A stretch of 64,000 bases of DNA from Streptosporangium becharense (GTDB lineage Bacteria > Actinomycetota > Actinomycetes > Streptosporangiales > Streptosporangiaceae): contig NZ_JACHMP010000001.1 in the NCBI RefSeq assembly GCF_014204985.1, positions 5,642,001-5,706,000 of the forward strand. The letters are read 5' to 3'. Position numbers and translations under genes: made by a program. The notes under the pieces were generated by a model. That model ran no database searches and was not told where the DNA came from. It worked only from the letters and a program-made list of their open reading frames with translations. Shown here piece after piece: positions 1 to 64,000 of this stretch (positions are counted from its first letter, which is position 1; the number at the start of each line of letters is the position of its first letter).

Positions 1-670
1 CGTCGTCGGTGAGCAGCGTGCGGACCTTGGCGAGCCAGGCTTCGCTGGGCCTGTTGGCCTTCGCCTTGCACCAGTGTCTCAGCAGGGGCAGCACGGCGGG
101 GTGAGTCAGCCGGTCGGCGTACTTTCCCGCCATGGCACGGGCTATGGGGTCGCCGTCCCAGACCAGGCTGCGCACGACCCCGGCAGCTCCGTGCTCCGGG
201 GGCTCGGTCAGGACGCGCTTCAGGTCTTTGCGCAACGCGGCCCGGCCCGGGCTGCGGTGGGCCGGGTGCCACGGCGGCACGTCACCGAGGATCTGGCGGC
301 GCTCGGGGTAGCCGAGCGTCGCGATGGCGGCCAGCGGAATCCGGTACAGCTCGGCGTGCTCGGTGTGACCGCAGCTCGACAGCGCGTCGGCGATCTCCCA
401 TAGGACGCGCGTGTCCTCGAACGTCCAGGGGATGTCGCCATCGGCCGTCTCGCGCACCAGGCGGAGCACCTCCTCGGGGTACTCGTGGCCGCCCTCGTCG
501 CCCAGGCTGAGCCGCAGTTGCGTCCATATGCCGAACGCCCTGCGCCCGGCCTCGTCGGCGCCGGGCCGCGCGCCCGCGTCGTACAGGGCGAACAGCTCGT
601 GCGGCAGTTCCGTGATGCGGTAGTTGAGCAGGTAGCCCTGGGACGTGGGAAAGTCGTCGAGGACGCCCAT
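1..670 (-). CDS. 5' part of a large protein, possibly DUF4132/HEAT-like (runs off left edge)
   Basis: The reverse strand stays open from an ATG at 670 to the window edge, giving 223 residues with normal high-GC codon use; it begins MGVLDDFPTSQGYLLNYRIT. A clear GGAGG lies seven bases before the ATG. The visible part is soluble and helical, with regularly spaced Leu/Ala-rich segments (for example the stretch around HPAVLPLLRHWCKAKANRP near the edge) like HEAT-type repeats at the N-terminus of DUF4132 (MolR-like) proteins. That family link is my impression only; no catalytic motif is visible. A 42-codon ORF ends one base before its start, so the two may be translationally coupled. Confidence 0.6.
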   Translation of the reverse strand, partial: MGVLDDFPTSQGYLLNYRITELPHELFALYDAGARPGADEAGRRAFGIWTQLRLSLGDEGGHEYPEEVLRLVRETADGDIPWTFEDTRVLWEIADALSSCGHTEHAELYRIPLAAIATLGYPERRQILGDVPPWHPAHRSPGRAALRKDLKRVLTEPPEHGAAGVVRSLVWDGDPIARAMAGKYADRLTHPAVLPLLRHWCKAKANRPSEAWLAKVRTLLTDD

Positions 671-671
671 G

Positions 672-800
672 TCAGCCTCCGGTCCGCGGCACGAGGCGGA
701 CGAGTTCCCGTGCCGGGCTCGCGTCGGGCCGAGCGAGAAGGGCGGTCTCGACTGAGCACCTGGCGGTGGCGTTCTCGTCTCTGAAGGTGGCCGTGGCCAT
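672..800 (-). CDS. 42-residue small ORF immediately upstream of the edge gene
   Basis: ATG at 800, TGA at 674-672, then one base to the next ATG (TGACATG). A GGAG sits about nine bases upstream. The peptide starts MATATFRDENATARCSVETA, contains one Cys and many Thr/Ala/Arg, and has no membrane segment or signal peptide. It could be a true small protein, a leader coupled to the downstream gene, or chance. The tight junction and matching strand are the only support; no family is recognised. Confidence 0.35.
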   Translation of the reverse strand: MATATFRDENATARCSVETALLARPDASPARELVRLVPRTGG

Positions 801-1497
801 GGGGGAGCTCCATCGTCGTCGGTCGGTCAACGTGACGGGCCATAGCTATCAACGGGCACCGACAATCCGGAGGCAGGCGCGATTCAGGCCGGAAACACGA
901 ACTGAAGTGCCCTATGACTGGGCCAGGCCGTGCCTCTGCAGCCTGGTACTCCCCGTCGACAGGAGTGTCCTCGCCAAGACGTCACCGGATCTCCGTGTCT
1001 TACCTGATCGGCCGTGGCGGTGACAACGGCGACGTCCGACTTTCGGGGCGGCACTGGCTGACGAAGCGGCGGTGCAGCCTTGTGCGGCGGTTGATGGTCA
1101 GTGCGGCGGGGCCGGTGGGCGATCCGATTACGGTTCCAGCCGTGACCGGCCTCCAGGCCGTATGCGCGGCCGGGGTCCGTGACGTCGGGCTGGGCGGCAG
1201 CGTGCTGTGCCCCCGTCTTGAACCACATGGCGGAGATTTCAGTAGAAGTGGGATGGAGGACCAGGTCTTTCACTGAGCGGTCATGGAAGATCTGGAACAC
1301 TTGCGGAACGTATGAGGAGAGCTCATGGTGGTCAGGGCGACGTCATGGCCGATGGGAGCGGCGCTGTGGGCCCGTTTTCGATCATGGTGTGCGCACGGTC
1401 CGTGCACGCGAGCACGCCCCGAGCACGCAAGGACCGGAACTTCATTCCAGAAGAGGCCTGTCCTCCGAGTTGTCGTAGGTCAGGCCATGATCAAAAG
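801..1497. other. gene-poor stretch between the edge gene and tRNA-Arg
   Basis: About 700 bases with lower and more uneven GC than the neighbours. Open frames exist on both strands, but none has a good ribosome binding site or a protein-like composition, so I call no gene. It should contain the leftward promoter for the small ORF and edge gene. Confidence 0.5.
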
Positions 1498-1571
1498 CGC
1501 GCCCTGCAGGATTCGAACCTGCGACCGTCGGATTAGAAGTCCGGTGCTCTATCCAGCTGAGCTAAGGGCGC
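1498..1571 (-). tRNA. tRNA-Arg (anticodon TCT)
   Basis: Read on the reverse strand: acceptor GCGCCCT pairs with AGGGCGC, the D arm contains AGCTCAGCTGGATAGAGC, the anticodon loop is CTTCTAA (anticodon TCT, reading AGA/AGG), and the T arm is GCAGG-TTCGAAT-CCTGC. All stems are complete. The CCA end is not encoded. AGA/AGG are rare codons in this GC-rich genome. Confidence 0.97.
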
Positions 1572-1929
1572 TCCCGCCTTATTGTGCATGATCCTGGGAG
1601 TGCTCATGCATCGGTTTTGCGGCTGTGTCGCGGGGATCACTCTAGAGGGTGGTGACCGGGCACGGGGGAGTGGGGTCCGGCCGCCGGCGCGTGGCGTCGT
1701 ACGGTCGTGGGGTGTCCCGGGGCGGTCCGTGAGGCGCCCCAAGGTGCGTAGGTGTGGCTGCGGCGCGCCTGTGGCCGAGATTCCCGACCATGGGGGCGGT
1801 TTCGGTGGGGGCGTCGTGGGGTGTCACCCCTCATCCGTCTTTACGGGTGTCCTTTTCGGTCTTTCCGGCGTGCTCGGATCTGGTGAAATCATGCTCGCGC
1901 GGCGGCGGACGGGTCTACGCTCGCATGTC
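1572..1929. other. intergenic region before the phosphotransferase gene
   Basis: The frame of the following gene stays open through this stretch, but the translation is Gly/Arg/Pro-rich without family character, so I treat it as upstream sequence. It probably holds the rightward promoter; no clear -35/-10 pair can be picked. Confidence 0.45.
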
Positions 1930-2760
1930 ATGTTCGTCGGCACGCTTCAGAAGGAGACTCCGTTCGTCGGCACACTTCAGGAGGAGATCCCGCTTCTGGG
2001 CGGTGACGTCACCGAGGGCGTGGTACGGGTCGGTGACACGGTCCGCAGGCCGGTCAGGGCCTCCAGTCGTTCGGTGCACGCGTTGCTGCGTCACCTGGAG
2101 CGGGCCGGGTTCGACGGTGCGCCTCGGGTGCTGGGGGTGGACGAGCAGGGCAGGGAGATCCTCAGCTACGTGGAGGGCGGGTCCGCGGCCAGGCCGCTGC
2201 CCGCGTACGCGCTCGCCGACGAGTCGCTGGCCGCTCTGGCGAGGTTGCTGCGCGGCTTCCACGACGCCGCCGAGGGTTTCACGCCGCCGACCGGCGCGGT
2301 CTGGGAGGCCGGGTCCAACGACGACGCGGCGCCGCAGCTGGTCGGGCACTGTGACGTCAACCTCGACAACGTGATCTTCCGTGACGGGCTGCCGGCGGCG
2401 TTGATCGACTTCGACATGGCCCGGCCGACGACCCGGTTGTTCGACGTGGTGACGACCCTGCGTCACTGGGCGCCGATCGCCGACCCCGTCGATCTGGAGC
2501 CGCTCCAGCGGCGCCTCGAGGTCGGTCCGCGGCTGCGGTCGTTCTGCGACGCGTACGGTCTGGCGCCGCGTGACCGCCGCCGCCTGCTGGATCTCGCGCG
2601 GCTCCGTTTCGACCGTTCGTACCACGCCATGCGCGCCAAGGCCGCGGCCGAGGGCGGTGGGTGGGCCCGGATGTGGGCGGGAGGGGCGGGCATGCGGATC
2701 CGCCGTGCGTGCGCCTGGCTGGAGATCCACCAGGATGAGCTCCATGAGTATCTCGTCTGA
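1930..2760 (+). CDS. aminoglycoside phosphotransferase-family (APH/choline kinase-like) protein
   Basis: A 276-residue kinase-like phosphotransferase. The catalytic loop reads VGHCDVNLDNVIF (Brenner-type H-x-D-x-x-x-x-N) and is followed by the metal-binding ALIDFDMA, both diagnostic of the APH fold; an N-terminal VVRVGDTVRRP strand matches the start of the nucleotide-binding lobe. The substrate is unknown; most chromosomal members act on small alcohols or amino sugars and are not resistance genes. I chose ATG 1930; ATG 1891 is in frame and possible. The first 20 codons contain a perfect-phase 10-residue duplication (FVGTLQKETP/FVGTLQEEIP). Its end overlaps cobD by 26 bases, implying co-transcription. 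Confidence 0.85.
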   Translation: MFVGTLQKETPFVGTLQEEIPLLGGDVTEGVVRVGDTVRRPVRASSRSVHALLRHLERAGFDGAPRVLGVDEQGREILSYVEGGSAARPLPAYALADESLAALARLLRGFHDAAEGFTPPTGAVWEAGSNDDAAPQLVGHCDVNLDNVIFRDGLPAALIDFDMARPTTRLFDVVTTLRHWAPIADPVDLEPLQRRLEVGPRLRSFCDAYGLAPRDRRRLLDLARLRFDRSYHAMRAKAAAEGGGWARMWAGGAGMRIRRACAWLEIHQDELHEYLV

Positions 2761-3742
2761 GCAGGTGACGGATCCGGCGGCCCGTCGTACGGTGCGGCGG
2801 TGGGGCCCGGGGTGGGCCGAGGGGCTGGGGATGCTCGCCGGGGTGGCGGTCGACGCCGTGCTCGCCGATCCCCGGCGCGGGCATCCGGTGGCGCTGTTCG
2901 GCACCGCCGCCGCGGCGGTGGAGCGGCGGGTGTACGGCGACGACCGGGTCAGGGGTGTGCTGCACGTCGCCCTGTGCGTCGTCCCCGTGGCGTTGCTCGG
3001 CCACGCCGCGGCCCGGCCGCGCAGCCCGCTGGTACGCGGTCTGCTGAGCGCCGCGGCGACCTGGGCGGTCGTCGGCGGCACGACGCTGGGCCGGGAGGGC
3101 GTGGCGATGGCGGAGTTCCTGGAGGCCGGTGATATCGCCGGGGCCCGGGGGAGGCTGCCGCACCTGTGCGGGCGTGACCCGTCCGGGCTGGAGGCGCCCG
3201 AGCTGGCCAGGGCGACCGTCGAGTCGATCGCGGAGAACACCTCCGACGCGGTGGTGGCGCCGCTGTTCTGGGGTGCGGTGGCCGGGGTGCCCGGCCTGCT
3301 CGCGTACCGGGCGGTCAACACGCTGGACGCGATGGTCGGCCACCGCAACGCGCGCTACGAGCGCTTCGGCTGGGCCGCGGCCCGGCTCGACGACGTGGCC
3401 AACTTCGTGCCCGCCCGGCTCACCGGCCTGCTCACCGTGCTCGCCGCGCCGCTGGCCGGGGGTTCGGTCCGGCGGGCGGGCGAGGTGCTGCGCAGGGACG
3501 GCCACCGCCACCCCAGTCCCAACGCGGGCCGTTGCGAGGCGGCTTTCGCGGGTGCGCTGGACCTGACGCTGGGCGGCGTCAACGTCTACGGCACCCGCCT
3601 GGAGCACCGGCCGGAGATGGGTGACGGATCCAAGCCGTCGGTCGCGGACATCCGCCGTTCGGTACGGCTGGCCCGGGCCGTCGGCCTGGCCGCCGCCGGT
3701 CTGGCCGTGCTGGCCACACTGCCCGTTCTCCGCCGCCGGTAG
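2735..3742 (+). CDS. cobD: adenosylcobinamide-phosphate synthase CobD/CbiB
   Basis: A 335-residue membrane protein that attaches the aminopropanol (phosphate) arm to adenosylcobyric acid in cobalamin synthesis. Family marks include DAVLADPRRGHPVALFG near the N-terminus, ARATVESIAENTSDAVVAPL, the AVNTLDAMVGHRNARYERFG motif, and SPNAGRCEAAFAGAL, together with several hydrophobic segments. Start: ATG 2735 (a second in-frame ATG lies at 2744), with GGAG about ten bases upstream, inside the end of the phosphotransferase gene. The C-terminal LPVLRRR codons form the first copy of a degenerate repeat that continues downstream. cobQ follows 388 bases later on the same strand. Confidence 0.93.
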   Translation: MSSMSISSEQVTDPAARRTVRRWGPGWAEGLGMLAGVAVDAVLADPRRGHPVALFGTAAAAVERRVYGDDRVRGVLHVALCVVPVALLGHAAARPRSPLVRGLLSAAATWAVVGGTTLGREGVAMAEFLEAGDIAGARGRLPHLCGRDPSGLEAPELARATVESIAENTSDAVVAPLFWGAVAGVPGLLAYRAVNTLDAMVGHRNARYERFGWAAARLDDVANFVPARLTGLLTVLAAPLAGGSVRRAGEVLRRDGHRHPSPNAGRCEAAFAGALDLTLGGVNVYGTRLEHRPEMGDGSKPSVADIRRSVRLARAVGLAAAGLAVLATLPVLRRR

Positions 3743-3862
3743 CCGTCCACTGCCCGTTTTCCGCCGCCGCGGTGGCCGGCCGTCCGGTGCCCGTTCTCCG
3801 TTGCCGCGGGGAGCGGGGCGTCTGCTGTCCTCGTTCTCCGCCGCCGGTAACCGGCCGGGCAG
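3717..3862 (+). repeat. degenerate tandem repeat, about 33-37 bp unit, four copies
   Basis: The core TGCCCGTTCTCCGCCGCCGG recurs with variation four times, the first copy being the last codons and stop of cobD. No protein is encoded after the stop. Probably replication-slippage minisatellite DNA. Confidence 0.6.
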
Positions 3863-3910
3863 GAGCCGGTGGACCGGTGGGGAGTAGGGGCGTTCCCGGT
3901 TGGGGGCCTC

Positions 3911-4017
3911 GGTGGGTGATCCCGGTGGGCCTCAGTGGGTGGCCCCAGGGGGGTGGGTGGTCCCGGCGATCCCGGTGGGCGATCCCGGTGAGTGGTCCCG
4001 GTGGGCGGTACGGGTGC
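3911..4017 (+). repeat. degenerate GATCCCGGTGGGC repeat
   Basis: Five to six imperfect copies of a 12-20 base unit built on GATCCCGGTGGG(C/T) lie between cobD and cobQ. Together with the previous repeat they fill most of the 388-base gap, which holds no gene. No cobalamin riboswitch core is recognisable here. Confidence 0.55.
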
Positions 4018-4130
4018 CGGACCGGCATGCTGGTCACCATGATGGTCGATTCTCCGCAAAAGCCGCCTTCCACTGAGATCTGTCCCCCTGGTGTGAGGCC
4101 GGGTCCGGCAGGGGTGAAGGCGGTGACGGC

Positions 4131-5663
4131 GTGAGGGGGGCACTGCTGGTCGCCGGGACCACCTCGGACGCGGGCAAGAGCGTCGTCACCGCGGGGATCT
4201 GCCGCTGGCTGGCCCGGCAGGGGGTCAAGGTCGCCCCCTACAAGGCGCAGAACATGTCCCTCAACTCCTTCGTCACCGCCGACGGTGCCGAGATCGGCCG
4301 AGCCCAGGCGATGCAGGCCGCCGCGTGCGGGCTGGAGCCCACCGCGGACATGAACCCGATCCTGCTCAAGCCGGGCAGCGACCGGCGCAGTCAGGTCGTG
4401 GTGATGGGCAGGCCGCTGGCCGAGGTGGACGCGATGGAGTACTGGGAGGTCAAGGACCGGCTCCGCCAGGTAGCGGTGGAGGCGTTGGAACGGCTGCGGG
4501 CCTCCTACGACGTGGTGGTCTGCGAAGGCGCGGGCAGTCCGGCGGAGATCAACCTGCGCCGGGGCGACATCGCGAACATGGGCCTGGCCCGTGCCGCGGA
4601 CCTGCCGGTCGTCGTGGTCGGCGACATCGACAGAGGCGGGGTGTTCGCCTCGCTGTACGGGACGGTGGCGCTGCTGGAGCCCGCGGACCAGGCGTTGATC
4701 GCCGGGTTTGTGATCAACAAGTTCCGCGGAGCACGGGAACTGCTCGAACCGGGGCTCGACATGATCCGGGAGTTGACCGGCCGCGAGGTGTACGGGGTGC
4801 TGCCCTGGCTGGACGGCCTCTGGCTGGACGTCGAGGACTCCCTGGCCCTGGACAACCGGCCCGCGACAGGTGCGCGAACCCCGTACGGTGGGCAGACCCT
4901 CCGGGTGGCGGTGGTGAGACTGCCGCGGATCTCGAACTTCACCGACGTCGACGCGCTCGCCTCCGAGCCGGGGGTGGTGGTGCGCTTCGTCACCTCCCCG
5001 GCGGAGCTCGACGACGCGGACCTGGTGGTGCTGCCCGGTTCCCGGGCCACGGTCTCCGACCTGGCCTGGCTGCGCGCCACCGGCCTGGCCGCGGCGCTGC
5101 CCGGCCGCGCGGTGCTGGGCATCTGCGGCGGCTACCAGATGCTCGCCAGGACCATCCGCGACGACGTCGAGTCGGGTGCGGGCCTGGTCGAGGGGCTGGG
5201 GCTGCTGCCCGCGACGGTGGAGTTCGCACCGGACAAGACGCTCGGCCGCCCGGTCGGCGCCGCGTACGGCTGCCGGGTCGCGGCGTACGAGATCCACCAC
5301 GGCGTGGTGACGGCCGAGGGCGGTGAACCCTTCCTGGACGGTTGCCGGGTCGGCTCCGTCTGGGGCACCACCTGGCACGGTGCCCTGGAGAACGACGACT
5401 TCCGCCGGGCGTTCCTCACGGAGGTGGCCGCCGTCGCCGGTCGCGACTTCACTCCCGCGCCGGGCGTGTCCTTCGCCGCGCTGCGCGAGGAGCGGCTGGA
5501 CGCGCTGGGTGACCTGATCGAGCGGCATGTCGACACGGACGCCCTGTCGCGGCTGCTGGAGGGGGGTGCCCCGGCGGGCCTGCCGTCGCTGCCGCCCGGC
5601 GGCGCGCTGCGTGCGGCCCCCGACTTCGCGCAGAATGGAGAGGGCATGGGAGGTGGACGATGA
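4131..5663 (+). CDS. cobQ: cobyric acid synthase CobQ/CbiP
   Basis: A 510-residue glutamine-dependent amidase that amidates four carboxylates of adenosylcobyrinic a,c-diamide. The N-terminal ATPase domain carries the dethiobiotin-synthetase-type P-loop GTTSDAGKS (residues 9-17) and the family motif [10 protein letters not shown]; the C-terminal triad-type glutaminase domain has the nucleophile in GICGGYQ (about residue 330) and the His in TTWHGALE (about 413). Length is normal. GTG 4131 is the start: the closest upstream start codons are out of frame and the N-terminus then matches the family exactly. Its TGA overlaps the ATG of the next small gene (ATGA). Confidence 0.96.
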
Positions 5664-5863
5664 TTCGGATCGTGATGCTCCTCTTCGTCATCGTCGTGAT
5701 CGTTGTGGTGATCGTCGGCGCCGCTGAGATGCTCCGCTCCATCGGAGCGCTCGGGCCCCTGCCCGACGAACCGCGTGAGATCCTCAGGCGCCGGTACGCG
5801 TCCGGTGAGATCGACGAGGACGAGTACTTCCGCCGCATGTCGGGCCTCTCCCAAGACTGGTAG
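5660..5863 (+). CDS. 67-residue SHOCT-domain membrane protein
   Basis: One N-terminal membrane segment (residues 4-24, almost only Val/Ile/Leu) is followed by a short cytoplasmic SHOCT motif: [25 protein letters not shown] modules are short oligomerisation elements common in actinobacterial membrane proteins; the function of this one is unknown. It overlaps cobQ by four bases, so it is translated from the same message, but a role in cobalamin metabolism does not follow from that. Confidence 0.85.
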
Positions 5864-5887
5864 CCGGTCCCGGTCCGGGGGCCGGCT
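5862..5887. terminator. hairpin between convergent genes
   Basis: AGCCGGTCCC, a five-base loop, then GGGGGCCGGCT, with a small bulge, begins within the SHOCT stop codon. There is no T run. It lies between the convergent SHOCT and acyltransferase genes and could serve both directions. Confidence 0.5.
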
Positions 5888-5923
5888 CCGAGACCGGTGG
5901 CCGGTCGCTTCCGGTACGGGAGG

Positions 5924-6958
5924 TCAGGGGGTGGGAGCGGGGGTGGGGCGGTTCTCCGCGACCCAGGCGTCGATCCTCTCCCACTGGTCGAAGAGCCACC
6001 GGATCTGGTCGTCGCGGTCACGCGGCACGTCGGCGGCCCGGACCCGCCACCATTTGGCCTTGATCTCGGCGCGCATCGGGAGCTTCCGCCAGATGTCGCC
6101 GAGGGTGACCAGGTCGTCGAGACCGGTGTGGGCGACGAAGATCACGTCCGCCTCGGGGCAGGCGTCGATGGCGGCGAGGGCGCCGTTGGGACGCGGGGCC
6201 ATCAGGTTCTCCATCCGGCGGGCACGGGCGGCGTCCTCGGTCAGGCCCTTGTCCTCCAGGCGGAGGATGGCCCGCAGCCGCCGTTTCGGGGTGAAGTTGC
6301 CGCCCTCTGGGAAGATCACCAGGGCGTCGTCGGCGTCCATGCCGGAGGCCAGGCGGCGGATCTCGGTGAGGACGCCGCTCTCGGCGGCCCCGTTGGGGAC
6401 GAAGGCGTTGGGCAGGCGGTTGACCACGACGTCCAGCGACGGGTCGAACTGCATGGCCGCCTTCATCAGGATCCTCGGCCGCCGGTCGTACCGGGTCAGG
6501 AGGTGGTGGACGAGCAGGACCGAGTCACCGGGGCCCGCGTGACGGGACAGGACGATGACGGGACGGGTCAGCCGGCGGGACGACTCGCCGGGGCCGGGAG
6601 GAGGTTCGTCGATCTCGATGCTCAACTGGAAGATCCGCACGGCCGCGTCGTACACCCTCGACAGGAACCACCGGATCAGCGCGTAGTGCCGCTCCTGGTG
6701 CTCGTCGCGGTGGAGCCGTCCGCCGAACCCGCAGGCCACCCAGAGTCCGAGGCAGGCGGCGAGCGCCATCGACTCCAGGGTCAGCCACGCCACCGCGAAC
6801 CAGACCAGCCGGGTGCCGCGCCGCTGCGGGGGCGGCAGGCGCAGCGAGGCCGCGGTCACCACCAGCAGCCAGATCGGCAGGGTGACCAGCGCGACCACGG
6901 TGAGCACGACGAGGAGGGGGGCGAGGACCAGTCGGCGGACGATACGAGGAGGCAGCAC
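5924..6958 (-). CDS. PlsC-type lysophospholipid/glycerolipid acyltransferase-like membrane protein
   Basis: A 344-residue membrane protein with hydrophobic segments near residues 8-35 and 45-75, then an acyltransferase domain: SRHAGPGDS gives the catalytic H-x4-D, and IFPEGGNFTPKRR is the acyl-acceptor FPEG block. Expected activity is acyl transfer from acyl-CoA/ACP to a lysolipid or related acceptor at the membrane. Start: GTG 6958 with AGGAG six bases upstream; the frame is open further up but overlaps the patatin gene and is not family-like there. The gene lies 32 bases after the patatin gene on the same strand, suggesting a deacylation/reacylation pair. Confidence 0.87.
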   Translation of the reverse strand: MLPPRIVRRLVLAPLLVVLTVVALVTLPIWLLVVTAASLRLPPPQRRGTRLVWFAVAWLTLESMALAACLGLWVACGFGGRLHRDEHQERHYALIRWFLSRVYDAAVRIFQLSIEIDEPPPGPGESSRRLTRPVIVLSRHAGPGDSVLLVHHLLTRYDRRPRILMKAAMQFDPSLDVVVNRLPNAFVPNGAAESGVLTEIRRLASGMDADDALVIFPEGGNFTPKRRLRAILRLEDKGLTEDAARARRMENLMAPRPNGALAAIDACPEADVIFVAHTGLDDLVTLGDIWRKLPMRAEIKAKWWRVRAADVPRDRDDQIRWLFDQWERIDAWVAENRPTPAPTP

Positions 6959-6990
6959 GAGCGGCTCCTGCCGGTGCGGGTGCGGCGTGC

Positions 6991-7830
6991 TCAGGTGGGC
7001 GAGTGCTCGGCCAGGTAATCCGACGAGGCCCGGTAGGCACGTTCGATATATCCAGATATATGCGATATATCCCTGTATCGCAGTTGAGAGAGATCCACCC
7101 CGGGCCGGGCCTCGCCTCCGGTCGGCATGACATGCACCTCCACACCCGGGGGCAGCGCGGCCATCTCCTCGGCGAAACGGTGCCGCCGGGCGATCTCGAA
7201 GGCGGTCAGGCCGACCTCCCACGGCCGCCGCGGCACCGTCAGGGGACGATCGATCCGGCCCACATGCAGGACGTACACCCGGCGGGCGCCGAGCGCGACG
7301 GCCCGGCCCACCGGGATGCTGTGCACCAGCCCGCCGTCCAGGAAGTGCCCGTCGCCGATGCGGATCGGAGGCAGCAGCCCCGGCACGGCGCAGGAGGCGA
7401 GAACCGCGTCGACCAGCGGGCCCTCGGTGAACCAGTGCGCGGCGGCGCGCTCGACGGAGGCGGCCACGCACTGGAACGGCACCGGCAGATCCTCGATACG
7501 GGAGAGCGGGAGCGTCCGGGCCAGCAGCGCGCGCAGTGGGGCGGGGGAATGCAGGTGCGTTCCGGTCTTCGCAAGGGTGGACAGCCTGGTCACCCACGAA
7601 CCGGCGAAGGCGGTGCGGACCACCTCGGAACGCCACAGCGCGGTCAGCCGCTCGGCCGCGTCGCCGGGGAAGGCCGCGAGCATCGCCCCGTTCAACGCAC
7701 CCACGGATGTGCCGACGACCAGGTCCGGGGTGACACCCGCCTCGCCGAGCGCCCGCAGCATGCCCACCTCGTGCGCGCCGAGCACGCCGCCGCCCCCCAG
7801 TACGAAGGCCGTCTCCACGCTCATGGGCAT
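6991..7830 (-). CDS. patatin-like phospholipase
   Basis: A 279-residue serine lipase of the patatin/RssA class. The oxyanion loop is LGGGGVLGAHEVG, the nucleophile elbow GTSVGALNG and the catalytic Asp lies in FLDGGLV, giving a complete Ser-Asp dyad. No signal peptide, so it acts on the inner face of the membrane. Start ATG 7830 is preferred (ATG 7824 also possible); neither has a strong ribosome site. The last 25 codons are AT-rich and use very rare codons (two ATA, AGG, TCT, TAT), unlike the rest of the gene. It precedes an acyltransferase gene. Confidence 0.88.
   Translation of the reverse strand: MPMSVETAFVLGGGGVLGAHEVGMLRALGEAGVTPDLVVGTSVGALNGAMLAAFPGDAAERLTALWRSEVVRTAFAGSWVTRLSTLAKTGTHLHSPAPLRALLARTLPLSRIEDLPVPFQCVAASVERAAAHWFTEGPLVDAVLASCAVPGLLPPIRIGDGHFLDGGLVHSIPVGRAVALGARRVYVLHVGRIDRPLTVPRRPWEVGLTAFEIARRHRFAEEMAALPPGVEVHVMPTGGEARPGVDLSQLRYRDISHISGYIERAYRASSDYLAEHSPT
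7045..7080. promoter_or_regulatory. helically phased GATATAT cluster
   Basis: Three GATATAT elements start at 7045, 7055 and 7064, followed by an inverted half-site pair GCGATA/TATCGC (7063-7080). The patch is about 30 percent GC inside a 72 percent region and lies roughly 90-120 bases upstream of the acyltransferase start, within the patatin coding region. It could be a flexible or curved DNA site, a nucleoid-protein site or an operator for an internal promoter. Inference from composition and spacing only. Confidence 0.4.
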
Positions 7831-8091
7831 CACGATAGACGCGATCCACCGGAACAGGCGTGATCCCGTGACCCCGCGGCTCCGTGGCCCCGCGGCGCTG
7901 TGATCCCGTGACGCCGTGGTCCCGCCGTGCCGTGGCTCCGTGACGGCAGGGGCGGTGGGGGAGTCAGGGGAAGACGGTGGTGGTGGAGCCAGAGGGAGGC
8001 GGTGGTGGCGGAGGGGACCTGTCAAGTCTCGACGTTTTTTGATCTTTGCGGCAGATTGCATGGCGTAGTCGTCGCAGCCGTGGAGGCCCGC
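7831..8091. other. divergent intergenic region
   Basis: Separates patatin (left) from the FAD enzyme (right). It holds degenerate repeats of TGATCCCGTGAC/CTCCGTGG-type units near 7860-7945 and a T6 run at 8035-8040. Promoters for both directions must lie here; no confident -35/-10 pair is visible. Confidence 0.4.
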
Positions 8092-9525
8092 ATGATCCGT
8101 AAGGCCGGAGAGCACGCGATCGTCCTGGGGGCGGGAGTGAGCGGCCTGCTCGCGGCACGTGTGCTGGCGGACTTCTACGAGCGGGTGTCGATCGTCGAAC
8201 GCGACCCGCTGGACGGGGACGGGCCGCGCAGGGGTGTCCCGCAGGGCTTTCACGCGCACGCCCTGCTGCCGCGCGGCCTGCAGGTGATGGAGGAGTTGTT
8301 CCCCGGCATCGCCGCGGAGATGGTCGCCGATGGCGCGGTGCCGTACGAGATGATCGTTCAACTCCGAATGATCATGGGTGGGTACGAGTTCGCCAAGATG
8401 CCGACCGGGGAGACGGGAGTCTCCGCGACCCGGCCGTTCCTGGAGGGGCATCTGCTGCGCAGGGTGCGGCGGCTGCAGAACGTGACGGTGCTGGACCGCC
8501 ACCAGGTCACCGGGGTCATGACGAGCGGTGGCCGGGTCACCGGCGCGACCGTCGCGGAGAGAGCGACCGTCGCGGAGAGAGCGGCGGACGCGGGCGGCAG
8601 CGGGGATGTGGGGGAGGACGAGGCCACCGACCCCGGACCGGCCGGGGATGACAGGAACACCGGGACCGCGGGGACCGTCGAGACCGCCGGGGACGGCGGG
8701 GAGCGTGAACTGCACGGCGACCTCGTCGTCGACGCGATGGGCCGGGGCGGACGGACGCTCGCCTGGCTGGAGGCGATGGGCTTCGACCCGCCGGAAGAGG
8801 AGAGCATCAAAGTCGAGGTGGCCTACTCGACCTGGTACCTCCGCCTGCCCGAGAAGGCCCTGGGCGAGGACCGCATGATCCTCGTGGGCACCTATCCGGG
8901 GCAGCCGAAGGGGGCGGCGCTCTGCGCGGTGGAGGGCGACCGCTGGCTGGTGACGCTGGGCGGCAACGCCGGGCTCCGGCCACCGACCGACCCGGAGGGC
9001 TTCTACGAGTGGCTCGACGCCGCCGCCCCCGCCGACGTGGCAGCGGCCGTGCGCGCAGCCGAGCCGCTCGGCGGGATCGGTACGGCCAGGATCCCGAAGA
9101 GCGTGCGCCGCAGGTACGAGCGGCTGAGCCGTTTCCCCGAAGGGCTGCTCGTCACCGGTGACGCGATCTGCAACTTCAACCCCGTCTACGGCCAGGGCAT
9201 GGCGGTGGGTGCCCTGGAGGCCCTCGCGATGCGCGAAAGCCTCCGCGGCGGCACCGCAGGTCTGGCCCGCCGCTACTTCGCCGCCGTAGCGGGGGCCCTC
9301 GACCCGGCCTGGCAGTTGTCCACCGGCGCTGACCTGGCCCTGCGGAACGCCCCGGAGTCCCGGGCGCTGCGGGTCCGCGTGCTCAACGCCTACATCCGGC
9401 GGCTGCAGCGGGTCGCCGCCCGCGACCCGCACGTGGCGGTCGCCTTCAGCCGGGTCAGCGGCCTCCTCGACCCGCCCTCGGCCCTGATGCGGCCTCATGT
9501 GGTGTGGCGGGCCTTACGGGGCTGA
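8092..9525 (+). CDS. FAD-dependent monooxygenase/oxidoreductase
   Basis: A 477-residue flavoprotein of the aromatic hydroxylase/halogenase-like class. The N-terminal dinucleotide fold reads IVLGAGVSGLLAARVL, and the FAD ribityl-binding block is LLVTGDAICNFNPVYGQGM near residue 355. This group oxidises small lipophilic or aromatic metabolites; the substrate is unknown. ATG 8092 is fixed by GGAGG five bases upstream. A roughly 50-residue Ala/Thr/Gly/Asp-rich insertion (about residues 150-205) starts with a perfect 18-base tandem duplication and is probably a surface loop. One TTA leucine codon occurs three codons from the end. Confidence 0.85.
   Translation: MIRKAGEHAIVLGAGVSGLLAARVLADFYERVSIVERDPLDGDGPRRGVPQGFHAHALLPRGLQVMEELFPGIAAEMVADGAVPYEMIVQLRMIMGGYEFAKMPTGETGVSATRPFLEGHLLRRVRRLQNVTVLDRHQVTGVMTSGGRVTGATVAERATVAERAADAGGSGDVGEDEATDPGPAGDDRNTGTAGTVETAGDGGERELHGDLVVDAMGRGGRTLAWLEAMGFDPPEEESIKVEVAYSTWYLRLPEKALGEDRMILVGTYPGQPKGAALCAVEGDRWLVTLGGNAGLRPPTDPEGFYEWLDAAAPADVAAAVRAAEPLGGIGTARIPKSVRRRYERLSRFPEGLLVTGDAICNFNPVYGQGMAVGALEALAMRESLRGGTAGLARRYFAAVAGALDPAWQLSTGADLALRNAPESRALRVRVLNAYIRRLQRVAARDPHVAVAFSRVSGLLDPPSALMRPHVVWRALRG
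8545..8580 (+). repeat. 18-bp tandem duplication inside the FAD enzyme gene
   Basis: Two perfect copies of an 18-base unit encode ATVAER twice. It opens a low-complexity loop absent from the core fold. Confidence 0.85.
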
Positions 9526-9661
9526 ACCCCCCACTCGAAGCCCCGTCCGACCGGGACGGTTCTGCCCACCCCGATGGTTCCGGAACCGGGCAACGAAACG
9601 GCGGCCAGATGTCGGACTCCGGTCATGGTCCCGGCCCGGATGAGCGGGCACGATCGGACGC

Positions 9662-10591
9662 ATGACAGCGGTGGTGCGTACCGAGGGTCTCACCAAGTTC
9701 TACGGTGAGCGCCGGGGCCTTGAGGATCTCGATCTGGAGATCCGCCCCGGGGAGGTGTTCGGGTACCTCGGCCCGAACGGGGCAGGAAAAACGACGACGA
9801 TACGGTTACTGCTGGATGTCATCCGGCCCACCCACGGCCGGCTGACCGTCCTGGGCGGCGATCCGCGTGACGCCGCCCTGCGTGGCCGGATCGGTTACCT
9901 GCCCGGCGAACTGGTCCTGGAGGGGCACGAGCGGGCCCGCGACTACCTCGGCTTCGTCGCCGCCGTACGGGGCGGTGTGCCCGGGGGGCGGATCGAGGCG
10001 CTGGCCGAGCGGCTGGACGTCGACCTGTCGGCGCGGATGGGCAGGCTCTCCAAGGGCAACAAACAGAAGATCGGGCTCATCCAGGCGTTCATGCACGAAC
10101 CGGAGTTCCTGATCCTCGACGAGCCGACCAGCGGACTGGACCCGCTGGTGCAGCAGGAGTTCCTGGCGATGGTCCGGGAGGTCCGGGCCTCCGGCCGGAC
10201 CGTGCTGATGTCCTCGCACGTGCTGGCCGAGGCCGAGGATGTCTCCGACCGGGTCGGCATCGTCCGGGGCGGCAGGCTGGTCGCGGTGGAGGACGTCTCC
10301 GCGCTGCGGGAGAAGGCGGTGCGGCGGGTGGAGTTCCACTTCGACGCGCCCGTGCCCCACGAGGCGTTCGAGGACCTGCCCGGGGTCCGGGACCTGCGGG
10401 TGGAGGGGGCCGCCGTGCGCTGCGTCATCGACGGCCGCCCGGACGCGCTGATCAAGGCGGCGGCGAGGTTCACGGTCGTCCACATGGTCAGCGCGGAACC
10501 CGACCTGGAAGAGATCTTCCTGACCTACTACAGCGAAGAAGAGGAAGAGGAGGCGCGTGATGCCCGCGCTGGTGTCGAAGAGCCTGCGTGA
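9662..10591 (+). CDS. ABC transporter ATP-binding protein (ABC-2 exporter)
   Basis: A 309-residue ATPase of the drug/lipid exporter (DrrA-like) group. Walker A is GPNGAGKTT, the signature region is atypical (RLSKGNKQKIGL), Walker B is FLILDEPTSGLDP and the switch His is in MSSHVLAEAE. The tail is a Glu-rich stretch. It overlaps the membrane partner gene by 32 bases and energises it. Codon 49 is a TTA, beside an ATA, both rare here. Substrate is unknown. Confidence 0.93.
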   Translation: MTAVVRTEGLTKFYGERRGLEDLDLEIRPGEVFGYLGPNGAGKTTTIRLLLDVIRPTHGRLTVLGGDPRDAALRGRIGYLPGELVLEGHERARDYLGFVAAVRGGVPGGRIEALAERLDVDLSARMGRLSKGNKQKIGLIQAFMHEPEFLILDEPTSGLDPLVQQEFLAMVREVRASGRTVLMSSHVLAEAEDVSDRVGIVRGGRLVAVEDVSALREKAVRRVEFHFDAPVPHEAFEDLPGVRDLRVEGAAVRCVIDGRPDALIKAAARFTVVHMVSAEPDLEEIFLTYYSEEEEEEARDARAGVEEPA

Positions 10592-11363
10592 CTACCGCCG
10601 GGCGCTGATCGGCTGGACCGTCGGCATCGGCGCGTTCTTCGGGCTCTACCTGGCGTTCTATCCCAACGTCGCAAGCAACCCCGGCCTCTACGATGAGGTG
10701 GCGCTGGCCAAGTTCCCCGGCGCGATGCGGGAGCTGATGGGCGGGTTCGAGGGGGGCTTCACCAGCGGGGCCGGATACCTGCAGACGCTGGTCTACCAGC
10801 TGTTCGGGCCGCTGTTGTTCATCACGTGCGCCGCGGTGCTCGGCAACCGGGCGATCGCCCGGCCGGAGGAGTCAGGCACGCTGGAGTTGATCGTCACCCT
10901 GCCGATCGACCGCGGGCGGCTGGTCCTGGAGCGCTTCGCCGCCCTCGCCCTCGGCCTGCTCGCCGTGGCCGCCGTCAGCTTCGCGCTCGTGCTGGTCATG
11001 GTCGCCGCCGTCGGCATGGACGTGCCCGCCGACCGCATCCTGGCCGGCCACACCGGTGTGTTCCTGCTCGCGCTCCTGTTCGGCGCGCTCACCCTCACGG
11101 TCGGCGCGGCCACCGGCCGCCGGGGGATCGCCATGGCGGTGGCCGGGGCGGTCGCGGTGGCGGGCTACGTCATCGAGACCATGGGCGAGAGCATGGACGC
11201 GGTGTCATGGCTGCGCTGGATCTCGCCGTTCCACTACTACCTCGACGGGCGGCCGCTCTACGAGGGCTTCCCGGTGCCGCAGTACCTCGTGCTGGCCGGG
11301 GCGACCGTCGCGCTGCTGCTGATCGCGGTGCCGGCCTTCAACCGGCGTGACGTGGGCGTTTGA
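10560..11363 (+). CDS. ABC-2 type permease
   Basis: A 267-residue polytopic protein with about six hydrophobic segments (near residues 20-37, 70-95, 110-140, 150-175, 180-195, 235-258), the membrane half of the exporter with the preceding ATPase. ATG 10560 follows an AGGAGG-rich stretch; GTG 10557 is also in frame. Its TGA overlaps the ATG of the PucR gene (TGATG), so exporter and regulator form one operon. Confidence 0.9.
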   Translation: MPALVSKSLRDYRRALIGWTVGIGAFFGLYLAFYPNVASNPGLYDEVALAKFPGAMRELMGGFEGGFTSGAGYLQTLVYQLFGPLLFITCAAVLGNRAIARPEESGTLELIVTLPIDRGRLVLERFAALALGLLAVAAVSFALVLVMVAAVGMDVPADRILAGHTGVFLLALLFGALTLTVGAATGRRGIAMAVAGAVAVAGYVIETMGESMDAVSWLRWISPFHYYLDGRPLYEGFPVPQYLVLAGATVALLLIAVPAFNRRDVGV

Positions 11364-12523
11364 TGGACGACCTGCTCGGCGGCCGTCTCCGGGCGTTGCG
11401 GGAGGCGGCGGCCACCGGCAGGCCGCCCGGCCGGGAGGAGCTCGAGGAGTGCCGCGCGGCCGGCGCGCGGGCGGCGGAACGGGGGATTCCCGTCCGGGTC
11501 CTGGTCGACGCGGCGCTGGCCGGGGCCGAGTCCGCGGGCCCGGTCCCCCTGGCGGCCCTGCGCCGGACGGTCTCGGCGCTGATGGAGGGGTACGAGAACG
11601 CCCAGCGGTCGGCCCTGCGCCGGGAGGCGGCCGCCCGCAGGGAGTTCGTCGACGACCTGCTCCAGGGACGCGCCGACAGGATCGCCGAGCGGGCCGAGCA
11701 GTTCGGTCTCCGCCTCGCGGAGACCTACGTGGTCGCCGTGGCACGCCCGGCCGCTGTGACCCCTCCGGCCACCCCGGCCACCCCGGCCACCACGACCCGC
11801 CCGGCCACCACGACCCGCCCGGCCACCACGACCCGCTCGCTTACCTCTGCCCATCCCGCCACCCCGGCCACCGCGACCCGCCCGGCCGGCGGATTCGGCG
11901 CCTCCGGACCCGAGGCGGTCGCCAGGCGGGTCGAGGAGGCGCTGGTCGGCCGGTTCGGCTCGCACAACGTGCTGGTCGCGGTGCGCGACGGGATGCTGGT
12001 GTGCGTCGTACCGGGCAGCCTCGCCGTCGCCGTCGGCGAGTTCACCCACCACGTGCGGCAGGCGTTCGCCCCCGGCTGGCGGGTCGGCGTCGGACGGGCG
12101 CACCGCGGCCCCGGCGGGGTGGTCACCTCCTACCGCGAGGCCGCCGACGCCATCGGGTTCGGCGACCGGCTGGACCTGCGTGCCCCCGTGCTCAAGGCCG
12201 CCGACCTGCTGGTCTTCCCCGTGCTCCTGCGGGACCGGGCGGCCATCGAGGATCTGGTGACGACCGTGCTCAGCCCGCTGCTCGACGCGCGGGGCGGCCC
12301 GGAGAACCTGCTCGCCACCCTGGAGGCCGTCTTCGCCTCCCAGGGTAACCAGACCGCCGCCGCGCGCAGGCTGGGCGTCAGCACCCGGGCGGTGACCTAC
12401 CGCCTGGAGCGCATCCGCCGCCTCACCGGGTTCTCCCCGGACGACCCCACCCAGCGTTTCACCCTGGAGACCGCGGTGCTCGGCGCGCGCCTGCTGGACT
12501 GGCCGGCCAACCCACTGGTCTGA
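11363..12523 (+). CDS. PucR/CdaR-family transcriptional regulator
   Basis: A 386-residue regulator with the PucR C-terminal HTH: a NQTAAARRLGVSTRAVTYRL block near residues 332-351 followed by TLETAVLGARLL. The N-terminal half is helical and the central region GGDEF-like/CdaR-type. Between them lies a Pro/Ala/Thr linker made of tandem PATTTR units. Being translationally coupled to the exporter genes, it probably controls them in response to a small ligand (inference). It converges with the oxidoreductase gene only 12 bases away. Confidence 0.85.
   Translation: MDDLLGGRLRALREAAATGRPPGREELEECRAAGARAAERGIPVRVLVDAALAGAESAGPVPLAALRRTVSALMEGYENAQRSALRREAAARREFVDDLLQGRADRIAERAEQFGLRLAETYVVAVARPAAVTPPATPATPATTTRPATTTRPATTTRSLTSAHPATPATATRPAGGFGASGPEAVARRVEEALVGRFGSHNVLVAVRDGMLVCVVPGSLAVAVGEFTHHVRQAFAPGWRVGVGRAHRGPGGVVTSYREAADAIGFGDRLDLRAPVLKAADLLVFPVLLRDRAAIEDLVTTVLSPLLDARGGPENLLATLEAVFASQGNQTAAARRLGVSTRAVTYRLERIRRLTGFSPDDPTQRFTLETAVLGARLLDWPANPLV
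11783..11836 (+). repeat. 18-bp tandem repeat, three copies, in the PucR gene
   Basis: Three perfect or nearly perfect 18-base units encode PATTTR three times; weaker copies flank them from about 11757 to 11885. It forms an interdomain linker. Confidence 0.85.
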
Positions 12524-12535
12524 GACGGGAACGGG

Positions 12536-13495
12536 TCAGGGGATCAGCAGCACCTTGCCGGTCGTACGGCGGGCCTCCAGGTCCTCGTGGGCACGGGCCG
12601 CCTCGGCCAGCGGGTAGCGGTGGGAGATGTGCACCCTGAGGCGGCCGGAGGCGACCCAGCCGAAGATGTCGGAGGCACGCCAGACGAGCTCGTCGCGGGT
12701 GGCGATGTAGGCGCCGAGGGAGGGCCGGGTCAAAAAGAGGGAGCCGTGCTTGGCGAGGACCTGCGGGTCGACGGGCGGGACCGGGCCGCTGGCCTGCCCG
12801 TAGAGGGCCATCATGCCGCGCGGACGCAGCGCCGCCAGGCTCTCGTCGAAGGTGGCCGCCCCCACACCGTCGTAGACGACGTGCACGCCGGAGCCGGTCA
12901 GGTCGCGGACCGCGTCGGCGAAGCCCCGGTAGCGGAGCACCTCGTCGGCGCCGGCCTGGCGGGCCAGGACCTCCTTCTCGTCGGTGGAGACCGTGCCGAT
13001 CACCCGGGCGCCGCGAAGCTTCGCGATCTGGGTGAGCAGCAGCCCCATGCCCCCGGCGGCGGCGTGGACCAGCACCTCGTCGCCCGGTTTGATGTCGTAC
13101 GTCGAGTGGGTCAGGTAGTGGGCGGTCAGGCCCTGCAGCGTGACGGCCGCCGCGACCTCGGGGGTGACCCCCTCGGGTACCCGCAGCAGCCGGGACGCCG
13201 GTACGACCGCCCGGGTGGCGTAGCCGCCCGGCACCTGAGCCCAGGCCACCGTGTCGCCGACGGCGAACCCCTCGACGTCCTCGCCGACCGCCGCGACGAC
13301 GCCGGCCCCCTCCTCACCGGGGACGAAGGGCAGCGAGAGCGGGTAACGGCCGATCCGGTGGTAGACGTCGATGAAGTTCACGCCGGAGGCGGCGACGTCG
13401 ACGAGGACCTCACCCGGGTTCATCTCGGGGTCCGGGTGGTCGGTGTAGGCGAGGACCTCCGGCCCGCCGGTGGCGGAGACGACTATGGCGCGCAT
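12536..13495 (-). CDS. NADPH:quinone oxidoreductase (zinc-independent MDR family)
   Basis: A 319-residue medium-chain reductase. It has the GroES-like N-terminal half with SGVNFIDVYHRIGRYP typical of quinone oxidoreductase 1, the nucleotide-binding loop AAAGGMGLLLTQIAK and no zinc-ligand cysteines. It reduces quinones or enones with NADPH in the cytosol. ATG 13495 is preceded by AAGGAG at a nine-base spacing. It lies 105 bases after the kinase gene on the same strand and may be the last gene of that leftward unit or have its own promoter. Confidence 0.92.
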   Translation of the reverse strand: MRAIVVSATGGPEVLAYTDHPDPEMNPGEVLVDVAASGVNFIDVYHRIGRYPLSLPFVPGEEGAGVVAAVGEDVEGFAVGDTVAWAQVPGGYATRAVVPASRLLRVPEGVTPEVAAAVTLQGLTAHYLTHSTYDIKPGDEVLVHAAAGGMGLLLTQIAKLRGARVIGTVSTDEKEVLARQAGADEVLRYRGFADAVRDLTGSGVHVVYDGVGAATFDESLAALRPRGMMALYGQASGPVPPVDPQVLAKHGSLFLTRPSLGAYIATRDELVWRASDIFGWVASGRLRVHISHRYPLAEAARAHEDLEARRTTGKVLLIP

Positions 13496-13600
13496 GGTGA
13501 TTGGCTCCTTGACTCGGTTGGTGCGTCGATCATCCCCGTTCCCGTCGAGCGTCACCCGTCCCCGTCGCCTCCACACACGCCTTCCGGGAGCAGGGAGGGG

Positions 13601-15625
13601 TCAGGACGGGTTCGGGGAGGGCTGACCGTGCAGGGTGAAGTTGTCGAATCCGACCTTGAGGACGGACTTGCTGTTCTCGCCGACCCGGGCGATCACACCG
13701 ACCTGGCCGTTCGGGAGCGGGTTGGCGTCGAGGATCGACTGGGCCTGCTCGCCGTTGACCCACATGGTGAGCCGCAGGCCGTCGTCGGCCGGGGTGCACT
13801 CCGCCTGGATGCTGTTCGGTCCGTCCCCCAGCTCGACCGGGACGGGCTTGGCGAGTTCGCCGCCGGCGCTCTTGACGGACTTGCGGATGCGGGCGTTGCC
13901 GTCGGTGTCGATGAGGAACTCGTACCGGGTCGCCTTGGTGTCGTCGTCGCCGCGGCAGAACAGGCCGTACTCGCCCTGGCCGGTACTGCCGCGGTGGACG
14001 GTGAGGTCGGCGCCGACCAGGAGCCGGGCCGGGGTGATCGGGGTGGGGGTGGCACCCGGGGTCGGCGTGGGCGGGGCAGCCGGGACGAAGGGGATCGGCG
14101 CGTCCTCCTGCCGGACGGGGGTGTCGCCGTCGACGTCGATGGCGTAGTAGCCCCCGGACGCGTAGCCGTACTTGTTGCCGGTTCCGGCCGGATCGTAGGT
14201 GCTCCCGGCCCAGCCGGTCCCGCTCTGGGTGAAGTCGTCCTGATAGATCAGGGGAAGGCTCTCCGGCGGGCCACCGGGTGAGAGCAGGAGGTGCGCGCCG
14301 AACCCGCCGCCCACCACGATCAGGGCGGCCGCCGCCACCGCGAGCAGCGGGTTGCGCCGCGCGACTCCCATCCATCTCGCCCTGCCGAGCGCTCCGCCGG
14401 GAACCGTGTGGTCGGCACCGGCCCGCGGCGTGCCCGGCCGGTCGGCGTCCATGCGGTGCGAGCTCGCGGTGGTGGGGTCGGTGTCCATGCGGTGCGGGCT
14501 CGCGGTGGTGGGGTCGGTGTCCATGCGGTGCGGGCTCGCGGTGGTACGGTCGGCGACCGTGTTGGGGGAGGCCACGACAGTATGAGGTGCCCCGGTGTGC
14601 GGTGATCCGGTGTGCTGCCAGCCCGTCTGCTGTGTCGCCGGTTGCCCGGTGTGCTGCCACGCCGCCGGTTGGGACGAGGTTCCCGATCCCGGGGCCATCG
14701 GGGTCCCCGGGGTCGGGCCCCCCGGCGGCTGGTGACCGGCGGGCTGGTGCGAGGTCTGCTGCCATGCCGTCTGCACGGAGTGCACGGCCTGCTCGGGAGC
14801 GGCGGAGCGGCCCACCAGGTGGTCCAGGAGCTGCTGGGAGGTGGGCCGGTAGCGGGGGTCCTTGACGAGGGCGTAGGTGACGAGCTCGCGCAGCGCGGGT
14901 TCCATGCCCTCCAGGGAGGGTTCGGTGTTGAGCACCTGGTAGACCACCGCGTGCAGCGCCTCCCCGTTGAACGGCGGCTGCCCGCTGGCGGCGAAGGCGA
15001 CCAGGCAGCCCCAGGAGAACACGTCGCAGGAGGGCGAGACCGGCTCGCCGCGCAGCACCTCGGGCGCCATGTAACGAGGCGTGCCGATGATCTCACCGGT
15101 CCCGGTGATCCCGCTGAGGGAGTCCAGCGCGCGGGCGATACCGAAGTCGATCACCCGGGGACCCACGGGGGAGAGCAGTACGTTCGACGGTTTGAGGTCG
15201 CGGTGCACGACCCCGGCGCCGTGGATCGCGGCCAGCGCGGTCGCCACTCCCACGGCCAGCGCGTCGAGGCTGGAACCGCGCAGCGGCCCACCCGTCCGCA
15301 CGGCCTCCTCCAGGCTCGGGCCGGGCACGTACTCGGTGACGACGTAGAGCTGGTCCCCGTCGAGCGCCGCGTCGAGGACCGCGGCCGTGCAGAACCTGCG
15401 GACCCGCTGTGCGGCGTCGGCCTCCCGGCGGAAACGCATCCGGAACTGCTCGTGCCGGCTGTACTCCGGGTTGATCACCTTGATGGCGACCTGTTGCCCG
15501 CCGTCGGACTCACCGAGGTAGACGGTGCCCATCCCCCCGCGGCCCAGCTGACTGAGCACGCGGTATCGCCCGATCTGCAGGGGGTCACCAGGAGTGAGGT
15601 TGTTCACCTTTGTACCTAACCGCAT
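13601..15625 (-). CDS. membrane Ser/Thr protein kinase with extracellular sensor-like domain
   Basis: A 674-residue PknB-type kinase. Cytoplasmic catalytic domain: glycine loop GRGGMGTVY (about 28-36), AIKVI lysine, HRDLKPSN (about 141), DFG as IDFGIA, and APE in YMAPEVLRG. A long Gln/His/Pro/Thr linker with three 12-residue repeats leads to a membrane segment (about 425-448), then an extracellular beta-rich domain resembling LamG/DUF1080-type folds (ending FDNFTLHG). ATG 15625 gives a TTA as codon 3; GTG 15607 is an alternative start. It begins 19 bases after the HAD gene, so it may be cotranscribed with the importer operon. Confidence 0.9.
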   Translation of the reverse strand: MRLGTKVNNLTPGDPLQIGRYRVLSQLGRGGMGTVYLGESDGGQQVAIKVINPEYSRHEQFRMRFRREADAAQRVRRFCTAAVLDAALDGDQLYVVTEYVPGPSLEEAVRTGGPLRGSSLDALAVGVATALAAIHGAGVVHRDLKPSNVLLSPVGPRVIDFGIARALDSLSGITGTGEIIGTPRYMAPEVLRGEPVSPSCDVFSWGCLVAFAASGQPPFNGEALHAVVYQVLNTEPSLEGMEPALRELVTYALVKDPRYRPTSQQLLDHLVGRSAAPEQAVHSVQTAWQQTSHQPAGHQPPGGPTPGTPMAPGSGTSSQPAAWQHTGQPATQQTGWQHTGSPHTGAPHTVVASPNTVADRTTASPHRMDTDPTTASPHRMDTDPTTASSHRMDADRPGTPRAGADHTVPGGALGRARWMGVARRNPLLAVAAAALIVVGGGFGAHLLLSPGGPPESLPLIYQDDFTQSGTGWAGSTYDPAGTGNKYGYASGGYYAIDVDGDTPVRQEDAPIPFVPAAPPTPTPGATPTPITPARLLVGADLTVHRGSTGQGEYGLFCRGDDDTKATRYEFLIDTDGNARIRKSVKSAGGELAKPVPVELGDGPNSIQAECTPADDGLRLTMWVNGEQAQSILDANPLPNGQVGVIARVGENSKSVLKVGFDNFTLHGQPSPNPS
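14447..14554 (-). repeat. 36-bp tandem repeat, three copies, in the kinase linker
   Basis: Units start at 14447, 14483 and 14519 and encode HRMDTDPTTASP-type blocks three times. They lengthen the cytoplasmic juxtamembrane linker. Confidence 0.9.
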
Positions 15626-15644
15626 ATTCCGTCACATGGGTGGC

Positions 15645-16412
15645 TCAGCCTATCGAGATCCCGCCCCGGGCGAGGAGGCGTAGCAGCGGCAGGTTCACCG
15701 TCTCCAGCCCGTCCACGGACAGCGCTCCGCCGGGCGGGGCGTGGCCCGCGACGGAGATCACCCGGCATCCGGCGGCGTGGGCCGCCGCGAGCCCGGTCGG
15801 GCTGTCCTCGACGGCCACGCAACCCGCGGGGTCCACGCCCAGGTCACGGGCCGCTTTGAGGTACGGGTCCGGCAGCGGCTTGCCGCGTGCGGTGTCCTCG
15901 GCGGCGACGACCAGGGCGAACCGCTCCGCCCCGACGGTGCGCAGCACCGCGTCCACGATCCGCCGGGGGGACGCGGTGACCAGTGCGACGGGCACACCGT
16001 GCGCTCCCAGTTCGTCCAGGAGCCGGATCGCGCCGGGCAGCGGCGTCACCCCGCCCGCGATCCGTTCGGCGAACGCCTCCGTCAGCCGTGCCCCGATCCC
16101 CGCCTCCCCTTCGGAACCCTCCGGAGCGCGGACGGAGGCGGGGGTGGCAGCGGGGACGCGGACACGGGCGGGGGCAGGGACGGCAGCGGGGGCGGCGCCG
16201 CTGAGGCGGGCCAGGCGGGCCAGGTGGGCCAGGTGGGTGAGGTGCGCGGCCACGTGGCCGACCGGCCGGCCGAACACCTCATCGGCGTCGGCCGGTGTGA
16301 GCTTCACGCCCAGCTCGGCGGCGACCGCCAGGCACGCCTCCCACCACATCCCCTCGGTGTCGACGAGCGTGCCGTCCATGTCGAACAGGACGGCGCGCAG
16401 CTCAGCCGACAC
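15645..16412 (-). CDS. HAD-superfamily (subfamily IA) phosphatase
   Basis: A 255-residue phosphohydrolase. Motif I is FDMDGTLVDTEG, motif II threonine lies in LVTASPRR, motif III lysine in RGKPLPDPY and motif IV in VAVEDSPTGL, so all catalytic residues are present; it resembles beta-phosphoglucomutase/sugar-phosphatase proteins. GTG 16412 has GGAGG upstream and overlaps the end of the importer ATPase by 11 bases. A Leu/Ala/Arg then Pro/Ala-rich insertion of about 45 residues sits in the cap. Its position suggests it dephosphorylates the imported compound or a product of it. Confidence 0.88.
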   Translation of the reverse strand: MSAELRAVLFDMDGTLVDTEGMWWEACLAVAAELGVKLTPADADEVFGRPVGHVAAHLTHLAHLARLARLSGAAPAAVPAPARVRVPAATPASVRAPEGSEGEAGIGARLTEAFAERIAGGVTPLPGAIRLLDELGAHGVPVALVTASPRRIVDAVLRTVGAERFALVVAAEDTARGKPLPDPYLKAARDLGVDPAGCVAVEDSPTGLAAAHAAGCRVISVAGHAPPGGALSVDGLETVNLPLLRLLARGGISIG

Positions 16413-17640
16413 CCGCGGGGTCCTCCGACTCCGGTCGCGCGGGCGCCGCACCGGACGCGGCCCCGGAAGCGGCAGGTGCGGTGGCAGCGATTGGCTCACC
16501 GTGCTCACGGGGCACAGCGCGCTCACCGCGCTCACCGTGCTCACGGGGCACAGGGGGCTCACCGGACTCACCGAGCTCAACGGACCCGAAGGAGCCGGCG
16601 GCCCCGGCGGGCACGGTGCGCGCCGCGACGAGAACGGGCCGTCGCACCAGGTCCACGGCCACCCGGGTGCCGGGTGTGAGCCGTACCGCGTCGTGGCCCG
16701 GCACGTCGCCGAGGACCTCCAGATCGCCCAGCCGGATCCGCAGTCGCGCGGAGGCGCCGCGGAACGACGACGTCACGACCGTCGCCTCACCCCCGGGGTC
16801 GGGGGTGAGGAGCACCGCCTCCGGCCGGATGAGCACGTCCACGTCGGGGGAGCCGGGCAGCGGCCCGTCCACCGGCAGGGACCGGCCGAGGACGGTGACC
16901 CGGTCACCCGTGACGCGGCCCGGGAGGTGGTTCATCGTGCCGACGAACTCGGCCACGAACGGTGTGGCGGGCCGGTCGTAGATCTCAGCCGGCGGCCCGC
17001 ACTGCTCCAGCCGGCCGCCGCGCAGCACCGCGACCCGGTCGGCGACCGACAGGGCCTCCTCCTGGTCGTGGGTGACGAAGACGGTGGTGATGCCCAGGTC
17101 GAGCTGGAGCCGCCGGATCTCCTCGCGGAGCGTGAGGCGCACCTTGGCGTCCAGCGCCGACAGCGGCTCGTCCAGCAGCAGCACACGCGGTTCCGGTGCC
17201 AGTGCCCTGGCCAGGGCGACACGCTGCTGCTGGCCGCCGGAGAGCTCGTGCGGGTAGCGGTCACCGTGGTCGGGGAGGCCGACGAGCTCCAGCAGCTCGG
17301 CCGCCCGCGCGTGCCGCCTGGCGGCGGGCACCTTGCGGACCCGGAGCCCGAACGCCACGTTGTCCCGGGCGTTGAGGTTGGGGAACAGGCTGTACGACTG
17401 GAAGACCATGCCCGTGTCCCGCCGGTTGGCGGGCACCCGGGTGACGTCCTTCCCGTCGACGAACACCGCCCCGGCGTCGGGCCGCTCGAACCCGGCCACG
17501 CAGCGCAGCGCCGTGGTCTTCCCGCACCCGGACGGTCCGAGCAGGGCCATCAGCTCGCCCTGCCCGACGGTGAGGTCCAGGCCGTCCAGGGCGACCGTGC
17601 GGCCGAACACGCGGCGCAGCCCCCGGAACTCGACGGTCAC
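16402..17640 (-). CDS. ABC importer ATP-binding protein (spermidine/putrescine or Fe3+-type)
   Basis: A 412-residue ATPase of the PotA/FbpC/PhnT group. Walker A is GPSGCGKTT, the Q-loop region MVFQSYSLFPN, signature LSGGQQQRVALARAL, Walker B VLLLDEPLSALD, switch VTHDQEEAL, then a TOBE-type C-terminal domain and a low-complexity Gly/Glu/Ala tail of about 60 residues. GTG 17640 has AAGGAG six bases upstream and overlaps the permease stop (GTGA). With two permeases and a binding protein it makes a complete importer; the ligand is not deducible, although 2-aminoethylphosphonate or phospho-compounds fit the HAD and GntR neighbours. Confidence 0.9.
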   Translation of the reverse strand: MTVEFRGLRRVFGRTVALDGLDLTVGQGELMALLGPSGCGKTTALRCVAGFERPDAGAVFVDGKDVTRVPANRRDTGMVFQSYSLFPNLNARDNVAFGLRVRKVPAARRHARAAELLELVGLPDHGDRYPHELSGGQQQRVALARALAPEPRVLLLDEPLSALDAKVRLTLREEIRRLQLDLGITTVFVTHDQEEALSVADRVAVLRGGRLEQCGPPAEIYDRPATPFVAEFVGTMNHLPGRVTGDRVTVLGRSLPVDGPLPGSPDVDVLIRPEAVLLTPDPGGEATVVTSSFRGASARLRIRLGDLEVLGDVPGHDAVRLTPGTRVAVDLVRRPVLVAARTVPAGAAGSFGSVELGESGEPPVPREHGERGERAVPREHGEPIAATAPAASGAASGAAPARPESEDPAGVG

Positions 17641-18488
17641 GAACGTCTCCTTCCCGCACCCGACAGGGTGAGCAGCAACGACCAGATGAGAAGCAGGCTG
17701 AGGATCGACAGGGCCACCGAGAGCTGCCCGTCGTTGCCCGACACGGTGACGATCCACACCGGGAACGTCTGGTAGCCGAGCAGGGCGGCGACCGTGTACT
17801 CGCCCATGACCAGCGCGAGGGTGAGGAACGACGCGCCGGCCAGGGCCGGGCGGAGGTTCGGCATGATCACCCGGAACAGCACGTGCGGCCAGGAGGCCCC
17901 CAGGTTGCGGGCCGCCTCCACCAGCGTCCGCACGTCGATCGCGCGCAGGCCGGCGTCCAGCGACCGGTGGGCGAACGGCAGCGTCAGCATCACGTACGCC
18001 AGCACCAGCACGACCGGGAACCTCTCGTCCTGGATCGCGATCAGCGTCGCCCAGAGCGGGGTGGCGGCCAGCGCGTCGACGCCGCCGCGCAGCGCCGTGC
18101 CGATGCCGACCACGTACGTGATCGGCGGCACGACCAGCGGGAGCGTGGCGATCACCTCCAGCAGCGGGCCGAGCCGCGGCGCGCCGAGGCGTGCGGCCAG
18201 CATCGCGGGCAGGGTCAGCAGCAGCACCAGTGTGATCGTGGCGGCGGCGAGCCCGAGGGAGAGCAGCAGGCTTGGCACGAAGCCCGGCGCGGACAGGATC
18301 CGCCCGTACGCGGCGAGGGAGAGGCCGCCGTCCCCGGTACGGACGGTGAACCAGAACGACACCGCCATCGGGACGGCGAAGTAGAGCGCCGCGAGGCCCA
18401 GGACGAGCCGGCGCCAGACCCGCCCACCCCGGGGAGTCGCGGCGGCGGGGCCGGCGGCGGCCTCGGGGATGACGGCTACCGCAGCCAT
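17637..18488 (-). CDS. ABC importer permease 2
   Basis: A 283-residue inner-membrane permease with six predicted membrane segments and the EAA loop LVEAARNLGASWPHVLFRVI that docks the ATPase. ATG 18488 has GGAGGAG six bases upstream. It overlaps the first permease by 13 bases and the ATPase by four. Confidence 0.92.
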   Translation of the reverse strand: MAAVAVIPEAAAGPAAATPRGGRVWRRLVLGLAALYFAVPMAVSFWFTVRTGDGGLSLAAYGRILSAPGFVPSLLLSLGLAAATITLVLLLTLPAMLAARLGAPRLGPLLEVIATLPLVVPPITYVVGIGTALRGGVDALAATPLWATLIAIQDERFPVVLVLAYVMLTLPFAHRSLDAGLRAIDVRTLVEAARNLGASWPHVLFRVIMPNLRPALAGASFLTLALVMGEYTVAALLGYQTFPVWIVTVSGNDGQLSVALSILSLLLIWSLLLTLSGAGRRRS

Positions 18489-19453
18489 CGGGAACTCCTC
18501 CTCTGCAGCGGCAGGTAGACCGCCATCACCAGCAGGGCGACGACGATCATGTCGAGGCTGAGCGCGAGGGCGATGTTCTCGTAGCCGACGAGGACGTCGC
18601 CGGTGAGCGCGTCGGCGATCTGCAGGGTGACCAGCGGAACCGTGCTGCCGACCATCGCCGCGGCGGTGGCGTAGGCGGCGAACGCCCCGCCGAACAGCAG
18701 GACGACACCGCCCAGCAGGGCCGGGGCCAGCACCGGGACGCCGACGTGGCGCCAGAACTGCCAGGTAGTGGCGCCGCTGTTGTACGCCGCCTCCCGCCAC
18801 TGCGGACGCAGCCCGTCCAGCGCCGGGGTCACGACCAGCACCATGAGCGGCACCGAGAAGTACAGGTAGACCAGCGCCAGGCCCCAGAAGTTGTACAGCA
18901 CCCCGGAGCCCAGCCCCAGCATGGTGGTGACCACGCCGGAGTTGCCGAGGGTGGCGATCCAGACGAACGCCAGCGGCACGCCGCCGAAGTTGGCCAGTAC
19001 GCCGGAGAAGGTCAGCACGGTCTCGCGCAGAGCCCGGAACCTGGAGGTGATCACGGCCTGGGCGAGGATCGTCCCGGCGACCGCGCCCGCCACCGCGACC
19101 ACGGCCGACAGTCGCACGCTGCTGGAGATCGTGCCGAGGTAGGGGTCCTGGAGGCTCCGGGACAGGTTGGCCGTGCCGAACGTGGACGTCCCGGTGGCCG
19201 GGTCCTCGACGGTGAACGCACCGGCCAGCAGGGTGAGCACCGGGATTCCGAACGCGACGGCCACGACGGTGAGCAGCGGCACGGCGCCCGGCCAGCCCCG
19301 CGACCGGCCCGGCGACCGACCTCGTGACCGGCCCGGCGCCCGGTCCGGCGACCGGCCCGGCGACCGACCTCCTGACCGGCCCGGCGATCGGTCCGGTGAC
19401 CGCTCCCGGCCGTCGCCGGGAGCGGTGGCCGGGACCTGGGCGGGAACGGCCAT
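18476..19453 (-). CDS. ABC importer permease 1
   Basis: A 325-residue permease with six membrane segments and an EAA-type loop WREAAYNSGATTWQFWRHVG. Before the first membrane segment it has an unusual 45-residue cytoplasmic N-terminus made of Arg-Ser-Pro-Gly repeats, encoded by tandem GACCGGCCCGGCGACCG-type units. ATG 19453 overlaps the stop of the binding-protein gene (ATGA). Confidence 0.92.
   Translation of the reverse strand: MAVPAQVPATAPGDGRERSPDRSPGRSGGRSPGRSPDRAPGRSRGRSPGRSRGWPGAVPLLTVVAVAFGIPVLTLLAGAFTVEDPATGTSTFGTANLSRSLQDPYLGTISSSVRLSAVVAVAGAVAGTILAQAVITSRFRALRETVLTFSGVLANFGGVPLAFVWIATLGNSGVVTTMLGLGSGVLYNFWGLALVYLYFSVPLMVLVVTPALDGLRPQWREAAYNSGATTWQFWRHVGVPVLAPALLGGVVLLFGGAFAAYATAAAMVGSTVPLVTLQIADALTGDVLVGYENIALALSLDMIVVALLVMAVYLPLQRRSSRWLR
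19300..19402 (-). repeat. short tandem repeats encoding an RSPGR-rich N-terminus
   Basis: Imperfect 12-24 base units of GACCGGCCCGGCGACC recur about six times within permease 1, producing a strongly basic tail. Confidence 0.75.
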
Positions 19454-20622
19454 CAGCCGGCGACCGCGGCGCCCCAGCCGGTGGCCAGGACCTCCTTGGC
19501 CTTGTTGACCTGGGCCTCGGTCGGGAAGGCCGGGTCACCCTCGACCGGAGGCAGGTTGGCCTCGGCCGCCTTGTCGACCGTGCCGTCGGCCTGCATGGCG
19601 GGCAGCAGGACGGGGCGGGCGAAACCGCCCAGGTAGAGGTTCTGGCCCTCGGTGCTGTAGAGGAACTCCTGCCACAGGCGGGCGGCGGCCGGGTGCGGGG
19701 CGTCCTTGTTGATCGCCTGCGCGTAGAGCTGGAAGTACTTGCCGTCGGTGGGGACGACGGTCTTCCAGTCGATGCCCTTGGCCGCCATCTTGGGGGCGTA
19801 GGCGGCGTTGTTGTAGTCCCAGTCGATGCTGATCTGGGTCTCGCCCTTCTCGATGGTGGCCGGGGTGGTCTCCACCGGGTTGAAGTTGCCGCTCTCCTTG
19901 AGCTTCTTGAAGAAGTCGAGGCCGGGCTGGATGTCGTCGAACGAACCCCCGTTCGCCAGGGCCGCCGCGTAGACGCCCGCGAACGCCGAGCCCGACTTGG
20001 TGGGGTTGCCGTTCAGCGCGACCTTGCCCTTGTATTCGGGCTTGAGCAGGTCGGCGAAGGTCTCCGGGCACTTGGTGATCTTCTTGGCGTCGCAGCCGAT
20101 GGAGACGTAGCCGCCGTAGTCGTTGAACCAGAGCCCGCTCGGCTCCTTCTGGTTGGCGGAGATCTTGTCCCACGTCTGGACCTTGTAGGGAGCGAACAGG
20201 CCCTCGGCGGCGCCGCTGATCGCGAAGGACTGGCCGAGGTCGAGCACGTCGGGTGCGCGGTCCTGGCCCTTGCGGGTCTTCACCGCGTTGATCTCGTCGG
20301 CGCTGGACGCGTCGGGGGTCTCGCTCTCGATCTCGATGCCGTACTTCGCGGTGAACGCCTCGATGATCTTTCCGTAGTTGGCCCAGTCCGGCGGGAGGGC
20401 GATGACGTGGAGCTTGCCTTCCTTCTTCGCGGCCTCCACGAGCTTGTCCAGTCCGCCGAAGTCGGCTGCGGAGGTGGCCGTCCTGGCGTCCGTGCCGGCC
20501 GGGGAGCCGCCGCCCGCGGCGCCGCCGGACGGGGTGGCGGTGGTCGGGGCGGCCCCGCACGCCGCGGTCCCCGCGAGGAGGAGCGCGGCCAGGCCGGTGA
20601 AGCGGACTCGGGATGCGGTCAC
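19453..20622 (-). CDS. ABC importer solute-binding lipoprotein
   Basis: A 389-residue periplasmic-type binding protein of the extracellular family 1/PotD-like group. Signal: basic start, hydrophobic GLAALLLAGTAACG with the lipid-anchored Cys at about residue 22, then a Gly/Ser/Thr spacer. Ligand-domain marks include WFNDYGGYVSIGCD and PHPAAARLWQEFLYSTEGQ. GTG 20622 with GGGAG five bases upstream is preferred to an in-frame TTG at 20634. It is the first gene of the leftward importer operon, opposite the GntR gene. Confidence 0.88.
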   Translation of the reverse strand: MTASRVRFTGLAALLLAGTAACGAAPTTATPSGGAAGGGSPAGTDARTATSAADFGGLDKLVEAAKKEGKLHVIALPPDWANYGKIIEAFTAKYGIEIESETPDASSADEINAVKTRKGQDRAPDVLDLGQSFAISGAAEGLFAPYKVQTWDKISANQKEPSGLWFNDYGGYVSIGCDAKKITKCPETFADLLKPEYKGKVALNGNPTKSGSAFAGVYAAALANGGSFDDIQPGLDFFKKLKESGNFNPVETTPATIEKGETQISIDWDYNNAAYAPKMAAKGIDWKTVVPTDGKYFQLYAQAINKDAPHPAAARLWQEFLYSTEGQNLYLGGFARPVLLPAMQADGTVDKAAEANLPPVEGDPAFPTEAQVNKAKEVLATGWGAAVAG

Positions 20623-20649
20623 GGTGTCTCCCAAGGAGGTTTCGCGGGA

Positions 20650-20683
20650 TAATCACGAAAGTCGGCGAACTTGTCCAAACAAG
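20650..20683 (-). promoter_or_regulatory. promoter with overlapping operator for the importer operon
   Basis: On the reverse strand TTGGAC (20678-20673), 17 bases, then TGATTA (20655-20650) make a good -35/-10 pair. The -35 lies inside the perfect inverted repeat CTTGT-CCAA-ACAAG (20670-20683), which is like HutC-subfamily GntR operators. The divergent GntR gene next door is the obvious ligand of this site. Confidence 0.65.
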
Positions 20684-20861
20684 CTAGGGTGCGTGGACCG
20701 GGGCCCGGTTGCGGCTCGGTGAACGCCGCGAGTACGTCGGCGAAATGCAAAAATCAGAGCCTTGCGGAGGGTCGGCCGTTGTCTGTGGTGGAGCCGGAGC
20801 CGGCCGTCCGGTGCGCGCAGCGGAGAGACCGTGCCGCCCGCCGGGCCGGGAGGGGGTGACG

Positions 20862-21617
20862 GTGGCGTCCCGCTATGTGCGCATCGCGGCGGAGCTGCGC
20901 GACGCGATCATGCGCGGGGAGTACGCCGTCGGCGCGCAGCTGCCCTCCGAGGCCGAGCTCGCCGCCCGTTTCGCGGCGTCCCGGGGCACGGTCCGCCAGG
21001 CGGTCGCGGTGCTCGCCAGCGAGGGGCTGGTCGGGTCCCGGCAGGGGGCCAGGCGCATCGTGCTCGGCCGCGAGCGCAGCCAGAGCTTCGCCGAGCTGCA
21101 CAGCTTCGCGCAGTGGGCACGGGCGATGGGATACCGGGTCAGCGGGCGGGTGCTGGAACAGCGCCGCAGGGGTGCGAGCCCCATTGAGGCGGCCCGGCTG
21201 GCGCTCCAGCCGGGCGAGCCGGTCCTGGCGGTGCTCCGGCTGCGTTCTCTCGAAGGCGAGCCGGTCATGCTGGAGCGGACGGTCTACGCCGGCTGGATCG
21301 CCCCGGCCGTCGAGCGGGTCGATCCCGACTGCGAGTCGGTCACCCAGGCGCTCTACGAGAACGCCGGGCTGGTCTTCGCCTACGGTGAGCACCTCATCGA
21401 CGCGGTGGCGGCCGGCGTCGAGGACTCCCGGCTGCTCGGAGTGCGGCGGGGCAGCCCGCTGCTGCGCCAGCGCCGGGTCACCACCACCCACGAGGGCCGC
21501 CCCGTCGAGTGGTCCGACGACCGCTACCGCGCGGGCAGCGTGACGTTCAGCATCCGCAACTCGGTGGACGCCAATCCACTGGTGCGGCAGATGGGGGACT
21601 TGCACTCGACGCCATAA
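20862..21617 (+). CDS. GntR-family (HutC/UTRA) transcriptional regulator
   Basis: A 251-residue regulator. The winged HTH spans YVRIAAELRDAIMRG through PSEAELAARFAASRGTVRQAV (residues 3-62), and a UTRA effector domain follows (PVLAVLRLRSLEGEPVMLER and a terminal GSVTFSI-type strand). GTG 20862, seven bases after GGGAGGGG, is preferred to GTG 20856. It is divergent from the importer operon and probably represses it, releasing on binding the imported compound or its phosphorylated form. Confidence 0.9.
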   Translation: MASRYVRIAAELRDAIMRGEYAVGAQLPSEAELAARFAASRGTVRQAVAVLASEGLVGSRQGARRIVLGRERSQSFAELHSFAQWARAMGYRVSGRVLEQRRRGASPIEAARLALQPGEPVLAVLRLRSLEGEPVMLERTVYAGWIAPAVERVDPDCESVTQALYENAGLVFAYGEHLIDAVAAGVEDSRLLGVRRGSPLLRQRRVTTTHEGRPVEWSDDRYRAGSVTFSIRNSVDANPLVRQMGDLHSTP

Positions 21618-21631
21618 GAACGTATGTTCGA
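21616..21631 (+). promoter_or_regulatory. LexA/SOS box
   Basis: GAAC-GTAT-GTTCGA is present at 21618-21631; ten of twelve positions fit the actinobacterial SOS box TCGAAC-N4-GTTCGA. It begins at the stop codon of the GntR gene and lies 57 bases before the DUF6504 start. Confidence 0.65.
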
Positions 21632-21687
21632 TATGCCAGGCCCGCCTTCCCCCGGGTGCTCGTCCGAAAGCCGCGGGAGAAGATGCG

Positions 21688-21954
21688 TTGAGCAGACTTT
21701 ACGGCGACCCGATCGAGGTGTGGAGCCGCGAGGGGCAGCCCGTCCAGTTCGTCTGGCGTGACCGGCTCCACACGGTCCACCGGATCCTCGACCACTGGGT
21801 GGTCGCGCGTGAGTGGTGGAAGACCTCCGACAGCGATCCCGGCGAGCGCAGGTTCTGGCGGCTCGAAGCCGACCCGGGCGGCCGGGTCGGCGTCTACGAG
21901 CTCCGCTTCGACACCGCCGGAGAGGGCTGGCTGCTCATCAGGGCATGGGATTGA
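21688..21954 (+). CDS. DUF6504 family protein, probably DNA-damage inducible
   Basis: An 88-residue soluble protein rich in Trp and Arg (VWRDRLHTVHRILDHWVVAR, EWWK). The composition and pattern match DUF6504, a small actinobacterial family that I associate with DNA-repair (Y-family polymerase) genes; its biochemical role is unknown. Start is TTG 21688 with GGGAGA about nine bases upstream. The SOS box directly upstream suggests control by LexA and gives independent support for a damage-response role. Confidence 0.8.
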   Translation: MSRLYGDPIEVWSREGQPVQFVWRDRLHTVHRILDHWVVAREWWKTSDSDPGERRFWRLEADPGGRVGVYELRFDTAGEGWLLIRAWD

Positions 21955-22032
21955 CGCCGTATCCCCTCCGCGTCCTCCTCCGCGCCTCCCGCACGGGTCC
22001 GCCGGCCGGGAGGCACGGGAGGTGTGGCCCGT

Positions 22033-22896
22033 TCACCGGCCGGTCGAGGAGACCTGCTCGGTCTGCTCGGCGGCGCCCGGCGGGGTGGTGCCGGAGGTCC
22101 GCCGCAGGAAGGGCCGGGCCGTCAGCAGGCGCAGGGCTCCACGGCGGGCGTCGCGGCCGGCGCTGAGACGAGCACTGAGGCGAGCATTGAGACGGGCACT
22201 GGGGCGGGCGCCGGGGTGGGACCGCGGGGCCGGTTCCGGCGAGGGCGAAGGCTCGACGTGTGCCGCCGCTCTCCCGCCGCGGGGCCGGGAGCCCGCGGCC
22301 TGGACCGCGGTGACCTCCCGCACGGTCGCCGCGCACAGCAGGGCGGCGACCGCGACGGCGGACAGTTCGGCCGGGCCGATGCCGGTCAGGTCGGCGCCGC
22401 CGTGCGGGGCACCGGGCCACAACCGCACCAGCACCAGCACCAGCGCGGTCAGCCAGCTCAGCCACCAGACGGTCAGCAGCGCCAGCCAGCGCGGACGGCG
22501 ATCCGCCGGCGGGCGGGCGGTCAGCCAGAGCCGGTCGACCAGCACAGCCGGCAGGACCAGGTTGGCCGCCGGCGCGAACCAGCTCGCGAGCGCGGGCGTC
22601 CGGGCCAGGCCCGCGCCGCGCCGGGCGCGCAGCAACCAGTTCAGGTACGCGACGGCGGCGGCCACCGCGGTCACCGCGACGAGGATGATCAGGACGGCGA
22701 AGACGGTGACGGCGCCGACGACGGCCTGGGCGCCGGGGGCATGGGGGTCGCCGCCCATCTCGGACACCTCCAGAACCAGGCGCCGCCCGCGTGCCCGCTC
22801 GAACACCACCAGCGCGGTGAGCGCGAGCACCAGCGCGGTGAGAGCCAGGTAAACGGCCGAAGCTGCCTTCTTCTGTGGAGATGGGATAGAGCGCAT
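22033..22896 (-). CDS. DUF4328 membrane protein
   Basis: A 287-residue protein with about five membrane segments in residues 15-190, including the family-like NWLLRARRGAG and a Trp-rich LTVWWLSWLTALVLV stretch. The last 90 residues are a basic, disordered tail with short ARLSARLSA repeats coded by 12-base units. ATG 22896 has GGGGAG six bases upstream. Function is unknown. It sits 65 bases after the response regulator gene on the same strand. Confidence 0.8.
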   Translation of the reverse strand: MRSIPSPQKKAASAVYLALTALVLALTALVVFERARGRRLVLEVSEMGGDPHAPGAQAVVGAVTVFAVLIILVAVTAVAAAVAYLNWLLRARRGAGLARTPALASWFAPAANLVLPAVLVDRLWLTARPPADRRPRWLALLTVWWLSWLTALVLVLVRLWPGAPHGGADLTGIGPAELSAVAVAALLCAATVREVTAVQAAGSRPRGGRAAAHVEPSPSPEPAPRSHPGARPSARLNARLSARLSAGRDARRGALRLLTARPFLRRTSGTTPPGAAEQTEQVSSTGR

Positions 22897-22961
22897 GTAT
22901 ATCTCCCCCCGCATGCGCCGAAGGACCTGCCTTTCTTCTATCCCGTCAGCTCTCCGGCTAA

Positions 22962-23612
22962 TCAGCCCACGATGCCCGACTCCCAGGCCCAGGCCGCGAT
23001 CTCCACCCGGTTCCTGGCGCCCAGCTTCGTCTGGATGCTCCCCAGGTGTGTCTTGACCGTGGACAACGAAACGAACAGTTCCGCGGCCACCTCCTGGTTG
23101 GTCCGGCCCCGGGCGACCAGGCGCACGACGTCCAGCTCCCGTTCGGTGAGCGGCTCGCTCGGCTGCCGGGTGGCGCCGGCCCGGGGGTGGGCCAGGTGTT
23201 CGAGCAGCCGCACGGTGACCGAGGGCGACACCAGCGCGTCACCGGCCGCCGCCGCCCGGATCGCCTCGATGAGCAGGGTCGGGCCGCTGTCCTTGAGCAG
23301 GAAGCCGGTGGCTCCCGCGCGCAGCGCTCCGTAGACGTACTCGTCCAGATCGAAGGTGGTGACGATGACCACCCTCATCGGGTCGGCCACCCCGGGCCCG
23401 GCCAGCAGCCTGGTGGCCTCCAGGCCGTCCAGCTTGGGCATCCGGATGTCGAGCAGGCACACGTCCGGCCGGAGCCTGCGCGCCTGCTCGACGGCCTCGG
23501 CCCCGTTGGCGGCGGTCGCCACGACCTCGATGTCCTGCTGGGCGTCCAGAATCATCTGGAAGCCGGTCCGTACCAGTTCCTGGTCGTCAGCGATCAGCAC
23601 CCGAATTGTCAC
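22962..23612 (-). CDS. NarL/LuxR-family response regulator without adjacent kinase
   Basis: A 216-residue two-domain regulator. Receiver: acidic pair in LIADDQ, phospho-acceptor in CLLDIRMPKLDG, Thr in VTTFD, Lys in LLKDSG. C-terminal LuxR HTH: LTERELDVVRLVARG through ELFVSLSTVKTHLGSI. GTG 23612 is the start. It is divergent from an ABC/FtsX exporter that such regulators often control, but no histidine kinase gene is present on either side. Confidence 0.93.
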   Translation of the reverse strand: MTIRVLIADDQELVRTGFQMILDAQQDIEVVATAANGAEAVEQARRLRPDVCLLDIRMPKLDGLEATRLLAGPGVADPMRVVIVTTFDLDEYVYGALRAGATGFLLKDSGPTLLIEAIRAAAAGDALVSPSVTVRLLEHLAHPRAGATRQPSEPLTERELDVVRLVARGRTNQEVAAELFVSLSTVKTHLGSIQTKLGARNRVEIAAWAWESGIVG

Positions 23613-23820
23613 CCGGCCGATTCTGCCAGCCCGCCGGCCGGTCCGGGGCCCGCCCGGCGGCCTGGGGATCGTCCGTGACCGGCCGGTGCGCCGGAGGGGC
23701 ACGGTGACGGCGGGGCACCCTGAGGTGTGGGCGGAGTCGGCCGTTCGGCCGAGTCCCTCCCGGCGTGAAGGGACGGTCGGCCGATCCGCCGGGCCGTCCC
23801 CGCGCGGGAGGGTCGTTCCC

Positions 23821-24525
23821 ATGAGTGTTGTTCTCGAAGGCTTCGGCCTGGTCAAGCGGTTCGGCTCGACCACGGCCCTCGACGGCGTCGGGCTGGCGAT
23901 CCACGGCGGCGAGGCTGTGGCGATCATGGGTCCGAGCGGGTCGGGCAAGTCCACGCTGCTGCATTGCCTGGCCGGGATCATGAAGCCGGACGCCGGGGAG
24001 GTGCATCTGCTCGGCCGTCGCATCGACACGATGGGCGAGCGGGAACGCAGTGCGCTGCGGCGCACGCGTTTCGGGTTCGTGTTCCAGTTCGGCCAGCTCC
24101 TGCCCGAGCTTCCCGCGGAGGAGAACGTCGCCCTGCCGCTCATGCTCGGCGGCGTCTCGCGGGCCGACGCCGTGCGGCAGGCCCGTGAGTGGTTCGTGCC
24201 GCTCGGCCTGGCCGGCATGGAGCAGCGCCGCCCCGGGGAGCTCTCCGGTGGCCAGGCGCAGCGGGTGGCGATCGCCCGCGCGCTGGTCACCCGGCCCGCG
24301 GTCGTCTTCGCCGACGAGCCGACCGGGGCGCTCGACCAGGCCACCGGCCACGACACCATGCGCCTGCTGGCCGACGCCACCCGGCGCAACGAGGCCTCGC
24401 TGGTCGTCGTCACCCACGACCCCCAGGTGGCCCGCTGGTGCGACCGCACGGTCGAGGTCCGCGACGGACGTCTCCTGCCCGGCACCGGAGTGGTGCCCGG
24501 CGCGGTCTCCGGAGCGGCGGGATGA
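23821..24525 (+). CDS. LolD/MacB-type ABC ATP-binding protein
   Basis: A 234-residue ATPase: Walker A GPSGSGKST, Q-loop FVFQFGQLLPEL, signature LSGGQAQRVAIARALV, Walker B VVFADEPTGALD, switch VTHDPQVA. The set is typical of ATPases that pair with FtsX-like permeases. ATG 23821; its TGA overlaps the permease ATG (ATGA). Probably exports or extracts a lipophilic compound or antimicrobial peptide and is controlled by the divergent response regulator. Confidence 0.93.
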   Translation: MSVVLEGFGLVKRFGSTTALDGVGLAIHGGEAVAIMGPSGSGKSTLLHCLAGIMKPDAGEVHLLGRRIDTMGERERSALRRTRFGFVFQFGQLLPELPAEENVALPLMLGGVSRADAVRQAREWFVPLGLAGMEQRRPGELSGGQAQRVAIARALVTRPAVVFADEPTGALDQATGHDTMRLLADATRRNEASLVVVTHDPQVARWCDRTVEVRDGRLLPGTGVVPGAVSGAAG

Positions 24526-26564
24526 GCGGGTCGATCGGCCTGAGCTGGCGGCTGCTGCGCGGCGGGGGCCGCCGCGGCCTGCTGGGAGCGGGCCTGACCA
24601 TGGCCGCGGTGGCGGTCTCCACGGCGCTGCTGCTCTTCGCCGTCGTGGCCAATCTCGGTTTCGCGGGGCGGGCCGAGCGGGAGGCGTGGCGCAACCCGGT
24701 CGCCGCCACCGCCGGGGCCGTCGCGATCGAGGCCGTCCACACGGACTACGTGCGCGACCGGCGGATCATCGTCGTGGATCTCGCGGCACTCGGGCCGCAG
24801 GCGCCGCCACCGCCGCCCGGCCTGGCCCGTTTCCCGGCCCCGGGGGAGATCTGGCTCTCACCGGCGCTCGCCGGGCTCGCCGGGGAGCTGCCCGCCGACC
24901 AGCTCGCCGACCGTCTCCGGGGCAGGCGTGGCGGGACGGTCGGCGACGAGGGGCTCGTCCACCCGGGTGAACTGCTCGTGGTCCGCGGGCAGACCGCCGA
25001 CGCGCCGGTGATGCGGGCCGACGCGCCGGTCGACCCGCGCACCGGCGTCGCCCCCACCCGGATCGCGGACTTCCGGGGGGAGCCGACGCAGAACGCGGAG
25101 GCGTACAAGGCGCTCGGCCTGATCGCGAGCGTGCTGATGGTCGTGCCGCTGCTGGTGTTCGGGGGCGCGGCGGCCCGGCTCACCGTCGCCCGCCGGGACC
25201 AGCGCCTGGCCGCGCTCCGGCTGGTCGGCGCGTCACCCGGCCAGGTGGTCGCGATGACCGTCGTCGAGGCCGTGATCACCGCGTTCGGCGGCGCGCTGCT
25301 GGGGCTGACCCTGTACGGGCTGCTCACCCCGCTGCTCGCCCGGATCGAGATCGCCGGGGGCTCCTGGTTCCTGGCCGACCTGTGGCCCGGTGTCCTGCCC
25401 GTGCTCGCGGTGCTGCTGGCCGTGCCGCTGCTCGTCGGGGCGTCGGCCGTGGTCGGGCTACGCCGGGTGGTGGTCAGCCCGCTCGGCGTCGCCAAGCGGG
25501 AGACCCCGCCGGCCATGCGGTTCGTCCGGGTGGGTGCGCTGCTCGCCGTCCTCGCGGTGGTCCCGGCGCTCAACGGCCGCACCGAGGTGGGGGTGATCGC
25601 CGTGGTCATCGGCCTCGCCTTCCTGTGCGTCAACCTGGTGGGCCCCTGGGTCGTCGGCGTGATCGGCCGGATCACCGCCCGCGTCGCCCGTACTCCGGCC
25701 CGGCTGCTGGCCGGGCGCCGCCTGGTCGACGACCCCCGGGCCGCCTGGCGGACCGTGAGCGGCGTGGCCCTGACCGGGTTCGTGGCGGGGTTCATCGGCC
25801 TGGTCAGCCCCGCCGACCTCGTGGTGCACGATTCCCGCGGCGAGCTGCTCGTGTCGGCGCCCGCCGCGCGGTCGGCGGACCTGGCCGCCGAGGCGCGGGA
25901 GCGGCTGTCGGCGGCGAAGGTCCCCGCCGAGGTCACGGTCGGGGAGGGCGGCCGGACCGGCGGACGCAAGCCGATCATCATCTCGGTGGGGCGATCCGGC
26001 CCCGCGGGCGGGTCCACGGCCGGCACCTCGGCTCCGGCGGCCGGCACTCCGGCTCCGGCGGGTACGGCCGGGGTGGACGCCGCCCTGGTCGACCGGGCGC
26101 GCACCGCGCTGGACGGGCTGGTGCCCGGCCGCGTCGCGTCGTCGCCCGCGGACGAGGACCGGTTCAACTACCAGATCATCGACGACATCGGCGTCGGAAC
26201 CGTCGTCGTGCTCACCGTCTCCTTCCTCGTCGCGATCGTCAGCGCGGGGATCACCGCGGCCTCGTCGATCCTCGACCGCAGGCAGACGTACGCGCTGCTC
26301 CGGCTGGCCGGCACCCCCCTTGAGGTGCTGAACCGGGCACGCCGGGCGGAGACGCTCGTCCCGCTGACGGTCATGGGCGGCGGGGCCGTGGCGGTCGGCA
26401 TGTTCTGCGCTCTGCCGTTCGTGTCCATCGGGATGAACGTGACGGGTGCGGTCACCCTGCTGGTCTGCGTCGTCCTGGGGTTCGCCGGGGTGGTCGGCGC
26501 GGGCGCGGCGACCGCTCCGCTGCTGCGGTCCGTCACCGCCGACCCGGCCCCCCGGCCGGACTGA
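24522..26564 (+). CDS. FtsX-like ABC permease
   Basis: A 680-residue permease with the duplicated FtsX arrangement: an N-terminal segment (20-45), extracellular region, then two sets of segments (about 205-320 and 340-450; last set 560-670). RRDQRLAALRLVGASPGQV and RRQTYALLRLAGTPLEVL are the paired coupling-helix motifs. A Gly/Ala/Ser/Pro-rich loop lies near residue 490-515. It works with the preceding ATPase. Confidence 0.92.
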   Translation: MSGSIGLSWRLLRGGGRRGLLGAGLTMAAVAVSTALLLFAVVANLGFAGRAEREAWRNPVAATAGAVAIEAVHTDYVRDRRIIVVDLAALGPQAPPPPPGLARFPAPGEIWLSPALAGLAGELPADQLADRLRGRRGGTVGDEGLVHPGELLVVRGQTADAPVMRADAPVDPRTGVAPTRIADFRGEPTQNAEAYKALGLIASVLMVVPLLVFGGAAARLTVARRDQRLAALRLVGASPGQVVAMTVVEAVITAFGGALLGLTLYGLLTPLLARIEIAGGSWFLADLWPGVLPVLAVLLAVPLLVGASAVVGLRRVVVSPLGVAKRETPPAMRFVRVGALLAVLAVVPALNGRTEVGVIAVVIGLAFLCVNLVGPWVVGVIGRITARVARTPARLLAGRRLVDDPRAAWRTVSGVALTGFVAGFIGLVSPADLVVHDSRGELLVSAPAARSADLAAEARERLSAAKVPAEVTVGEGGRTGGRKPIIISVGRSGPAGGSTAGTSAPAAGTPAPAGTAGVDAALVDRARTALDGLVPGRVASSPADEDRFNYQIIDDIGVGTVVVLTVSFLVAIVSAGITAASSILDRRQTYALLRLAGTPLEVLNRARRAETLVPLTVMGGGAVAVGMFCALPFVSIGMNVTGAVTLLVCVVLGFAGVVGAGAATAPLLRSVTADPAPRPD

Positions 26565-26591
26565 CCCCGGTCTCGGGCCGCGACACGAATA

Positions 26592-26608
26592 CCTACTCAA
26601 CAGGTAGG
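26592..26608. promoter_or_regulatory. inverted repeat before the sigma factor gene
   Basis: CCTAC-TCAACAG-GTAGG, a perfect five-base inverted repeat with a seven-base spacer in a locally AT-richer patch. It may be an operator or part of the sigma gene promoter. Confidence 0.4.
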
Positions 26609-26654
26609 GATAGTTGTAGACGTAGTGGCGGGTCGTTACCGTGAGTGTCACGGC

Positions 26655-26693
26655 AACCCCGGTCGGTGGGCGCACACCCCCGGCCGGGGTTTT
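26655..26693 (+). terminator. hairpin with T run
   Basis: AACCCCGG (26655-26662) pairs with CCGGGGTT (26684-26691), and TTTT follows; the inner CCCCGGCCGGGG is itself palindromic. It may end the exporter transcript or act in the sigma factor leader. Confidence 0.45.
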
Positions 26694-26752
26694 CCGCGTA
26701 AAATTTTTTCCTCCCGCCGGTGATCGGGGCCCGGCGAAAGGCATTACTGGCC

Positions 26753-27253
26753 GTGGACGACCCCAAAGCGCGATTCACCGCGCTGTACGACCGGCACTAC
26801 CGCAGCGTGTTCGGCTACGCGCTGCTGCGTGCCGAACGGCAGGCGGCCGAGGACATCACAAGTGAGACGTTCCTGATCGCCTGGCGGCAACTGGAGCGGC
26901 TGCCGGAGGAACCCCTGCCGTGGCTGCTCGGTATCGCCCGCAACCTGTTGCGCGCGCAGCGGCGCTGGGGGCTGCGGCGGCGGACGCTCGTCGAGCGCCT
27001 GGCCGAGCTGACCCCGGCCGGAGACGTGGCCGAGCAGGTCGCCGAGCGCGAGACGGCGCTCGCGGCACTCGCGGGACTCTCCGAGCGGGACGCCGAAGCC
27101 GTGATCCTCGCCAGCTGGTACGGGCTCGCCCCGGCCGAGGCCGCCAAACTCGCGGGCTGTTCCGCCCGCGCCTTCACCGTCCGCCTGCACCGCGCCCGCC
27201 GGCGCCTCGCCCAGGCACTCGACCCCACCCCGACCCTGCAGGAGCAGACATGA
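26753..27253 (+). CDS. ECF-type RNA polymerase sigma factor
   Basis: A 166-residue sigma-70 family factor. Region 2: FTALYDRHYRSVFGYALLRA through DITSETFLIAWRQL; region 4: GLSERDAEAVILASWYGLAPAEAAKLAGCS followed by RLHRARRRL. GTG 26753 gives a normal N-terminus; the ribosome site is weak (AAAGG at 11 bases). Its stop overlaps the next gene's ATG, a usual arrangement for sigma and regulator pairs. Confidence 0.9.
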   Translation: MDDPKARFTALYDRHYRSVFGYALLRAERQAAEDITSETFLIAWRQLERLPEEPLPWLLGIARNLLRAQRRWGLRRRTLVERLAELTPAGDVAEQVAERETALAALAGLSERDAEAVILASWYGLAPAEAAKLAGCSARAFTVRLHRARRRLAQALDPTPTLQEQT

Positions 27254-28311
27254 ACGACATCGACGACCGCGTCCGCGCGCTACGCCCCGACAACCTCATG
27301 GAGGAGACCTACCGCAGCCGCCGCGACGCCGACCTGACCCGCGCCTTCGCCGAGACCGCGCCGTCCCGGCCCGCCGCGCGCTTCCGTCTCGCGGTGCCCC
27401 GCCTGTCCCTCGTGCCGCGGCTGCTGGTGGCCGGCGCGCTCGCGGCGGCGGCCGCCGCGGTGGTGGTCCCGGCCACGATGACGGGCACGACGGCGCAGCC
27501 CGGACCGGGGGCCGACCCGGTCCCGGCCGTGGCGGCGCCCAGCCGGTCGACGGCCGCTCCCGTGGAACTGACCGCCGGCACGTTCCTGCTGGCGGGCGCG
27601 GAGACGGCGGCGCGGGAGCCCGCGGACACCGGACGCTACTGGTTCGAGCGCACCCGCACCTTCGAGCCCGTCGGCTCCGGCGCCGTCGTCGCCCACACCG
27701 GAGAGATCTGGTACAACGGCCGCGACGGGCGGAGCTCCTCCAACCTCGACGTGAAGGTCACCTTCGCCGACGAGGCCGATGAGGCCGCCTGGCGTGAGAA
27801 GGGCTCCCCCCGCCTGTGGGAGGCTCCCAAGACGGAGGACTTCTCGAAGATCTCCCTGCAGACGAAGCTCGGCAAGCAGACGCTGACCCTGAACGACGAG
27901 CGGAAGCTTCCCGGTGACGCCGCGGAGCTGGAGCGGTGGCTGCGCGCGGCCCACGAGGACGGCCCGTTCGGCGAGTTCGTCTTCACGGCCGCGCGGCACA
28001 TCCTCTCGTCCCCGGCGTCCCCGGCGACCCGGTCGGCGATGCTGCGCGTCCTGGCCGCCCAGCCGGGGCTGAAGCTGGAGCAGGGCGTCACGGACCCGCT
28101 CGGCCGCCCGGGCGTCGCGGTCACCACCGCCGACGGCCACCACCGCCTGATCGTCGACGAGTCGGGTGCCCGCCTGCTCGCCTTCGAGTACGACGGCCCG
28201 GACCAGGAGGGCCGGACCGCCGAGCGCGCCGTGGGGCTCCCGCTGCCCAAGGGGATGAAGGTCGCCTACGAGTCCTCCGGCTGGGTCCAGGAGCTCGGTG
28301 CCCGTAAGTAG
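27250..28311 (+). CDS. CU044_5270-type membrane protein, sigma-factor partner
   Basis: A 353-residue protein with an N-terminal cytoplasmic part (1-50), one membrane segment (about 55-78, LVPRLLVAGALAAAAAAVVV) and an extracellular domain with WFERTRTFEPVG and a terminal KVAYESSGWVQELG. The arrangement, position after an ECF sigma gene and four-base overlap match the CU044_5270 family, commonly regarded as a sigma-factor regulator. No zinc-binding anti-sigma motif is visible, so an inhibitory role is inference. Confidence 0.8.
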   Translation: MNDIDDRVRALRPDNLMEETYRSRRDADLTRAFAETAPSRPAARFRLAVPRLSLVPRLLVAGALAAAAAAVVVPATMTGTTAQPGPGADPVPAVAAPSRSTAAPVELTAGTFLLAGAETAAREPADTGRYWFERTRTFEPVGSGAVVAHTGEIWYNGRDGRSSSNLDVKVTFADEADEAAWREKGSPRLWEAPKTEDFSKISLQTKLGKQTLTLNDERKLPGDAAELERWLRAAHEDGPFGEFVFTAARHILSSPASPATRSAMLRVLAAQPGLKLEQGVTDPLGRPGVAVTTADGHHRLIVDESGARLLAFEYDGPDQEGRTAERAVGLPLPKGMKVAYESSGWVQELGARK

Positions 28312-28345
28312 GTCGGGTAGACAGGACGGGTAAGCAGGACAGGCC

Positions 28346-28386
28346 GACGTCCGCGGCCGGACCCGCCGGGACCGGCCGCGGACGTC
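28346..28386. terminator. 15-bp perfect hairpin between convergent genes
   Basis: 28346-28360 pairs perfectly with 28372-28386 (GACGTCCGCGGCCGG arm), with an 11-base loop and no T run. It stands between the sigma operon and the LLM gene and can act both ways. Confidence 0.75.
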
Positions 28387-28487
28387 CGTCCTCGTGGAGC
28401 CGCCGGGCCGGAAGCGGGCCCCGCCGGGGAGAGGGAGACGCCCCCAGGCCCCGCCGGTCGGTCTGGAGCCGCTCGGTCCGGAGCCGG

Positions 28488-29507
28488 TCAGCCCAGGACC
28501 AGGTCGCGGATCGTGCGCAGTGAGCGCTCGTCGCGGGGGCCCATGACCAGCAGGCTCGTCACCGGGCTCCGGCGCCAGGGCTCCAGGCGTTCGCGGATGC
28601 GGCCCGCGGGGCCGACCAGGGAGATGCCGTCGGCCAGCTCGTCCGGGATCGCGGCGAAGGCCGCGTCCCTGCGTCCGGCCAGGTAGAGCGCCTGGACCTC
28701 CCGCGCGGTCTCGGCGTAGCCCATCCTGCCGATGATGTCGGCGTGGAAGTTGCGGCTCTCGGCGCCCATGCCGCCGATGTAGAGGGTCAGCATCGCCTTG
28801 ACCCCGTCCAGCGCGGCCCGGACGTCGTCGGTGACCAGCGTCAGGACCATGGCCGCGATGTCGAAGTCCGGCCCGGCCGCGGCGAGCGACGGCCCGTACA
28901 TCCGTTCGATCCTCTCCGGGAACGCGAACAGCGGCAGCCAGCCGTCGGCGATCTCCGTGGCGAGCGCGACGTTCTTCGGGCCCTCCGCGCCGAGGTAGAG
29001 GGGGATCTCGGCGCGGAGCGGGCGGGTGATCAGCTTCAGCGGCTTGCCGAGGTTCGCGCCGCCCGGGTAGGGGAGCGGGTAGTGCTCGCCGTCGGAGGTC
29101 ACCGGCTCCTCGCGGCGCCAGATCCTGCGCATGAGGTCCACGTACTCGCGGGTGCGCGCCAGGGGTTTCGGGAACGGCGCGCCGTACCAGCCCTCGACCA
29201 CCTGGGGCCCGGACGCGCCGATGCCGAGCAGCAGCCGCCCGCCGGTGAGGTGGTCCAGGGTCATCGCGGTCATCGCGGTCGCCGCCGGGCTCCGGGCGGA
29301 GATCTGCGCCACGGACGTGCCGAGCTTGATCCGGGACGTTCGCGCGCCGTACCAGGCCAGCGGGGTGAAGGCGTCGCTGCCGTACGCCTCCGCGGTCCAG
29401 ACGGACTCGTACCCCAGCCGTTCGGCGGCCTGGACGAGCTCGGTGGCGTCGTCGGCGTCGCGCTGCCAGTAGCCGAGGTTCAGTCCGAGCCTCAGATCGG
29501 TGCCCAC
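28488..29507 (-). CDS. LLM-class, probably F420-dependent, oxidoreductase
   Basis: A 339-residue TIM-barrel luciferase-like protein: GLNLGYWQRDADDATELVQ start, WTAEAYGSDAFTPLAWYGART, and LGIGASGPQVVEGWYG near residue 100, all typical of the F420-dependent LLM group in actinobacteria. Substrate is unknown. GTG 29507 lies just after AAGGAGG. It is divergent from a sulfatase gene, with a palindromic operator between them. Confidence 0.9.
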   Translation of the reverse strand: MGTDLRLGLNLGYWQRDADDATELVQAAERLGYESVWTAEAYGSDAFTPLAWYGARTSRIKLGTSVAQISARSPAATAMTAMTLDHLTGGRLLLGIGASGPQVVEGWYGAPFPKPLARTREYVDLMRRIWRREEPVTSDGEHYPLPYPGGANLGKPLKLITRPLRAEIPLYLGAEGPKNVALATEIADGWLPLFAFPERIERMYGPSLAAAGPDFDIAAMVLTLVTDDVRAALDGVKAMLTLYIGGMGAESRNFHADIIGRMGYAETAREVQALYLAGRRDAAFAAIPDELADGISLVGPAGRIRERLEPWRRSPVTSLLVMGPRDERSLRTIRDLVLG

Positions 29508-29547
29508 ACGGCCTCCTTGGGACGTACGCCGTTCACGCCTCCGCAAT

Positions 29548-29561
29548 TAGAACATGTTCTA
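29548..29561. promoter_or_regulatory. 14-bp perfect palindrome, TetR/KstR-like operator
   Basis: TAGAACATGTTCTA is perfectly self-complementary and fits the KstR consensus TNNAACNNGTTNNA (known mycobacterial sterol regulon site). It lies 41 bases before the LLM start and 56 before the sulfatase start. No TetR gene is nearby, so a distant regulator is needed. Confidence 0.6.
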
Positions 29562-29582
29562 TATGGATCGGTCGAGTGTGAG

Positions 29583-29599
29583 GTGTCGGAATTCGACAC
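29583..29599 (+). promoter_or_regulatory. inverted repeat in the sulfatase leader
   Basis: GTGTCG-GAATT-CGACAC, six-base arms, 18 bases before the sulfatase start. A candidate second operator or leader hairpin. Confidence 0.4.
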
Positions 29600-29617
29600 G
29601 CTGGGAAGCGTGCAGGT

Positions 29618-31135
29618 GTGCCCAACGCCCTTCGCAAACTCCTCTCGCTGGTGTCACTCCTCGCCCTCGTCGTGCCGGGAACGGTGATGACCGTTGCGTA
29701 CGCGGCCGAGCGACCCAACATCGTGTTCATCCTGGCGGACGACCTGGAAGCGGGTGATCTCCGAAATTTCCCAAATATCCATAATCTCCTGGTGCGTGGT
29801 GGAACCGGTTTCAATCAGTTCTTCACCACCAACTCCTGGTGCTGCCCGTCGCGGGCGTCGATCCTGAGGTCCCAGTACGTGCACAGCCACGGCGTGCTCA
29901 CCAACACCGCCCCCGAGGGCGGGTTCACCAGATTCCATCTCTCCGCCCTGGAACGTTCCACCATCGGCACGTGGATGCAGTCGGCCGGGTACCGCACCGG
30001 GCTGATGGGCAAATACCTCAACCACTACCCGGGCGGCGCCGCCGAGCCCACCTACGTGCCGCCGGGCTGGAACGAATGGGACGTCCCCGTACGCAACCTC
30101 TACGGCGAGTACGACTACACGCTCAACGAGAACGGCGTGCTGCGGGCCTACGGCTCCCTGCCGCACGACTACCTGACCGACGTCCTGAGTCAGAAGGCCC
30201 GCGCGTTCGTCTCACAGCCGGGCGGCGACCCGTTCTTCCTCTACCTCGCACCGGTCGCCCCGCACAACCCGGCCAACCACGCCCTCCGGCACAGCGCGGC
30301 CTTCGCCGACGCCGTGGCACCCCGGCCGCCGTCCTTCAACCGGCAGGACGTCGCCGACGAGCCCCTCTGGCTGAGGTCCCTCCCGCTGCTCGGCCCCCGG
30401 GCGATCGAGAAGCTCGACGAGCGCCACCGCAGGCGGCTGCGCGCCATGCTCGGCGTGGACGACATGGTCGGCGCCCTGGTCGAGACGCTCCGGACCTCCG
30501 GGAAACTGGACGACACCTACATCTTCTTCGGCTCCGATAACGGGTTCCACCTGGGGCAGCACCGCCTCGCGCAGGGCAAGACGACCCCCTTCGACGAGTC
30601 GATCAGGGTGCCCCTGCTGGTCCGCGGGCCCGGTGTGCGGCCCGGCCATGTGGCCGGTGACCTCGCCGCCACGGTCGACCTGGCCCCGACCTTCGCCGAG
30701 ATCGCCGGGACCCGGCCGCCCGACTTCGCCGAGGGCCGCTCCCTGCTCCCGATCCTGCGGGGGACCACGCCCCCGTCGTGGCGCCGGAACGTGCTGCTGG
30801 AGTTCAACCGCCCCACCGACCCGAGCTCGGCCCGGCAGACGCCGGTCCCCCCGTACCAGGGCATGCGCACCGAGCGGCACACCTTCGTCCGGTACGCCAC
30901 CGGCGAGTACCAGTTGTACGACCTCGCCGCCGACCCCTACCAGCTGCGCAACCTCGCGGCCAGGGTCCCGTTCCCGGTGATCGCCGAGTTCGAGCGGCAA
31001 CTCGACGCGCTCGTCTCCTGCGCGGGAGCCGGCTGCCGGTCAGCCGACTCCGTCACCCCGCCCGCCCTGCCCGCGATACCCGTCCCGCCCGTCGCTCCCG
31101 TGTCACCCACCGCTCCGGTGGTCCCCACTCCGTAG
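29618..31135 (+). CDS. secreted sulfatase
   Basis: A 505-residue type I sulfatase/arylsulfatase-like enzyme. A signal peptide (RKLLSLVSLLALVVPGTVMT, cleavage near AYA-AE at about residue 30) is followed by PNIVFILADD (metal-binding Asp pair), the formylglycine motif CCPSR whose first Cys is the residue oxidised by FGE, MGKYLNHY and GSDNGFHLGQHR. All key residues are present. A Pro/Val/Ala tail ends the protein. Start GTG 29618. It hydrolyses sulfate esters outside the cell. Its 3' end overlaps the convergent FadR-type gene by 33 bases. Confidence 0.92.
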   Translation: MPNALRKLLSLVSLLALVVPGTVMTVAYAAERPNIVFILADDLEAGDLRNFPNIHNLLVRGGTGFNQFFTTNSWCCPSRASILRSQYVHSHGVLTNTAPEGGFTRFHLSALERSTIGTWMQSAGYRTGLMGKYLNHYPGGAAEPTYVPPGWNEWDVPVRNLYGEYDYTLNENGVLRAYGSLPHDYLTDVLSQKARAFVSQPGGDPFFLYLAPVAPHNPANHALRHSAAFADAVAPRPPSFNRQDVADEPLWLRSLPLLGPRAIEKLDERHRRRLRAMLGVDDMVGALVETLRTSGKLDDTYIFFGSDNGFHLGQHRLAQGKTTPFDESIRVPLLVRGPGVRPGHVAGDLAATVDLAPTFAEIAGTRPPDFAEGRSLLPILRGTTPPSWRRNVLLEFNRPTDPSSARQTPVPPYQGMRTERHTFVRYATGEYQLYDLAADPYQLRNLAARVPFPVIAEFERQLDALVSCAGAGCRSADSVTPPALPAIPVPPVAPVSPTAPVVPTP

Positions 31136-31828
31136 CGGACGCCGGATGTCGGGATAGGCGCGGTGGAGGTGGTCCTCGACGGCGGACGCGGCCTCGGCCG
31201 CGTCCCCGGTGGCGATCGCCCGGTAGATCCGGCGGTGGTCGGCCATGAGCCCGTCCGTGTCACCCAGGCGCTCGACGGCCTCGACCGCGTAGCGGCGCAG
31301 CGAGTCGCGCAGCGAGCGCATCATGGCGGAGGTCAGCCGGTTGCCCGACGCCTCGGCGACGGCCACGTGGAAGGCGGTGTCGTGCTCGACGAACTCCTCG
31401 GCCGTCGCCGCCTCCCCCATCCGTTCCAGGGCGGAGGCCAGGGCCGACAGGTCGGCGCCATGCAGGGCGGCGTGCGAGGCCGACCACTTCTCGATCATCA
31501 GCCGGGCGTCGACGACCTCCTCCAGTGACAGGCTCGCCAGCCCCAGGTGGAGCCTGAGCAGATCGGTCAACGCCCCCGCGGGCCTGGAGGTGAGCACCGC
31601 ACCCGCGTCGGGCCCCCGCCCGACCTGTGACGAGACCACGCCCAGGGTCTCCAGCACGCGCATGGCCTCGCGGACCGACGACCGGCTGACCTGGAGCTGC
31701 TCGGCGAGCTGACGCTCGCCGGGCAGGCGGTCGCCGACCCTGAGCCCGTCACCCGCGATGCGCTGCTCGATCTGGGCGATCACGTCTTCGAACGCCCGGG
31801 TGCGCCGGACCGGCTGCCAGTCGCTCAA
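31103..31828 (-). CDS. FadR/LldR-subfamily GntR regulator of the lactate operon
   Basis: A 241-residue regulator: winged HTH with LPGERQLAEQLQVSRSSVRE (residues 35-54), then a helical FCD effector domain with metal-type residues in HDTAFHVAVAEASGN and ADHRRIY. TTG 31828 with AGGAGG upstream. It is divergent from lutABC with two operator copies in the 69-base gap, so it almost certainly controls lactate oxidation. Its last 33 bases overlap the convergent sulfatase gene. Confidence 0.9.
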   Translation of the reverse strand: MSDWQPVRRTRAFEDVIAQIEQRIAGDGLRVGDRLPGERQLAEQLQVSRSSVREAMRVLETLGVVSSQVGRGPDAGAVLTSRPAGALTDLLRLHLGLASLSLEEVVDARLMIEKWSASHAALHGADLSALASALERMGEAATAEEFVEHDTAFHVAVAEASGNRLTSAMMRSLRDSLRRYAVEAVERLGDTDGLMADHRRIYRAIATGDAAEAASAVEDHLHRAYPDIRRPLRSGDHRSGG

Positions 31829-31850
31829 GGACCCTCCTCTTGTGGGGGAT

Positions 31851-31865
31851 TATGGTCAGACCATA
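31851..31865. promoter_or_regulatory. FadR-family operator, copy 1
   Basis: TATGGTC-A-GACCATA, a perfect 7-base inverted repeat matching the GntR/FadR core TGGTCNGACCA. Confidence 0.85.
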
Positions 31866-31866
31866 C

Positions 31867-31881
31867 TGTGGTCGGACCATA
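31867..31881. promoter_or_regulatory. FadR-family operator, copy 2
   Basis: TGTGGTC-G-GACCATA, the same core 16 bases centre to centre from copy 1 and 16 bases before the lutA start. Confidence 0.85.
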
Positions 31882-31897
31882 TAGCGGAAGGAGCGCC

Positions 31898-32698
31898 GTG
31901 CGCGTCGCCCTGTTCATCACATGCGTGAACGACACGCTGTTCCCCGGCACGGGGCAGGCGGTCGTCACGCTGCTGCGCCGCCTCGGCTGCGACGTCGAGT
32001 TCCCGCAGGCGCAGACCTGCTGCGGCCAGATGCACGTCAACACCGGATACCCCGAGGAGGGCAGGCGGCTGGCCGGGCACTTCGTGGACGTGTTCGCCGG
32101 ATACGACGCGGTCGTCGCCCCGTCCGGGTCGTGTGCCGCGATGGTCCGCGAGCAGTACCCGCGGCTGGCCCGCACCACCCCGGCCCGCACCGCCGCGCCC
32201 GCGGGGCTCCTGACCGGCGGCTCCGCCCCCGCGACGGCCGAGCGGGACGACTCCTTCGCCCGGCGGGTCGCCGAGACGGTGCCGAAGGTCCACGACCTGT
32301 CCGAGTTCCTCGTCGACGTGCTCGGCGTCACCGACGTCGGCGCCTACTTCCCGCACCGGGTGACCTACCACCCGACCTGCCACTCCCTGCGCGGCCTCCA
32401 CCTGGGCGACCGCCCCACCCGCCTGCTGCGGGAGGTACGGGGGCTGGAACTGGTCCCGCTGCCCGGTGCCGAGGAGTGCTGCGGCTTCGGCGGCACCTTC
32501 GCGGTGAAGAACCCGGCGGTCTCCGCCGCCATGTGCGCCGACAAGGTGCACAACGTCGCGAGCACCGGCGCCGAGGTGCTGTGCGCCGCCGACAACTCCT
32601 GCCTCATGCACATCGGCGGCACCCTCAGGCGCCAACGCACCGGGGTCCGCATCATGCACCTGGCCGAGATCCTCGCCTCGACGGAGGCGGCCCGATGA
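31898..32698 (+). CDS. lutA: LutA-type lactate utilisation Fe-S protein
   Basis: A 266-residue cysteine-rich (CCG-domain) protein, one subunit of the LutABC L-lactate oxidation complex. Two CCG motifs are seen, CCGQMH (about residue 45) and CCGFGG (about 200), which bind an unusual Fe-S cluster. GTG 31898 is five bases after AAGGAG. ATGA overlap with lutB. Expression should follow lactate through the divergent FadR-type regulator. Confidence 0.93.
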   Translation: MRVALFITCVNDTLFPGTGQAVVTLLRRLGCDVEFPQAQTCCGQMHVNTGYPEEGRRLAGHFVDVFAGYDAVVAPSGSCAAMVREQYPRLARTTPARTAAPAGLLTGGSAPATAERDDSFARRVAETVPKVHDLSEFLVDVLGVTDVGAYFPHRVTYHPTCHSLRGLHLGDRPTRLLREVRGLELVPLPGAEECCGFGGTFAVKNPAVSAAMCADKVHNVASTGAEVLCAADNSCLMHIGGTLRRQRTGVRIMHLAEILASTEAAR

Positions 32699-34107
32699 GC
32701 GGCGCCGGAACCTTCCTCGGCATGCCCGCCTTCCCGCACAACGCCGCGGCGGCCGTGCAGGACTCCCAGCTCAGGTTCAACCTCCGTAAAGCCACCCACA
32801 CCATCCGCGGCAAGCGGGCCGCCGTGGTCGGGGAACTGCCCGACTGGGCCGAACTGCGCCGGGCGGGCAAGGAGATCAAGGACCACACCCTGCGCCACCT
32901 CGACCGCTACCTGCTCCAACTGGAGGAGGCGGTCACCGCGGCGGGCGGCCACGTCCACTGGGCGTCCGACGCCAAGGAGGCCAACCGGATCGTCGCCGAC
33001 CTCGTCAAGGCGACCGGCGAGACCAGTGTGGTCAAGGTCAAGTCGATGGCCACCCAGGAGATCGGCCTCAACGAGGCGCTCCAGGAGGAGGGCATCACCG
33101 CCTACGAGACCGACCTCGCCGAGCTGATCGTCCAGCTCGGCGACGACTGGCCCTCCCACATCCTGGTCCCCGCGATCCACCGCAACCGCGCGGAGATCCG
33201 CGAGATCTTCCAGGAGAAGATGGCCGAGTGGGGCCGCGCGGCGCCCGAGGAGCTGACCGACGAGCCCCGTGCTCTCGCCGAGGCGGCCCGGCTCCACCTG
33301 CGCGAGCGCTTCCTGTCCACCAAGGTCGCGGTCTCCGGGGCCAACTTCATGATCGCCGAGACCGGCACGCTCGTGGTCCTGGAATCCGAGGGCAACGGCC
33401 GCATGTGCCTGACCCTGCCCGAGACGCTGATCAGCGTGGTCGGCGTCGAGAAGCTGCTGCCGACCTGGCGGGACCTGGAGGTCTTCCTCCAGTTGCTGCC
33501 CCGCAGCTCCACCGGCGAGCGGATGAACCCCTACACCTCGACCTGGACCGGCGCCACCGAGGGCCAGGAGTTCCACCTGGTGCTGCTCGACAACGGCCGC
33601 ACGGACGTGCTGGCCGACGAGGTCGGCCGCCAGGCGCTGCGCTGCATCCGCTGCTCGGCCTGCCTGAACGTCTGCCCCGTCTACGAGCGCGCCGGCGGGC
33701 ACGCGTACGGCTCCGTCTACCCCGGCCCGATCGGCGCTATCCTCACCCCGCAGCTGCGCGGCACGGCCTCCGCCATCGACGCGTCGCTGCCCTACGCCTC
33801 AAGCCTCTGCGGCGCCTGCTTCGAGGCGTGCCCGGTCGCCATCGACATCCCTGAGGTCCTGGTGCACCTGCGCGGCAAGGTCCGCCACGCGCGCGCCGAG
33901 CGGCTGGGCATGCGCGCGGCCGGGTGGATCTTCGACCGGCCCTCCCGGCTGGCCCGCGTCCAGCGCCTCGGCGGGCGCCTGCGCAGGTTCGTCCCCGGCC
34001 GCCTGCCCGGCCCGCTGTCGGCCTGGACCGACACCCGCGAGATCCCCGACATCCCCGCCGAGTCCTTCCGCGACTGGTGGAACCGCACGGACGGAGGAGC
34101 CCGATGA
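32695..34107 (+). CDS. lutB: LutB-type lactate utilisation Fe-S protein
   Basis: A 470-residue subunit with an LUD domain (KSMATQEIGLN, SGANFMIAETGTLVVLESEGN) followed by two ferredoxin-like clusters: CIRCSACLNVCPVY (about 316-329) and CGACFEACPVAI (about 371-382). Both are complete for [4Fe-4S]. Overlaps lutA and lutC by four bases each. Confidence 0.95.
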   Translation: MSGAGTFLGMPAFPHNAAAAVQDSQLRFNLRKATHTIRGKRAAVVGELPDWAELRRAGKEIKDHTLRHLDRYLLQLEEAVTAAGGHVHWASDAKEANRIVADLVKATGETSVVKVKSMATQEIGLNEALQEEGITAYETDLAELIVQLGDDWPSHILVPAIHRNRAEIREIFQEKMAEWGRAAPEELTDEPRALAEAARLHLRERFLSTKVAVSGANFMIAETGTLVVLESEGNGRMCLTLPETLISVVGVEKLLPTWRDLEVFLQLLPRSSTGERMNPYTSTWTGATEGQEFHLVLLDNGRTDVLADEVGRQALRCIRCSACLNVCPVYERAGGHAYGSVYPGPIGAILTPQLRGTASAIDASLPYASSLCGACFEACPVAIDIPEVLVHLRGKVRHARAERLGMRAAGWIFDRPSRLARVQRLGGRLRRFVPGRLPGPLSAWTDTREIPDIPAESFRDWWNRTDGGAR

Positions 34108-34766
34108 CCGCCGGAGCACCCGCCGACCCCCGGCCCGCGGCCGAGATCGGCACGGGGACGAGCGCGAACAGCAGGGAGCGGATCCTGGCCCGGATCCGCT
34201 CGGCCGTCGCCGGAGCCCCCGACGCGCCGATCACCCGCTCCTACCGCACCTCCCCGGAGGCGACGGATGTGATCGGGCTGTTCGCCGAGCGGGTGGCCGA
34301 CTACCGGGCCGTCGTGCACGTGGTGGACGGCTCCGAGGCGGCCGCGACGATCAGGGCGGCCATGGCCCGGCAGGGCGCCGTCCGGCTGGTCGTCCCGGAC
34401 GGCCTGCCCGCCGAGTGGGCCCCGGACGATCCGGTCGCCGACGACCCGCGGCTCACCGCGGCGGAACTGGACGCGGTCGACGGAGTGATCACCGGATGCG
34501 CGGTGGGCATCGCCGAGACCGGGACGATCGTCCTGGACGCGGGGCCGGGCCAGGGACGCCGCGCGCTGACCCTGGTGCCCGACTACCACCTGTGCGTCGT
34601 ACGCGCGGACCAGATCGTCGCGGGCGTCCCCGAGGCCGTCGCCCGGCTCGACCCGGCCAGACCCCTGACCTGGATCAGCGGGCCCTCGGCGACCAGTGAC
34701 ATCGAGCTGAACCGGGTCGAGGGCGTGCACGGCCCGCGCACCCTCGAGGTGGTCGTCGTCCGCTGA
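34104..34766 (+). CDS. lutC: LutC-type LUD-domain protein
   Basis: A 220-residue LUD-domain subunit: ITGCAVGIAETGTIVLDAG and a C-terminal ISGPSATSDIELNRVEGVHG, which is the most conserved LutC block. Last gene of the lutABC operon; a strong hairpin begins four bases after its stop. No lactate permease gene is in the window. Confidence 0.94.
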   Translation: MTAGAPADPRPAAEIGTGTSANSRERILARIRSAVAGAPDAPITRSYRTSPEATDVIGLFAERVADYRAVVHVVDGSEAAATIRAAMARQGAVRLVVPDGLPAEWAPDDPVADDPRLTAAELDAVDGVITGCAVGIAETGTIVLDAGPGQGRRALTLVPDYHLCVVRADQIVAGVPEAVARLDPARPLTWISGPSATSDIELNRVEGVHGPRTLEVVVVR

Positions 34767-34769
34767 ACC

Positions 34770-34815
34770 GGCCGGATCCGCTCCCGGGAGATCGGCTCCG
34801 GGAGCGGATCCGGCC
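34770..34815. terminator. 18-bp perfect hairpin after lutC
   Basis: 34770-34787 pairs without mismatch with 34798-34815 (arm starts GGCCGGATCCGCTCCCGG), loop of ten bases, no T run. It terminates lutABC and probably the convergent DUF2795 gene. Confidence 0.85.
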
Positions 34816-34840
34816 GATCGTCGACCGGGCGGCGCCGGGG

Positions 34841-35266
34841 CTAGTCGCGCTGCTGTTCCCCGCCGAAACCGAGCGCGTCCGCCACGTCCTCCATGTTCTC
34901 GAACGTCCGGTCCGGCAGCGACCGGACGGCGGAGAGCACCGGATCGGGCGCCGACTGCTCCTCCGCGCGGGCGATGAGAGTCGCGCGGTCGGCGGGGAAC
35001 GCGTGGACGCCGCTGATCCACCTGGCCAGGTTGCTGCGGCGGTCCACATCCTCCGGACTCATCCCCTCCGGGGAACCCGGCTCGTGCGCCGGCGGGCGCG
35101 GCGTCGAGGCCAGGTCCTCCTCACCCGGCGCGCCGAGGGGCTCGGGCTCCTTCCACTCCTCCGCGCGGCCGTCGTCCCCGCCCTGCACGATGCCCTGGGT
35201 CTCGTGCTTCTGTTCCTCGTCCAGGCGTCGGCCGTGCTTGGTGCTTCCCCGTTCCATGGTCGTCAT
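34841..35266 (-). CDS. DUF2795 domain protein
   Basis: A 141-residue hydrophilic protein: the first 75 residues are charged and disordered (Glu/Gly/Pro-rich), and residues 80-138 form a DUF2795 module (NLARWISGVHAFPADRATLI then a second half SLPDRTFENMEDVADALGF). Function is unknown. ATG 35266 has GGAG six bases upstream; ATG 35257 is also possible. Confidence 0.75.
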   Translation of the reverse strand: MTTMERGSTKHGRRLDEEQKHETQGIVQGGDDGRAEEWKEPEPLGAPGEEDLASTPRPPAHEPGSPEGMSPEDVDRRSNLARWISGVHAFPADRATLIARAEEQSAPDPVLSAVRSLPDRTFENMEDVADALGFGGEQQRD

Positions 35267-35764
35267 CCCTTTCTCCATCGGACCAGGGGCCTTACCCGCC
35301 CCGCCCGGGGCAAACATCCGGACCACGGCGGGGCGGCCCCGCGTCGCCGGTGAGCCGGTCACCCGCCGGGGTGTCTCGCGTCGCCGGTGAGCCGGTCACC
35401 CTGTCGGGTGGTCCGCGTCGCGGTGAGCCCGGCCGCCCGCCGGCGCGCGCCGCACTGGACCTCTCCCACGAACACGGCTAGCGTCCCAGGGCATGCGACC
35501 CAGACCTCCCGGCTGATCGCGGGCGTGGTGGTGAGCGCCACACCTCCGGCGGTCGGCGCCGCGCCGGCGATCACCGCTGCCCGTCCGGCGCCCGCCCGTT
35601 CACCGCCCGCCCGGCATCTCCTCGTTCGCCGCCCGCCCGTGGCACCCGTTCGAAAATCGCATGACTTTACCCGTCCGTTACCTGTCCACGCCGTGGCATC
35701 ATCGGATATCCTCGCGAGTCGCCACTGCGTATCCCCAGGTCAAGGTCATTGGAGTCCTGTTTCC
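35267..35764. other. 498-base intergenic region before cbiX
   Basis: No convincing gene. The cbiX frame is open upstream but reads Ala/Pro/Arg-rich text unlike any family. A 16-base CGTCGCCGGTGAGCCG unit is repeated directly near 35340 and 35380. An isolated GCCACTG occurs at 35721, but the rest of a cobalamin riboswitch is not recognisable. Confidence 0.45.
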
Positions 35765-36592
35765 ATGAAACCGCCGCTGCTGCTCATCGGGCAGGGCTCG
35801 AACGATGACAGCGGGTCCGCTGAATTCGGTAGGTTCGTCCATCGGCTCCGATGCCGTCTGGACCAGACGGCGGCCGACGTCTCCGGTGGCTACATCGCCA
35901 AGGCCAGACCGCGCCTCAGCGACTCCGTCGCCTCGCTGGTCGCGCGTGGCCACCACCGGATGGTGGTCCAGCCGATGAGCCTCACCGGAGACGTCTGGCT
36001 CGGTGCCGACATCCCCTCCGCGATGGCGCGCGAGCAGGACAAGCACCCCATGCTCACCTGCGACTACGGCCGTCCTCTCGGCTCCGACCCGCGCGTTCTC
36101 GCGCTGCTCGCCGAGCGCCTGGCCGACGCCGCCGCCGAGGTCGCCAGCCTCCGCCTGGTGCCCGCCGCAGCGGGGCCGCTCGACGACGAACCGGAGCGCA
36201 TCGAGATCGGTGAGACAGCCGTGGTCCTGGTCGGCGACGGCTCCACCAACCCCGAGACGAACGCCGACGTGCACCGGGTCTCCCGTCTGTTCTGGGAGAC
36301 CCACGCCCACGAGTACCTGACCGTGGAGACGGCCTTCGTCTCCCTCACCCCACCCGGCGTCCCCGGAGGCATCGAGCGCTGCCGCCGGCTCGGCGCCAGG
36401 CGCGTGATCGTGGTGCCCTACCTGCTGTTCGCCGGCGGCGTGCTCGACCGCGTCTGGGCCCAGGCCATGGCCTACGCCGCGGGCCACCCGGAGCTGGACG
36501 TCCGCTGCGCCGACGTCATCGGCGACTGCGAGGGCCTGGCCGACGTGGTCATCGACCGCTACGAGGAGGCGCTCAGCGGCATCACCTGGTGA
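35765..36592 (+). CDS. cbiX: sirohydrochlorin chelatase (CbiX/SirB type)
   Basis: A 275-residue two-repeat chelatase that inserts cobalt or iron into sirohydrochlorin. LLIGQGSNDDSGSAEF opens the first repeat and VVLVGDGSTNPETNADV the second; VVQPMSLTGDVWLGADIP and VVPYLLFAGGVLDRV carry the corresponding chelatase segments. The usual catalytic His of the first strand (HGS) is replaced here by QGS/DGS, a difference worth noting. ATG 35765 has GGAG ten bases upstream. It leads cobT and the cysG-like gene, so a cobalamin or siroheme role fits. Confidence 0.85.
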   Translation: MKPPLLLIGQGSNDDSGSAEFGRFVHRLRCRLDQTAADVSGGYIAKARPRLSDSVASLVARGHHRMVVQPMSLTGDVWLGADIPSAMAREQDKHPMLTCDYGRPLGSDPRVLALLAERLADAAAEVASLRLVPAAAGPLDDEPERIEIGETAVVLVGDGSTNPETNADVHRVSRLFWETHAHEYLTVETAFVSLTPPGVPGGIERCRRLGARRVIVVPYLLFAGGVLDRVWAQAMAYAAGHPELDVRCADVIGDCEGLADVVIDRYEEALSGITW

Positions 36593-36631
36593 CTCCGCTC
36601 GGTGACCTCGGCGTGACCTTTCACTGGAACT

Positions 36632-36653
36632 CCCCGGAACATCGTTTCCGGGG
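36632..36653 (+). promoter_or_regulatory. hairpin just upstream of cobT
   Basis: CCCCGGAA-CATCGT-TTCCGGGG, an 8-bp perfect stem ending 13 bases before the cobT ATG. It would hide the only G-rich segment before the start, so it could modulate translation, or it may be a weak terminator for cbiX. Confidence 0.4.
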
Positions 36654-36666
36654 GACACTGGATCAC

Positions 36667-37749
36667 ATGACCATCCTTGAGCAGACCATCGCGGCGATCC
36701 GTCCCGCCGACCCGGCGGCCGTCGCCGAGGCCCGCGCGCACCAGGACCGCCTCACCAAGCCGCGGGGTGCCCTCGGCGCGCTGGAGGACGTCGCGGTACG
36801 GCTGGCCGGGGCCTCCGCGGTCAGTCCTCCGCCGCTCCCGACGCCTCCGGCTCTGGCGATCTTCGCCGCCGACCACGGCGTGCACGCTCAGGGAGTGAGC
36901 CCGTGGCCGCAGGAGGTCACGTTGCAGATGGTCGGCAACTTCCTCGCCGGCGGCGCCGTCGCCAACGCCTTCGCCGCCCAGGTCGGCGCCTCGGTGACGG
37001 TCGTGGACGTCGGCGTCGCCGCCGACCTCGACCCCGCACCCGGCCTGAGGATCAGCAAGGTCGCCTACGGCACCGCCGACATGTCCCGCGGGCCCGCGAT
37101 GACCGCCGTGCAGGCGACCGCCGCGCTGGAGGCCGGCATCGCCGTGGCGCGCGACCTCGTCGACGCCGGAGCCCGCTGCCTCGTCACCGGCGACATGGGC
37201 ATCGCCAACACCACCGCCTCGGCGGCGCTGATCTGCGCGTTCACCGGGCACGACGCCGCGGTCGTGACGGGCAGGGGCACCGGTGCCGACGACGAGACCC
37301 TGGCGCGCAAGGTCGCCGTGGTCCGCGAGGCGCTGCGGGTGAACGGGCTGGCCGGTCCGCAGGGCGTCCCCTCGGGAGCGGGCGCGCTGGAGACGCTGGC
37401 CGCGGTCGGCGGCCTGGAGCACGCGGCGATCGCCGGGTTCATCCTGGGCGGGGCGGCGTGCGGGGTGCCGGTGATCCTGGACGGCGTCATCGCGGGATCG
37501 GCGGCCCTCGCGGCGGCCGCGCTGGCACCGGCCGCCGTCGACCACTGTGTGGCGGGGCACCGGTCGGCCGAACCGGGCCACGCCGTCGCGCTCGACCACC
37601 TCGGTCTGCGTCCCCTGGTCGAGCTGGAGCTCCGGCTCGGTGAGGGAACCGGCGGCCTGCTCGCCCACCCGCTGGTCTGCGCCGCGGTCAGGGCCATGCG
37701 GGAGGTGGCGACCTTCGACTCCGCCGGTGTGACCGAGAAGGAGGCCTGA
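36667..37749 (+). CDS. cobT: nicotinate-nucleotide:dimethylbenzimidazole phosphoribosyltransferase
   Basis: A 360-residue CobT that makes alpha-ribazole phosphate for the lower ligand of cobalamin. Marks: LTKPRGALGALEDVAVRLAG, ADHGVHAQGVSPWPQEVT, GDMGIANTTASAAL, GRGTGADDET and the catalytic Glu in RLGEGTGGLLA near the C-terminus. ATG 36667. Length and all motifs are normal. Confidence 0.96.
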   Translation: MTILEQTIAAIRPADPAAVAEARAHQDRLTKPRGALGALEDVAVRLAGASAVSPPPLPTPPALAIFAADHGVHAQGVSPWPQEVTLQMVGNFLAGGAVANAFAAQVGASVTVVDVGVAADLDPAPGLRISKVAYGTADMSRGPAMTAVQATAALEAGIAVARDLVDAGARCLVTGDMGIANTTASAALICAFTGHDAAVVTGRGTGADDETLARKVAVVREALRVNGLAGPQGVPSGAGALETLAAVGGLEHAAIAGFILGGAACGVPVILDGVIAGSAALAAAALAPAAVDHCVAGHRSAEPGHAVALDHLGLRPLVELELRLGEGTGGLLAHPLVCAAVRAMREVATFDSAGVTEKEA

Positions 37750-37902
37750 CCTGGAGAAGGCCCGAGCCCACCCCGCCGGTCGCGGCCGGCCCGCACGTCG
37801 CCCGTGCGGGTACGGGGCAGCGAAGAGACCGCCACCAACCGGTAGGTTTACCTCTTAACACGCCATGCTTCACAATTCTTCGCGAACGGGAGATCTTCCG
37901 CC

Positions 37903-39135
37903 ATGTCGCCCTACCTGCTCGGTCTGCGTCTCTCCGGGCGGCGGGTGCTCGTCGTGGGCGGGGGGCGCGTCGCCCAGCGGCGGGTTCCGGCGCTGCTCGA
38001 CGCCGGTGCCCTGGTCACCATCGTCTCGACGAGTGTCACGCACGCCCTCGACGACCTCATCGCGAGCGGTCGTGTGACCTGGGAAGCCAGGCCGTACCAG
38101 GTCGGTGACGTGGACGGCGCCTGGCTGGTCCAGGCGTGCACCGACGACCGCGCCGTCAACGCCGCGGTGGCGGCCGAGGCCGAGGCCAAGCGGATCTGGT
38201 GCGTGCGCGCCGACGACAGGGACGCCTCGGCGGCCTGGACCCCCGCCAGCGGCAAGGTGGACGAGATCAGCGTCGCGGTCACCGCCGGCGGCGACCCCCG
38301 CCGGGCGGCCGGGATCAGGGACGCCGTCGTCGACGCGCTCCGCGACGGCACGGTCGACGCCCGGCGCAACCGCGCGAAGCCGGTCGGCGTCGCCCTCGTC
38401 GGTGGCGGGCCGGGTGACCCCGCGTTGATCACGGTCCGGGGCCGGCAGTTGCTCGCCCAGGCCGACGTGGTCGTGGCCGACCGCCTCGCCCCCCAGGCCC
38501 TGCTCGACGAGCTGTCCCCGGACGTGGAGCTGATCGACGCCGCCAAGATCCCCTATGGCCGCTACCTGGCCCAGGAGAAGATCAACGAGCTGCTGATCCA
38601 GCACGCGAAGCAGGGCAAGTTCGTCGTCCGGCTCAAGGGCGGCGACCCGTTCGTCTTCGGCCGGGGCGGCGAGGAGATGCTCGCCTGCGCACGCGAGGGC
38701 ATTCCGGTGATCGTGGTCCCCGGGATCACCAGCCCGGTCGCGGTACCCGCCGCGGCGAACGTGCCGGTCACCCACCGCGGGGTGAGCCAGGAATTCCATG
38801 TCGTCTCGGTGCACGTCCCGCCGGGTGACGAGAAGTCCACCGTCGACTGGCCCAACCTGGCGCGATCCGGCGGCACGCTGGTCCTCATGATGGCCGTGGA
38901 ACGGATCGGGGTGATCGCCGAAACGCTGATTCACGAGGGACGTTCGCCGGAAACTCCCGTAATGGTGGTACAGGACGGTACTCTTCCCACCCAGCGAGCT
39001 CTTTACGCCACGCTCTCCACCGTGGCGGAGCGCGTGAGCGCGGCTGGGATCCGGCCACCTGCGATCGTGATCGTCGGCGATGTCGTGAAGGTCGGCCAGG
39101 AGGTCGAGATGGTTCGAGCGGAGCGAGTACCGTGA
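37903..39135 (+). CDS. cysG: siroheme synthase-like: precorrin-2 dehydrogenase plus uroporphyrinogen-III methyltransferase
   Basis: A 410-residue fusion. N-terminal Rossmann domain (VLVVGGGRVAQRRVPALLDA) makes precorrin-2 into sirohydrochlorin; C-terminal SUMT domain (VALVGGGPGDPALITVRG, VRLKGGDPFVFGRGGEE, PGITSPVAVPAAANVPVTHR) methylates uroporphyrinogen III with SAM. Together with CbiX this covers siroheme and early cobalamin synthesis. ATG 37903. Its stop overlaps the GTG of the first GTPase gene, so the tetrapyrrole and GTPase genes share a message. Confidence 0.94.
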   Translation: MSPYLLGLRLSGRRVLVVGGGRVAQRRVPALLDAGALVTIVSTSVTHALDDLIASGRVTWEARPYQVGDVDGAWLVQACTDDRAVNAAVAAEAEAKRIWCVRADDRDASAAWTPASGKVDEISVAVTAGGDPRRAAGIRDAVVDALRDGTVDARRNRAKPVGVALVGGGPGDPALITVRGRQLLAQADVVVADRLAPQALLDELSPDVELIDAAKIPYGRYLAQEKINELLIQHAKQGKFVVRLKGGDPFVFGRGGEEMLACAREGIPVIVVPGITSPVAVPAAANVPVTHRGVSQEFHVVSVHVPPGDEKSTVDWPNLARSGGTLVLMMAVERIGVIAETLIHEGRSPETPVMVVQDGTLPTQRALYATLSTVAERVSAAGIRPPAIVIVGDVVKVGQEVEMVRAERVP

Positions 39136-42056
39136 GGTCGCCTGGTAACGGGCCCCCTCGTCCGGGGGGTCGTGACCCTCGCCCCACCGGCGGCCCGCCG
39201 GAGCCGTCCGGCGACGCGCCGCCGGGTGACGCCGAATCCGCCGGCGAACAGACGGTGACCTTCGGCGCCATCCGCCCCGGCGACGGCGCCCCCAGCGGCC
39301 GCATCCGCCCCCCGGCCGCCGCCGTCTCACGCCCCGATCCCGGTGCCCCGGCGCGGCCGGGCGCTCCGGCACCCGGCCGGTCGTCCGCACCCGGTGGGGC
39401 CGCGGGCGAGGACGCCATGGCGGCGTTCCACGCCGCCGCGGCCGCCGCCCAGGCCACCATCGCGGCCATTACCGCCGCCAAGACCGCCCCCCAGAACTCC
39501 AAGCCCGCCCCTCCGGATCCCACGCCGGCGTCCGCGGTCCCGCACGTCGCGCAGCCGCCGCCGGCGCTCAAGCCCGCCCCCAGGACACCGCCGACCGGCC
39601 CGGCGACGACCGTGCCGGCCACTGGGCCGACCACCGTGCCGGCCACTGGGCCAGCCACCGCACCAGCCACCGCGCCGCCGCTGCGCGCTGGACGGGTGTC
39701 CGATCCGGGCACCGACGTGGCCGAGAAGGCCGAAACCATCACCCGGCCCGTCACCGCCCCCGAAACCGTCATCGGGCCCGTCACCGGGAACGACGGCCCG
39801 GTGAAGGACACCCGGAGCGTGACGGCGTCGGTGGACGCCCGCCGGAAGGCGGTGCCCGGCACCGCGGACGAGGCGGACGGCGAACCCGGGGACGGAAAGG
39901 CGCCCGAAGCCCGGGGAGACGGGCCCGCCGGCGACGGGTCCGTTCAGGACGGGGAAGGCGCCGATGAGGTCGCGGAGGACGTAGCCGTTCAGAACGGCGG
40001 GTCCACGGAGAACATGGAGGCGGAGAACGCGGCCGATCGGGGCGGCGAGCCCGCTGAGGACGTTGTCGCCGAGGACACCGGACCCGCCGAGGACGAGGGA
40101 GTCCAGGACGGTGACCCCGCCGAAGACGTGGCCGAGGGTGACGGGTCCGCGAAGGACGCGGTCGCCCAGGATGACGGGCCCGCCGGGACGATGGTCGCCG
40201 AGGACGCCGGCTCGGCCGGGGACGGGGGCGTCCGGGACGGTGACCACGCCGGGAAGGTTCGGGCTGACGGGCCCGTGAAGGACGGGACGGGCGAAGGCGC
40301 ACAGCAACCCGCCGCCGGAAAAGGGACCGGCCCGGACGCGGAGGAGGGGAAGGCGCGCACCGGGCGGGTGCTCGACACGCCCCTGCCCGACTCCGCCGCC
40401 GAGGCGCTGACCACCGCGCTCGCAGCGGTGCGCGCGGGAGTCACCGACCTCCGCTTCGGCCTCGACCTGCCGGGTGCCGAGGAGGCCAGGCGGGTGCAGG
40501 GCGAGATCCTCGCCCAGCTCGACGACTATGTCGTTCCCAGGGTGCGTACGAGCGCCTCTCCCGCGCTCATCGCCATCGCGGGCTCCACCGGCGCGGGCAA
40601 GTCCACGCTCGTCAACTCCCTGGCCAAGTCCGGGGTCAGCGCGACCGGCGTACGCCGCCCGACCACCGGCACACCGATCCTGGTCTGCCACCCGGACGAC
40701 CACGAGTGGTTCGCCGAAGGCGACCTGCTCGGCGGTCTCCGGCGGCTCGGCGAACCCACCCCCGGGACGACCGGCGGTATCGTGCTCGTCTCCGCGGAGG
40801 ACATCCCTCCCGGCGTGGCCCTGCTCGACACCCCCGACATCGACTCCGTCGTCGAGGAACACCACGAGACCGCCCACCGCATGCTCGACGCGGCCGATCT
40901 GTGGATCTTCGTCACCACCGCCGCCCGGTACGCCGACGCCCCGGCCTGGCGGCTCCTCCGGCTGGCCAAGGAGCGCGGGGCCCGGCTGGCCATCGTGCTC
41001 TCCCGGGTGCCCCCGAGATCCCGAGAGGTGGTCACCAAGCACTTCGTCCGGATGCTCACCGAGTACGGCCTCGGCGAGGTCGACCGGTTCGTGATCAACG
41101 AGGGCAAGGTCACCGACGGCATGCTCCCCGACGACGAGGTCGCCGAGTTACGGCGCTGGCTGACCGAGCTGTCGGTCGACGAGCGGCGCCGCGAGCAGGC
41201 CGTGCGGGCGACCCTGGACGGCGTGCTCAACAGCTTCCGCACCCGCGTCCCCGCCCTCGCCAAGCACATGGAGATGCAGGTCGCCTTCCGGAGGGAGCTG
41301 CGCGGCGATGTGGACGGCGCCTACGCGCGCGCGCTCGCCGGGATCGAACGGAACACCGGGGACGGCTCGCTGCTCCGCGGCGAGGTGCTCGCCCGCTGGC
41401 AGGACTTCGCCGGGTCAGGCGACCTCATGCGAGCTCTGCACCTGCGCAAACCCGGACGCCTGGGGGCCAAGGCCGTCCGGCAGACGCCCGAGCGACTCAC
41501 CGCGCTGAAGGCCGCGCTGCGGGCCGGACTGGAGTCGGTCGTCGTCTCAGCCGCCCAACGGGCCGCGGAGGAGGCCGCCGCGCGCTGGCTGCAGCGTCCC
41601 GGCGCCGAGGAGCTCCTGTCGGCGGTGCCGGGTCTCGGCCACGCCTCCGACGAGATCGCGCGCAGGACCGGCCGTACCGTCGCCGCGTGGCAGGACCACA
41701 TCACCGAACTGATCCGGACCGAGGGCGTGACCAAGAGGTCCGTGGCCCGGGTGATCTCCTTCGACGCGGAGTCGCTGTCGCTGATCCTGACCATCGGGTT
41801 GCTCGGCAACGACTCCACCCCGGTGGAGGGGACCGCGGGCACCCTGCCGGGGCGGCTGGTGCACGCCCTGCTGGGCGCCGAGTCACTGCGCAACATCGGC
41901 GGCAAGGCCCGCAGCGACCTGCGCGCCCGGATCGGCCTGCTCTTCGACGAGGAGATCATGCGCTACGTCCAGGCCCTCGACAGCGCCGGCATCCCCGACG
42001 AAACCGCCGCCACCCGCCTCTACCAGGCAACGTACAACCTTGAGGTCGCCCGATGA
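39132..42056 (+). CDS. dynamin-like GTPase A with long disordered N-terminal arm (DynA-like)
   Basis: A 974-residue protein. Residues 1 to about 415 are low complexity: first Pro/Ala/Thr with repeated TVPATGPTT-type units, then an acidic EDG/DGPAED-rich stretch. The GTPase domain follows: P-loop GSTGAGKST (about 483-491), switch RRPTTGTP, G3 DTPDID, and a helical C-terminal region with no membrane segment. The fold and pairing resemble the Streptomyces DynA/DynB septation proteins; this is inference. It overlaps cysG and the next GTPase gene by four bases each. One TTA codon occurs at 41148. Confidence 0.82.
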   Translation: MRSPGNGPPRPGGRDPRPTGGPPEPSGDAPPGDAESAGEQTVTFGAIRPGDGAPSGRIRPPAAAVSRPDPGAPARPGAPAPGRSSAPGGAAGEDAMAAFHAAAAAAQATIAAITAAKTAPQNSKPAPPDPTPASAVPHVAQPPPALKPAPRTPPTGPATTVPATGPTTVPATGPATAPATAPPLRAGRVSDPGTDVAEKAETITRPVTAPETVIGPVTGNDGPVKDTRSVTASVDARRKAVPGTADEADGEPGDGKAPEARGDGPAGDGSVQDGEGADEVAEDVAVQNGGSTENMEAENAADRGGEPAEDVVAEDTGPAEDEGVQDGDPAEDVAEGDGSAKDAVAQDDGPAGTMVAEDAGSAGDGGVRDGDHAGKVRADGPVKDGTGEGAQQPAAGKGTGPDAEEGKARTGRVLDTPLPDSAAEALTTALAAVRAGVTDLRFGLDLPGAEEARRVQGEILAQLDDYVVPRVRTSASPALIAIAGSTGAGKSTLVNSLAKSGVSATGVRRPTTGTPILVCHPDDHEWFAEGDLLGGLRRLGEPTPGTTGGIVLVSAEDIPPGVALLDTPDIDSVVEEHHETAHRMLDAADLWIFVTTAARYADAPAWRLLRLAKERGARLAIVLSRVPPRSREVVTKHFVRMLTEYGLGEVDRFVINEGKVTDGMLPDDEVAELRRWLTELSVDERRREQAVRATLDGVLNSFRTRVPALAKHMEMQVAFRRELRGDVDGAYARALAGIERNTGDGSLLRGEVLARWQDFAGSGDLMRALHLRKPGRLGAKAVRQTPERLTALKAALRAGLESVVVSAAQRAAEEAAARWLQRPGAEELLSAVPGLGHASDEIARRTGRTVAAWQDHITELIRTEGVTKRSVARVISFDAESLSLILTIGLLGNDSTPVEGTAGTLPGRLVHALLGAESLRNIGGKARSDLRARIGLLFDEEIMRYVQALDSAGIPDETAATRLYQATYNLEVAR

Positions 42057-43690
42057 GTGTTGGCACCACCCAGACGCGCCAGGGTCTCGGCAGCCGGCTC
42101 GCCGCGCTCGCCCGGATCGTGGAGCTGGGGCCGGGCAGGGTCGATCCCAAACTCCTCGCCGAGGCGGGCAGGCTGCTGCTGCGCGCCGGTGACAGGCTCA
42201 AGCTCTCCTCCGAGCACACCGTGGTGGCCCTCGCCGGGGGCACGGGCAGCGGAAAGTCGACGCTGTTCAACTCGGTCTCCGGCCTGGAGCTGTCGCCGAC
42301 GGGTGTGCGACGCCCGACCACCGCCCGCACCCACGCCTGCGTCTGGGGGCTGGAGGGTGCGGGCCCGCTGCTCGACTGGCTGAAGATCCAGTGGCGGCAC
42401 CGTTTCGCCCGGGCCAGCGCTCTGGACCGGGGGGAGAGCCAGTTGCACGGACTGATCCTCCTCGACCTGCCCGACCACGACTCCATCCGGGCGCTGACCG
42501 ACAACGAGGCCGATCGGCTCATCCAGGTCGCCGACCTCGTCGTGTGGGTGCTCGACCCGCAGAAGTACGCCGACGCCTCCACGCACCGCCGTTACGTGAC
42601 CGACCTGGCGGGTCACGAGGCGGTGACGGTCTTCGTGCTCAACCAGGCGGACCGGCTCGAACCGGAGGAACTGGCCGAGTGCATGGCCGACCTCGACGGT
42701 CTGCTGCGCCGCGAGGGTGTCGAGAACCCCGTCATCGTCGCCACCTCGGCGACCACCGGCCAGGGCGTCGACAACCTCAAGGCGGTCATCGCCGAGGCCG
42801 TGACCAACCGCAGGGCCGCGGTCCAGCGACTGGAGGCCGACCTCGACCGGCTGACCCGCCGGCTGGTGAAGGCCATGCCCGTGCAGGACGCTCCCGTCCC
42901 GCCCTCCTCCATCGACGACGCCCGCCGGATCGGTCTGGCCGACGCCCTGTGCGACGCGGTCGGCGTGCCCGCGATCGGCGAGGCGATGGAGAACGTCTAC
43001 GCCGCGCGATCCGCCGAGTGGGTCGGCTGGCCCTACCCCCGCTGGATCGCCGGGCTCCGCCCCGATCCGTTGAAGAGCCTGCGCCTGGGTGACCTGAGGG
43101 ACGAGATCCGGGGGATCGGCGGATCGGTCAGCGCGCAGCCGGCCGAGGTGGACGCCGCGATCCAAGCGCTCGCCGACGGTCTGACCGTCGGCATGCACGA
43201 GGCGTGGCGGAACGGTGTCCGTGAGGCCGCGCGGTCGCGTTCGGCGCAGCTGCCCGAGGCGCTCGCCGAGGAGCTGACCGAGGTCGCCCCGCGCCTCGAC
43301 CGGGTTCCCGGCTGGTGGCGGGCGCTCCTCGTCTGGCAGTACCTCCTGGTCGGGCTCTTCGTGGCGGGTCTCGCCTGGATCGGCACCGCACTCGTCTACG
43401 GCGTGTTCGGCGCGGCGAACCCGCCGGCCGCCCTCGGGCTGTTCGCCGACGCCGCGTCCCTGCCGTGGGTGGGGCTGATGGTGCTGTCGGTCCTCGGGCT
43501 CGGCGCGCTCACCGCCGTGGCGAGCCGCAACTTCATCGTGCTCGGCGCGGGGACGGAGCGGGAGGGCATGGAGCGGGAGATGCGCCGCAGGGTCGCGGGG
43601 ATCGCCCAGAGCATGGTCATCGAACCGGTGGAGCGCGAGCTGGCCCGCTATAACGAGTTCTACTCGGCGGTGCGCGCCGTCCACGACTGA
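42053..43690 (+). CDS. dynamin-like GTPase B, membrane anchored (DynB-like)
   Basis: A 545-residue GTPase: P-loop GGTGSGKSTLFN (about 63-74), RRPTTARTHACV switch, G3 LDLPDHDS, G4 LNQADRL, then two membrane segments (about 424-450 and 468-492) separated by a short outside loop, and a basic C-terminus. A soluble GTPase paired with a two-segment membrane GTPase matches the Streptomyces DynA/DynB organisation, which stabilises FtsZ rings in sporulation septa. Translationally coupled to GTPase A. Confidence 0.83.
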   Translation: MSVGTTQTRQGLGSRLAALARIVELGPGRVDPKLLAEAGRLLLRAGDRLKLSSEHTVVALAGGTGSGKSTLFNSVSGLELSPTGVRRPTTARTHACVWGLEGAGPLLDWLKIQWRHRFARASALDRGESQLHGLILLDLPDHDSIRALTDNEADRLIQVADLVVWVLDPQKYADASTHRRYVTDLAGHEAVTVFVLNQADRLEPEELAECMADLDGLLRREGVENPVIVATSATTGQGVDNLKAVIAEAVTNRRAAVQRLEADLDRLTRRLVKAMPVQDAPVPPSSIDDARRIGLADALCDAVGVPAIGEAMENVYAARSAEWVGWPYPRWIAGLRPDPLKSLRLGDLRDEIRGIGGSVSAQPAEVDAAIQALADGLTVGMHEAWRNGVREAARSRSAQLPEALAEELTEVAPRLDRVPGWWRALLVWQYLLVGLFVAGLAWIGTALVYGVFGAANPPAALGLFADAASLPWVGLMVLSVLGLGALTAVASRNFIVLGAGTEREGMEREMRRRVAGIAQSMVIEPVERELARYNEFYSAVRAVHD

Positions 43691-43827
43691 TCGGCCCGGT
43701 TGTCCACAGGCCGTGCTCTCGGCCGACGGTCATCCACAGAACGCGGTTCTGCTCCTCGTGTGGGGGGCAGGACGGGCCATCGTGTCTTCCAAGCCGCCGG
43801 CAGCCCGCCGGCTCCATGGGAGGCACG

Positions 43828-44619
43828 ATGAACGACATCCACGTCACGCTGACCGGTAACATCGCGGCTCCGCCGCGCCAGCACACCTTCCCCGACGGTT
43901 CCCGGGTCACCTCGCTCAAAGTGGCCTCGACCAGCCGATACTTCGACCGTGAGAACCAGCAGTGGCGCAACGGCGAGACCACCTACTTCGGCGTCCGCTG
44001 TTTCCGGGGCCTCGCCGACAACGTCGTCCGGTCGGTTCAGCTGGGCCAGCCGATCGTCGTCCAGGGCAGGCTGAGAATCCGTGAGTTCGTCCACGAAGGC
44101 GAGCGCCGTTTCATGCCTGAGGTGGAGGCCAACGCGCTCGGCCACGACCTGCGCTGGGGCGTCGGCAGTTTCGACAAGCCCCAGCGTGGCGGGACGGCCC
44201 CGCTGCTGGGGCGCGACGAGCGGATCGAGCTCGACCGCGAGACGTCCGACTGGGCCATGAGCGGCGGTGTCCCCGTTCCGGAGGACGCACCGGGTTCGCC
44301 GGCCACTCCGGGTTCTCCGGCGACTGTCGCCGCCGGCTTCGCTGACGGGCCGTCCACGGCCGGTGCGCGGGCATCGCGCGCGGAGGCGGCCGGGGCCGGG
44401 GCCGCCACCGCGGAATCGGTCGCCGCCGGAACCGCCGCAGGTGAGGTGGCCGCGGGCTCGGCGGCAGACGTTCCGCAGCCGCAGGACATCGCGGCAGCCA
44501 GGCGGAGAGCACCGAGGGGTGCGGCGGCCAGACGCTCCGCCACGGAACAGGAGAAGAACGAGGTCGTCTCCGATCCGGAGGAGACACCCTGGCCCTTCGA
44601 AGAGCGCCTGGCGGCCTGA
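43828..44619 (+). CDS. ssb: single-stranded DNA-binding protein (SsbB-like second copy)
   Basis: A 263-residue protein with an N-terminal OB fold (residues 2-115: VTLTGNIAAPPRQHTF, FGVRCFRGLADNVVRSVQLGQPIVVQGRL) and a long Ala/Gly/Ser-rich C-terminal region. It ends PWPFEERLAA and lacks the acidic DDDIPF-type tip of the housekeeping SSB, so it is probably a developmental or auxiliary paralogue such as SsbB, known in Streptomyces for chromosome segregation in spores. ATG 43828 after GGGAGG. It follows the GTPase pair on the same strand after 137 bases. Confidence 0.85.
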   Translation: MNDIHVTLTGNIAAPPRQHTFPDGSRVTSLKVASTSRYFDRENQQWRNGETTYFGVRCFRGLADNVVRSVQLGQPIVVQGRLRIREFVHEGERRFMPEVEANALGHDLRWGVGSFDKPQRGGTAPLLGRDERIELDRETSDWAMSGGVPVPEDAPGSPATPGSPATVAAGFADGPSTAGARASRAEAAGAGAATAESVAAGTAAGEVAAGSAADVPQPQDIAAARRRAPRGAAARRSATEQEKNEVVSDPEETPWPFEERLAA

Positions 44620-45143
44620 CCCGTCCTCGCGGCCGGGGCGTCCCGGCAGCCCGGCGGGGAGGGCGGGAAGAACACGCGTCCCCCGGCGGAAACATTCCGC
44701 CGGGGGCTGGAGCGCGCGGTTTCGGACTGAACGACGTGGCTGGGAGCCGGACGGACGCCCGGCCGGGAGCCGTCAGACGGGCGATGGCTCATGGGCCTGC
44801 GACAGGGCGGTCATGGTCTCGTGACAGGGCAGGGGGTGAGGGGCATCGGCCGGACGTGGTCGGTGCCTCGCCAGGTGAACGCGGTAGCGCCGGAATACCG
44901 GCCGATGGTCTTGCCCGTGTCAGATGCCGAGACACCCGTCAGGTGCCGAGACACCTTCAGGTCCAGGTCACACCCCGCAGCATGGCTGCTCCTTCCCCAC
45001 ACGGCCCGCTCGCGGGCGAGCGGTTTGCAGATCGTGGGTCACCCGACAAGCCGACCCACTCCGCCCAAGGTAGCGGTTCCCATCGCGCAGCGCACACTCC
45101 GCAACTATTGTGTTACACATCGTTAGTCGGAGAGGGGGACGAC
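44620..45143. other. 524-base intergenic region before the diguanylate cyclase gene
   Basis: No gene is supported. A direct repeat of TGCCGAGACACC occurs at about 44928 and 44943. Near 45110-45122 TTGTGTTACACA contains the inverted repeat TGTG-TTA-CACA within an AT-rich patch, a likely promoter/operator for the next gene. Confidence 0.45.
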
Positions 45144-46442
45144 ATGGCGGCTTCCAGTCATACCTCGGTCAAGTCACGTGACGGCGTGACGTCCTTGGCC
45201 GACCGGTGGCCCTTGCTGGCGCAACGCCGCCCGCTGATTGGCTACCTCTGCGGAATCGTGATGTTGGATACCGCCGCGATCGTGTTCTTCGCGGTCACCG
45301 GTGATTTCCGATGGTCCGACGTGCTCACGTTCGCGGCGCTGATGGCGTGTGGAGCAGTCTGCATCGAGGCGACCCGGCGGCTGGGCATGCCCGCAGGCGT
45401 CTCCCGTGACCTGCTCTCCGCGTGGTGGTTGCCGGCCGCACTGCTCCTGCCACCGCTGTACGCGCTCCTCGCGCCCATCCCCTTTCAGTTCCTGCTGCAG
45501 AAACGGGTGCGCGCGACGGTCGTCTACCGGCGGGTCTTCAGCTCGGCCGCGATCGGCCTGGCCGGAGGTGCGGCCTCGTTGCTCTTCCACGGCACCGTCG
45601 GTGATCCGAACGCGCTGAGCCGGGGTGACGGGGTGTCGATCCTGATGGCCGTCGGCTGCGCCGTGCTGTTCACCGTGATCAACACCGCGCTGATCGCCAT
45701 CGCCGCGCACACCGCCGATCCCGACAGCCGCTGGCGCGAGGTCCTGTGGGACCGCGAGAGCCTCCTCCTCGACGTCGTCGAGCTCTGCCTGGGCGTCATC
45801 GTCTCCATCATCGGCGGGATCAACCTGGCGCTCCTGCTGCTGGCGCTGCCGCCCGTGGTGCTGCTCCAGCGCACCCTGCTTCACGCCCAGCTGCAGGCGG
45901 CGGCCCGCACCGACCTCAAGACCGGGCTGCTCAACGCCGCGGCCTGGCAGCGTGAGGCCGACACCGAGATCGTCAGAGCCCGCCGCACCGGCGAGACGCT
46001 CGCCCTGCTGATCGTCGACATCGACCACTTCAAACGGGTCAACGACACCTACGGCCACCTGGTCGGCGACCAGGTCCTCATCGGGGTGGCCGACACCATC
46101 CGCAACCAGCTTCGCGACTACGACGTCGTGGGCCGCTTCGGCGGCGAGGAGTTCGTCGTCCTGCTGCCCAGAGCCGACGTGACCGAGGCCCGCCGGGTCG
46201 CCGAGCGGCTGCGCTTCCGGGTGGGCCGGATGGCGGTCCCCGCCGACGACAACATGATCACCGTGACCATCTCGGTCGGTGTGGCGATCATGAGCGTGCA
46301 CGGTGACGATCTGATCGAGTTGCTCGCCGCGGCCGACCTGGCCCTGTATCGGGCCAAGGAGCTGGGTCGCGACCAGATCTGCCTGCCCGCCGCCACGGTT
46401 CCCCCGGCCCGGCGGCCGGGTTCCGAGACCGCCCCTAGCTGA
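45144..46442 (+). CDS. membrane diguanylate cyclase (GGDEF)
   Basis: A 432-residue protein with a six-to-seven-segment membrane N-terminus (residues 30-260) and a C-terminal GGDEF domain. The active site reads GRFGGEEFVVLLP (about 330-342), an active GGEEF variant, and RDYD five residues before it is a correct RxxD product-inhibition site; LIVDIDHFKRVNDTYGHLVGD gives the metal/nucleotide residues. So it should make cyclic di-GMP, a sporulation-control signal in Streptomyces, in response to a membrane stimulus. ATG 45144 with GAGGGGG upstream. Confidence 0.93.
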   Translation: MAASSHTSVKSRDGVTSLADRWPLLAQRRPLIGYLCGIVMLDTAAIVFFAVTGDFRWSDVLTFAALMACGAVCIEATRRLGMPAGVSRDLLSAWWLPAALLLPPLYALLAPIPFQFLLQKRVRATVVYRRVFSSAAIGLAGGAASLLFHGTVGDPNALSRGDGVSILMAVGCAVLFTVINTALIAIAAHTADPDSRWREVLWDRESLLLDVVELCLGVIVSIIGGINLALLLLALPPVVLLQRTLLHAQLQAAARTDLKTGLLNAAAWQREADTEIVRARRTGETLALLIVDIDHFKRVNDTYGHLVGDQVLIGVADTIRNQLRDYDVVGRFGGEEFVVLLPRADVTEARRVAERLRFRVGRMAVPADDNMITVTISVGVAIMSVHGDDLIELLAAADLALYRAKELGRDQICLPAATVPPARRPGSETAPS

Positions 46443-46468
46443 AGTCACCAGGCCCTAAACTAGGAGGC

Positions 46469-48123
<1,655 letters not shown>

Positions 48124-48133
<10 letters not shown>

Positions 48134-48259
48134 CCTCGCTCGCGGTCGGCGCCGGTCCGGCCGCGGTCGGTGGTCGATCTCTCTCGTGGCCGGCAGCCGA
48201 CCCGTTCGAGCCGCGACTGACCTCGCTCGTGGTCGGCGCCGGTCCGGCCGCGGTCGGTG
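48124..48259 (+). repeat. 49-bp direct repeat spanning the ettA stop codon
   Basis: 48124-48172 and 48211-48259 are identical except one base (C/T at position 20), 87 bases apart. The first copy includes the last codons and TGA of ettA. The duplicated text is Gly/Arg-coding-like but non-coding here. Confidence 0.9.
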
Positions 48260-48405
48260 ACCGGCCCGGTCAGTGACGGTCTAGCCGTGGTCGGCCGGCC
48301 TCGCTCGCGGCCGGAGGCAGCCCGGCCGCGAGCGGAGCACGTCCTCGACGAGCCCTCGGCACCCCGCCGTACAGGCGGTGCCTAGGGCTCGCTACGGTTC
48401 TGGGT

Positions 48406-48846
48406 GTGGTTGGACAGAACGTCGCGGAGACCGTCGGCCGGGGGCGTCGGCACGTGTTCCCCAGGGCAGTGCGGTTCGCCGACATCGACTCGCTGGGCCA
48501 TGTCAACAACGTGCGGTTCTTCGACTACCTCGAAGACGCGCGGCAGGCGATGTTCCTCGTCGACCCCCACCGGGAGGGGAACGCGCCGTTCAAGGGGCTC
48601 GTGGTCTCCCGGCATGAGATCGACTACCGGCGTCCGCTCACCTTCCGCCCCGATCCGGTCCGCGTGGAGTCGTGGGTGACGGAGATCCGGCCGGTCCGCT
48701 TCTCCCTGGCGTACGAGATCCGCGACGATCAGCGGGTCTTCGTCCAGGCCCGCTCGGTGCTCGTCGCATACGACGTCGAACGTGCCCAGCCTCGGCGGTT
48801 CACCGAGGACGAGCTCGCCTACCTGCACAGGTTCGCCGCCGAGTAG
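48406..48846 (+). CDS. acyl-CoA thioesterase (hotdog fold, 4HBT-like)
   Basis: A 146-residue hotdog protein: FADIDSLGHVNNVRFFDYLEDAR is the 4HBT catalytic/dimer segment (Asp and His of D-x-x-G-H-V-N-N), then VSRHEIDYRRPLTF. It cleaves acyl-CoA thioesters in the cytosol; chain-length preference is unknown. Start GTG 48406. It stands alone on this strand after ettA. Confidence 0.9.
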   Translation: MVGQNVAETVGRGRRHVFPRAVRFADIDSLGHVNNVRFFDYLEDARQAMFLVDPHREGNAPFKGLVVSRHEIDYRRPLTFRPDPVRVESWVTEIRPVRFSLAYEIRDDQRVFVQARSVLVAYDVERAQPRRFTEDELAYLHRFAAE

Positions 48847-48849
48847 TCT

Positions 48850-48911
48850 CCCGGCTCACGTGCCCGGCGCTTCGACGCCCCCGTCCCGGCGCGTCGGGCA
48901 CGTGAGCCGGG
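48850..48911. terminator. 17-bp stem hairpin after the thioesterase gene
   Basis: 48850-48866 (CCCGGCTCACGTGCCCG) pairs perfectly with 48895-48911; the 28-base loop has further GC pairing. The right arm is repeated exactly at 48926-48942. Confidence 0.65.
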
Positions 48912-48989
48912 AACGAGGCCGGGGTCGGGCACGTGAGCCGGGCACGATCGGGGCGTAGTGGCCGCGGGGATCGGGGACACCGCCGCCGG

Positions 48990-49023
48990 GCACCCCGGCC
49001 CGTCCCGTGACGGGCCGGGGTGC
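48990..49023. terminator. 15-bp hairpin with four-base loop
   Basis: GCACCCCGGCCCGTC (48990-49004), CCGT, then its exact complement to 49023. It is immediately downstream of the leftward GH13 gene and also faces the thioesterase, so it is a good bidirectional terminator. Confidence 0.85.
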
Positions 49024-49030
49024 GCCGTCG

Positions 49031-50572
49031 TCAGGCGCCGGGAGTGAACAGCCAGGCGGCGGTGTCCGGCGGGAGCAGGTGTCCCTCGACCGGGGCACTG
49101 CCGAGCAGGACCCGGTCGTGCGGGGGCAACTGCACCGGTTCGGTGCCGCAGTTGATGACGCAGGTCAGTGCGCCGCGGCTGAAGAAGAGCGCGTCCTGCG
49201 GGGAGTCCAGCCAGGTGATCTCGCCGGGGAGTGTGCCGCGCAGCTCGCGGCGGATGCGCAGGGCGTCCCGGTAGAAGTTGAGCGTCGATCCAGGGTCGTT
49301 CGTCTGGCGCTCGGCGGACAGCGCGGCCCACTCGACCGGCTGCGGCAGCCAAGGCCGTGCCCCGTCAAGAGAGAAGCCGTACGGCTCGGCGGCGCCGGAC
49401 CAGGGGACGGGTACCCGGCAGCCGTCGCGACCGGCCAGTTCCCCGCCGGAACGGGCGAAGATCGGATCTTGCCGGGCTTCGGCGGGAAGGTCCGTCACCT
49501 CGGGCAGGCCGAGCTCCTCCCCCTGGTACAGGTAGGCGGAGCCGGGCAGGGCGAGCATGGCCAGCAGCGCCGCGCGGGCGCGGGCCAGCCCCGTCGTGGA
49601 GTTGTCCAGGCCCTCGCCGTACCGGGTGACGTGGCGGACCACGTCGTGGTTGGAGAGCACCCAGGTGGGGGCGGTCACCGCGGCGAGCGTGTCGTCGATG
49701 ACCTTCCGGAACGCCGTCCCCGACCAGGGGGCCTGCAACCAGGCGAAGTTGAAGCTCTGGTGCAGCTCGTCCGGCCGGACGTAGAGGGCGAGGTCTTCGG
49801 CCGAGTCGGTCCAGACCTCGCCGATCGCCATCCGGTCACCGTCGTAGGAGTCGAGGACCTTGCGCCACTCGCGGTACACCTCGTGCACCTCGGGCCGCCC
49901 CCAGATCGGAGACTCGGCCTTGAACGCCTGGTCCTCCGGCGGGGTGTCGGGCAGGCCCTCGGCCTTGTACAGGCCCATGGCCACGTCGATCCGGAACCCG
50001 TCCACCCCGCGGTCGAGCCAGAACCGCAGCACGTCGAGGAACTCGGCGTGCACCTCGGGGTTGCGCCAGTTGAAGTCGGGCTGCTCGGGGGCGAACAGGT
50101 GCAGGTACCACTGTCCGTCGGGGGTCTTCGACCACGCCGGCCCGCTGAAGGTCGACTGCCAGTTGTTGGGAGGGAGGTCGCCGCCGTCGCGGAAGACGTA
50201 CCGGTCGCGTCCCTCGCCGCGCAGCGCCGCCTGGAACCACTCGTGGGCCGAGGAACTGTGGTTCGGCACGATGTCCACCAGGACTCGGAGCCCGAGCCGG
50301 TGCGCCTCGGCGACGAGCTCGTCGAAGTCGGCGAGTGTGCCGAAGAGCGGGTCGACGTCGCGGTAGTCGGCCACGTCGTAGCCGCCGTCGGCCATAGGGG
50401 AGCGGTAGAAGGGAGTCAGCCAGATCGCGTCCACGCCGAGCTCGGCGAGGTACGGCAGGCGTTGCCGGATGCCGGGCAGATCGCCGACGCCGTCTCCGGA
50501 GGCGTCGGCGAAGCTGCGAACATAGATCTCGTAGACGACGGCATCACGCCACCAGGGGGTTTCCATGTGCAT
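49031..50572 (-). CDS. GH13 alpha-glucosidase/oligo-1,6-glucosidase
   Basis: A 513-residue (beta/alpha)8 glycosidase. Region I DIVPNHSS, region II DGFRIDVAMG (nucleophile Asp), region III AIGEVW (acid Glu), region IV LSNHDVVRH (second Asp): all four GH13 regions are intact. No signal peptide, so it acts inside the cell on maltose/isomalto-oligosaccharides. ATG 50572 (or 50566). It follows the truncated haemoglobin gene by 36 bases on the same strand. Confidence 0.93.
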   Translation of the reverse strand: MHMETPWWRDAVVYEIYVRSFADASGDGVGDLPGIRQRLPYLAELGVDAIWLTPFYRSPMADGGYDVADYRDVDPLFGTLADFDELVAEAHRLGLRVLVDIVPNHSSSAHEWFQAALRGEGRDRYVFRDGGDLPPNNWQSTFSGPAWSKTPDGQWYLHLFAPEQPDFNWRNPEVHAEFLDVLRFWLDRGVDGFRIDVAMGLYKAEGLPDTPPEDQAFKAESPIWGRPEVHEVYREWRKVLDSYDGDRMAIGEVWTDSAEDLALYVRPDELHQSFNFAWLQAPWSGTAFRKVIDDTLAAVTAPTWVLSNHDVVRHVTRYGEGLDNSTTGLARARAALLAMLALPGSAYLYQGEELGLPEVTDLPAEARQDPIFARSGGELAGRDGCRVPVPWSGAAEPYGFSLDGARPWLPQPVEWAALSAERQTNDPGSTLNFYRDALRIRRELRGTLPGEITWLDSPQDALFFSRGALTCVINCGTEPVQLPPHDRVLLGSAPVEGHLLPPDTAAWLFTPGA

Positions 50573-50608
50573 GGGCTGCCCTGCCCCGGCGGTGTTTATG
50601 CGTGCGTG

Positions 50609-51007
50609 TTACTCGCCGGGAGCGTTGACCATGCTGTGCGCCGCGTAGACGAGGTAGTCCCACAGGCGCTTCTCCAACTCGTCGGGGAGGTCCAGCGAGG
50701 CCACGGCGTCGTGCATGTGCCCGAGCCAGGCGTCGCGCTCGGCCGGTCCGATCACGAACGGGTTGTGGCGCATGCGCAGGCGCGGGTGGCCGCGCTGCGA
50801 GCTGTAGGTGTTGGGGCCGCCCCAGTACTGGATGAGGAACAGGCGCAGCCGCTCCTCGGCTCCCTCGAAGTCGTCTTCGGGATACATCGGCTGGAGCAGG
50901 GGGTCGGTGGCCACCCCCTCGTAGAAACGGTGGACGAGACGCCGGAAGGTCTCCTCACCGCCGACGGCGTCGTAGAAGGACTGGGTTTCCTCAGGGATAG
51001 CGGACAC
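50609..51007 (-). CDS. glbO: truncated haemoglobin, group II (GlbO-like)
   Basis: A 132-residue 2-on-2 globin: [70 protein letters not shown] carries the group II Trp region and the proximal His in MRHNPF. It binds O2/NO near the membrane respiratory chain in mycobacteria. GTG 51007 is the only sensible start, with the GGAAGG unusually close to it. It lies 20 bases after mscS. Confidence 0.93.
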
Positions 51008-51027
51008 GCCTTCCAGGTTAGTTGACG

Positions 51028-52071
51028 TCAGGCGGCGATCGGGATCTCGGCGCCGTCCAGCGCGGCCTTGACCCTGACACGCAGTTCGCGGGCGATCTCG
51101 GCCTGCTTGGCGGGCAGGGTCTTGACGCTGATCCGGAAGACGACGGCGGTCTCGGAGATCTGCTCGATGCCCCAGACCTGCGGCTCCTCGACGATGACGG
51201 CGCGCAGGGCGGGGTCGTTCCACATCTCGCCGACGACCTCCTTGAGCAGGTCACGGACCACGGGGACGTCGGCGGCGTAGGCCACCGGCACGTCGACCGC
51301 GGCACGGGACCAGCCCTGCGACTCGTTGCCGACGCGGGTGATGGTGCCGTTGCGGATGTACCAGACCCGGCCGTCGATGTCACGCAGCCGGGTGATGCGC
51401 AGGGTGACCGCCTCCACCGTGCCGACCGCGGGGCCGGCGTCGATCACGTCGCCGACGCCGTACTGGTCCTCCAGGAGCATGAACATGCCCGCGATGAAGT
51501 CCTTGACGAGTTCCTGGGAGCCGAAGCCGATGGCCACGCCCACGATGCCGACGCTGGTCAGCAGCGGGGCGATGGGGACCGTGAGCCGGTCGAGGACGGT
51601 CAGCACGGCGGTGCCCAGGATGATGATCGAGGCGATGGACCTGAGCACCGAGCCGATGGTCTCGGCCCGCTGCCGGCGCCGCTCCACCGCGATCATGTCC
51701 AGCCCTTCGGGGGGCGAGGTGTCCCTGCGCAGTCGGCCCGCCAGCGACGCGCGGCCGGACGACGCCCGGCGCACCACGCGGTTGATCAGCCGGTGGACCA
51801 CGTTGCGCGCGAGGAGCGCGATCGCCACGATCAGCACGATGGCGATGACGCCCGCGATCACGGGAGCCGCCCAGGTCACCGGCACGAGGAGCTGTACGAC
51901 GTCGCAGATCGGTCCACCTCCGTCACCGCAGCCCTTGGTCAAGCCGGCGCCCATGTTGAGGAGGTCCTGCACACCGGGGTCGAGGACCGAGGTCGGGCTG
52001 ACGCTGGGGGTGGGGACGGGAGCGAGGCTGGGGACGGGGGTGGGGACGGGTGTAGGGGTGGACAGTGACAC
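51028..52071 (-). CDS. small-conductance mechanosensitive ion channel (MscS family)
   Basis: A 347-residue channel. A Pro/Thr/Val N-terminus, a membrane segment (about 65-90), two more (about 135-185) and the pore helix followed by the MscS beta domain [34 protein letters not shown] and [24 protein letters not shown]. It releases solutes on osmotic downshift. GTG 52071 with GAGGGAT upstream. First gene of an MscS-globin-glucosidase string. Confidence 0.93.
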
Positions 52072-52645
52072 GGAGCGGATCCCTCTCGGATCGGTTCGAT
52101 CGGCAAGCCGGGCAAGTCAGCCGACCTACTCATATTGCCGATCGAACCGGCCGCCGTCACATCACGCCGGGGAAGACGGGGACGTCCGGCCCAAGGCCGC
52201 GGGGGTGGGCCGGGACGCTCCGGCGACGGTCGGCCCGGATCGGACACGCACCCGGAAGCGTGTCCGATCCGTTCCCGAGAGGGATCCCTCCGGTCACCGC
52301 CCGGACGGGAGACCGGGCGGCGTTCTGTGCTGCTGTGCAGCGGTTTATGGGCTTCGGCGGGGGCGGTGGTCGCGGGCTCCGGCCCTTCCGAAGACGTGTC
52401 CGTTCCGGCTCGCGGGAGCCGGTTCCCCTGGATGCGGCGCCTCCCGGGGAACCGGGCCGGGAAGGGGGCGGACTCCGGACGCGGAGGCCGATGGGGCCCT
52501 GTGCGTGAAGTCCGTCACATGTCCGGGGCCGGCGGGGTGCCCAGCGTCCGAGGACGCTCCGCACCGGGTCACCCCGCCGGTCCCGTCGAGCCGCGGTGGG
52601 CTCGTCGTACCGGGCGTGTCGAAGACGTCCGGTACGACGGTCACC
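52072..52645. other. 574-base gene-poor stretch
   Basis: Very GC-rich, with open frames on both strands but no ribosome site or family-like translation. It holds the mscS promoter side (CTACTCATATTGCCG near 52127) and the hairpin noted below. I see no gene in it. Confidence 0.5.
52237..52270. terminator. 13-bp perfect hairpin
   Basis: GGATCGGACACGC (52237-52249) pairs with 52258-52270 across an eight-base loop. It lies between the divergent-facing mscS and downstream of the 94-residue gene, so it could end that leftward gene's transcript. Confidence 0.55.
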
Positions 52646-52930
52646 TCACTCTCCCACCGCGGCGAGCACTCGTGCGACCTTGGTCGCGGCGCCGGCGGGG
52701 TCTTCCACCGTGTGCATCCGCTCGCCCCAGGACCACCAGTAGTACATGTCCCGCTGGCTGGGGGCGGCTTGCGCTCGGCAGGTGACGTTCTCCGCCAGGC
52801 TGGTCGCGTTCGGGTTGATCACACGGACGAACGCACGTCCCGACTGGGTCCGTACCACCCGGGCGTGCAGACCGCGGGAGTCAAGCTCTGACACCAGTCG
52901 CTCCAGGTGCCGGAAGTCGTCTTCCCCCAC
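52646..52930 (-). CDS. 94-residue hypothetical protein
   Basis: A small soluble protein (RHLERLVSELDSRGLHARVV, YYWWSWGERMHTVEDPAGAA) with an alpha/beta pattern and a Trp-rich patch. GTG 52930 has GAGGG six bases upstream. No family is recognised, but its normal codon use, ribosome site and position opposite a TPR regulator gene make it a likely real gene, perhaps controlled with it. Confidence 0.65.
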   Translation of the reverse strand: MGEDDFRHLERLVSELDSRGLHARVVRTQSGRAFVRVINPNATSLAENVTCRAQAAPSQRDMYYWWSWGERMHTVEDPAGAATKVARVLAAVGE

Positions 52931-53147
52931 CTTCGTCCCTCCTCGTGGTTTTCGTGGCGGCGCCGAATCGTGTTTGCTCGGTCACGCATTCGGTGCTGTT
53001 CGCCAAAGATGACTCACCCGGGCCGATGGGTCAACGGAGGGAAAACGCAGTTCAGGGTGGGCCTTCTGCCAAGTAGGTTGAAAGAAGCAGTCCGGCGGTG
53101 GACGATCCTTAGCCGATGGCTTTATTAGCGCGTTCTCGGTGAGTCAA

Positions 53148-53195
53148 GTGTGGTCCATTATTCTCGGTGGGCGCAGTGCGACAGATGGATCACAC
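53148..53195. promoter_or_regulatory. imperfect inverted repeat upstream of the TPR regulator
   Basis: GTGTGGTCCAT (53148-53158) and ATGGATCACAC (53185-53195) pair with one mismatch across 26 bases, in an AT-rich patch (TTTATTAGCG near 53121). It may be a bipartite operator for the divergent pair. Confidence 0.4.
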
Positions 53196-53268
53196 TGGGT
53201 CAGCGAGGAAAGGACCGGTCGGGACAAGTGTGCCAGCCAGCCCAGCTGGCCACGAGAGAGGGGCCGGT

Positions 53269-54834
53269 ATGTCCGGCAGGCAGCACAGGGAGACGGAGTT
53301 AGCGCGGCGGATCCGGGCCAGGGGCCTGGCCGCCGGAAGAACCTCGGCGCAGATAGCCGAGGAGATTCACGAGAAATGCAGCCCTCAATTCGGGACCACA
53401 CGGATCAAAAGTCACCGCCTTGCGCATGGCGTTGCTCTCGCGGACGTTATCGAACAGATTCGGGCATTGTTCGAACGCGACGGCAAGTCGGCGCCCGGGA
53501 TCGGTGAGACGCTCCTGTCCGCCTACGAAAGCGGGCTGAAGCGGCCGGGGCCCGAATACCTCCATTACCTGTGCTCCGCCTACCGGGTCGAACCGGCCTC
53601 CCTCGGATACGACGGCCCGTGCATCTGCGGCCACGGTCACAAGATGCCCGGTGTGGTCCGAGGCGACCTCCAGCAAGGAAGACCCGACACTTCCCCCGGC
53701 CCGCGCGAGCTGCTGATCCATCCGGTCGGCGGCAACCCTTCGGCGGATGGGGGCGAGGAGGACGAGAACGTGCTACGCAGGACGCTTTTACAGCTCCTGG
53801 CCGGCGGCGCCGTCGCGCTGGACGGGCAGGTACTTGGATCGGTGGAGAGTATCCGCCGGCGAATGGACGACACGCTCGTGTCGGCCTCCGTCTCACCCGC
53901 GATGCTCGATCAGTGGGAGGAAGCCACCATCGGGTTCGGCCGTCAGTACATGAGCACCCCGCCGCTGCGGCTGCTGTGCGACGTACTGCTGGAGTTCAGC
54001 GCGGTGCGCAAGGCGATGGAGCGGCACCAGCCCGTCGACCTGCAGGAACGCCTGTGCCGGATGGCGGCCCAGCTTGCCGGGCTGAGTGGGATGATCATGG
54101 TTAACCTCGGTGATCATCGGCTCGCCCGGTCGTTCTTCCGGACCGGCCGGACGGCCGCCGACGAGACCGGCGACCGGGCGCTGCGCGCGTGGGTCACGGC
54201 CAGGGAGGCGTTGGTCCCGCTCTACTACGGTGACCCGCGCGAGGCGCTCAACCTGGCCAAGAAGAGCCGCGACCTGGCCGGTCAGACCCCCTGCGCCGCC
54301 CAGGCCATGGCCCCGGTGGTCGAGGCGCGCGCGCTGGCGATGCTGTCCGGGGCGGGCAAGAAGGAGGTGGTCGACCAGGCCAAGCGGGCGCTGTCCCGTG
54401 CCAGGACCGCGTTCTCCCAGATGGCCGCCCGCGAACAGGACGACGCCGCGTTCGGTTACACCGAGCGCCAGCTCTACTTCCATCAGGGAGACGCCCTGGT
54501 GAAGCTCGGCCAGGCGATGGAGGCCGACCTCATCCTGGAGCAGGCGCTGACCAAGTACGCCCCGGGCGACTGGCTCGACCCGACCCTGATCAAGTTCGAC
54601 CGGGCCAGGTGCAGGCTGCTCGAGGGTGACGTGGACGAGGCGCTGGCCATCGCCCGCCGCACGCTCGCGGGGCTGGGCGAAGGGTGCCGGCCCGACATCC
54701 TCATGCAACGTGCCCACGAGATCGCCCGGGAGGTGGAGGCGAAGGCCCCCGGTCATGTGGGGCTCAGGGCGTATCTGGAGGTGCTGCGCTCCTCGCCGGC
54801 AGAGGAACCGCCGGGTGGGGGTGGGAGTAGTTGA
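53269..54834 (+). CDS. HTH/TPR-type transcriptional regulator (NsdA-like architecture)
   Basis: A 521-residue regulator: N-terminal XRE-like region with GRTSAQIAEEIHEKCSP and a second helical block ETLLSAYESGLKRPGPEYL, a CICGHGH motif (about 123-129), then helical TPR-like repeats (180-505). The overall plan matches actinomycete developmental regulators such as NsdA, though identity is not proven. ATG 53269 has GAGAGGGG upstream. Codons 11 and 174 are TTA, so translation may depend on the rare leucyl-tRNA. The GNAT gene overlaps by four bases. Confidence 0.8.
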   Translation: MSGRQHRETELARRIRARGLAAGRTSAQIAEEIHEKCSPQFGTTRIKSHRLAHGVALADVIEQIRALFERDGKSAPGIGETLLSAYESGLKRPGPEYLHYLCSAYRVEPASLGYDGPCICGHGHKMPGVVRGDLQQGRPDTSPGPRELLIHPVGGNPSADGGEEDENVLRRTLLQLLAGGAVALDGQVLGSVESIRRRMDDTLVSASVSPAMLDQWEEATIGFGRQYMSTPPLRLLCDVLLEFSAVRKAMERHQPVDLQERLCRMAAQLAGLSGMIMVNLGDHRLARSFFRTGRTAADETGDRALRAWVTAREALVPLYYGDPREALNLAKKSRDLAGQTPCAAQAMAPVVEARALAMLSGAGKKEVVDQAKRALSRARTAFSQMAAREQDDAAFGYTERQLYFHQGDALVKLGQAMEADLILEQALTKYAPGDWLDPTLIKFDRARCRLLEGDVDEALAIARRTLAGLGEGCRPDILMQRAHEIAREVEAKAPGHVGLRAYLEVLRSSPAEEPPGGGGSS

Positions 54835-55325
54835 GGCCCAGGCTGCGGCGCTACCGCTGGTCCGACCTCGAATCCGTGTGGGCGCTGCACCAGATCTGCC
54901 TGGCGCAGGTCGGCCTCGCACCAGGAGACGGTGTCTACTACGAGGACGATTTCCCGCGGATCCACGAGGTCTACCTCGCCGACCGCGGAGACTTCCTGGT
55001 GGGGGAGATCCCGGGCGGACGCATCGTCTCGATGGGCGGCCTGCGCCGGATCGACGACACGACGGCTGAGATGTGCCGTATGCGCGTCCACCCTGAGTTC
55101 CAGCGGCGCGGGTTCGGTGCCCAGATGGTCGTCGCCCTGGAGGAGCGGGCCGCCGAGCTCGGCTACGCGCGGCTTCGCGGTGACACCACCCTCAACCAGC
55201 CCGCCGCGATGGAGATGTACCGCAAGTTCGGCTGGCGGGAGATCCGCCGTGAGGAGCGTGGAGGGTGCGTAGTGATTTACGGAGAAAAGAATCTGGAGCC
55301 CGCCATGTCTACCTTGACGCAATGA
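54831..55325 (+). CDS. GNAT-family N-acetyltransferase
   Basis: A 164-residue acetyltransferase. The acetyl-CoA loop is HPEFQRRGFGAQMV (about 89-102: R/Q-x-x-G-x-G/A), and EMYRKFGWREIRREERGG is the terminal beta region. TTG 54831 overlaps the regulator's stop (TTGA), so the two are translated together; the acetylated target is unknown. Confidence 0.88.
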   Translation: MRPRLRRYRWSDLESVWALHQICLAQVGLAPGDGVYYEDDFPRIHEVYLADRGDFLVGEIPGGRIVSMGGLRRIDDTTAEMCRMRVHPEFQRRGFGAQMVVALEERAAELGYARLRGDTTLNQPAAMEMYRKFGWREIRREERGGCVVIYGEKNLEPAMSTLTQ

Positions 55326-55425
55326 CGAGGTTCTGAGAACAGCGATATCGAGTGGCCTTCCGGCCGCGGGGAGGCGGGCGACACCCGCCGCGTCCTCTTC
55401 CTCCGTCGCGGACCTCGGCTCGGGC

Positions 55426-55455
55426 GGGCCCCTCCGTGCGGTCGCGGAGGGGCCC
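55426..55455 (+). terminator. 11-bp hairpin downstream of the GNAT gene
   Basis: GGGCCCCTCCG (55426-55436) pairs with 55445-55455, eight-base loop. The 300-base gap around it has no gene. Confidence 0.6.
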
Positions 55456-55636
55456 GGTCGAGAGGTCGTGCCCGAGGCCGAAGCGGTGAAGGCACGCGGC
55501 GCTCTACTGACCGAGCCCCGGCCTGGGGCCGGAGGAGCCGCGGGGGACATGTCAGTACCCGGCAGGCCGGGGTGGAGTTTCTCCCCCGAAGGGGAGGATC
55601 GTCGTCCCCGTAGGGATGTTTTCCATCCGTGGCGTC

Positions 55637-56095
55637 TCATCCCAGCCGGATGACGCGGGAGACCACCTCCGGTAGGTCCGGGGGCTCCAGGGGGTCGTGA
55701 AGACCGGCCATCTCCCGGGTCGAGAACCAGCCGAAACCCAGGTAGGTCACGTTCTCCTCGGCGGTGAACGCCTCCGGGACCACCTCGGGAGTGTCCTCGA
55801 ACCTGGCCAGGTAGAAACGCTCGGTCTTGACATAGTGGGTGCCGAGCCAGCGGAAGTCGCGGTGAACCGGCACCCAACGGTCCAGCACCGCCTCGGACGG
55901 CAGGCCGGTCTCCTCCGCCAACTCCCGCCGCGCGGCCTCGAAGGGCGTCTCACCCGGGTCGATCCCGCCGCCCGGCGGCTCCCACAGACTCCGGTCGCTG
56001 ACGGGGTCGCGCCAGTGCAGCAGGAGCACCCGGCCTGTTCCGTCCACGCAGACCACCCTGGCCGCCGGCCGGTCATCGGGCTGAATGTCGTCCAC
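55637..56095 (-). CDS. Nudix hydrolase
   Basis: A 152-residue Nudix protein; the box GGGIDPGETPFEAARRELAEETGL (about 43-66) has G-x5-E-x7-REUXEEXGU with all Glu residues present. The substrate (a nucleoside diphosphate derivative) is unknown. GTG 56095 is the start. It is divergent from purU, with a three-copy repeat between them. Confidence 0.9.
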   Translation of the reverse strand: MDDIQPDDRPAARVVCVDGTGRVLLLHWRDPVSDRSLWEPPGGGIDPGETPFEAARRELAEETGLPSEAVLDRWVPVHRDFRWLGTHYVKTERFYLARFEDTPEVVPEAFTAEENVTYLGFGWFSTREMAGLHDPLEPPDLPEVVSRVIRLG

Positions 56096-56150
56096 AGGCC
56101 CGGGACGTTACCATCACCACTCGTCCGGGCTCCACGGCGTTGTCCGCGTT

Positions 56151-56249
56151 CATGACGCCGTGCGCGAGCCCGCCATCCGCGTTCCATGACATCGTGCGCG
56201 AGTCCGCCGTCCGCGTTCCATGACGCCGTGCGCGAGCCCACCGTTCCAT
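56151..56249 (+). repeat. 34-bp tandem repeat, three copies
   Basis: Units begin at 56151, 56185 and 56219 (CATGACGCCGTGCGCGAGCC core) with no spacers and a few substitutions. Located in the purU leader and Nudix upstream region. Confidence 0.9.
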
Positions 56250-56408
56250 TTCACCGTTCTGTCCCGTCGTTCCGCCCGGCCGGGCCCCGGGACGGGCCCG
56301 CGCGCGGTCATCTGCCGTGACAGTGCGGAAGCGGGGCCCCGGCTCGCTGTACTCTGCCCAGGTCAGGCGGAAAACACCGTACGATCCGACCTCTCCGAGG
56401 GTGAAGGC

Positions 56409-57263
56409 ATGAGTTCCAGGGCCGAGTTTGTGTTGACGTTGTCCTGTCCGGACCGTCCCGGGGTGGTGGCCGCCGTCTCCGGTCTCCTGGCCGGGAAGGG
56501 ATGCAACATCATCGAGAGCCAGCAGTTCGGGGATGCCGTGACCGAGCGGTTCTTCATGCGGGTGCAGTTCTCCTCCCCGCTGCCCGACGCGGAGCTCCGC
56601 GCGGCCTTCGCCGCGCTCGCCCCCGAACTCGGCATGGATTTCAAACTCCGGGACGCCTCCGTCAAGCCGCGCGTGCTGGTGATGGTCAGCAAGTTCGGCC
56701 ACTGCCTGAACGACCTGCTCTACCGGACGCGTTCCGGCCTGCTCGACATCGAGATCGTCGCCGTCGTCTCCAACCACCCCGACATGCGGCCGCTGACCCA
56801 GTCGTACGGCATCGACTACCACCACCTGCCGGTCACCCCGGAGACCAAGGCAAAGCAGGAGCAGGAGGTGCTGACCCTGGTCGGCCACTACCAGGCCGAC
56901 CTGGTGGTGCTCGCCCGCTACATGCAGGTCCTGTCGGAGGACCTCTGCGCCAAGCTCGCCGGTAACGTGATCAACATCCACCACTCGTTCCTGCCGTCGT
57001 TCAAGGGCGCCAAGCCGTACCACCAGGCGTACTCCCGCGGTGTGAAGCTGATCGGCGCGACCGCGCACTACGTGACCCCCGACCTGGACGAGGGGCCGAT
57101 CATCGAGCAGGAGGTCGCCCGGGTCAACCACACCCACTCGCCGGAGGACCTGGCCGCCATCGGCCGCGACGTCGAGTGCCAGGTGCTGGCCCGCGCCGTC
57201 CGCTGGCACAGCGAACAGCGCGTCCTGCTCGACGGGCACAAGACGATCGTCTTCCCGCGCTAG
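56409..57263 (+). CDS. purU: formyltetrahydrofolate deformylase
   Basis: A 284-residue enzyme that releases formate from 10-formyl-THF. N-terminal ACT domain: CPDRPGVVAAVSGLLAGKG; formyl-transferase domain: VLVMVSKFGHCLNDLLYR, the N-H-D catalytic set in NVINIHHSFLPSFKGA and VTPDLDEGPIIEQ. ATG 56409 after AAGG at a short spacing. Ends in a stop overlapping the convergent flavin reductase stop. Confidence 0.95.
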   Translation: MSSRAEFVLTLSCPDRPGVVAAVSGLLAGKGCNIIESQQFGDAVTERFFMRVQFSSPLPDAELRAAFAALAPELGMDFKLRDASVKPRVLVMVSKFGHCLNDLLYRTRSGLLDIEIVAVVSNHPDMRPLTQSYGIDYHHLPVTPETKAKQEQEVLTLVGHYQADLVVLARYMQVLSEDLCAKLAGNVINIHHSFLPSFKGAKPYHQAYSRGVKLIGATAHYVTPDLDEGPIIEQEVARVNHTHSPEDLAAIGRDVECQVLARAVRWHSEQRVLLDGHKTIVFPR

Positions 57264-57931
57264 ACGATCTCCACGTGGCTCCCGGAGCCGTGGGAGGTCC
57301 GGCTGCGGTAGGAGTGGCCGAGTTCCGGGCCGAGCCCGAAGTAGTGGCGGAAGTTGTAGATGAGCGGGCTCCAGGCGGCGGGGTCGACGTGGTCGGTGCC
57401 GGGAACGACGATACGAGGGTCGGCATGGACCTTCCGCACGGCGGCCTCGACGATGACGAACTCCCCGCAGGCACCCGGCCGTATCAGCTCGGCGCGGGCT
57501 TCCAGCTGAAGGGGGCATTCGGCGACCCGGGGCGGCCGGACCCGGTGGGAGGGCTCGCCGTGCAGGCCGGCCGCGGCGAATTTGTCCGCCTCGAACCGGC
57601 ACCCCGGCGCCTTGGTCGAGGGCACCGGGCTGCGGCCTGTCAGCGGCGCCAGCCGCTCCACCGCCGGCCAGTGCGCGGGACCGGGCAGATTGATCACCAG
57701 GTCGGGCCGGTCGCTCAGGTTGCGCGCGGTCTGCCCGTCGCTTCCCAGACCGAGCACGACCGTCCACCCGAGCGCCCAGGCGGAGGATATCGGGGCGAGA
57801 TTGAAGGAGCCGTCCTGGTTCTCCGTGGAGAGGAGTACCACCGGAGTGCCGAAGTACAAGATGCTCGGTTCGATCGCCAGGTGGGCGGAGGCCGCCCCTG
57901 CGGGCCGGGCGCTGCGAGACACGATGTTCAT
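57260..57931 (-). CDS. flavin reductase family (FMN-binding split barrel) protein
   Basis: A 223-residue FMN/flavin-binding protein: SILYFGTPVVLLSTENQDGS and FNLAPISSAWALGWTVVLGLG then ARNLSDRPDLVINLPG are typical of the RutF/FRP split-barrel fold; it reduces flavin for partner oxygenases. ATG 57931. It shares the last bases with purU on the other strand. Confidence 0.88.
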   Translation of the reverse strand: MNIVSRSARPAGAASAHLAIEPSILYFGTPVVLLSTENQDGSFNLAPISSAWALGWTVVLGLGSDGQTARNLSDRPDLVINLPGPAHWPAVERLAPLTGRSPVPSTKAPGCRFEADKFAAAGLHGEPSHRVRPPRVAECPLQLEARAELIRPGACGEFVIVEAAVRKVHADPRIVVPGTDHVDPAAWSPLIYNFRHYFGLGPELGHSYRSRTSHGSGSHVEIV

Positions 57932-57983
57932 GGGGGGAGGCTAGGACCCGGACGCTTCGGCGCCCGCCGAAGCGTCGAGGGCG

Positions 57984-58106
57984 ATGATCGAGCACGTGGA
58001 CATCCGGCACGCACACACCTGGCGGGCCGTGACCGTCACCGCCGCGGGACGCCGTACGCTCCGCGACCACCTCGACGTATTCGTCGATCTCCCTCCACGG
58101 AGCTGA
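57984..58106 (+). pseudogene. remnant of a winged-helix regulator gene
   Basis: A 40-codon open frame starts MIEHVDIRHAHTWRAV and continues VTVTAAGRRTLRDHLDVFVD, which is like the wing and terminal helix of MarR/HTH_34-type regulators. The HTH helices are missing upstream, so it is best seen as a decayed gene end. It is not a certain call. Confidence 0.35.
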
Positions 58107-58125
58107 CCGACGGCATCCGGCGGCG

Positions 58126-58539
58126 TCATCCTCCCTGGTCGCCGGCGGGCATCTGCGGGCTCTCCTCGTCGACGGTCTTCGGGGAGCCGACACCGGTGGA
58201 GTCTCCGGGCTCGGAGACGCCGTAGGGGCGGTCGGCGCCTTCGGTCCCGGCCGTCTCCCGGTCCTCTCCCTCCGTGGCGGCGATCCTCTCACCGCTGCGG
58301 CTCTCGCTGGGGCCCACCCCGTGCGCGGAGGCGGGCTCCGTGTCGGCGGACGAGACGCCTGCGCGCTCCTCGTCGGATACGACGCGTCCCGCCCCCTTGT
58401 CGTCTGGAGGCGGCTGGAAGGCCCGGTCGCCGGCCTGGGTCACCTCCTCGCTCGATCGGCCCACGTCGGGGGAGTAGCCGTGTTCCTCCTCCTCGTCGCC
58501 GAACCGGCTCGGGCTCCCGGGTTCGCGGTCATCGTTCAT
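58126..58539 (-). CDS. 137-residue acidic disordered protein
   Basis: Very rich in Glu, Asp, Gly, Ser and Pro with no hydrophobic core, so intrinsically disordered. ATG 58539 has GAGG at six bases; a GTG at 58548 is in frame. It lies 23 bases before hypE's stop on the same strand downstream of hypE, but nothing ties it to hydrogenase. Function is unknown. Confidence 0.55.
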   Translation of the reverse strand: MNDDREPGSPSRFGDEEEEHGYSPDVGRSSEEVTQAGDRAFQPPPDDKGAGRVVSDEERAGVSSADTEPASAHGVGPSESRSGERIAATEGEDRETAGTEGADRPYGVSEPGDSTGVGSPKTVDEESPQMPAGDQGG

Positions 58540-58562
58540 GTCCGGCACCTCATGGTTCGTTC

Positions 58563-59747
58563 TCAGCAGATTCTCGGCAGCGGGTCGCCGACCAGCAGGT
58601 CGACGATGCGGGTACCGCCGAAGGACGTCCTCAGCAGGACCAGGCCCGGCGGGTCGTCGTTGATCCGCCCGATGACGGCCGCGTCGGCGCCGAGCGGGTG
58701 GGAGCGCAGGGCGCCCAGCGCGGTCTCGGCGGCCTCGGCGGCCACCACCGCGACCATCCGGCCCTCACAGGCGACGTAGAGCGGGTCGATCCCCAGCAGC
58801 TCGCACGCCCCCCGGACGGCCGGGCGGACGGGGAGCGCGTCCTCGTCGAGCACCACGGCGACCTGCGAGGACTCGGCGATCTCGTTCACGATCGTGGCCA
58901 CCCCGCCCCGGGTGGCGTCGCGCAGGCAACGCACCCGCCCGTCTCCGCAGGCCGACAGCAGCAGGTCGGTCAGGGCGTTGAGCGGCGCGGTGTCGGAGGA
59001 CAGGTCGGCCTCGATGTCGAGCTCACCCCGGGCGAGCATGACGGTGATGCCGTGCTCGCCGACGGGGCCGGAGACGATGACCGCGTCGCCCGGCCGGGCC
59101 GCGGCGGCGCTCAGCCGGACCGGCCGGTCGAGCGTGCCCACACCGGCGGTGTTGATGTAGCAGCCGTCGGCCTTGCCCCGCTGGACGACCTTGGTGTCCC
59201 CGGTGACGATCTGCACGTCCGCCACCCGCGCCGCCTCCGCCATCGAGGCCGTGATCCGCCGTAGGTCGGCGATGGGGAAGCCCTCCTCCAGGATGAAGGC
59301 GGCGGACAGGTAACGGGGACGGGCCCCGCACATCGCCAGGTCGTTGACGGTGCCGTTGACCGCCAGGTCACCGATGTCGCCTCCCGGGAAGAACAGCGGG
59401 GTGACCACGAACGAGTCGGTGGTGAAGGCCAGCCCGCCGGTGACGGCGCCGTCCTCCAGCGTCTCCAGCAGCGGGTTGCGGAACGCCTCCAGGAACACCG
59501 CCTCGATCAGGGTGTGCGTCGCCTTGCCGCCTGCGCCGTGCGCCAGGGTGACGCGGTCCTCCCGCACGCGCGCCTTGCGGTGCCGCGCCCGCTCGATGCG
59601 GTCCAGCACCTGCCGTTCCCGATCCCGCAGCGGGCCCCCCGCGGTCTCGGCGTGCCCGGGGCTCCCGGCGGTCTCGGCGTGTCCGGCGTGTCCGGCGTGT
59701 CCGGTGTTCCCGGCGTGCCCGGTGTCCACGGGGTTTCCGGGGTTCAT
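58563..59747 (-). CDS. hypE: hydrogenase maturation factor HypE with His-rich N-terminal tail
   Basis: A 394-residue HypE, the carbamoyl dehydratase that makes the CN ligand of [NiFe]-hydrogenase. Core marks: HGAGGKATHTLIEAV, GTVNDLAMCGARPRYLS, IVTGDTKVVQRGK, RDATRGGVATIVNE, and the invariant terminal Cys (DPLPRIC). Extra feature: residues 1-45 contain GHAGNTGHAGHAGHAET-type repeats with several His, absent from standard HypE. ATG 59747 overlaps hypD's stop (ATGA). Confidence 0.95.
   Translation of the reverse strand: MNPGNPVDTGHAGNTGHAGHAGHAETAGSPGHAETAGGPLRDRERQVLDRIERARHRKARVREDRVTLAHGAGGKATHTLIEAVFLEAFRNPLLETLEDGAVTGGLAFTTDSFVVTPLFFPGGDIGDLAVNGTVNDLAMCGARPRYLSAAFILEEGFPIADLRRITASMAEAARVADVQIVTGDTKVVQRGKADGCYINTAGVGTLDRPVRLSAAAARPGDAVIVSGPVGEHGITVMLARGELDIEADLSSDTAPLNALTDLLLSACGDGRVRCLRDATRGGVATIVNEIAESSQVAVVLDEDALPVRPAVRGACELLGIDPLYVACEGRMVAVVAAEAAETALGALRSHPLGADAAVIGRINDDPPGLVLLRTSFGGTRIVDLLVGDPLPRIC
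59641..59731 (-). repeat. 9-bp tandem repeats in the hypE 5' end
   Basis: GTGTCCGGC-type nine-base units recur about seven times and encode the GHA(G) repeats of HypE's N-terminus. Confidence 0.8.
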
Positions 59748-60871
59748 CCTCGGGTCGCCTCCTTGACGCGCTCGCGTGAGAACCGGCCGAAGTTGTAGTA
59801 CGCCGCGCAGGCGCCCTCGGAGGACACCATGCATGTGCCGATCGGGGTCTCCGGGGTGCACGCGGTGCCGAAGACCTTGCACTCCCAGGGTTTGAGCACA
59901 CCCTTGAGCACCTCGCCGCACTGGCACGCCTTGGGGTCGGCGACCCGCCCGCCGGGGATCTGGAAGATCCGTTCCGCGTCGAAGGCGGCGTACCGCTCGG
60001 CGACCCTGAGCGCCGACTGTGAGATGAAGCCGAGTCCGCGCCACTCGAAGTACGGTCGCAGCTCCATCACCCGGGCGATGGCACGCAGCGCCTTGAGGTT
60101 GCCCTCCCACGGCACCACCCGGGAGTACTGGTTCTCCACCTCCGCGCGTTCCCCGTGCAGTTGCAGGAGGATCCGGTAGACCGTGTACAGCACGTCGAGC
60201 GGTTCGAAGCCGGCGACCACGAGCGGCTTGCCGTAGTCGCGGGCGATGAACTCGTAGGGCCGGCAGCCGATCACGGTGGAGACGTGGCCGGGGCCGATGA
60301 ACCCGTCCAGGCGCAGATCGGGGGAGTCCAGGATCGCCTTGATCGCAGGAATGATCGTCACGTGGTTGCAGAAGATCGAGAAGTTCCCGATCCCCTCGGC
60401 CTCGGCACGCAGCACGGTCATCGCCGTGGACGGGGCGGTGGTCTCGAAACCGATGGCCATGAAGACCACACGCCGGTCCGGGTTCTGCCGGGCGATCTTC
60501 AGGGCGTCCAGCGGCGAGTACACCATCCGGATGTCCGCGCCGCGCGCCTTGGCGTCGAGGAAGGAGCCACACCCGCCCGGCACCCGCATCATGTCGCCGA
60601 ACGACGTCATGATCACGTCGGGCTGCTCGGCGATGTGGATGGCGTCGTCCACCCGCCCCATGGGGATGACGCAGACCGGGCAGCCGGGACCGTGCACCAG
60701 AGTGACGGCCTCGGGAAGGTAGTCCTCCAGCCCGTGCTTGTAGATCGTGTGGGTATGCCCGCCGCACACCTCCATGAACTTGTACGCGCGGCCCGGCTCG
60801 CACAGCGCGGCGATCCGCGTGGCGAGCATCCGGGCCTTGGCGGCGTCGCGGTACTCGTCGACGAAGCGCAT
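59744..60871 (-). CDS. hypD: hydrogenase maturation factor HypD
   Basis: A 375-residue Fe-S protein and scaffold for the Fe(CN)2CO unit. Conserved: EVCGGHTHTIYKHGLEDYLP, HGPGCPVCVIP, and the [4Fe-4S] cysteines in QCGEVLKGVLKPWECKVFG, then GTCMVSSEGACAAYYNFGR. ATG 60871, six bases after hypC. Complete. Confidence 0.96.
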   Translation of the reverse strand: MRFVDEYRDAAKARMLATRIAALCEPGRAYKFMEVCGGHTHTIYKHGLEDYLPEAVTLVHGPGCPVCVIPMGRVDDAIHIAEQPDVIMTSFGDMMRVPGGCGSFLDAKARGADIRMVYSPLDALKIARQNPDRRVVFMAIGFETTAPSTAMTVLRAEAEGIGNFSIFCNHVTIIPAIKAILDSPDLRLDGFIGPGHVSTVIGCRPYEFIARDYGKPLVVAGFEPLDVLYTVYRILLQLHGERAEVENQYSRVVPWEGNLKALRAIARVMELRPYFEWRGLGFISQSALRVAERYAAFDAERIFQIPGGRVADPKACQCGEVLKGVLKPWECKVFGTACTPETPIGTCMVSSEGACAAYYNFGRFSRERVKEATRG

Positions 60872-60877
60872 CAGATC

Positions 60878-61156
60878 TCACTCCTCTTCGATCACGGAGT
60901 CCCGCAGGGCCGCGATCTCGTCCTCGTACGCCTGGCCGATGCTCTCCAGGAAGTCGAGCGCGGCCTTGGCCTCCACCTCGTCGATCTTCGAGAGCGCGAA
61001 GCCGACATGGATGAGGATCCAGTCACCGGGAACGACGCTCCCGTGCTCCAGCAGGCCGATGTTGATCGCGCGCTTGACGCCGCTCACGTCGACCATGGCG
61101 AGGTCAGGACGGTCCGAGAGGACCTCCACGATCTCGCCGGGGATTCCCAGGCACAT
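60878..61156 (-). CDS. hypC: hydrogenase maturation chaperone HypC
   Basis: A 92-residue chaperone with the invariant N-terminal MCLGIPG (Cys2 binds the iron unit) and DWILIHVGFALSKIDEVEA. It moves the iron unit between HypD and the large subunit precursor. It overlaps the 3' end of hypA by 53 bases. Confidence 0.95.
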   Translation of the reverse strand: MCLGIPGEIVEVLSDRPDLAMVDVSGVKRAINIGLLEHGSVVPGDWILIHVGFALSKIDEVEAKAALDFLESIGQAYEDEIAALRDSVIEEE

Positions 61157-61496
61157 GGGACGCCTCCGCCATCTGGATGGATTCGAGGACGAGATCCCCG
61201 CCGCCCTCGGTGTCGATATCGGTGCCGCCGCATCCGGGGCAGACGGCGAAGGGGTCGGCGGAGGCGGTGCTCCTCCCGCAGGACCGGCAGGTCAGGGTGA
61301 CGGGGACGACGACCAGCTCCACCCGGGCGCCGTCGGCCACCGACCCGTCCGCGACCATGGAGAACGCCTGGTTGATCATCGGTTCCGTGACACGGAGCAG
61401 GGCACCCGCGCGTACGCGCACCCGCCGTACCCGCCGGCCGTCCGCCCGCTTCTCCACCGCGGCGAGGATCGCCTCGGCGATCCCGAACTCGTGCAT
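61104..61496 (-). CDS. hypA: nickel insertion protein HypA
   Basis: A 130-residue Ni/Zn protein: N-terminal MHEFGIAEAIL (His2 binds nickel) and zinc motif CRSCG...CPGCG (about 73-92). ATG 61496. The 53-base overlap with hypC is long for this operon type. HypB, its usual partner, is not in the window. Confidence 0.92.
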   Translation of the reverse strand: MHEFGIAEAILAAVEKRADGRRVRRVRVRAGALLRVTEPMINQAFSMVADGSVADGARVELVVVPVTLTCRSCGRSTASADPFAVCPGCGGTDIDTEGGGDLVLESIQMAEASHVPGNPRRDRGGPLGPS

Positions 61497-61539
61497 GGCT
61501 GGTCTCACCTCGTCTCGTACGGGGCCGGTCCCGTGTCGT

Positions 61540-61567
61540 CCGGCCGGTCCGGCGCCGGACCGGCCGG
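61540..61567. promoter_or_regulatory. 28-bp perfect palindrome in the hydrogenase operon
   Basis: CCGGCCGGTCCGGC (61540-61553) followed at once by its exact complement (to 61567), between the protease stop (61600) and hypA (61496). As RNA it forms a 12-bp stem with a GCGC loop, so an attenuator or processing/stability element. Confidence 0.7.
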
Positions 61568-61599
61568 GGACGTGGGACGCCGGCCGGCGGCGCGGGCCC

Positions 61600-62400
61600 T
61601 CACCCGGCCTCCGGGGTGAAGGAGCCGGGTGCCCCGACCCTCCGCCGAAGGCCATGGCAGGGCATCACATGCTCCGTATCCTCAGGTAGCGCTTGATGTC
61701 GGGAAGGGACTGGTAGACCAGCACGGCCACCCCTGCCAGCATCGCCAGGGCCACCAGGCGTTTCAGCATGCTCGTTCCTCCTCCCGGCCCGCGGTGGCGG
61801 GCGCCTCGCGATCTCTTCCCCGACCAGCTCGGCGACCAGTTCCGCGGCGCCGCCGACGGCGTCCGCGACCGGCGCGCTGAGCTCCATGCCGGGGGACGTG
61901 TCGGCGGGCTCGCAGCCGACCAGGAGGACCCGGCCGGGGCCGCCGGCCCGCCCGCGTCCGGTTGTGCCACCGGGGCCGTCGCCGACGTCGTGGCCGGTCC
62001 CGCCCGTGTCGTCGGTCCCGCCCGTGTCGTTAGTGCCACCCGCGTCACCCATGCCAACCGCGCCGCGGCCGATCCCGTCGCCGAGCGCGTCCGCCAGCGC
62101 CAGCACCGCCTCGGGTGTCATGGAGTGCGCGTCGACGAAGGAGCCGGGGCGGTCGCCCGGCGACGGTTCGATGACGTACAGGGTGCCCGGCGGCCCGCCG
62201 CGGGACACGGCGTCGACGAGGATCACGGTGTCGTACCCGCCGCCGGTCAGCTCGTAGGCCAGGTGGATGCCGCGGATGCCGAAGTCCCGGACCGCGACCC
62301 CTGCGGGCAGCTTGGCGTCCGCCAGGCGTCCGGCCACCGCGACGCCGAAGCCGTCGTCGCCGAGGAAGACGTTCCCCACCCCGGCCACCAGGATCCTCAC
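61600..62400 (-). CDS. hydrogenase maturation protease (HyaD/HybD family)
   Basis: A 266-residue M52 endopeptidase that trims the hydrogenase large subunit after nickel insertion. Marks: VAGVGNVFLGDDGFG (Ni-binding acid), VILVDAV, the His in VDAHSMTPEAVL and LLVGCEP. A Gly/Asp/Thr insertion of about 40 residues contains three 18-base repeats (61996-62049). The C-terminal 60 residues overlap the DUF6893 gene in another frame. GTG 62400 with GGAGG; GTGA overlap with the previous gene. Confidence 0.88.
   Translation of the reverse strand: MRILVAGVGNVFLGDDGFGVAVAGRLADAKLPAGVAVRDFGIRGIHLAYELTGGGYDTVILVDAVSRGGPPGTLYVIEPSPGDRPGSFVDAHSMTPEAVLALADALGDGIGRGAVGMGDAGGTNDTGGTDDTGGTGHDVGDGPGGTTGRGRAGGPGRVLLVGCEPADTSPGMELSAPVADAVGGAAELVAELVGEEIARRPPPRAGRRNEHAETPGGPGDAGRGGRAGLPVPSRHQALPEDTEHVMPCHGLRRRVGAPGSFTPEAG
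61665..61769 (-). CDS. DUF6893 family 34-residue membrane peptide
   Basis: A 34-residue peptide, MLKRLVALAMLAGVAVLVYQ followed by a basic SLPDIKRYLRIRSM tail: one membrane segment and a charged end, the DUF6893 pattern seen in actinobacterial hydrogenase clusters. ATG 61769 has GGAGGA at six bases, a strong site that argues for real translation. It lies wholly inside the 3' part of the protease gene, in a different frame. Confidence 0.75.
   Translation of the reverse strand: MLKRLVALAMLAGVAVLVYQSLPDIKRYLRIRSM
61996..62049 (-). repeat. 18-bp tandem repeats in the maturation protease gene
   Basis: Three units (61996, 62014, 62032; the third more diverged) encode DTGGT-type blocks in the protease insertion. 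Confidence 0.8.
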
Positions 62401-63890
62401 GCTCCCACCTCCTCGTCGGCCCACCCGGCGTCCAGCGGTTCGACCTCGTCGGGGGCGAAGTAGAGGAAGCGCCCGTGGGAGCGGTACAGGTCGGCGCCGG
62501 GGTCCTCCTCCAGGGTGACGGCCAGGTGACGGGCCCCGTCCAGGTCCAGGAGAACGGCCTCCACCCGGGCGGTCCTGCCGGCCAGGAACATGTCGTGGGC
62601 GTCCGCGCGCCGCCGTCCGGGAACCAGCCGGACCCGGCTGCCCCGTGCGACGGTCATCCCGCGGATCGTCACGCTGTCGGTTCCCGGCGAGACGGTGGGA
62701 TCGCTTCCGGGGTCCCACCAGGGCGTGACCGGCGTCTGTTCCGGGTCCCAGGGCGACGACTCCCGTCCCGACGCCCGGGACGACGGCGTCCGCCGCGGAT
62801 CACCGGGGAGCGGTTCCGGTTCCGCGGGCGGTTCCGGCGCCGGTGCGGCGCCGGACCGGCCGGGTGCGTTCAGGTAGCGGATCACGCCGTGCAGCCGTTC
62901 CACCATCTCGGGCGGCAGTTCGCCGACCATGTCGATGATGCCGGCGGCCCGGGAGTCGGTCGCCCGCGCCTCCCGCGTCTCCTCCTCGGTGAGGGTGAGC
63001 GTCCGCAGGTGCAGCAGCTCATCGATCTCGGTGGCGTCGAACAGGGCACCGGGGCTCTCCGGTGCGATGTCCGGGTGGTCGTACAGGATGATCGGGGAGG
63101 AGAGCATCACGTCGCGGTGACCCGGCTCGCCGACGAGCACCGGCCAGGTGTGCTCGTTGCGGCAGGTCTCCGCGGCCGGCCTGGCCCACTCCGGCGGGTC
63201 GAGCAGCGACACGAAGGCGCCGGCGCTGACCGAGACGAGCAGATGGGCGGCGACCAGCGAACGCCGCAGCGCCTCCTCACGCGGCGCGCCGCGCGGCTCC
63301 CAGGGGTCGGTGTTCTCCACCCGGATGCGCAGCCTGACCAGGCCGTACGGCCCCGGTACCCGCTCGGCGGAGACCCGCAGGGCCGCCTCCAGCGGCAGGT
63401 GGCCGGTGACGACGCGTCCCAGCACCTCGCCGGACGGCCCCGGGATCGGCTCGATCGCGTGGTCTCCGGGGACGAGGACCTCGATCACCCGCTCGCCGCC
63501 GTCCAGCAGCCCGGTGATCGACACCACCGCCTCCACCTCGCGCTCGGTCGCCTCGTCGAAGGTGAGGTGGGTCCGCCCGGCGGCGTGCAGTTCCCGGACC
63601 GGCCAGTAGCCGTCGTCCTCGGCGCGCTCGACCACGCGTGTCCTGACGTGCAGGAAACGCAGCAGCAGGCGGACATCGGCGCCGGCGGCCTCCTCCAGCA
63701 GGCACTCGGTGAGGTTGGCCGGGTGTTCGGCGGTGGCGGTGAACGCCGGGGGCACCAGCACCCCGAACTGCCAGCGCACCCGGTTCTTGGCCGCCGAGGC
63801 GCGGTAGGGGTAGAGCAGGTAGCCTTCGTACAGCACGGTGTCGGCCACCCGCCGGGCGATGTCCATCGGCGTATCCATCGGCACGCTCAT
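62397..63890 (-). CDS. 497-residue protein of unknown function in the hydrogenase operon
   Basis: Starts MSVPMDTPMDIARRVADTVL then YEGYLLYPYRASAAKNRVRW; residues 1-330 look like a beta-rich soluble domain (LLRFLHVRTRV, EVLVPGDHAIEPIPG), followed by a Pro/Ser linker (350-400) and a second domain with VTIRGMTVARGSRVRLVPGR and FLYFAPDEVEPLD. No catalytic motif is recognised. It overlaps the protease and the upstream gene by four bases each, which places it firmly in the hydrogenase operon; I think it is a conserved accessory of the actinobacterial high-affinity hydrogenase type, by context only. Confidence 0.75.
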   Translation of the reverse strand: MSVPMDTPMDIARRVADTVLYEGYLLYPYRASAAKNRVRWQFGVLVPPAFTATAEHPANLTECLLEEAAGADVRLLLRFLHVRTRVVERAEDDGYWPVRELHAAGRTHLTFDEATEREVEAVVSITGLLDGGERVIEVLVPGDHAIEPIPGPSGEVLGRVVTGHLPLEAALRVSAERVPGPYGLVRLRIRVENTDPWEPRGAPREEALRRSLVAAHLLVSVSAGAFVSLLDPPEWARPAAETCRNEHTWPVLVGEPGHRDVMLSSPIILYDHPDIAPESPGALFDATEIDELLHLRTLTLTEEETREARATDSRAAGIIDMVGELPPEMVERLHGVIRYLNAPGRSGAAPAPEPPAEPEPLPGDPRRTPSSRASGRESSPWDPEQTPVTPWWDPGSDPTVSPGTDSVTIRGMTVARGSRVRLVPGRRRADAHDMFLAGRTARVEAVLLDLDGARHLAVTLEEDPGADLYRSHGRFLYFAPDEVEPLDAGWADEEVGA

Positions 63891-64000
63891 CCCCGTGTCT
63901 CCCGCAGTAGTAGGTGCATGGTCTCGTCCCAGGTCGCCAGGGCGTGGTCCGACTTGAAGCGGGTGAGGTCCCGCAGGGTGTCGCGGCGCAGCCGCAGCCA
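63887..64000 (-). CDS. 3' end of a gene running off the right edge
   Basis: The last 37 codons read WLRLRRDTLRDLTRFKSDHA then a helical tail ending HLLLRETRG, with TGA overlapping the next ATG (ATGA). It belongs to the same operon. Too little is visible to name it. Confidence 0.7.
   Translation of the reverse strand, partial: WLRLRRDTLRDLTRFKSDHALATWDETMHLLLRETRG

Follow-up and report, generated by a model that had tools for sequence, protein, structure and literature searches.

A dynAB-ssbB locus of Streptosporangium becharense: two probable adjoining modules, one possibly within a natural-transformation-like regulon

Background

SsbB has been reported to function in sporulation segregation in Streptomyces. 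In Bacillus subtilis, the ComK regulon groups ssbB with dprA, comEA-comEC, recA and pseudopilus genes. In Micrococcus luteus, ComEA, ComEC, DprA and the Flp pilus are tied to transformation (excerpts of PMC4322843 and PMC8467076). The regulator considered in this work belongs to the HTH_17 excisionase family, and little is said to be known of how competence works at the molecular level in Actinobacteria (excerpts of PMC8467076). In Streptomyces venezuelae, DynA is vnz_12110 and DynB is vnz_12105 (excerpts of PMC6428758 and PMC8748795).

The window analyzed here is a stretch of 64,000 nucleotides from Streptosporangium becharense. Like the S. venezuelae pair, as far as the excerpts describe it, the window has adjacent genes for two dynamin-like proteins, the second with two membrane segments, and as in the named Streptomyces loci the pair stands ahead of an SsbB gene. 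Unlike Streptomyces dynAB, the window dynA overlaps cysG and has a long low-complexity N-terminus. Against the seven Streptomycetaceae B proteins in our alignment, the window B protein shows 36-39% identity.

Results

Layout of the locus

Features are listed by position in the window.

36589-37749, + strand: cobT-like gene (DBI_PRT phosphoribosyltransferase, Pfam 4.6e-123), upstream neighbor of cysG
37903-39135, + strand: cysG/cobA-type uroporphyrinogen-III methyltransferase gene with a siroheme-synthase N-terminal domain (Pfam, NCBIfam)
39132-42056, + strand: dynA-type gene for dynamin-like GTPase A, 974 aa (Pfam Dynamin_N, 1.1e-9)
42053-43690, + strand: dynB-type gene for dynamin-like GTPase B, 545 aa (Pfam Dynamin_N, 1.2e-6)
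43700-43739, + strand: tandem direct boxes TTGTCCACAG (43700-43709) and TCATCCACAG (43730-43739), 30-bp spacing, the conserved ssbB upstream element
43828-44619, + strand: ssbB, an SSB paralog with an OB fold and a long Ala-rich tail, no acidic tip (Pfam SSB, 3.6e-17)
45144-46442, + strand: GGDEF (diguanylate cyclase) gene between ssb and ettA, start re-called from the sequence
46469-48133, + strand: ettA (ABC-F translation factor), conserved neighbor downstream of ssbB (NCBIfam NF008775, 929 bits; cutoff 599)

The initial annotation described a rightward block of cysG, two GTPase genes and an SSB gene. The block is as described and extends further, with the diguanylate cyclase gene and ettA downstream and cobT and a CbiX-like gene upstream. 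The four-base overlaps that it reported are present: GTGA between cysG and GTPase A, which starts at GTG 39132, and ATGA between GTPases A and B, the latter starting at ATG 42053. An SSB gene whose product lacks the acidic tip does follow GTPase B, with its start corrected from 43816 to 43828. This ATG is most likely the true start, judging from GGGAGG at 43818-43823 just before it and from the fit to SsbB homologs; 43816 is less likely.

The CysG protein has the Pfam domains TP_methylase and NAD_binding_7 and scores above the cutoffs of two NCBIfam models (TIGR01469, 277.6 bits against 185; TIGR01470, 77.9 against 62.3). In GTPase A, a low-complexity N-terminal extension of about 415 aa (39132-40376) precedes the GTPase and helical core (40377-42053); GC by codon position in the extension is 0.81/0.66/0.86, which is coding-like. 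The Pfam match of the GGDEF gene (7.4e-44) was obtained on the open reading frame 44736-46442. This gene also lies between dynB/ssb and ettA in window-type loci of family f1, Streptosporangiaceae and Actinomadura, and related f1 and Actinomadura loci likewise have cobT ahead of cysG. An Rfam scan of 28000-49000 found no RNA family at threshold, including the cobalamin riboswitch, and none of the predicted sigma-70 promoters and terminators scored better than shuffled sequence.

Is the cysG-dynA overlap an accident of this genome? The GTG of the dynA frame exactly overlaps the cysG stop in all 11 window-type and Actinomadura loci examined, while dynA length in these loci varies from 687 to 1174 codons. 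In four single-pair loci, the first dynA start comes 26-76 bp past the cysG stop instead. Going by these two arrangements, the coupling is a lineage trait, conserved but lineage-restricted.

The two GTPases

Pfam gave weak Dynamin_N matches alone, neither protein reached a cutoff in NCBIfam, and a PDB sequence search with GTPase B returned no useful match. AF2 models were built with mean pLDDT of 89.5 (B) and 89.1 (A core). The top PDB matches of both models in Foldseek are the bacterial dynamins BDLP and IniA, followed by the bacterial dynamin pair 5owv/5oxf and mitofusin/Fzo1, with E-values for this set of about 1e-9 to 2e-7. TM-scores to BDLP are low (0.24-0.28 by query length), so the dynamin assignment rests on E-values and the rank order of the matches. 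Read in this way, the models establish a dynamin fold for both GTPases.

A soluble A protein and a B protein with two membrane segments had been proposed, and hydropathy agrees. Two segments of GTPase B are strongly hydrophobic, with 19-aa Kyte-Doolittle peaks of 2.12 at 431 and 2.08 at 473, whereas the highest peak in GTPase A is 1.6 and none is comparable to the two in B. The B model has helices 420-452 and 467-544 at the C-terminal hydrophobic region. The motifs DLPDxDS and W(V)xDPxKYAD are invariant or nearly so in an alignment of 14 B proteins.

The SSB paralog

The C-terminal tail of the window SSB ends in PEETPWPFEERLAA and has no acidic tip; SsbA, encoded elsewhere in the same genome (L167), ends in FSDEPPF, an acidic tip. 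The acidic-tip pattern occurs in two of 88 SSB rows, one of them the second SSB of L148, which lies away from dynB; two more rows end at contig ends. The best PDB match of the window SSB is the chain named SSB 1 in 4dam (86.4 bits, against 57.8 for SSB 2 in 3eiv). The listing names the protein and not the organism, and we take the chain to be SsbB of Streptomyces coelicolor. The lead of 4dam is small, as further SSB chains, presumably mycobacterial, reach 80-82 bits. The SSB beside dynB in an f16 genome scores 206.7 bits against 4dam. The SsbB likeness claimed in the initial annotation has the best match in its favor and is blurred by the chains at 80-82 bits. The block's relatives share the tip-less tail with S. 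coelicolor SsbB, from which the window SSB differs in a longer Ala-rich tail and a Streptosporangiaceae-type C-terminus.

Kinship of the pair and linkage to ssb

At E<=0.001, 74 of 148 class-level genomes (a few with marginal matches) and 99 of 100 family-level genomes have a B-like match. The loci compared comprised 60 stretches from other genomes, the second locus of this genome and 70 named loci. An ssb gene lies within 2.5 kb downstream on the same strand in 84 of 132 dynB loci; it is missing there in 39, including all six of Micrococcaceae, and nine stretches were too short. Where dynB and ssb are linked, ettA usually follows.

In trees, the window pair forms one clade with Actinomadura and the single pairs of related genera. 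This clade and Streptomycetaceae dynAB split from the rest in four overlapping trees, which puts Streptomyces dynAB on the same side of the main split as the window pair. The split has SH-aLRT support of 92 (two of 62 rows excluded), 96 (13 of 70 named loci excluded as partial or divergent) and 98 (a further 19 of 72 rows excluded), and UFBoot/SH-aLRT of 100/99 in a tree of 34 rows. None of the trees is rooted, and the two stems are long, at 0.5 and 0.87; long branches may join the window pair with Streptomycetaceae in such trees.

The same genome encodes a second dynAB pair some 1.27 Mb from the first, and neither ssb nor cysG lies near this one. The second pair groups apart from the window pair in the trees and lacks the ssb-ettA position in all 11 loci fetched. 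Of the 44 family genomes whose B is of the window type (>=63% identical), at least 39 have another B-like match among the matches listed; the other 55 family genomes with a B show none there. An origin of the second pair by recent duplication inside Streptosporangiales was considered and is weakly disfavored (AU p 0.04).

Which pair is nearer to Streptomyces dynAB? The trees join it with the window pair, whereas BLAST slightly favors the second: in raw scores of 33 Streptomycetaceae and f16 loci, the second pair comes out ahead in 23 of 33 comparisons for B and in 18 of 32 for A. Many other families also score higher against the second pair. The window pair does occupy the actinomycete dynAB position, ahead of ssb-ettA, as do related loci, and from position and trees we infer that its GTPases are this lineage's DynA/DynB counterparts. 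The DynA/DynB likeness proposed in the initial annotation holds for fold, position and trees and is countered by the BLAST scores. That annotation also named two findings that would speak against it, GTPases branching outside the DynA/DynB clade and a lack of ssb synteny in relatives. Neither was seen, given the placement with Streptomycetaceae dynAB in four trees and the 84 linked loci.

A tandem box upstream of ssbB

Between dynB and ssb, TTGTCCACAG and TCATCCACAG stand in direct repeat as TTGTCCACA-type boxes. Positions 43700-43739 are the sole tandem TCCACA match within the window, where 0.03 are expected. The boxes match the streptomycete DnaA-box consensus, and our first scan applied a DnaA-box pattern to the dynB-ssb gaps. 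It gave 89 matches in 84 gaps, or 3.46/kb against 0.086/kb in the loci. In counts of all 7-mers, which are independent of that pattern, the most enriched words include TCCACAG, present in 64 of 88 regions, and GTCCACA, present in 62.

Within 200 bp upstream of ssbB, TCCACA occurs in sense orientation in 76 of 88 regions and in antisense in four; it is in tandem (16-32 bp) in 51, and 12 regions have no box. Counted by group (family names and codes, which may overlap), the figures are 20 of 23 for TCCACA and 14 of 23 for the tandem. Of 53 spacings counted, 51 are 17-19 or 27-31 bp, and the two boxes of the window lie about 90-140 bp upstream of the ssbB start. In loci with a dynB-ssb gap of 1-2 kb, the boxes remain some 95-145 bp from the SSB match.

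Controls were far lower. Other likely genes of the same loci have TCCACA upstream in 43 of 956 cases (tandem in three), and random 200-bp windows have it in 2.75% (two or more in 0.2%). A box is upstream of dynA in seven of 125 loci, never in tandem, upstream of ettA in two of 84 and upstream of cysG in one of 14. None was found in the 300 bp after unlinked dynB (0/28; 28 of the 39 such loci were used) or in five loci where ssb is missing. Fisher tests were given no weight here, since they take related loci to be independent. A second set of 30 genomes was chosen mostly for absence of dynAB, although five do have it. In 16 of them ssb lies by ettA with no adjoining dynAB, and the box is present in 15, in tandem in eight; of these 15, G002 has dynAB elsewhere and G003 a marginal B match. 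The single miss has 18 bp of upstream DNA. Since the element is kept without dynAB (15/16) and absent after unlinked dynB (0/28), its distribution indicates that it belongs to ssb, not to dynAB.

The distance from the dynB end to the SSB match ranges from 52 to 2096 bp (median 191) in the 84 linked loci. A single transcript from cysG through ssb, as proposed in the initial annotation, is accordingly not supported for ssb: the gene has its own conserved element, and in none of the 84 loci is there an SSB match less than 50 bp from dynB.

The box before other genes

Tandem sites in this genome include those before yraN and ssd-tad and in the dnaA-dnaN gap. Behind yraN are comM/YifB and dprA, and ssd is the first gene of a tad/Flp-pilus cluster with TadA- and TadB-type genes behind it (both gene orders were checked in this genome). 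Across 30 genomes, a box is upstream of yraN in 29 (two or more boxes in 17), of ssd in 28 (tandem in 21) and of recA, the least regular of the set, in 19 (tandem in six). The yraN boxes are near-constant in many genomes, at -71 and at -98 to -102. These genes were not chosen beforehand; yraN and ssd came from genome hit lists and recA from the list of one genome. The case of comEA is different, as it was predicted in advance from the transformation reading. An initial look at comEC loci found box pairs in three of 30, the DNA mostly ending short of the comEA promoter. Of 20 longer stretches then taken, three were dropped and 17, each reaching 150 bp or more upstream, were counted: 13 have a box, six in tandem, and the nearest box is at -56 to -60 in eight of the 13. 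In S. becharense itself, recA has no box and comEA a single one.

The bare tandem pattern is weakly specific on the scale of a genome. It has 19 matches in this genome against 10 for a reversed control, and five of eight other genomes show little or no excess (G141, 17 vs 19; G107, 17 vs 14; G082, 16 vs 14; G022, 2 vs 5; G026, 4 vs 3). The f17 genome G051 has 31 tandem sites against five in the control, 25 of the 31 spaced exactly 29 bp. Sites were fetched for 30 of the 31 in G051 and for 10 of the 17 in G107. The f17 sites include ssbB, yraN, ssd, recA and nrdR. Because some precede AbiEi-like, Uma2, DUF4192 or NrdR genes or fall inside called frames, the set may be broader or in part accidental.

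A cis-element shared by comEA, pilus, comM-dprA, ssb and recA genes, as members of one regulon should have, was found. Part of this box-bearing set (ComEA, ComEC, DprA, Flp pilus) also makes up the M. luteus transformation system, as far as excerpts of the papers describe it. By text match, "ssb" is absent from the main texts of PMC4322843 and PMC8467076 and CCACA from that of PMC8467076. No such box is described in the competence literature consulted, which was covered in excerpts; our searches were poorly aimed at the box, and it may be in print. The B. subtilis ComK regulon shows a comparable gene grouping, with another box and regulator and in a low-GC Gram-positive.

Discussion

The reading we prefer, at a probability of roughly 0.6, is that the locus consists of two adjoining modules: a coupled cysG-dynA-dynB unit, and ssbB with its own promoter in a natural-transformation-like regulon. 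It starts from what was observed, namely coding content, folds, synteny, and the element with its distribution. In the first module, cysG, dynA and dynB would form a translationally coupled unit. By analogy with Streptomyces, DynA and DynB would be a soluble and membrane-anchored heteropair that stabilizes division septa or remodels membrane. In the second, ssbB would be a separate transcription unit with its own putative promoter and two direct TTGTCCACA-type boxes. A putative factor would bind the tandem boxes and so activate ssbB, comEA, ssd-tad, yraN-comM-dprA and recA together; the candidates could be DnaA or a dedicated regulator. SsbB would coat incoming or recombining single strands, with DprA and RecA. 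Function is taken here from orthology, and the factor, the direction of control, expression and DNA uptake are predicted. That the same element stands before comEA, ssd, yraN and, less regularly, recA makes it most likely that SsbB serves such a regulon as its competence-type SSB. The dynAB-ssbB adjacency is most likely old synteny, the two neighbors being under separate control.

A broader form of the proposal is more tentative, and we put it slightly below even odds. Tandem TTGTCCACA boxes about 18 or 29 bp apart, before comEA-comEC, ssd-tad, yraN-comM-dprA, ssbB and often recA, would mark an actinomycete-wide transformation regulon with SsbB as its competence SSB, and filamentous genera, those of Streptosporangiaceae and Streptomyces among them, would keep a silent, inducible DNA uptake. 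To our knowledge, no member of the Streptosporangiaceae is known to be transformable.

The boxes might instead be ordinary DnaA boxes, through which DnaA couples ssbB, recA, nrdR and yraN-comM-dprA to replication initiation, with competence uninvolved. DnaA could indeed be the factor and replication the theme, because the boxes fit the streptomycete DnaA-box consensus and the dnaA-dnaN gap of this genome holds a tandem (another is about 2.3 kb further, beyond dnaA); the recA and NrdR sites of the f17 genome point the same way. Scattered initiator sites would hardly show the same-strand bias (76 sense vs 4 antisense of 88), the restricted spacing (51 of 53 at 17-19 or 27-31 bp; 25 of 31 at 29 bp in G051) or the near-constant distance from box to start codon, and enrichment before ssd-tad and comEA is hard to square with replication alone. 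On balance the odds are against this explanation, though it is a serious one. A different objection concerns only the dynAB-ssb tie and leaves room for ssbB in a regulon: dynAB, ssbB and ettA may be an ancestral neighborhood kept with no functional tie. This fits the 39 of 123 loci with enough sequence in which dynAB is unlinked from ssb, all six of Micrococcaceae among them, as well as the unlinked second pair here and the ssb-ettA pairs found without dynAB. However, the order is kept across many families, longer than drift readily allows, and all 11 loci examined have exactly the same cysG-dynA overlap, so that pure neutrality seems to us less likely than not.

The initial annotation saw one transcript and one sporulation programme, with DynA/DynB acting on septa and SsbB in segregation. 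The linkage within 2.5 kb in 84 of 132 loci and the SsbB-like window SSB speak for it, as does the report that BldC targets dynAB in S. venezuelae (excerpts of PMC6428758). It is nevertheless improbable, for ssb is uncoupled from dynB in 84 of 84 loci, and loci without dynAB still have ssb-ettA together with the element. Moreover, several bearers, such as Nocardioides, are non-sporulating.

Returning to the two-module reading, the cysG-dynA overlap would be a separate oddity, in which translation of a dynamin is tied to a siroheme enzyme. The regulon reading, if true, would explain why ssbB keeps its upstream element with or without adjoining dynAB, and would recast actinomycete SsbB, so far linked to sporulation segregation. 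A box before transformation genes in many families would offer a direct handle on actinobacterial competence.

Genes that follow dynB

Between ssbB and ettA lies a gene for a GGDEF protein, a placement common to the family of the window and to Actinomadura:

45144-46442, + strand, GGDEF protein gene, with motifs RDYD then GGEEF

These motifs suggest that the protein is a diguanylate cyclase that is active and carries an inhibitory site. In five loci of relatives with a single dynAB pair (L039, L042, L045, L046 and L047), ssb was not found at its usual place, yet the diguanylate cyclase gene and ettA are retained; a search for the TCCACA box in the 500 bp 3' of dynB in these loci found none.

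The dynAB genes

The low-complexity N-terminus of the window DynA is long (39132-40376), being rich in Ala, Gly and Pro at first and then in Asp and Glu. Among relatives the total length of dynA varies strongly while its start overlap is constant. A table in PMC3765725 includes a conserved antisense RNA opposite the ATP-binding protein gene sco2685/sven2472 which, judging from the locus numbers, is probably dynA.

The S. becharense genome has a second dynamin-like pair (G000:C1:4407028-4410797, equal to 12029-15798 of the fetched stretch L006) without ssb or cysG. Among the matches listed, 39 of the 44 family genomes with a window-type DynB (at least 63% identical to that of the window) also have a second B-like match. 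Promicromonospora sukumoe (L114) has one ssb-ettA flanked by two dynAB pairs, all within about 12 kb.

Other genes behind TCCACA boxes

In two genomes of family f17, homologous proteins (by blastp) are repeatedly encoded directly 3' of tandem TCCACA sites (L251, L257, L261, L273, L283 and L284). A Pfam scan of L250, L251, L257 and L261 found an AbiEi-like domain in all except L257, where the match falls slightly below the cut-off. The boxes also precede a third SSB gene:

L169:1282-1785 and L287, short SSB-fold protein

This gene has one box, 115 bp upstream, in the S. becharense genome, and boxes in tandem in another of the genomes searched (G107).
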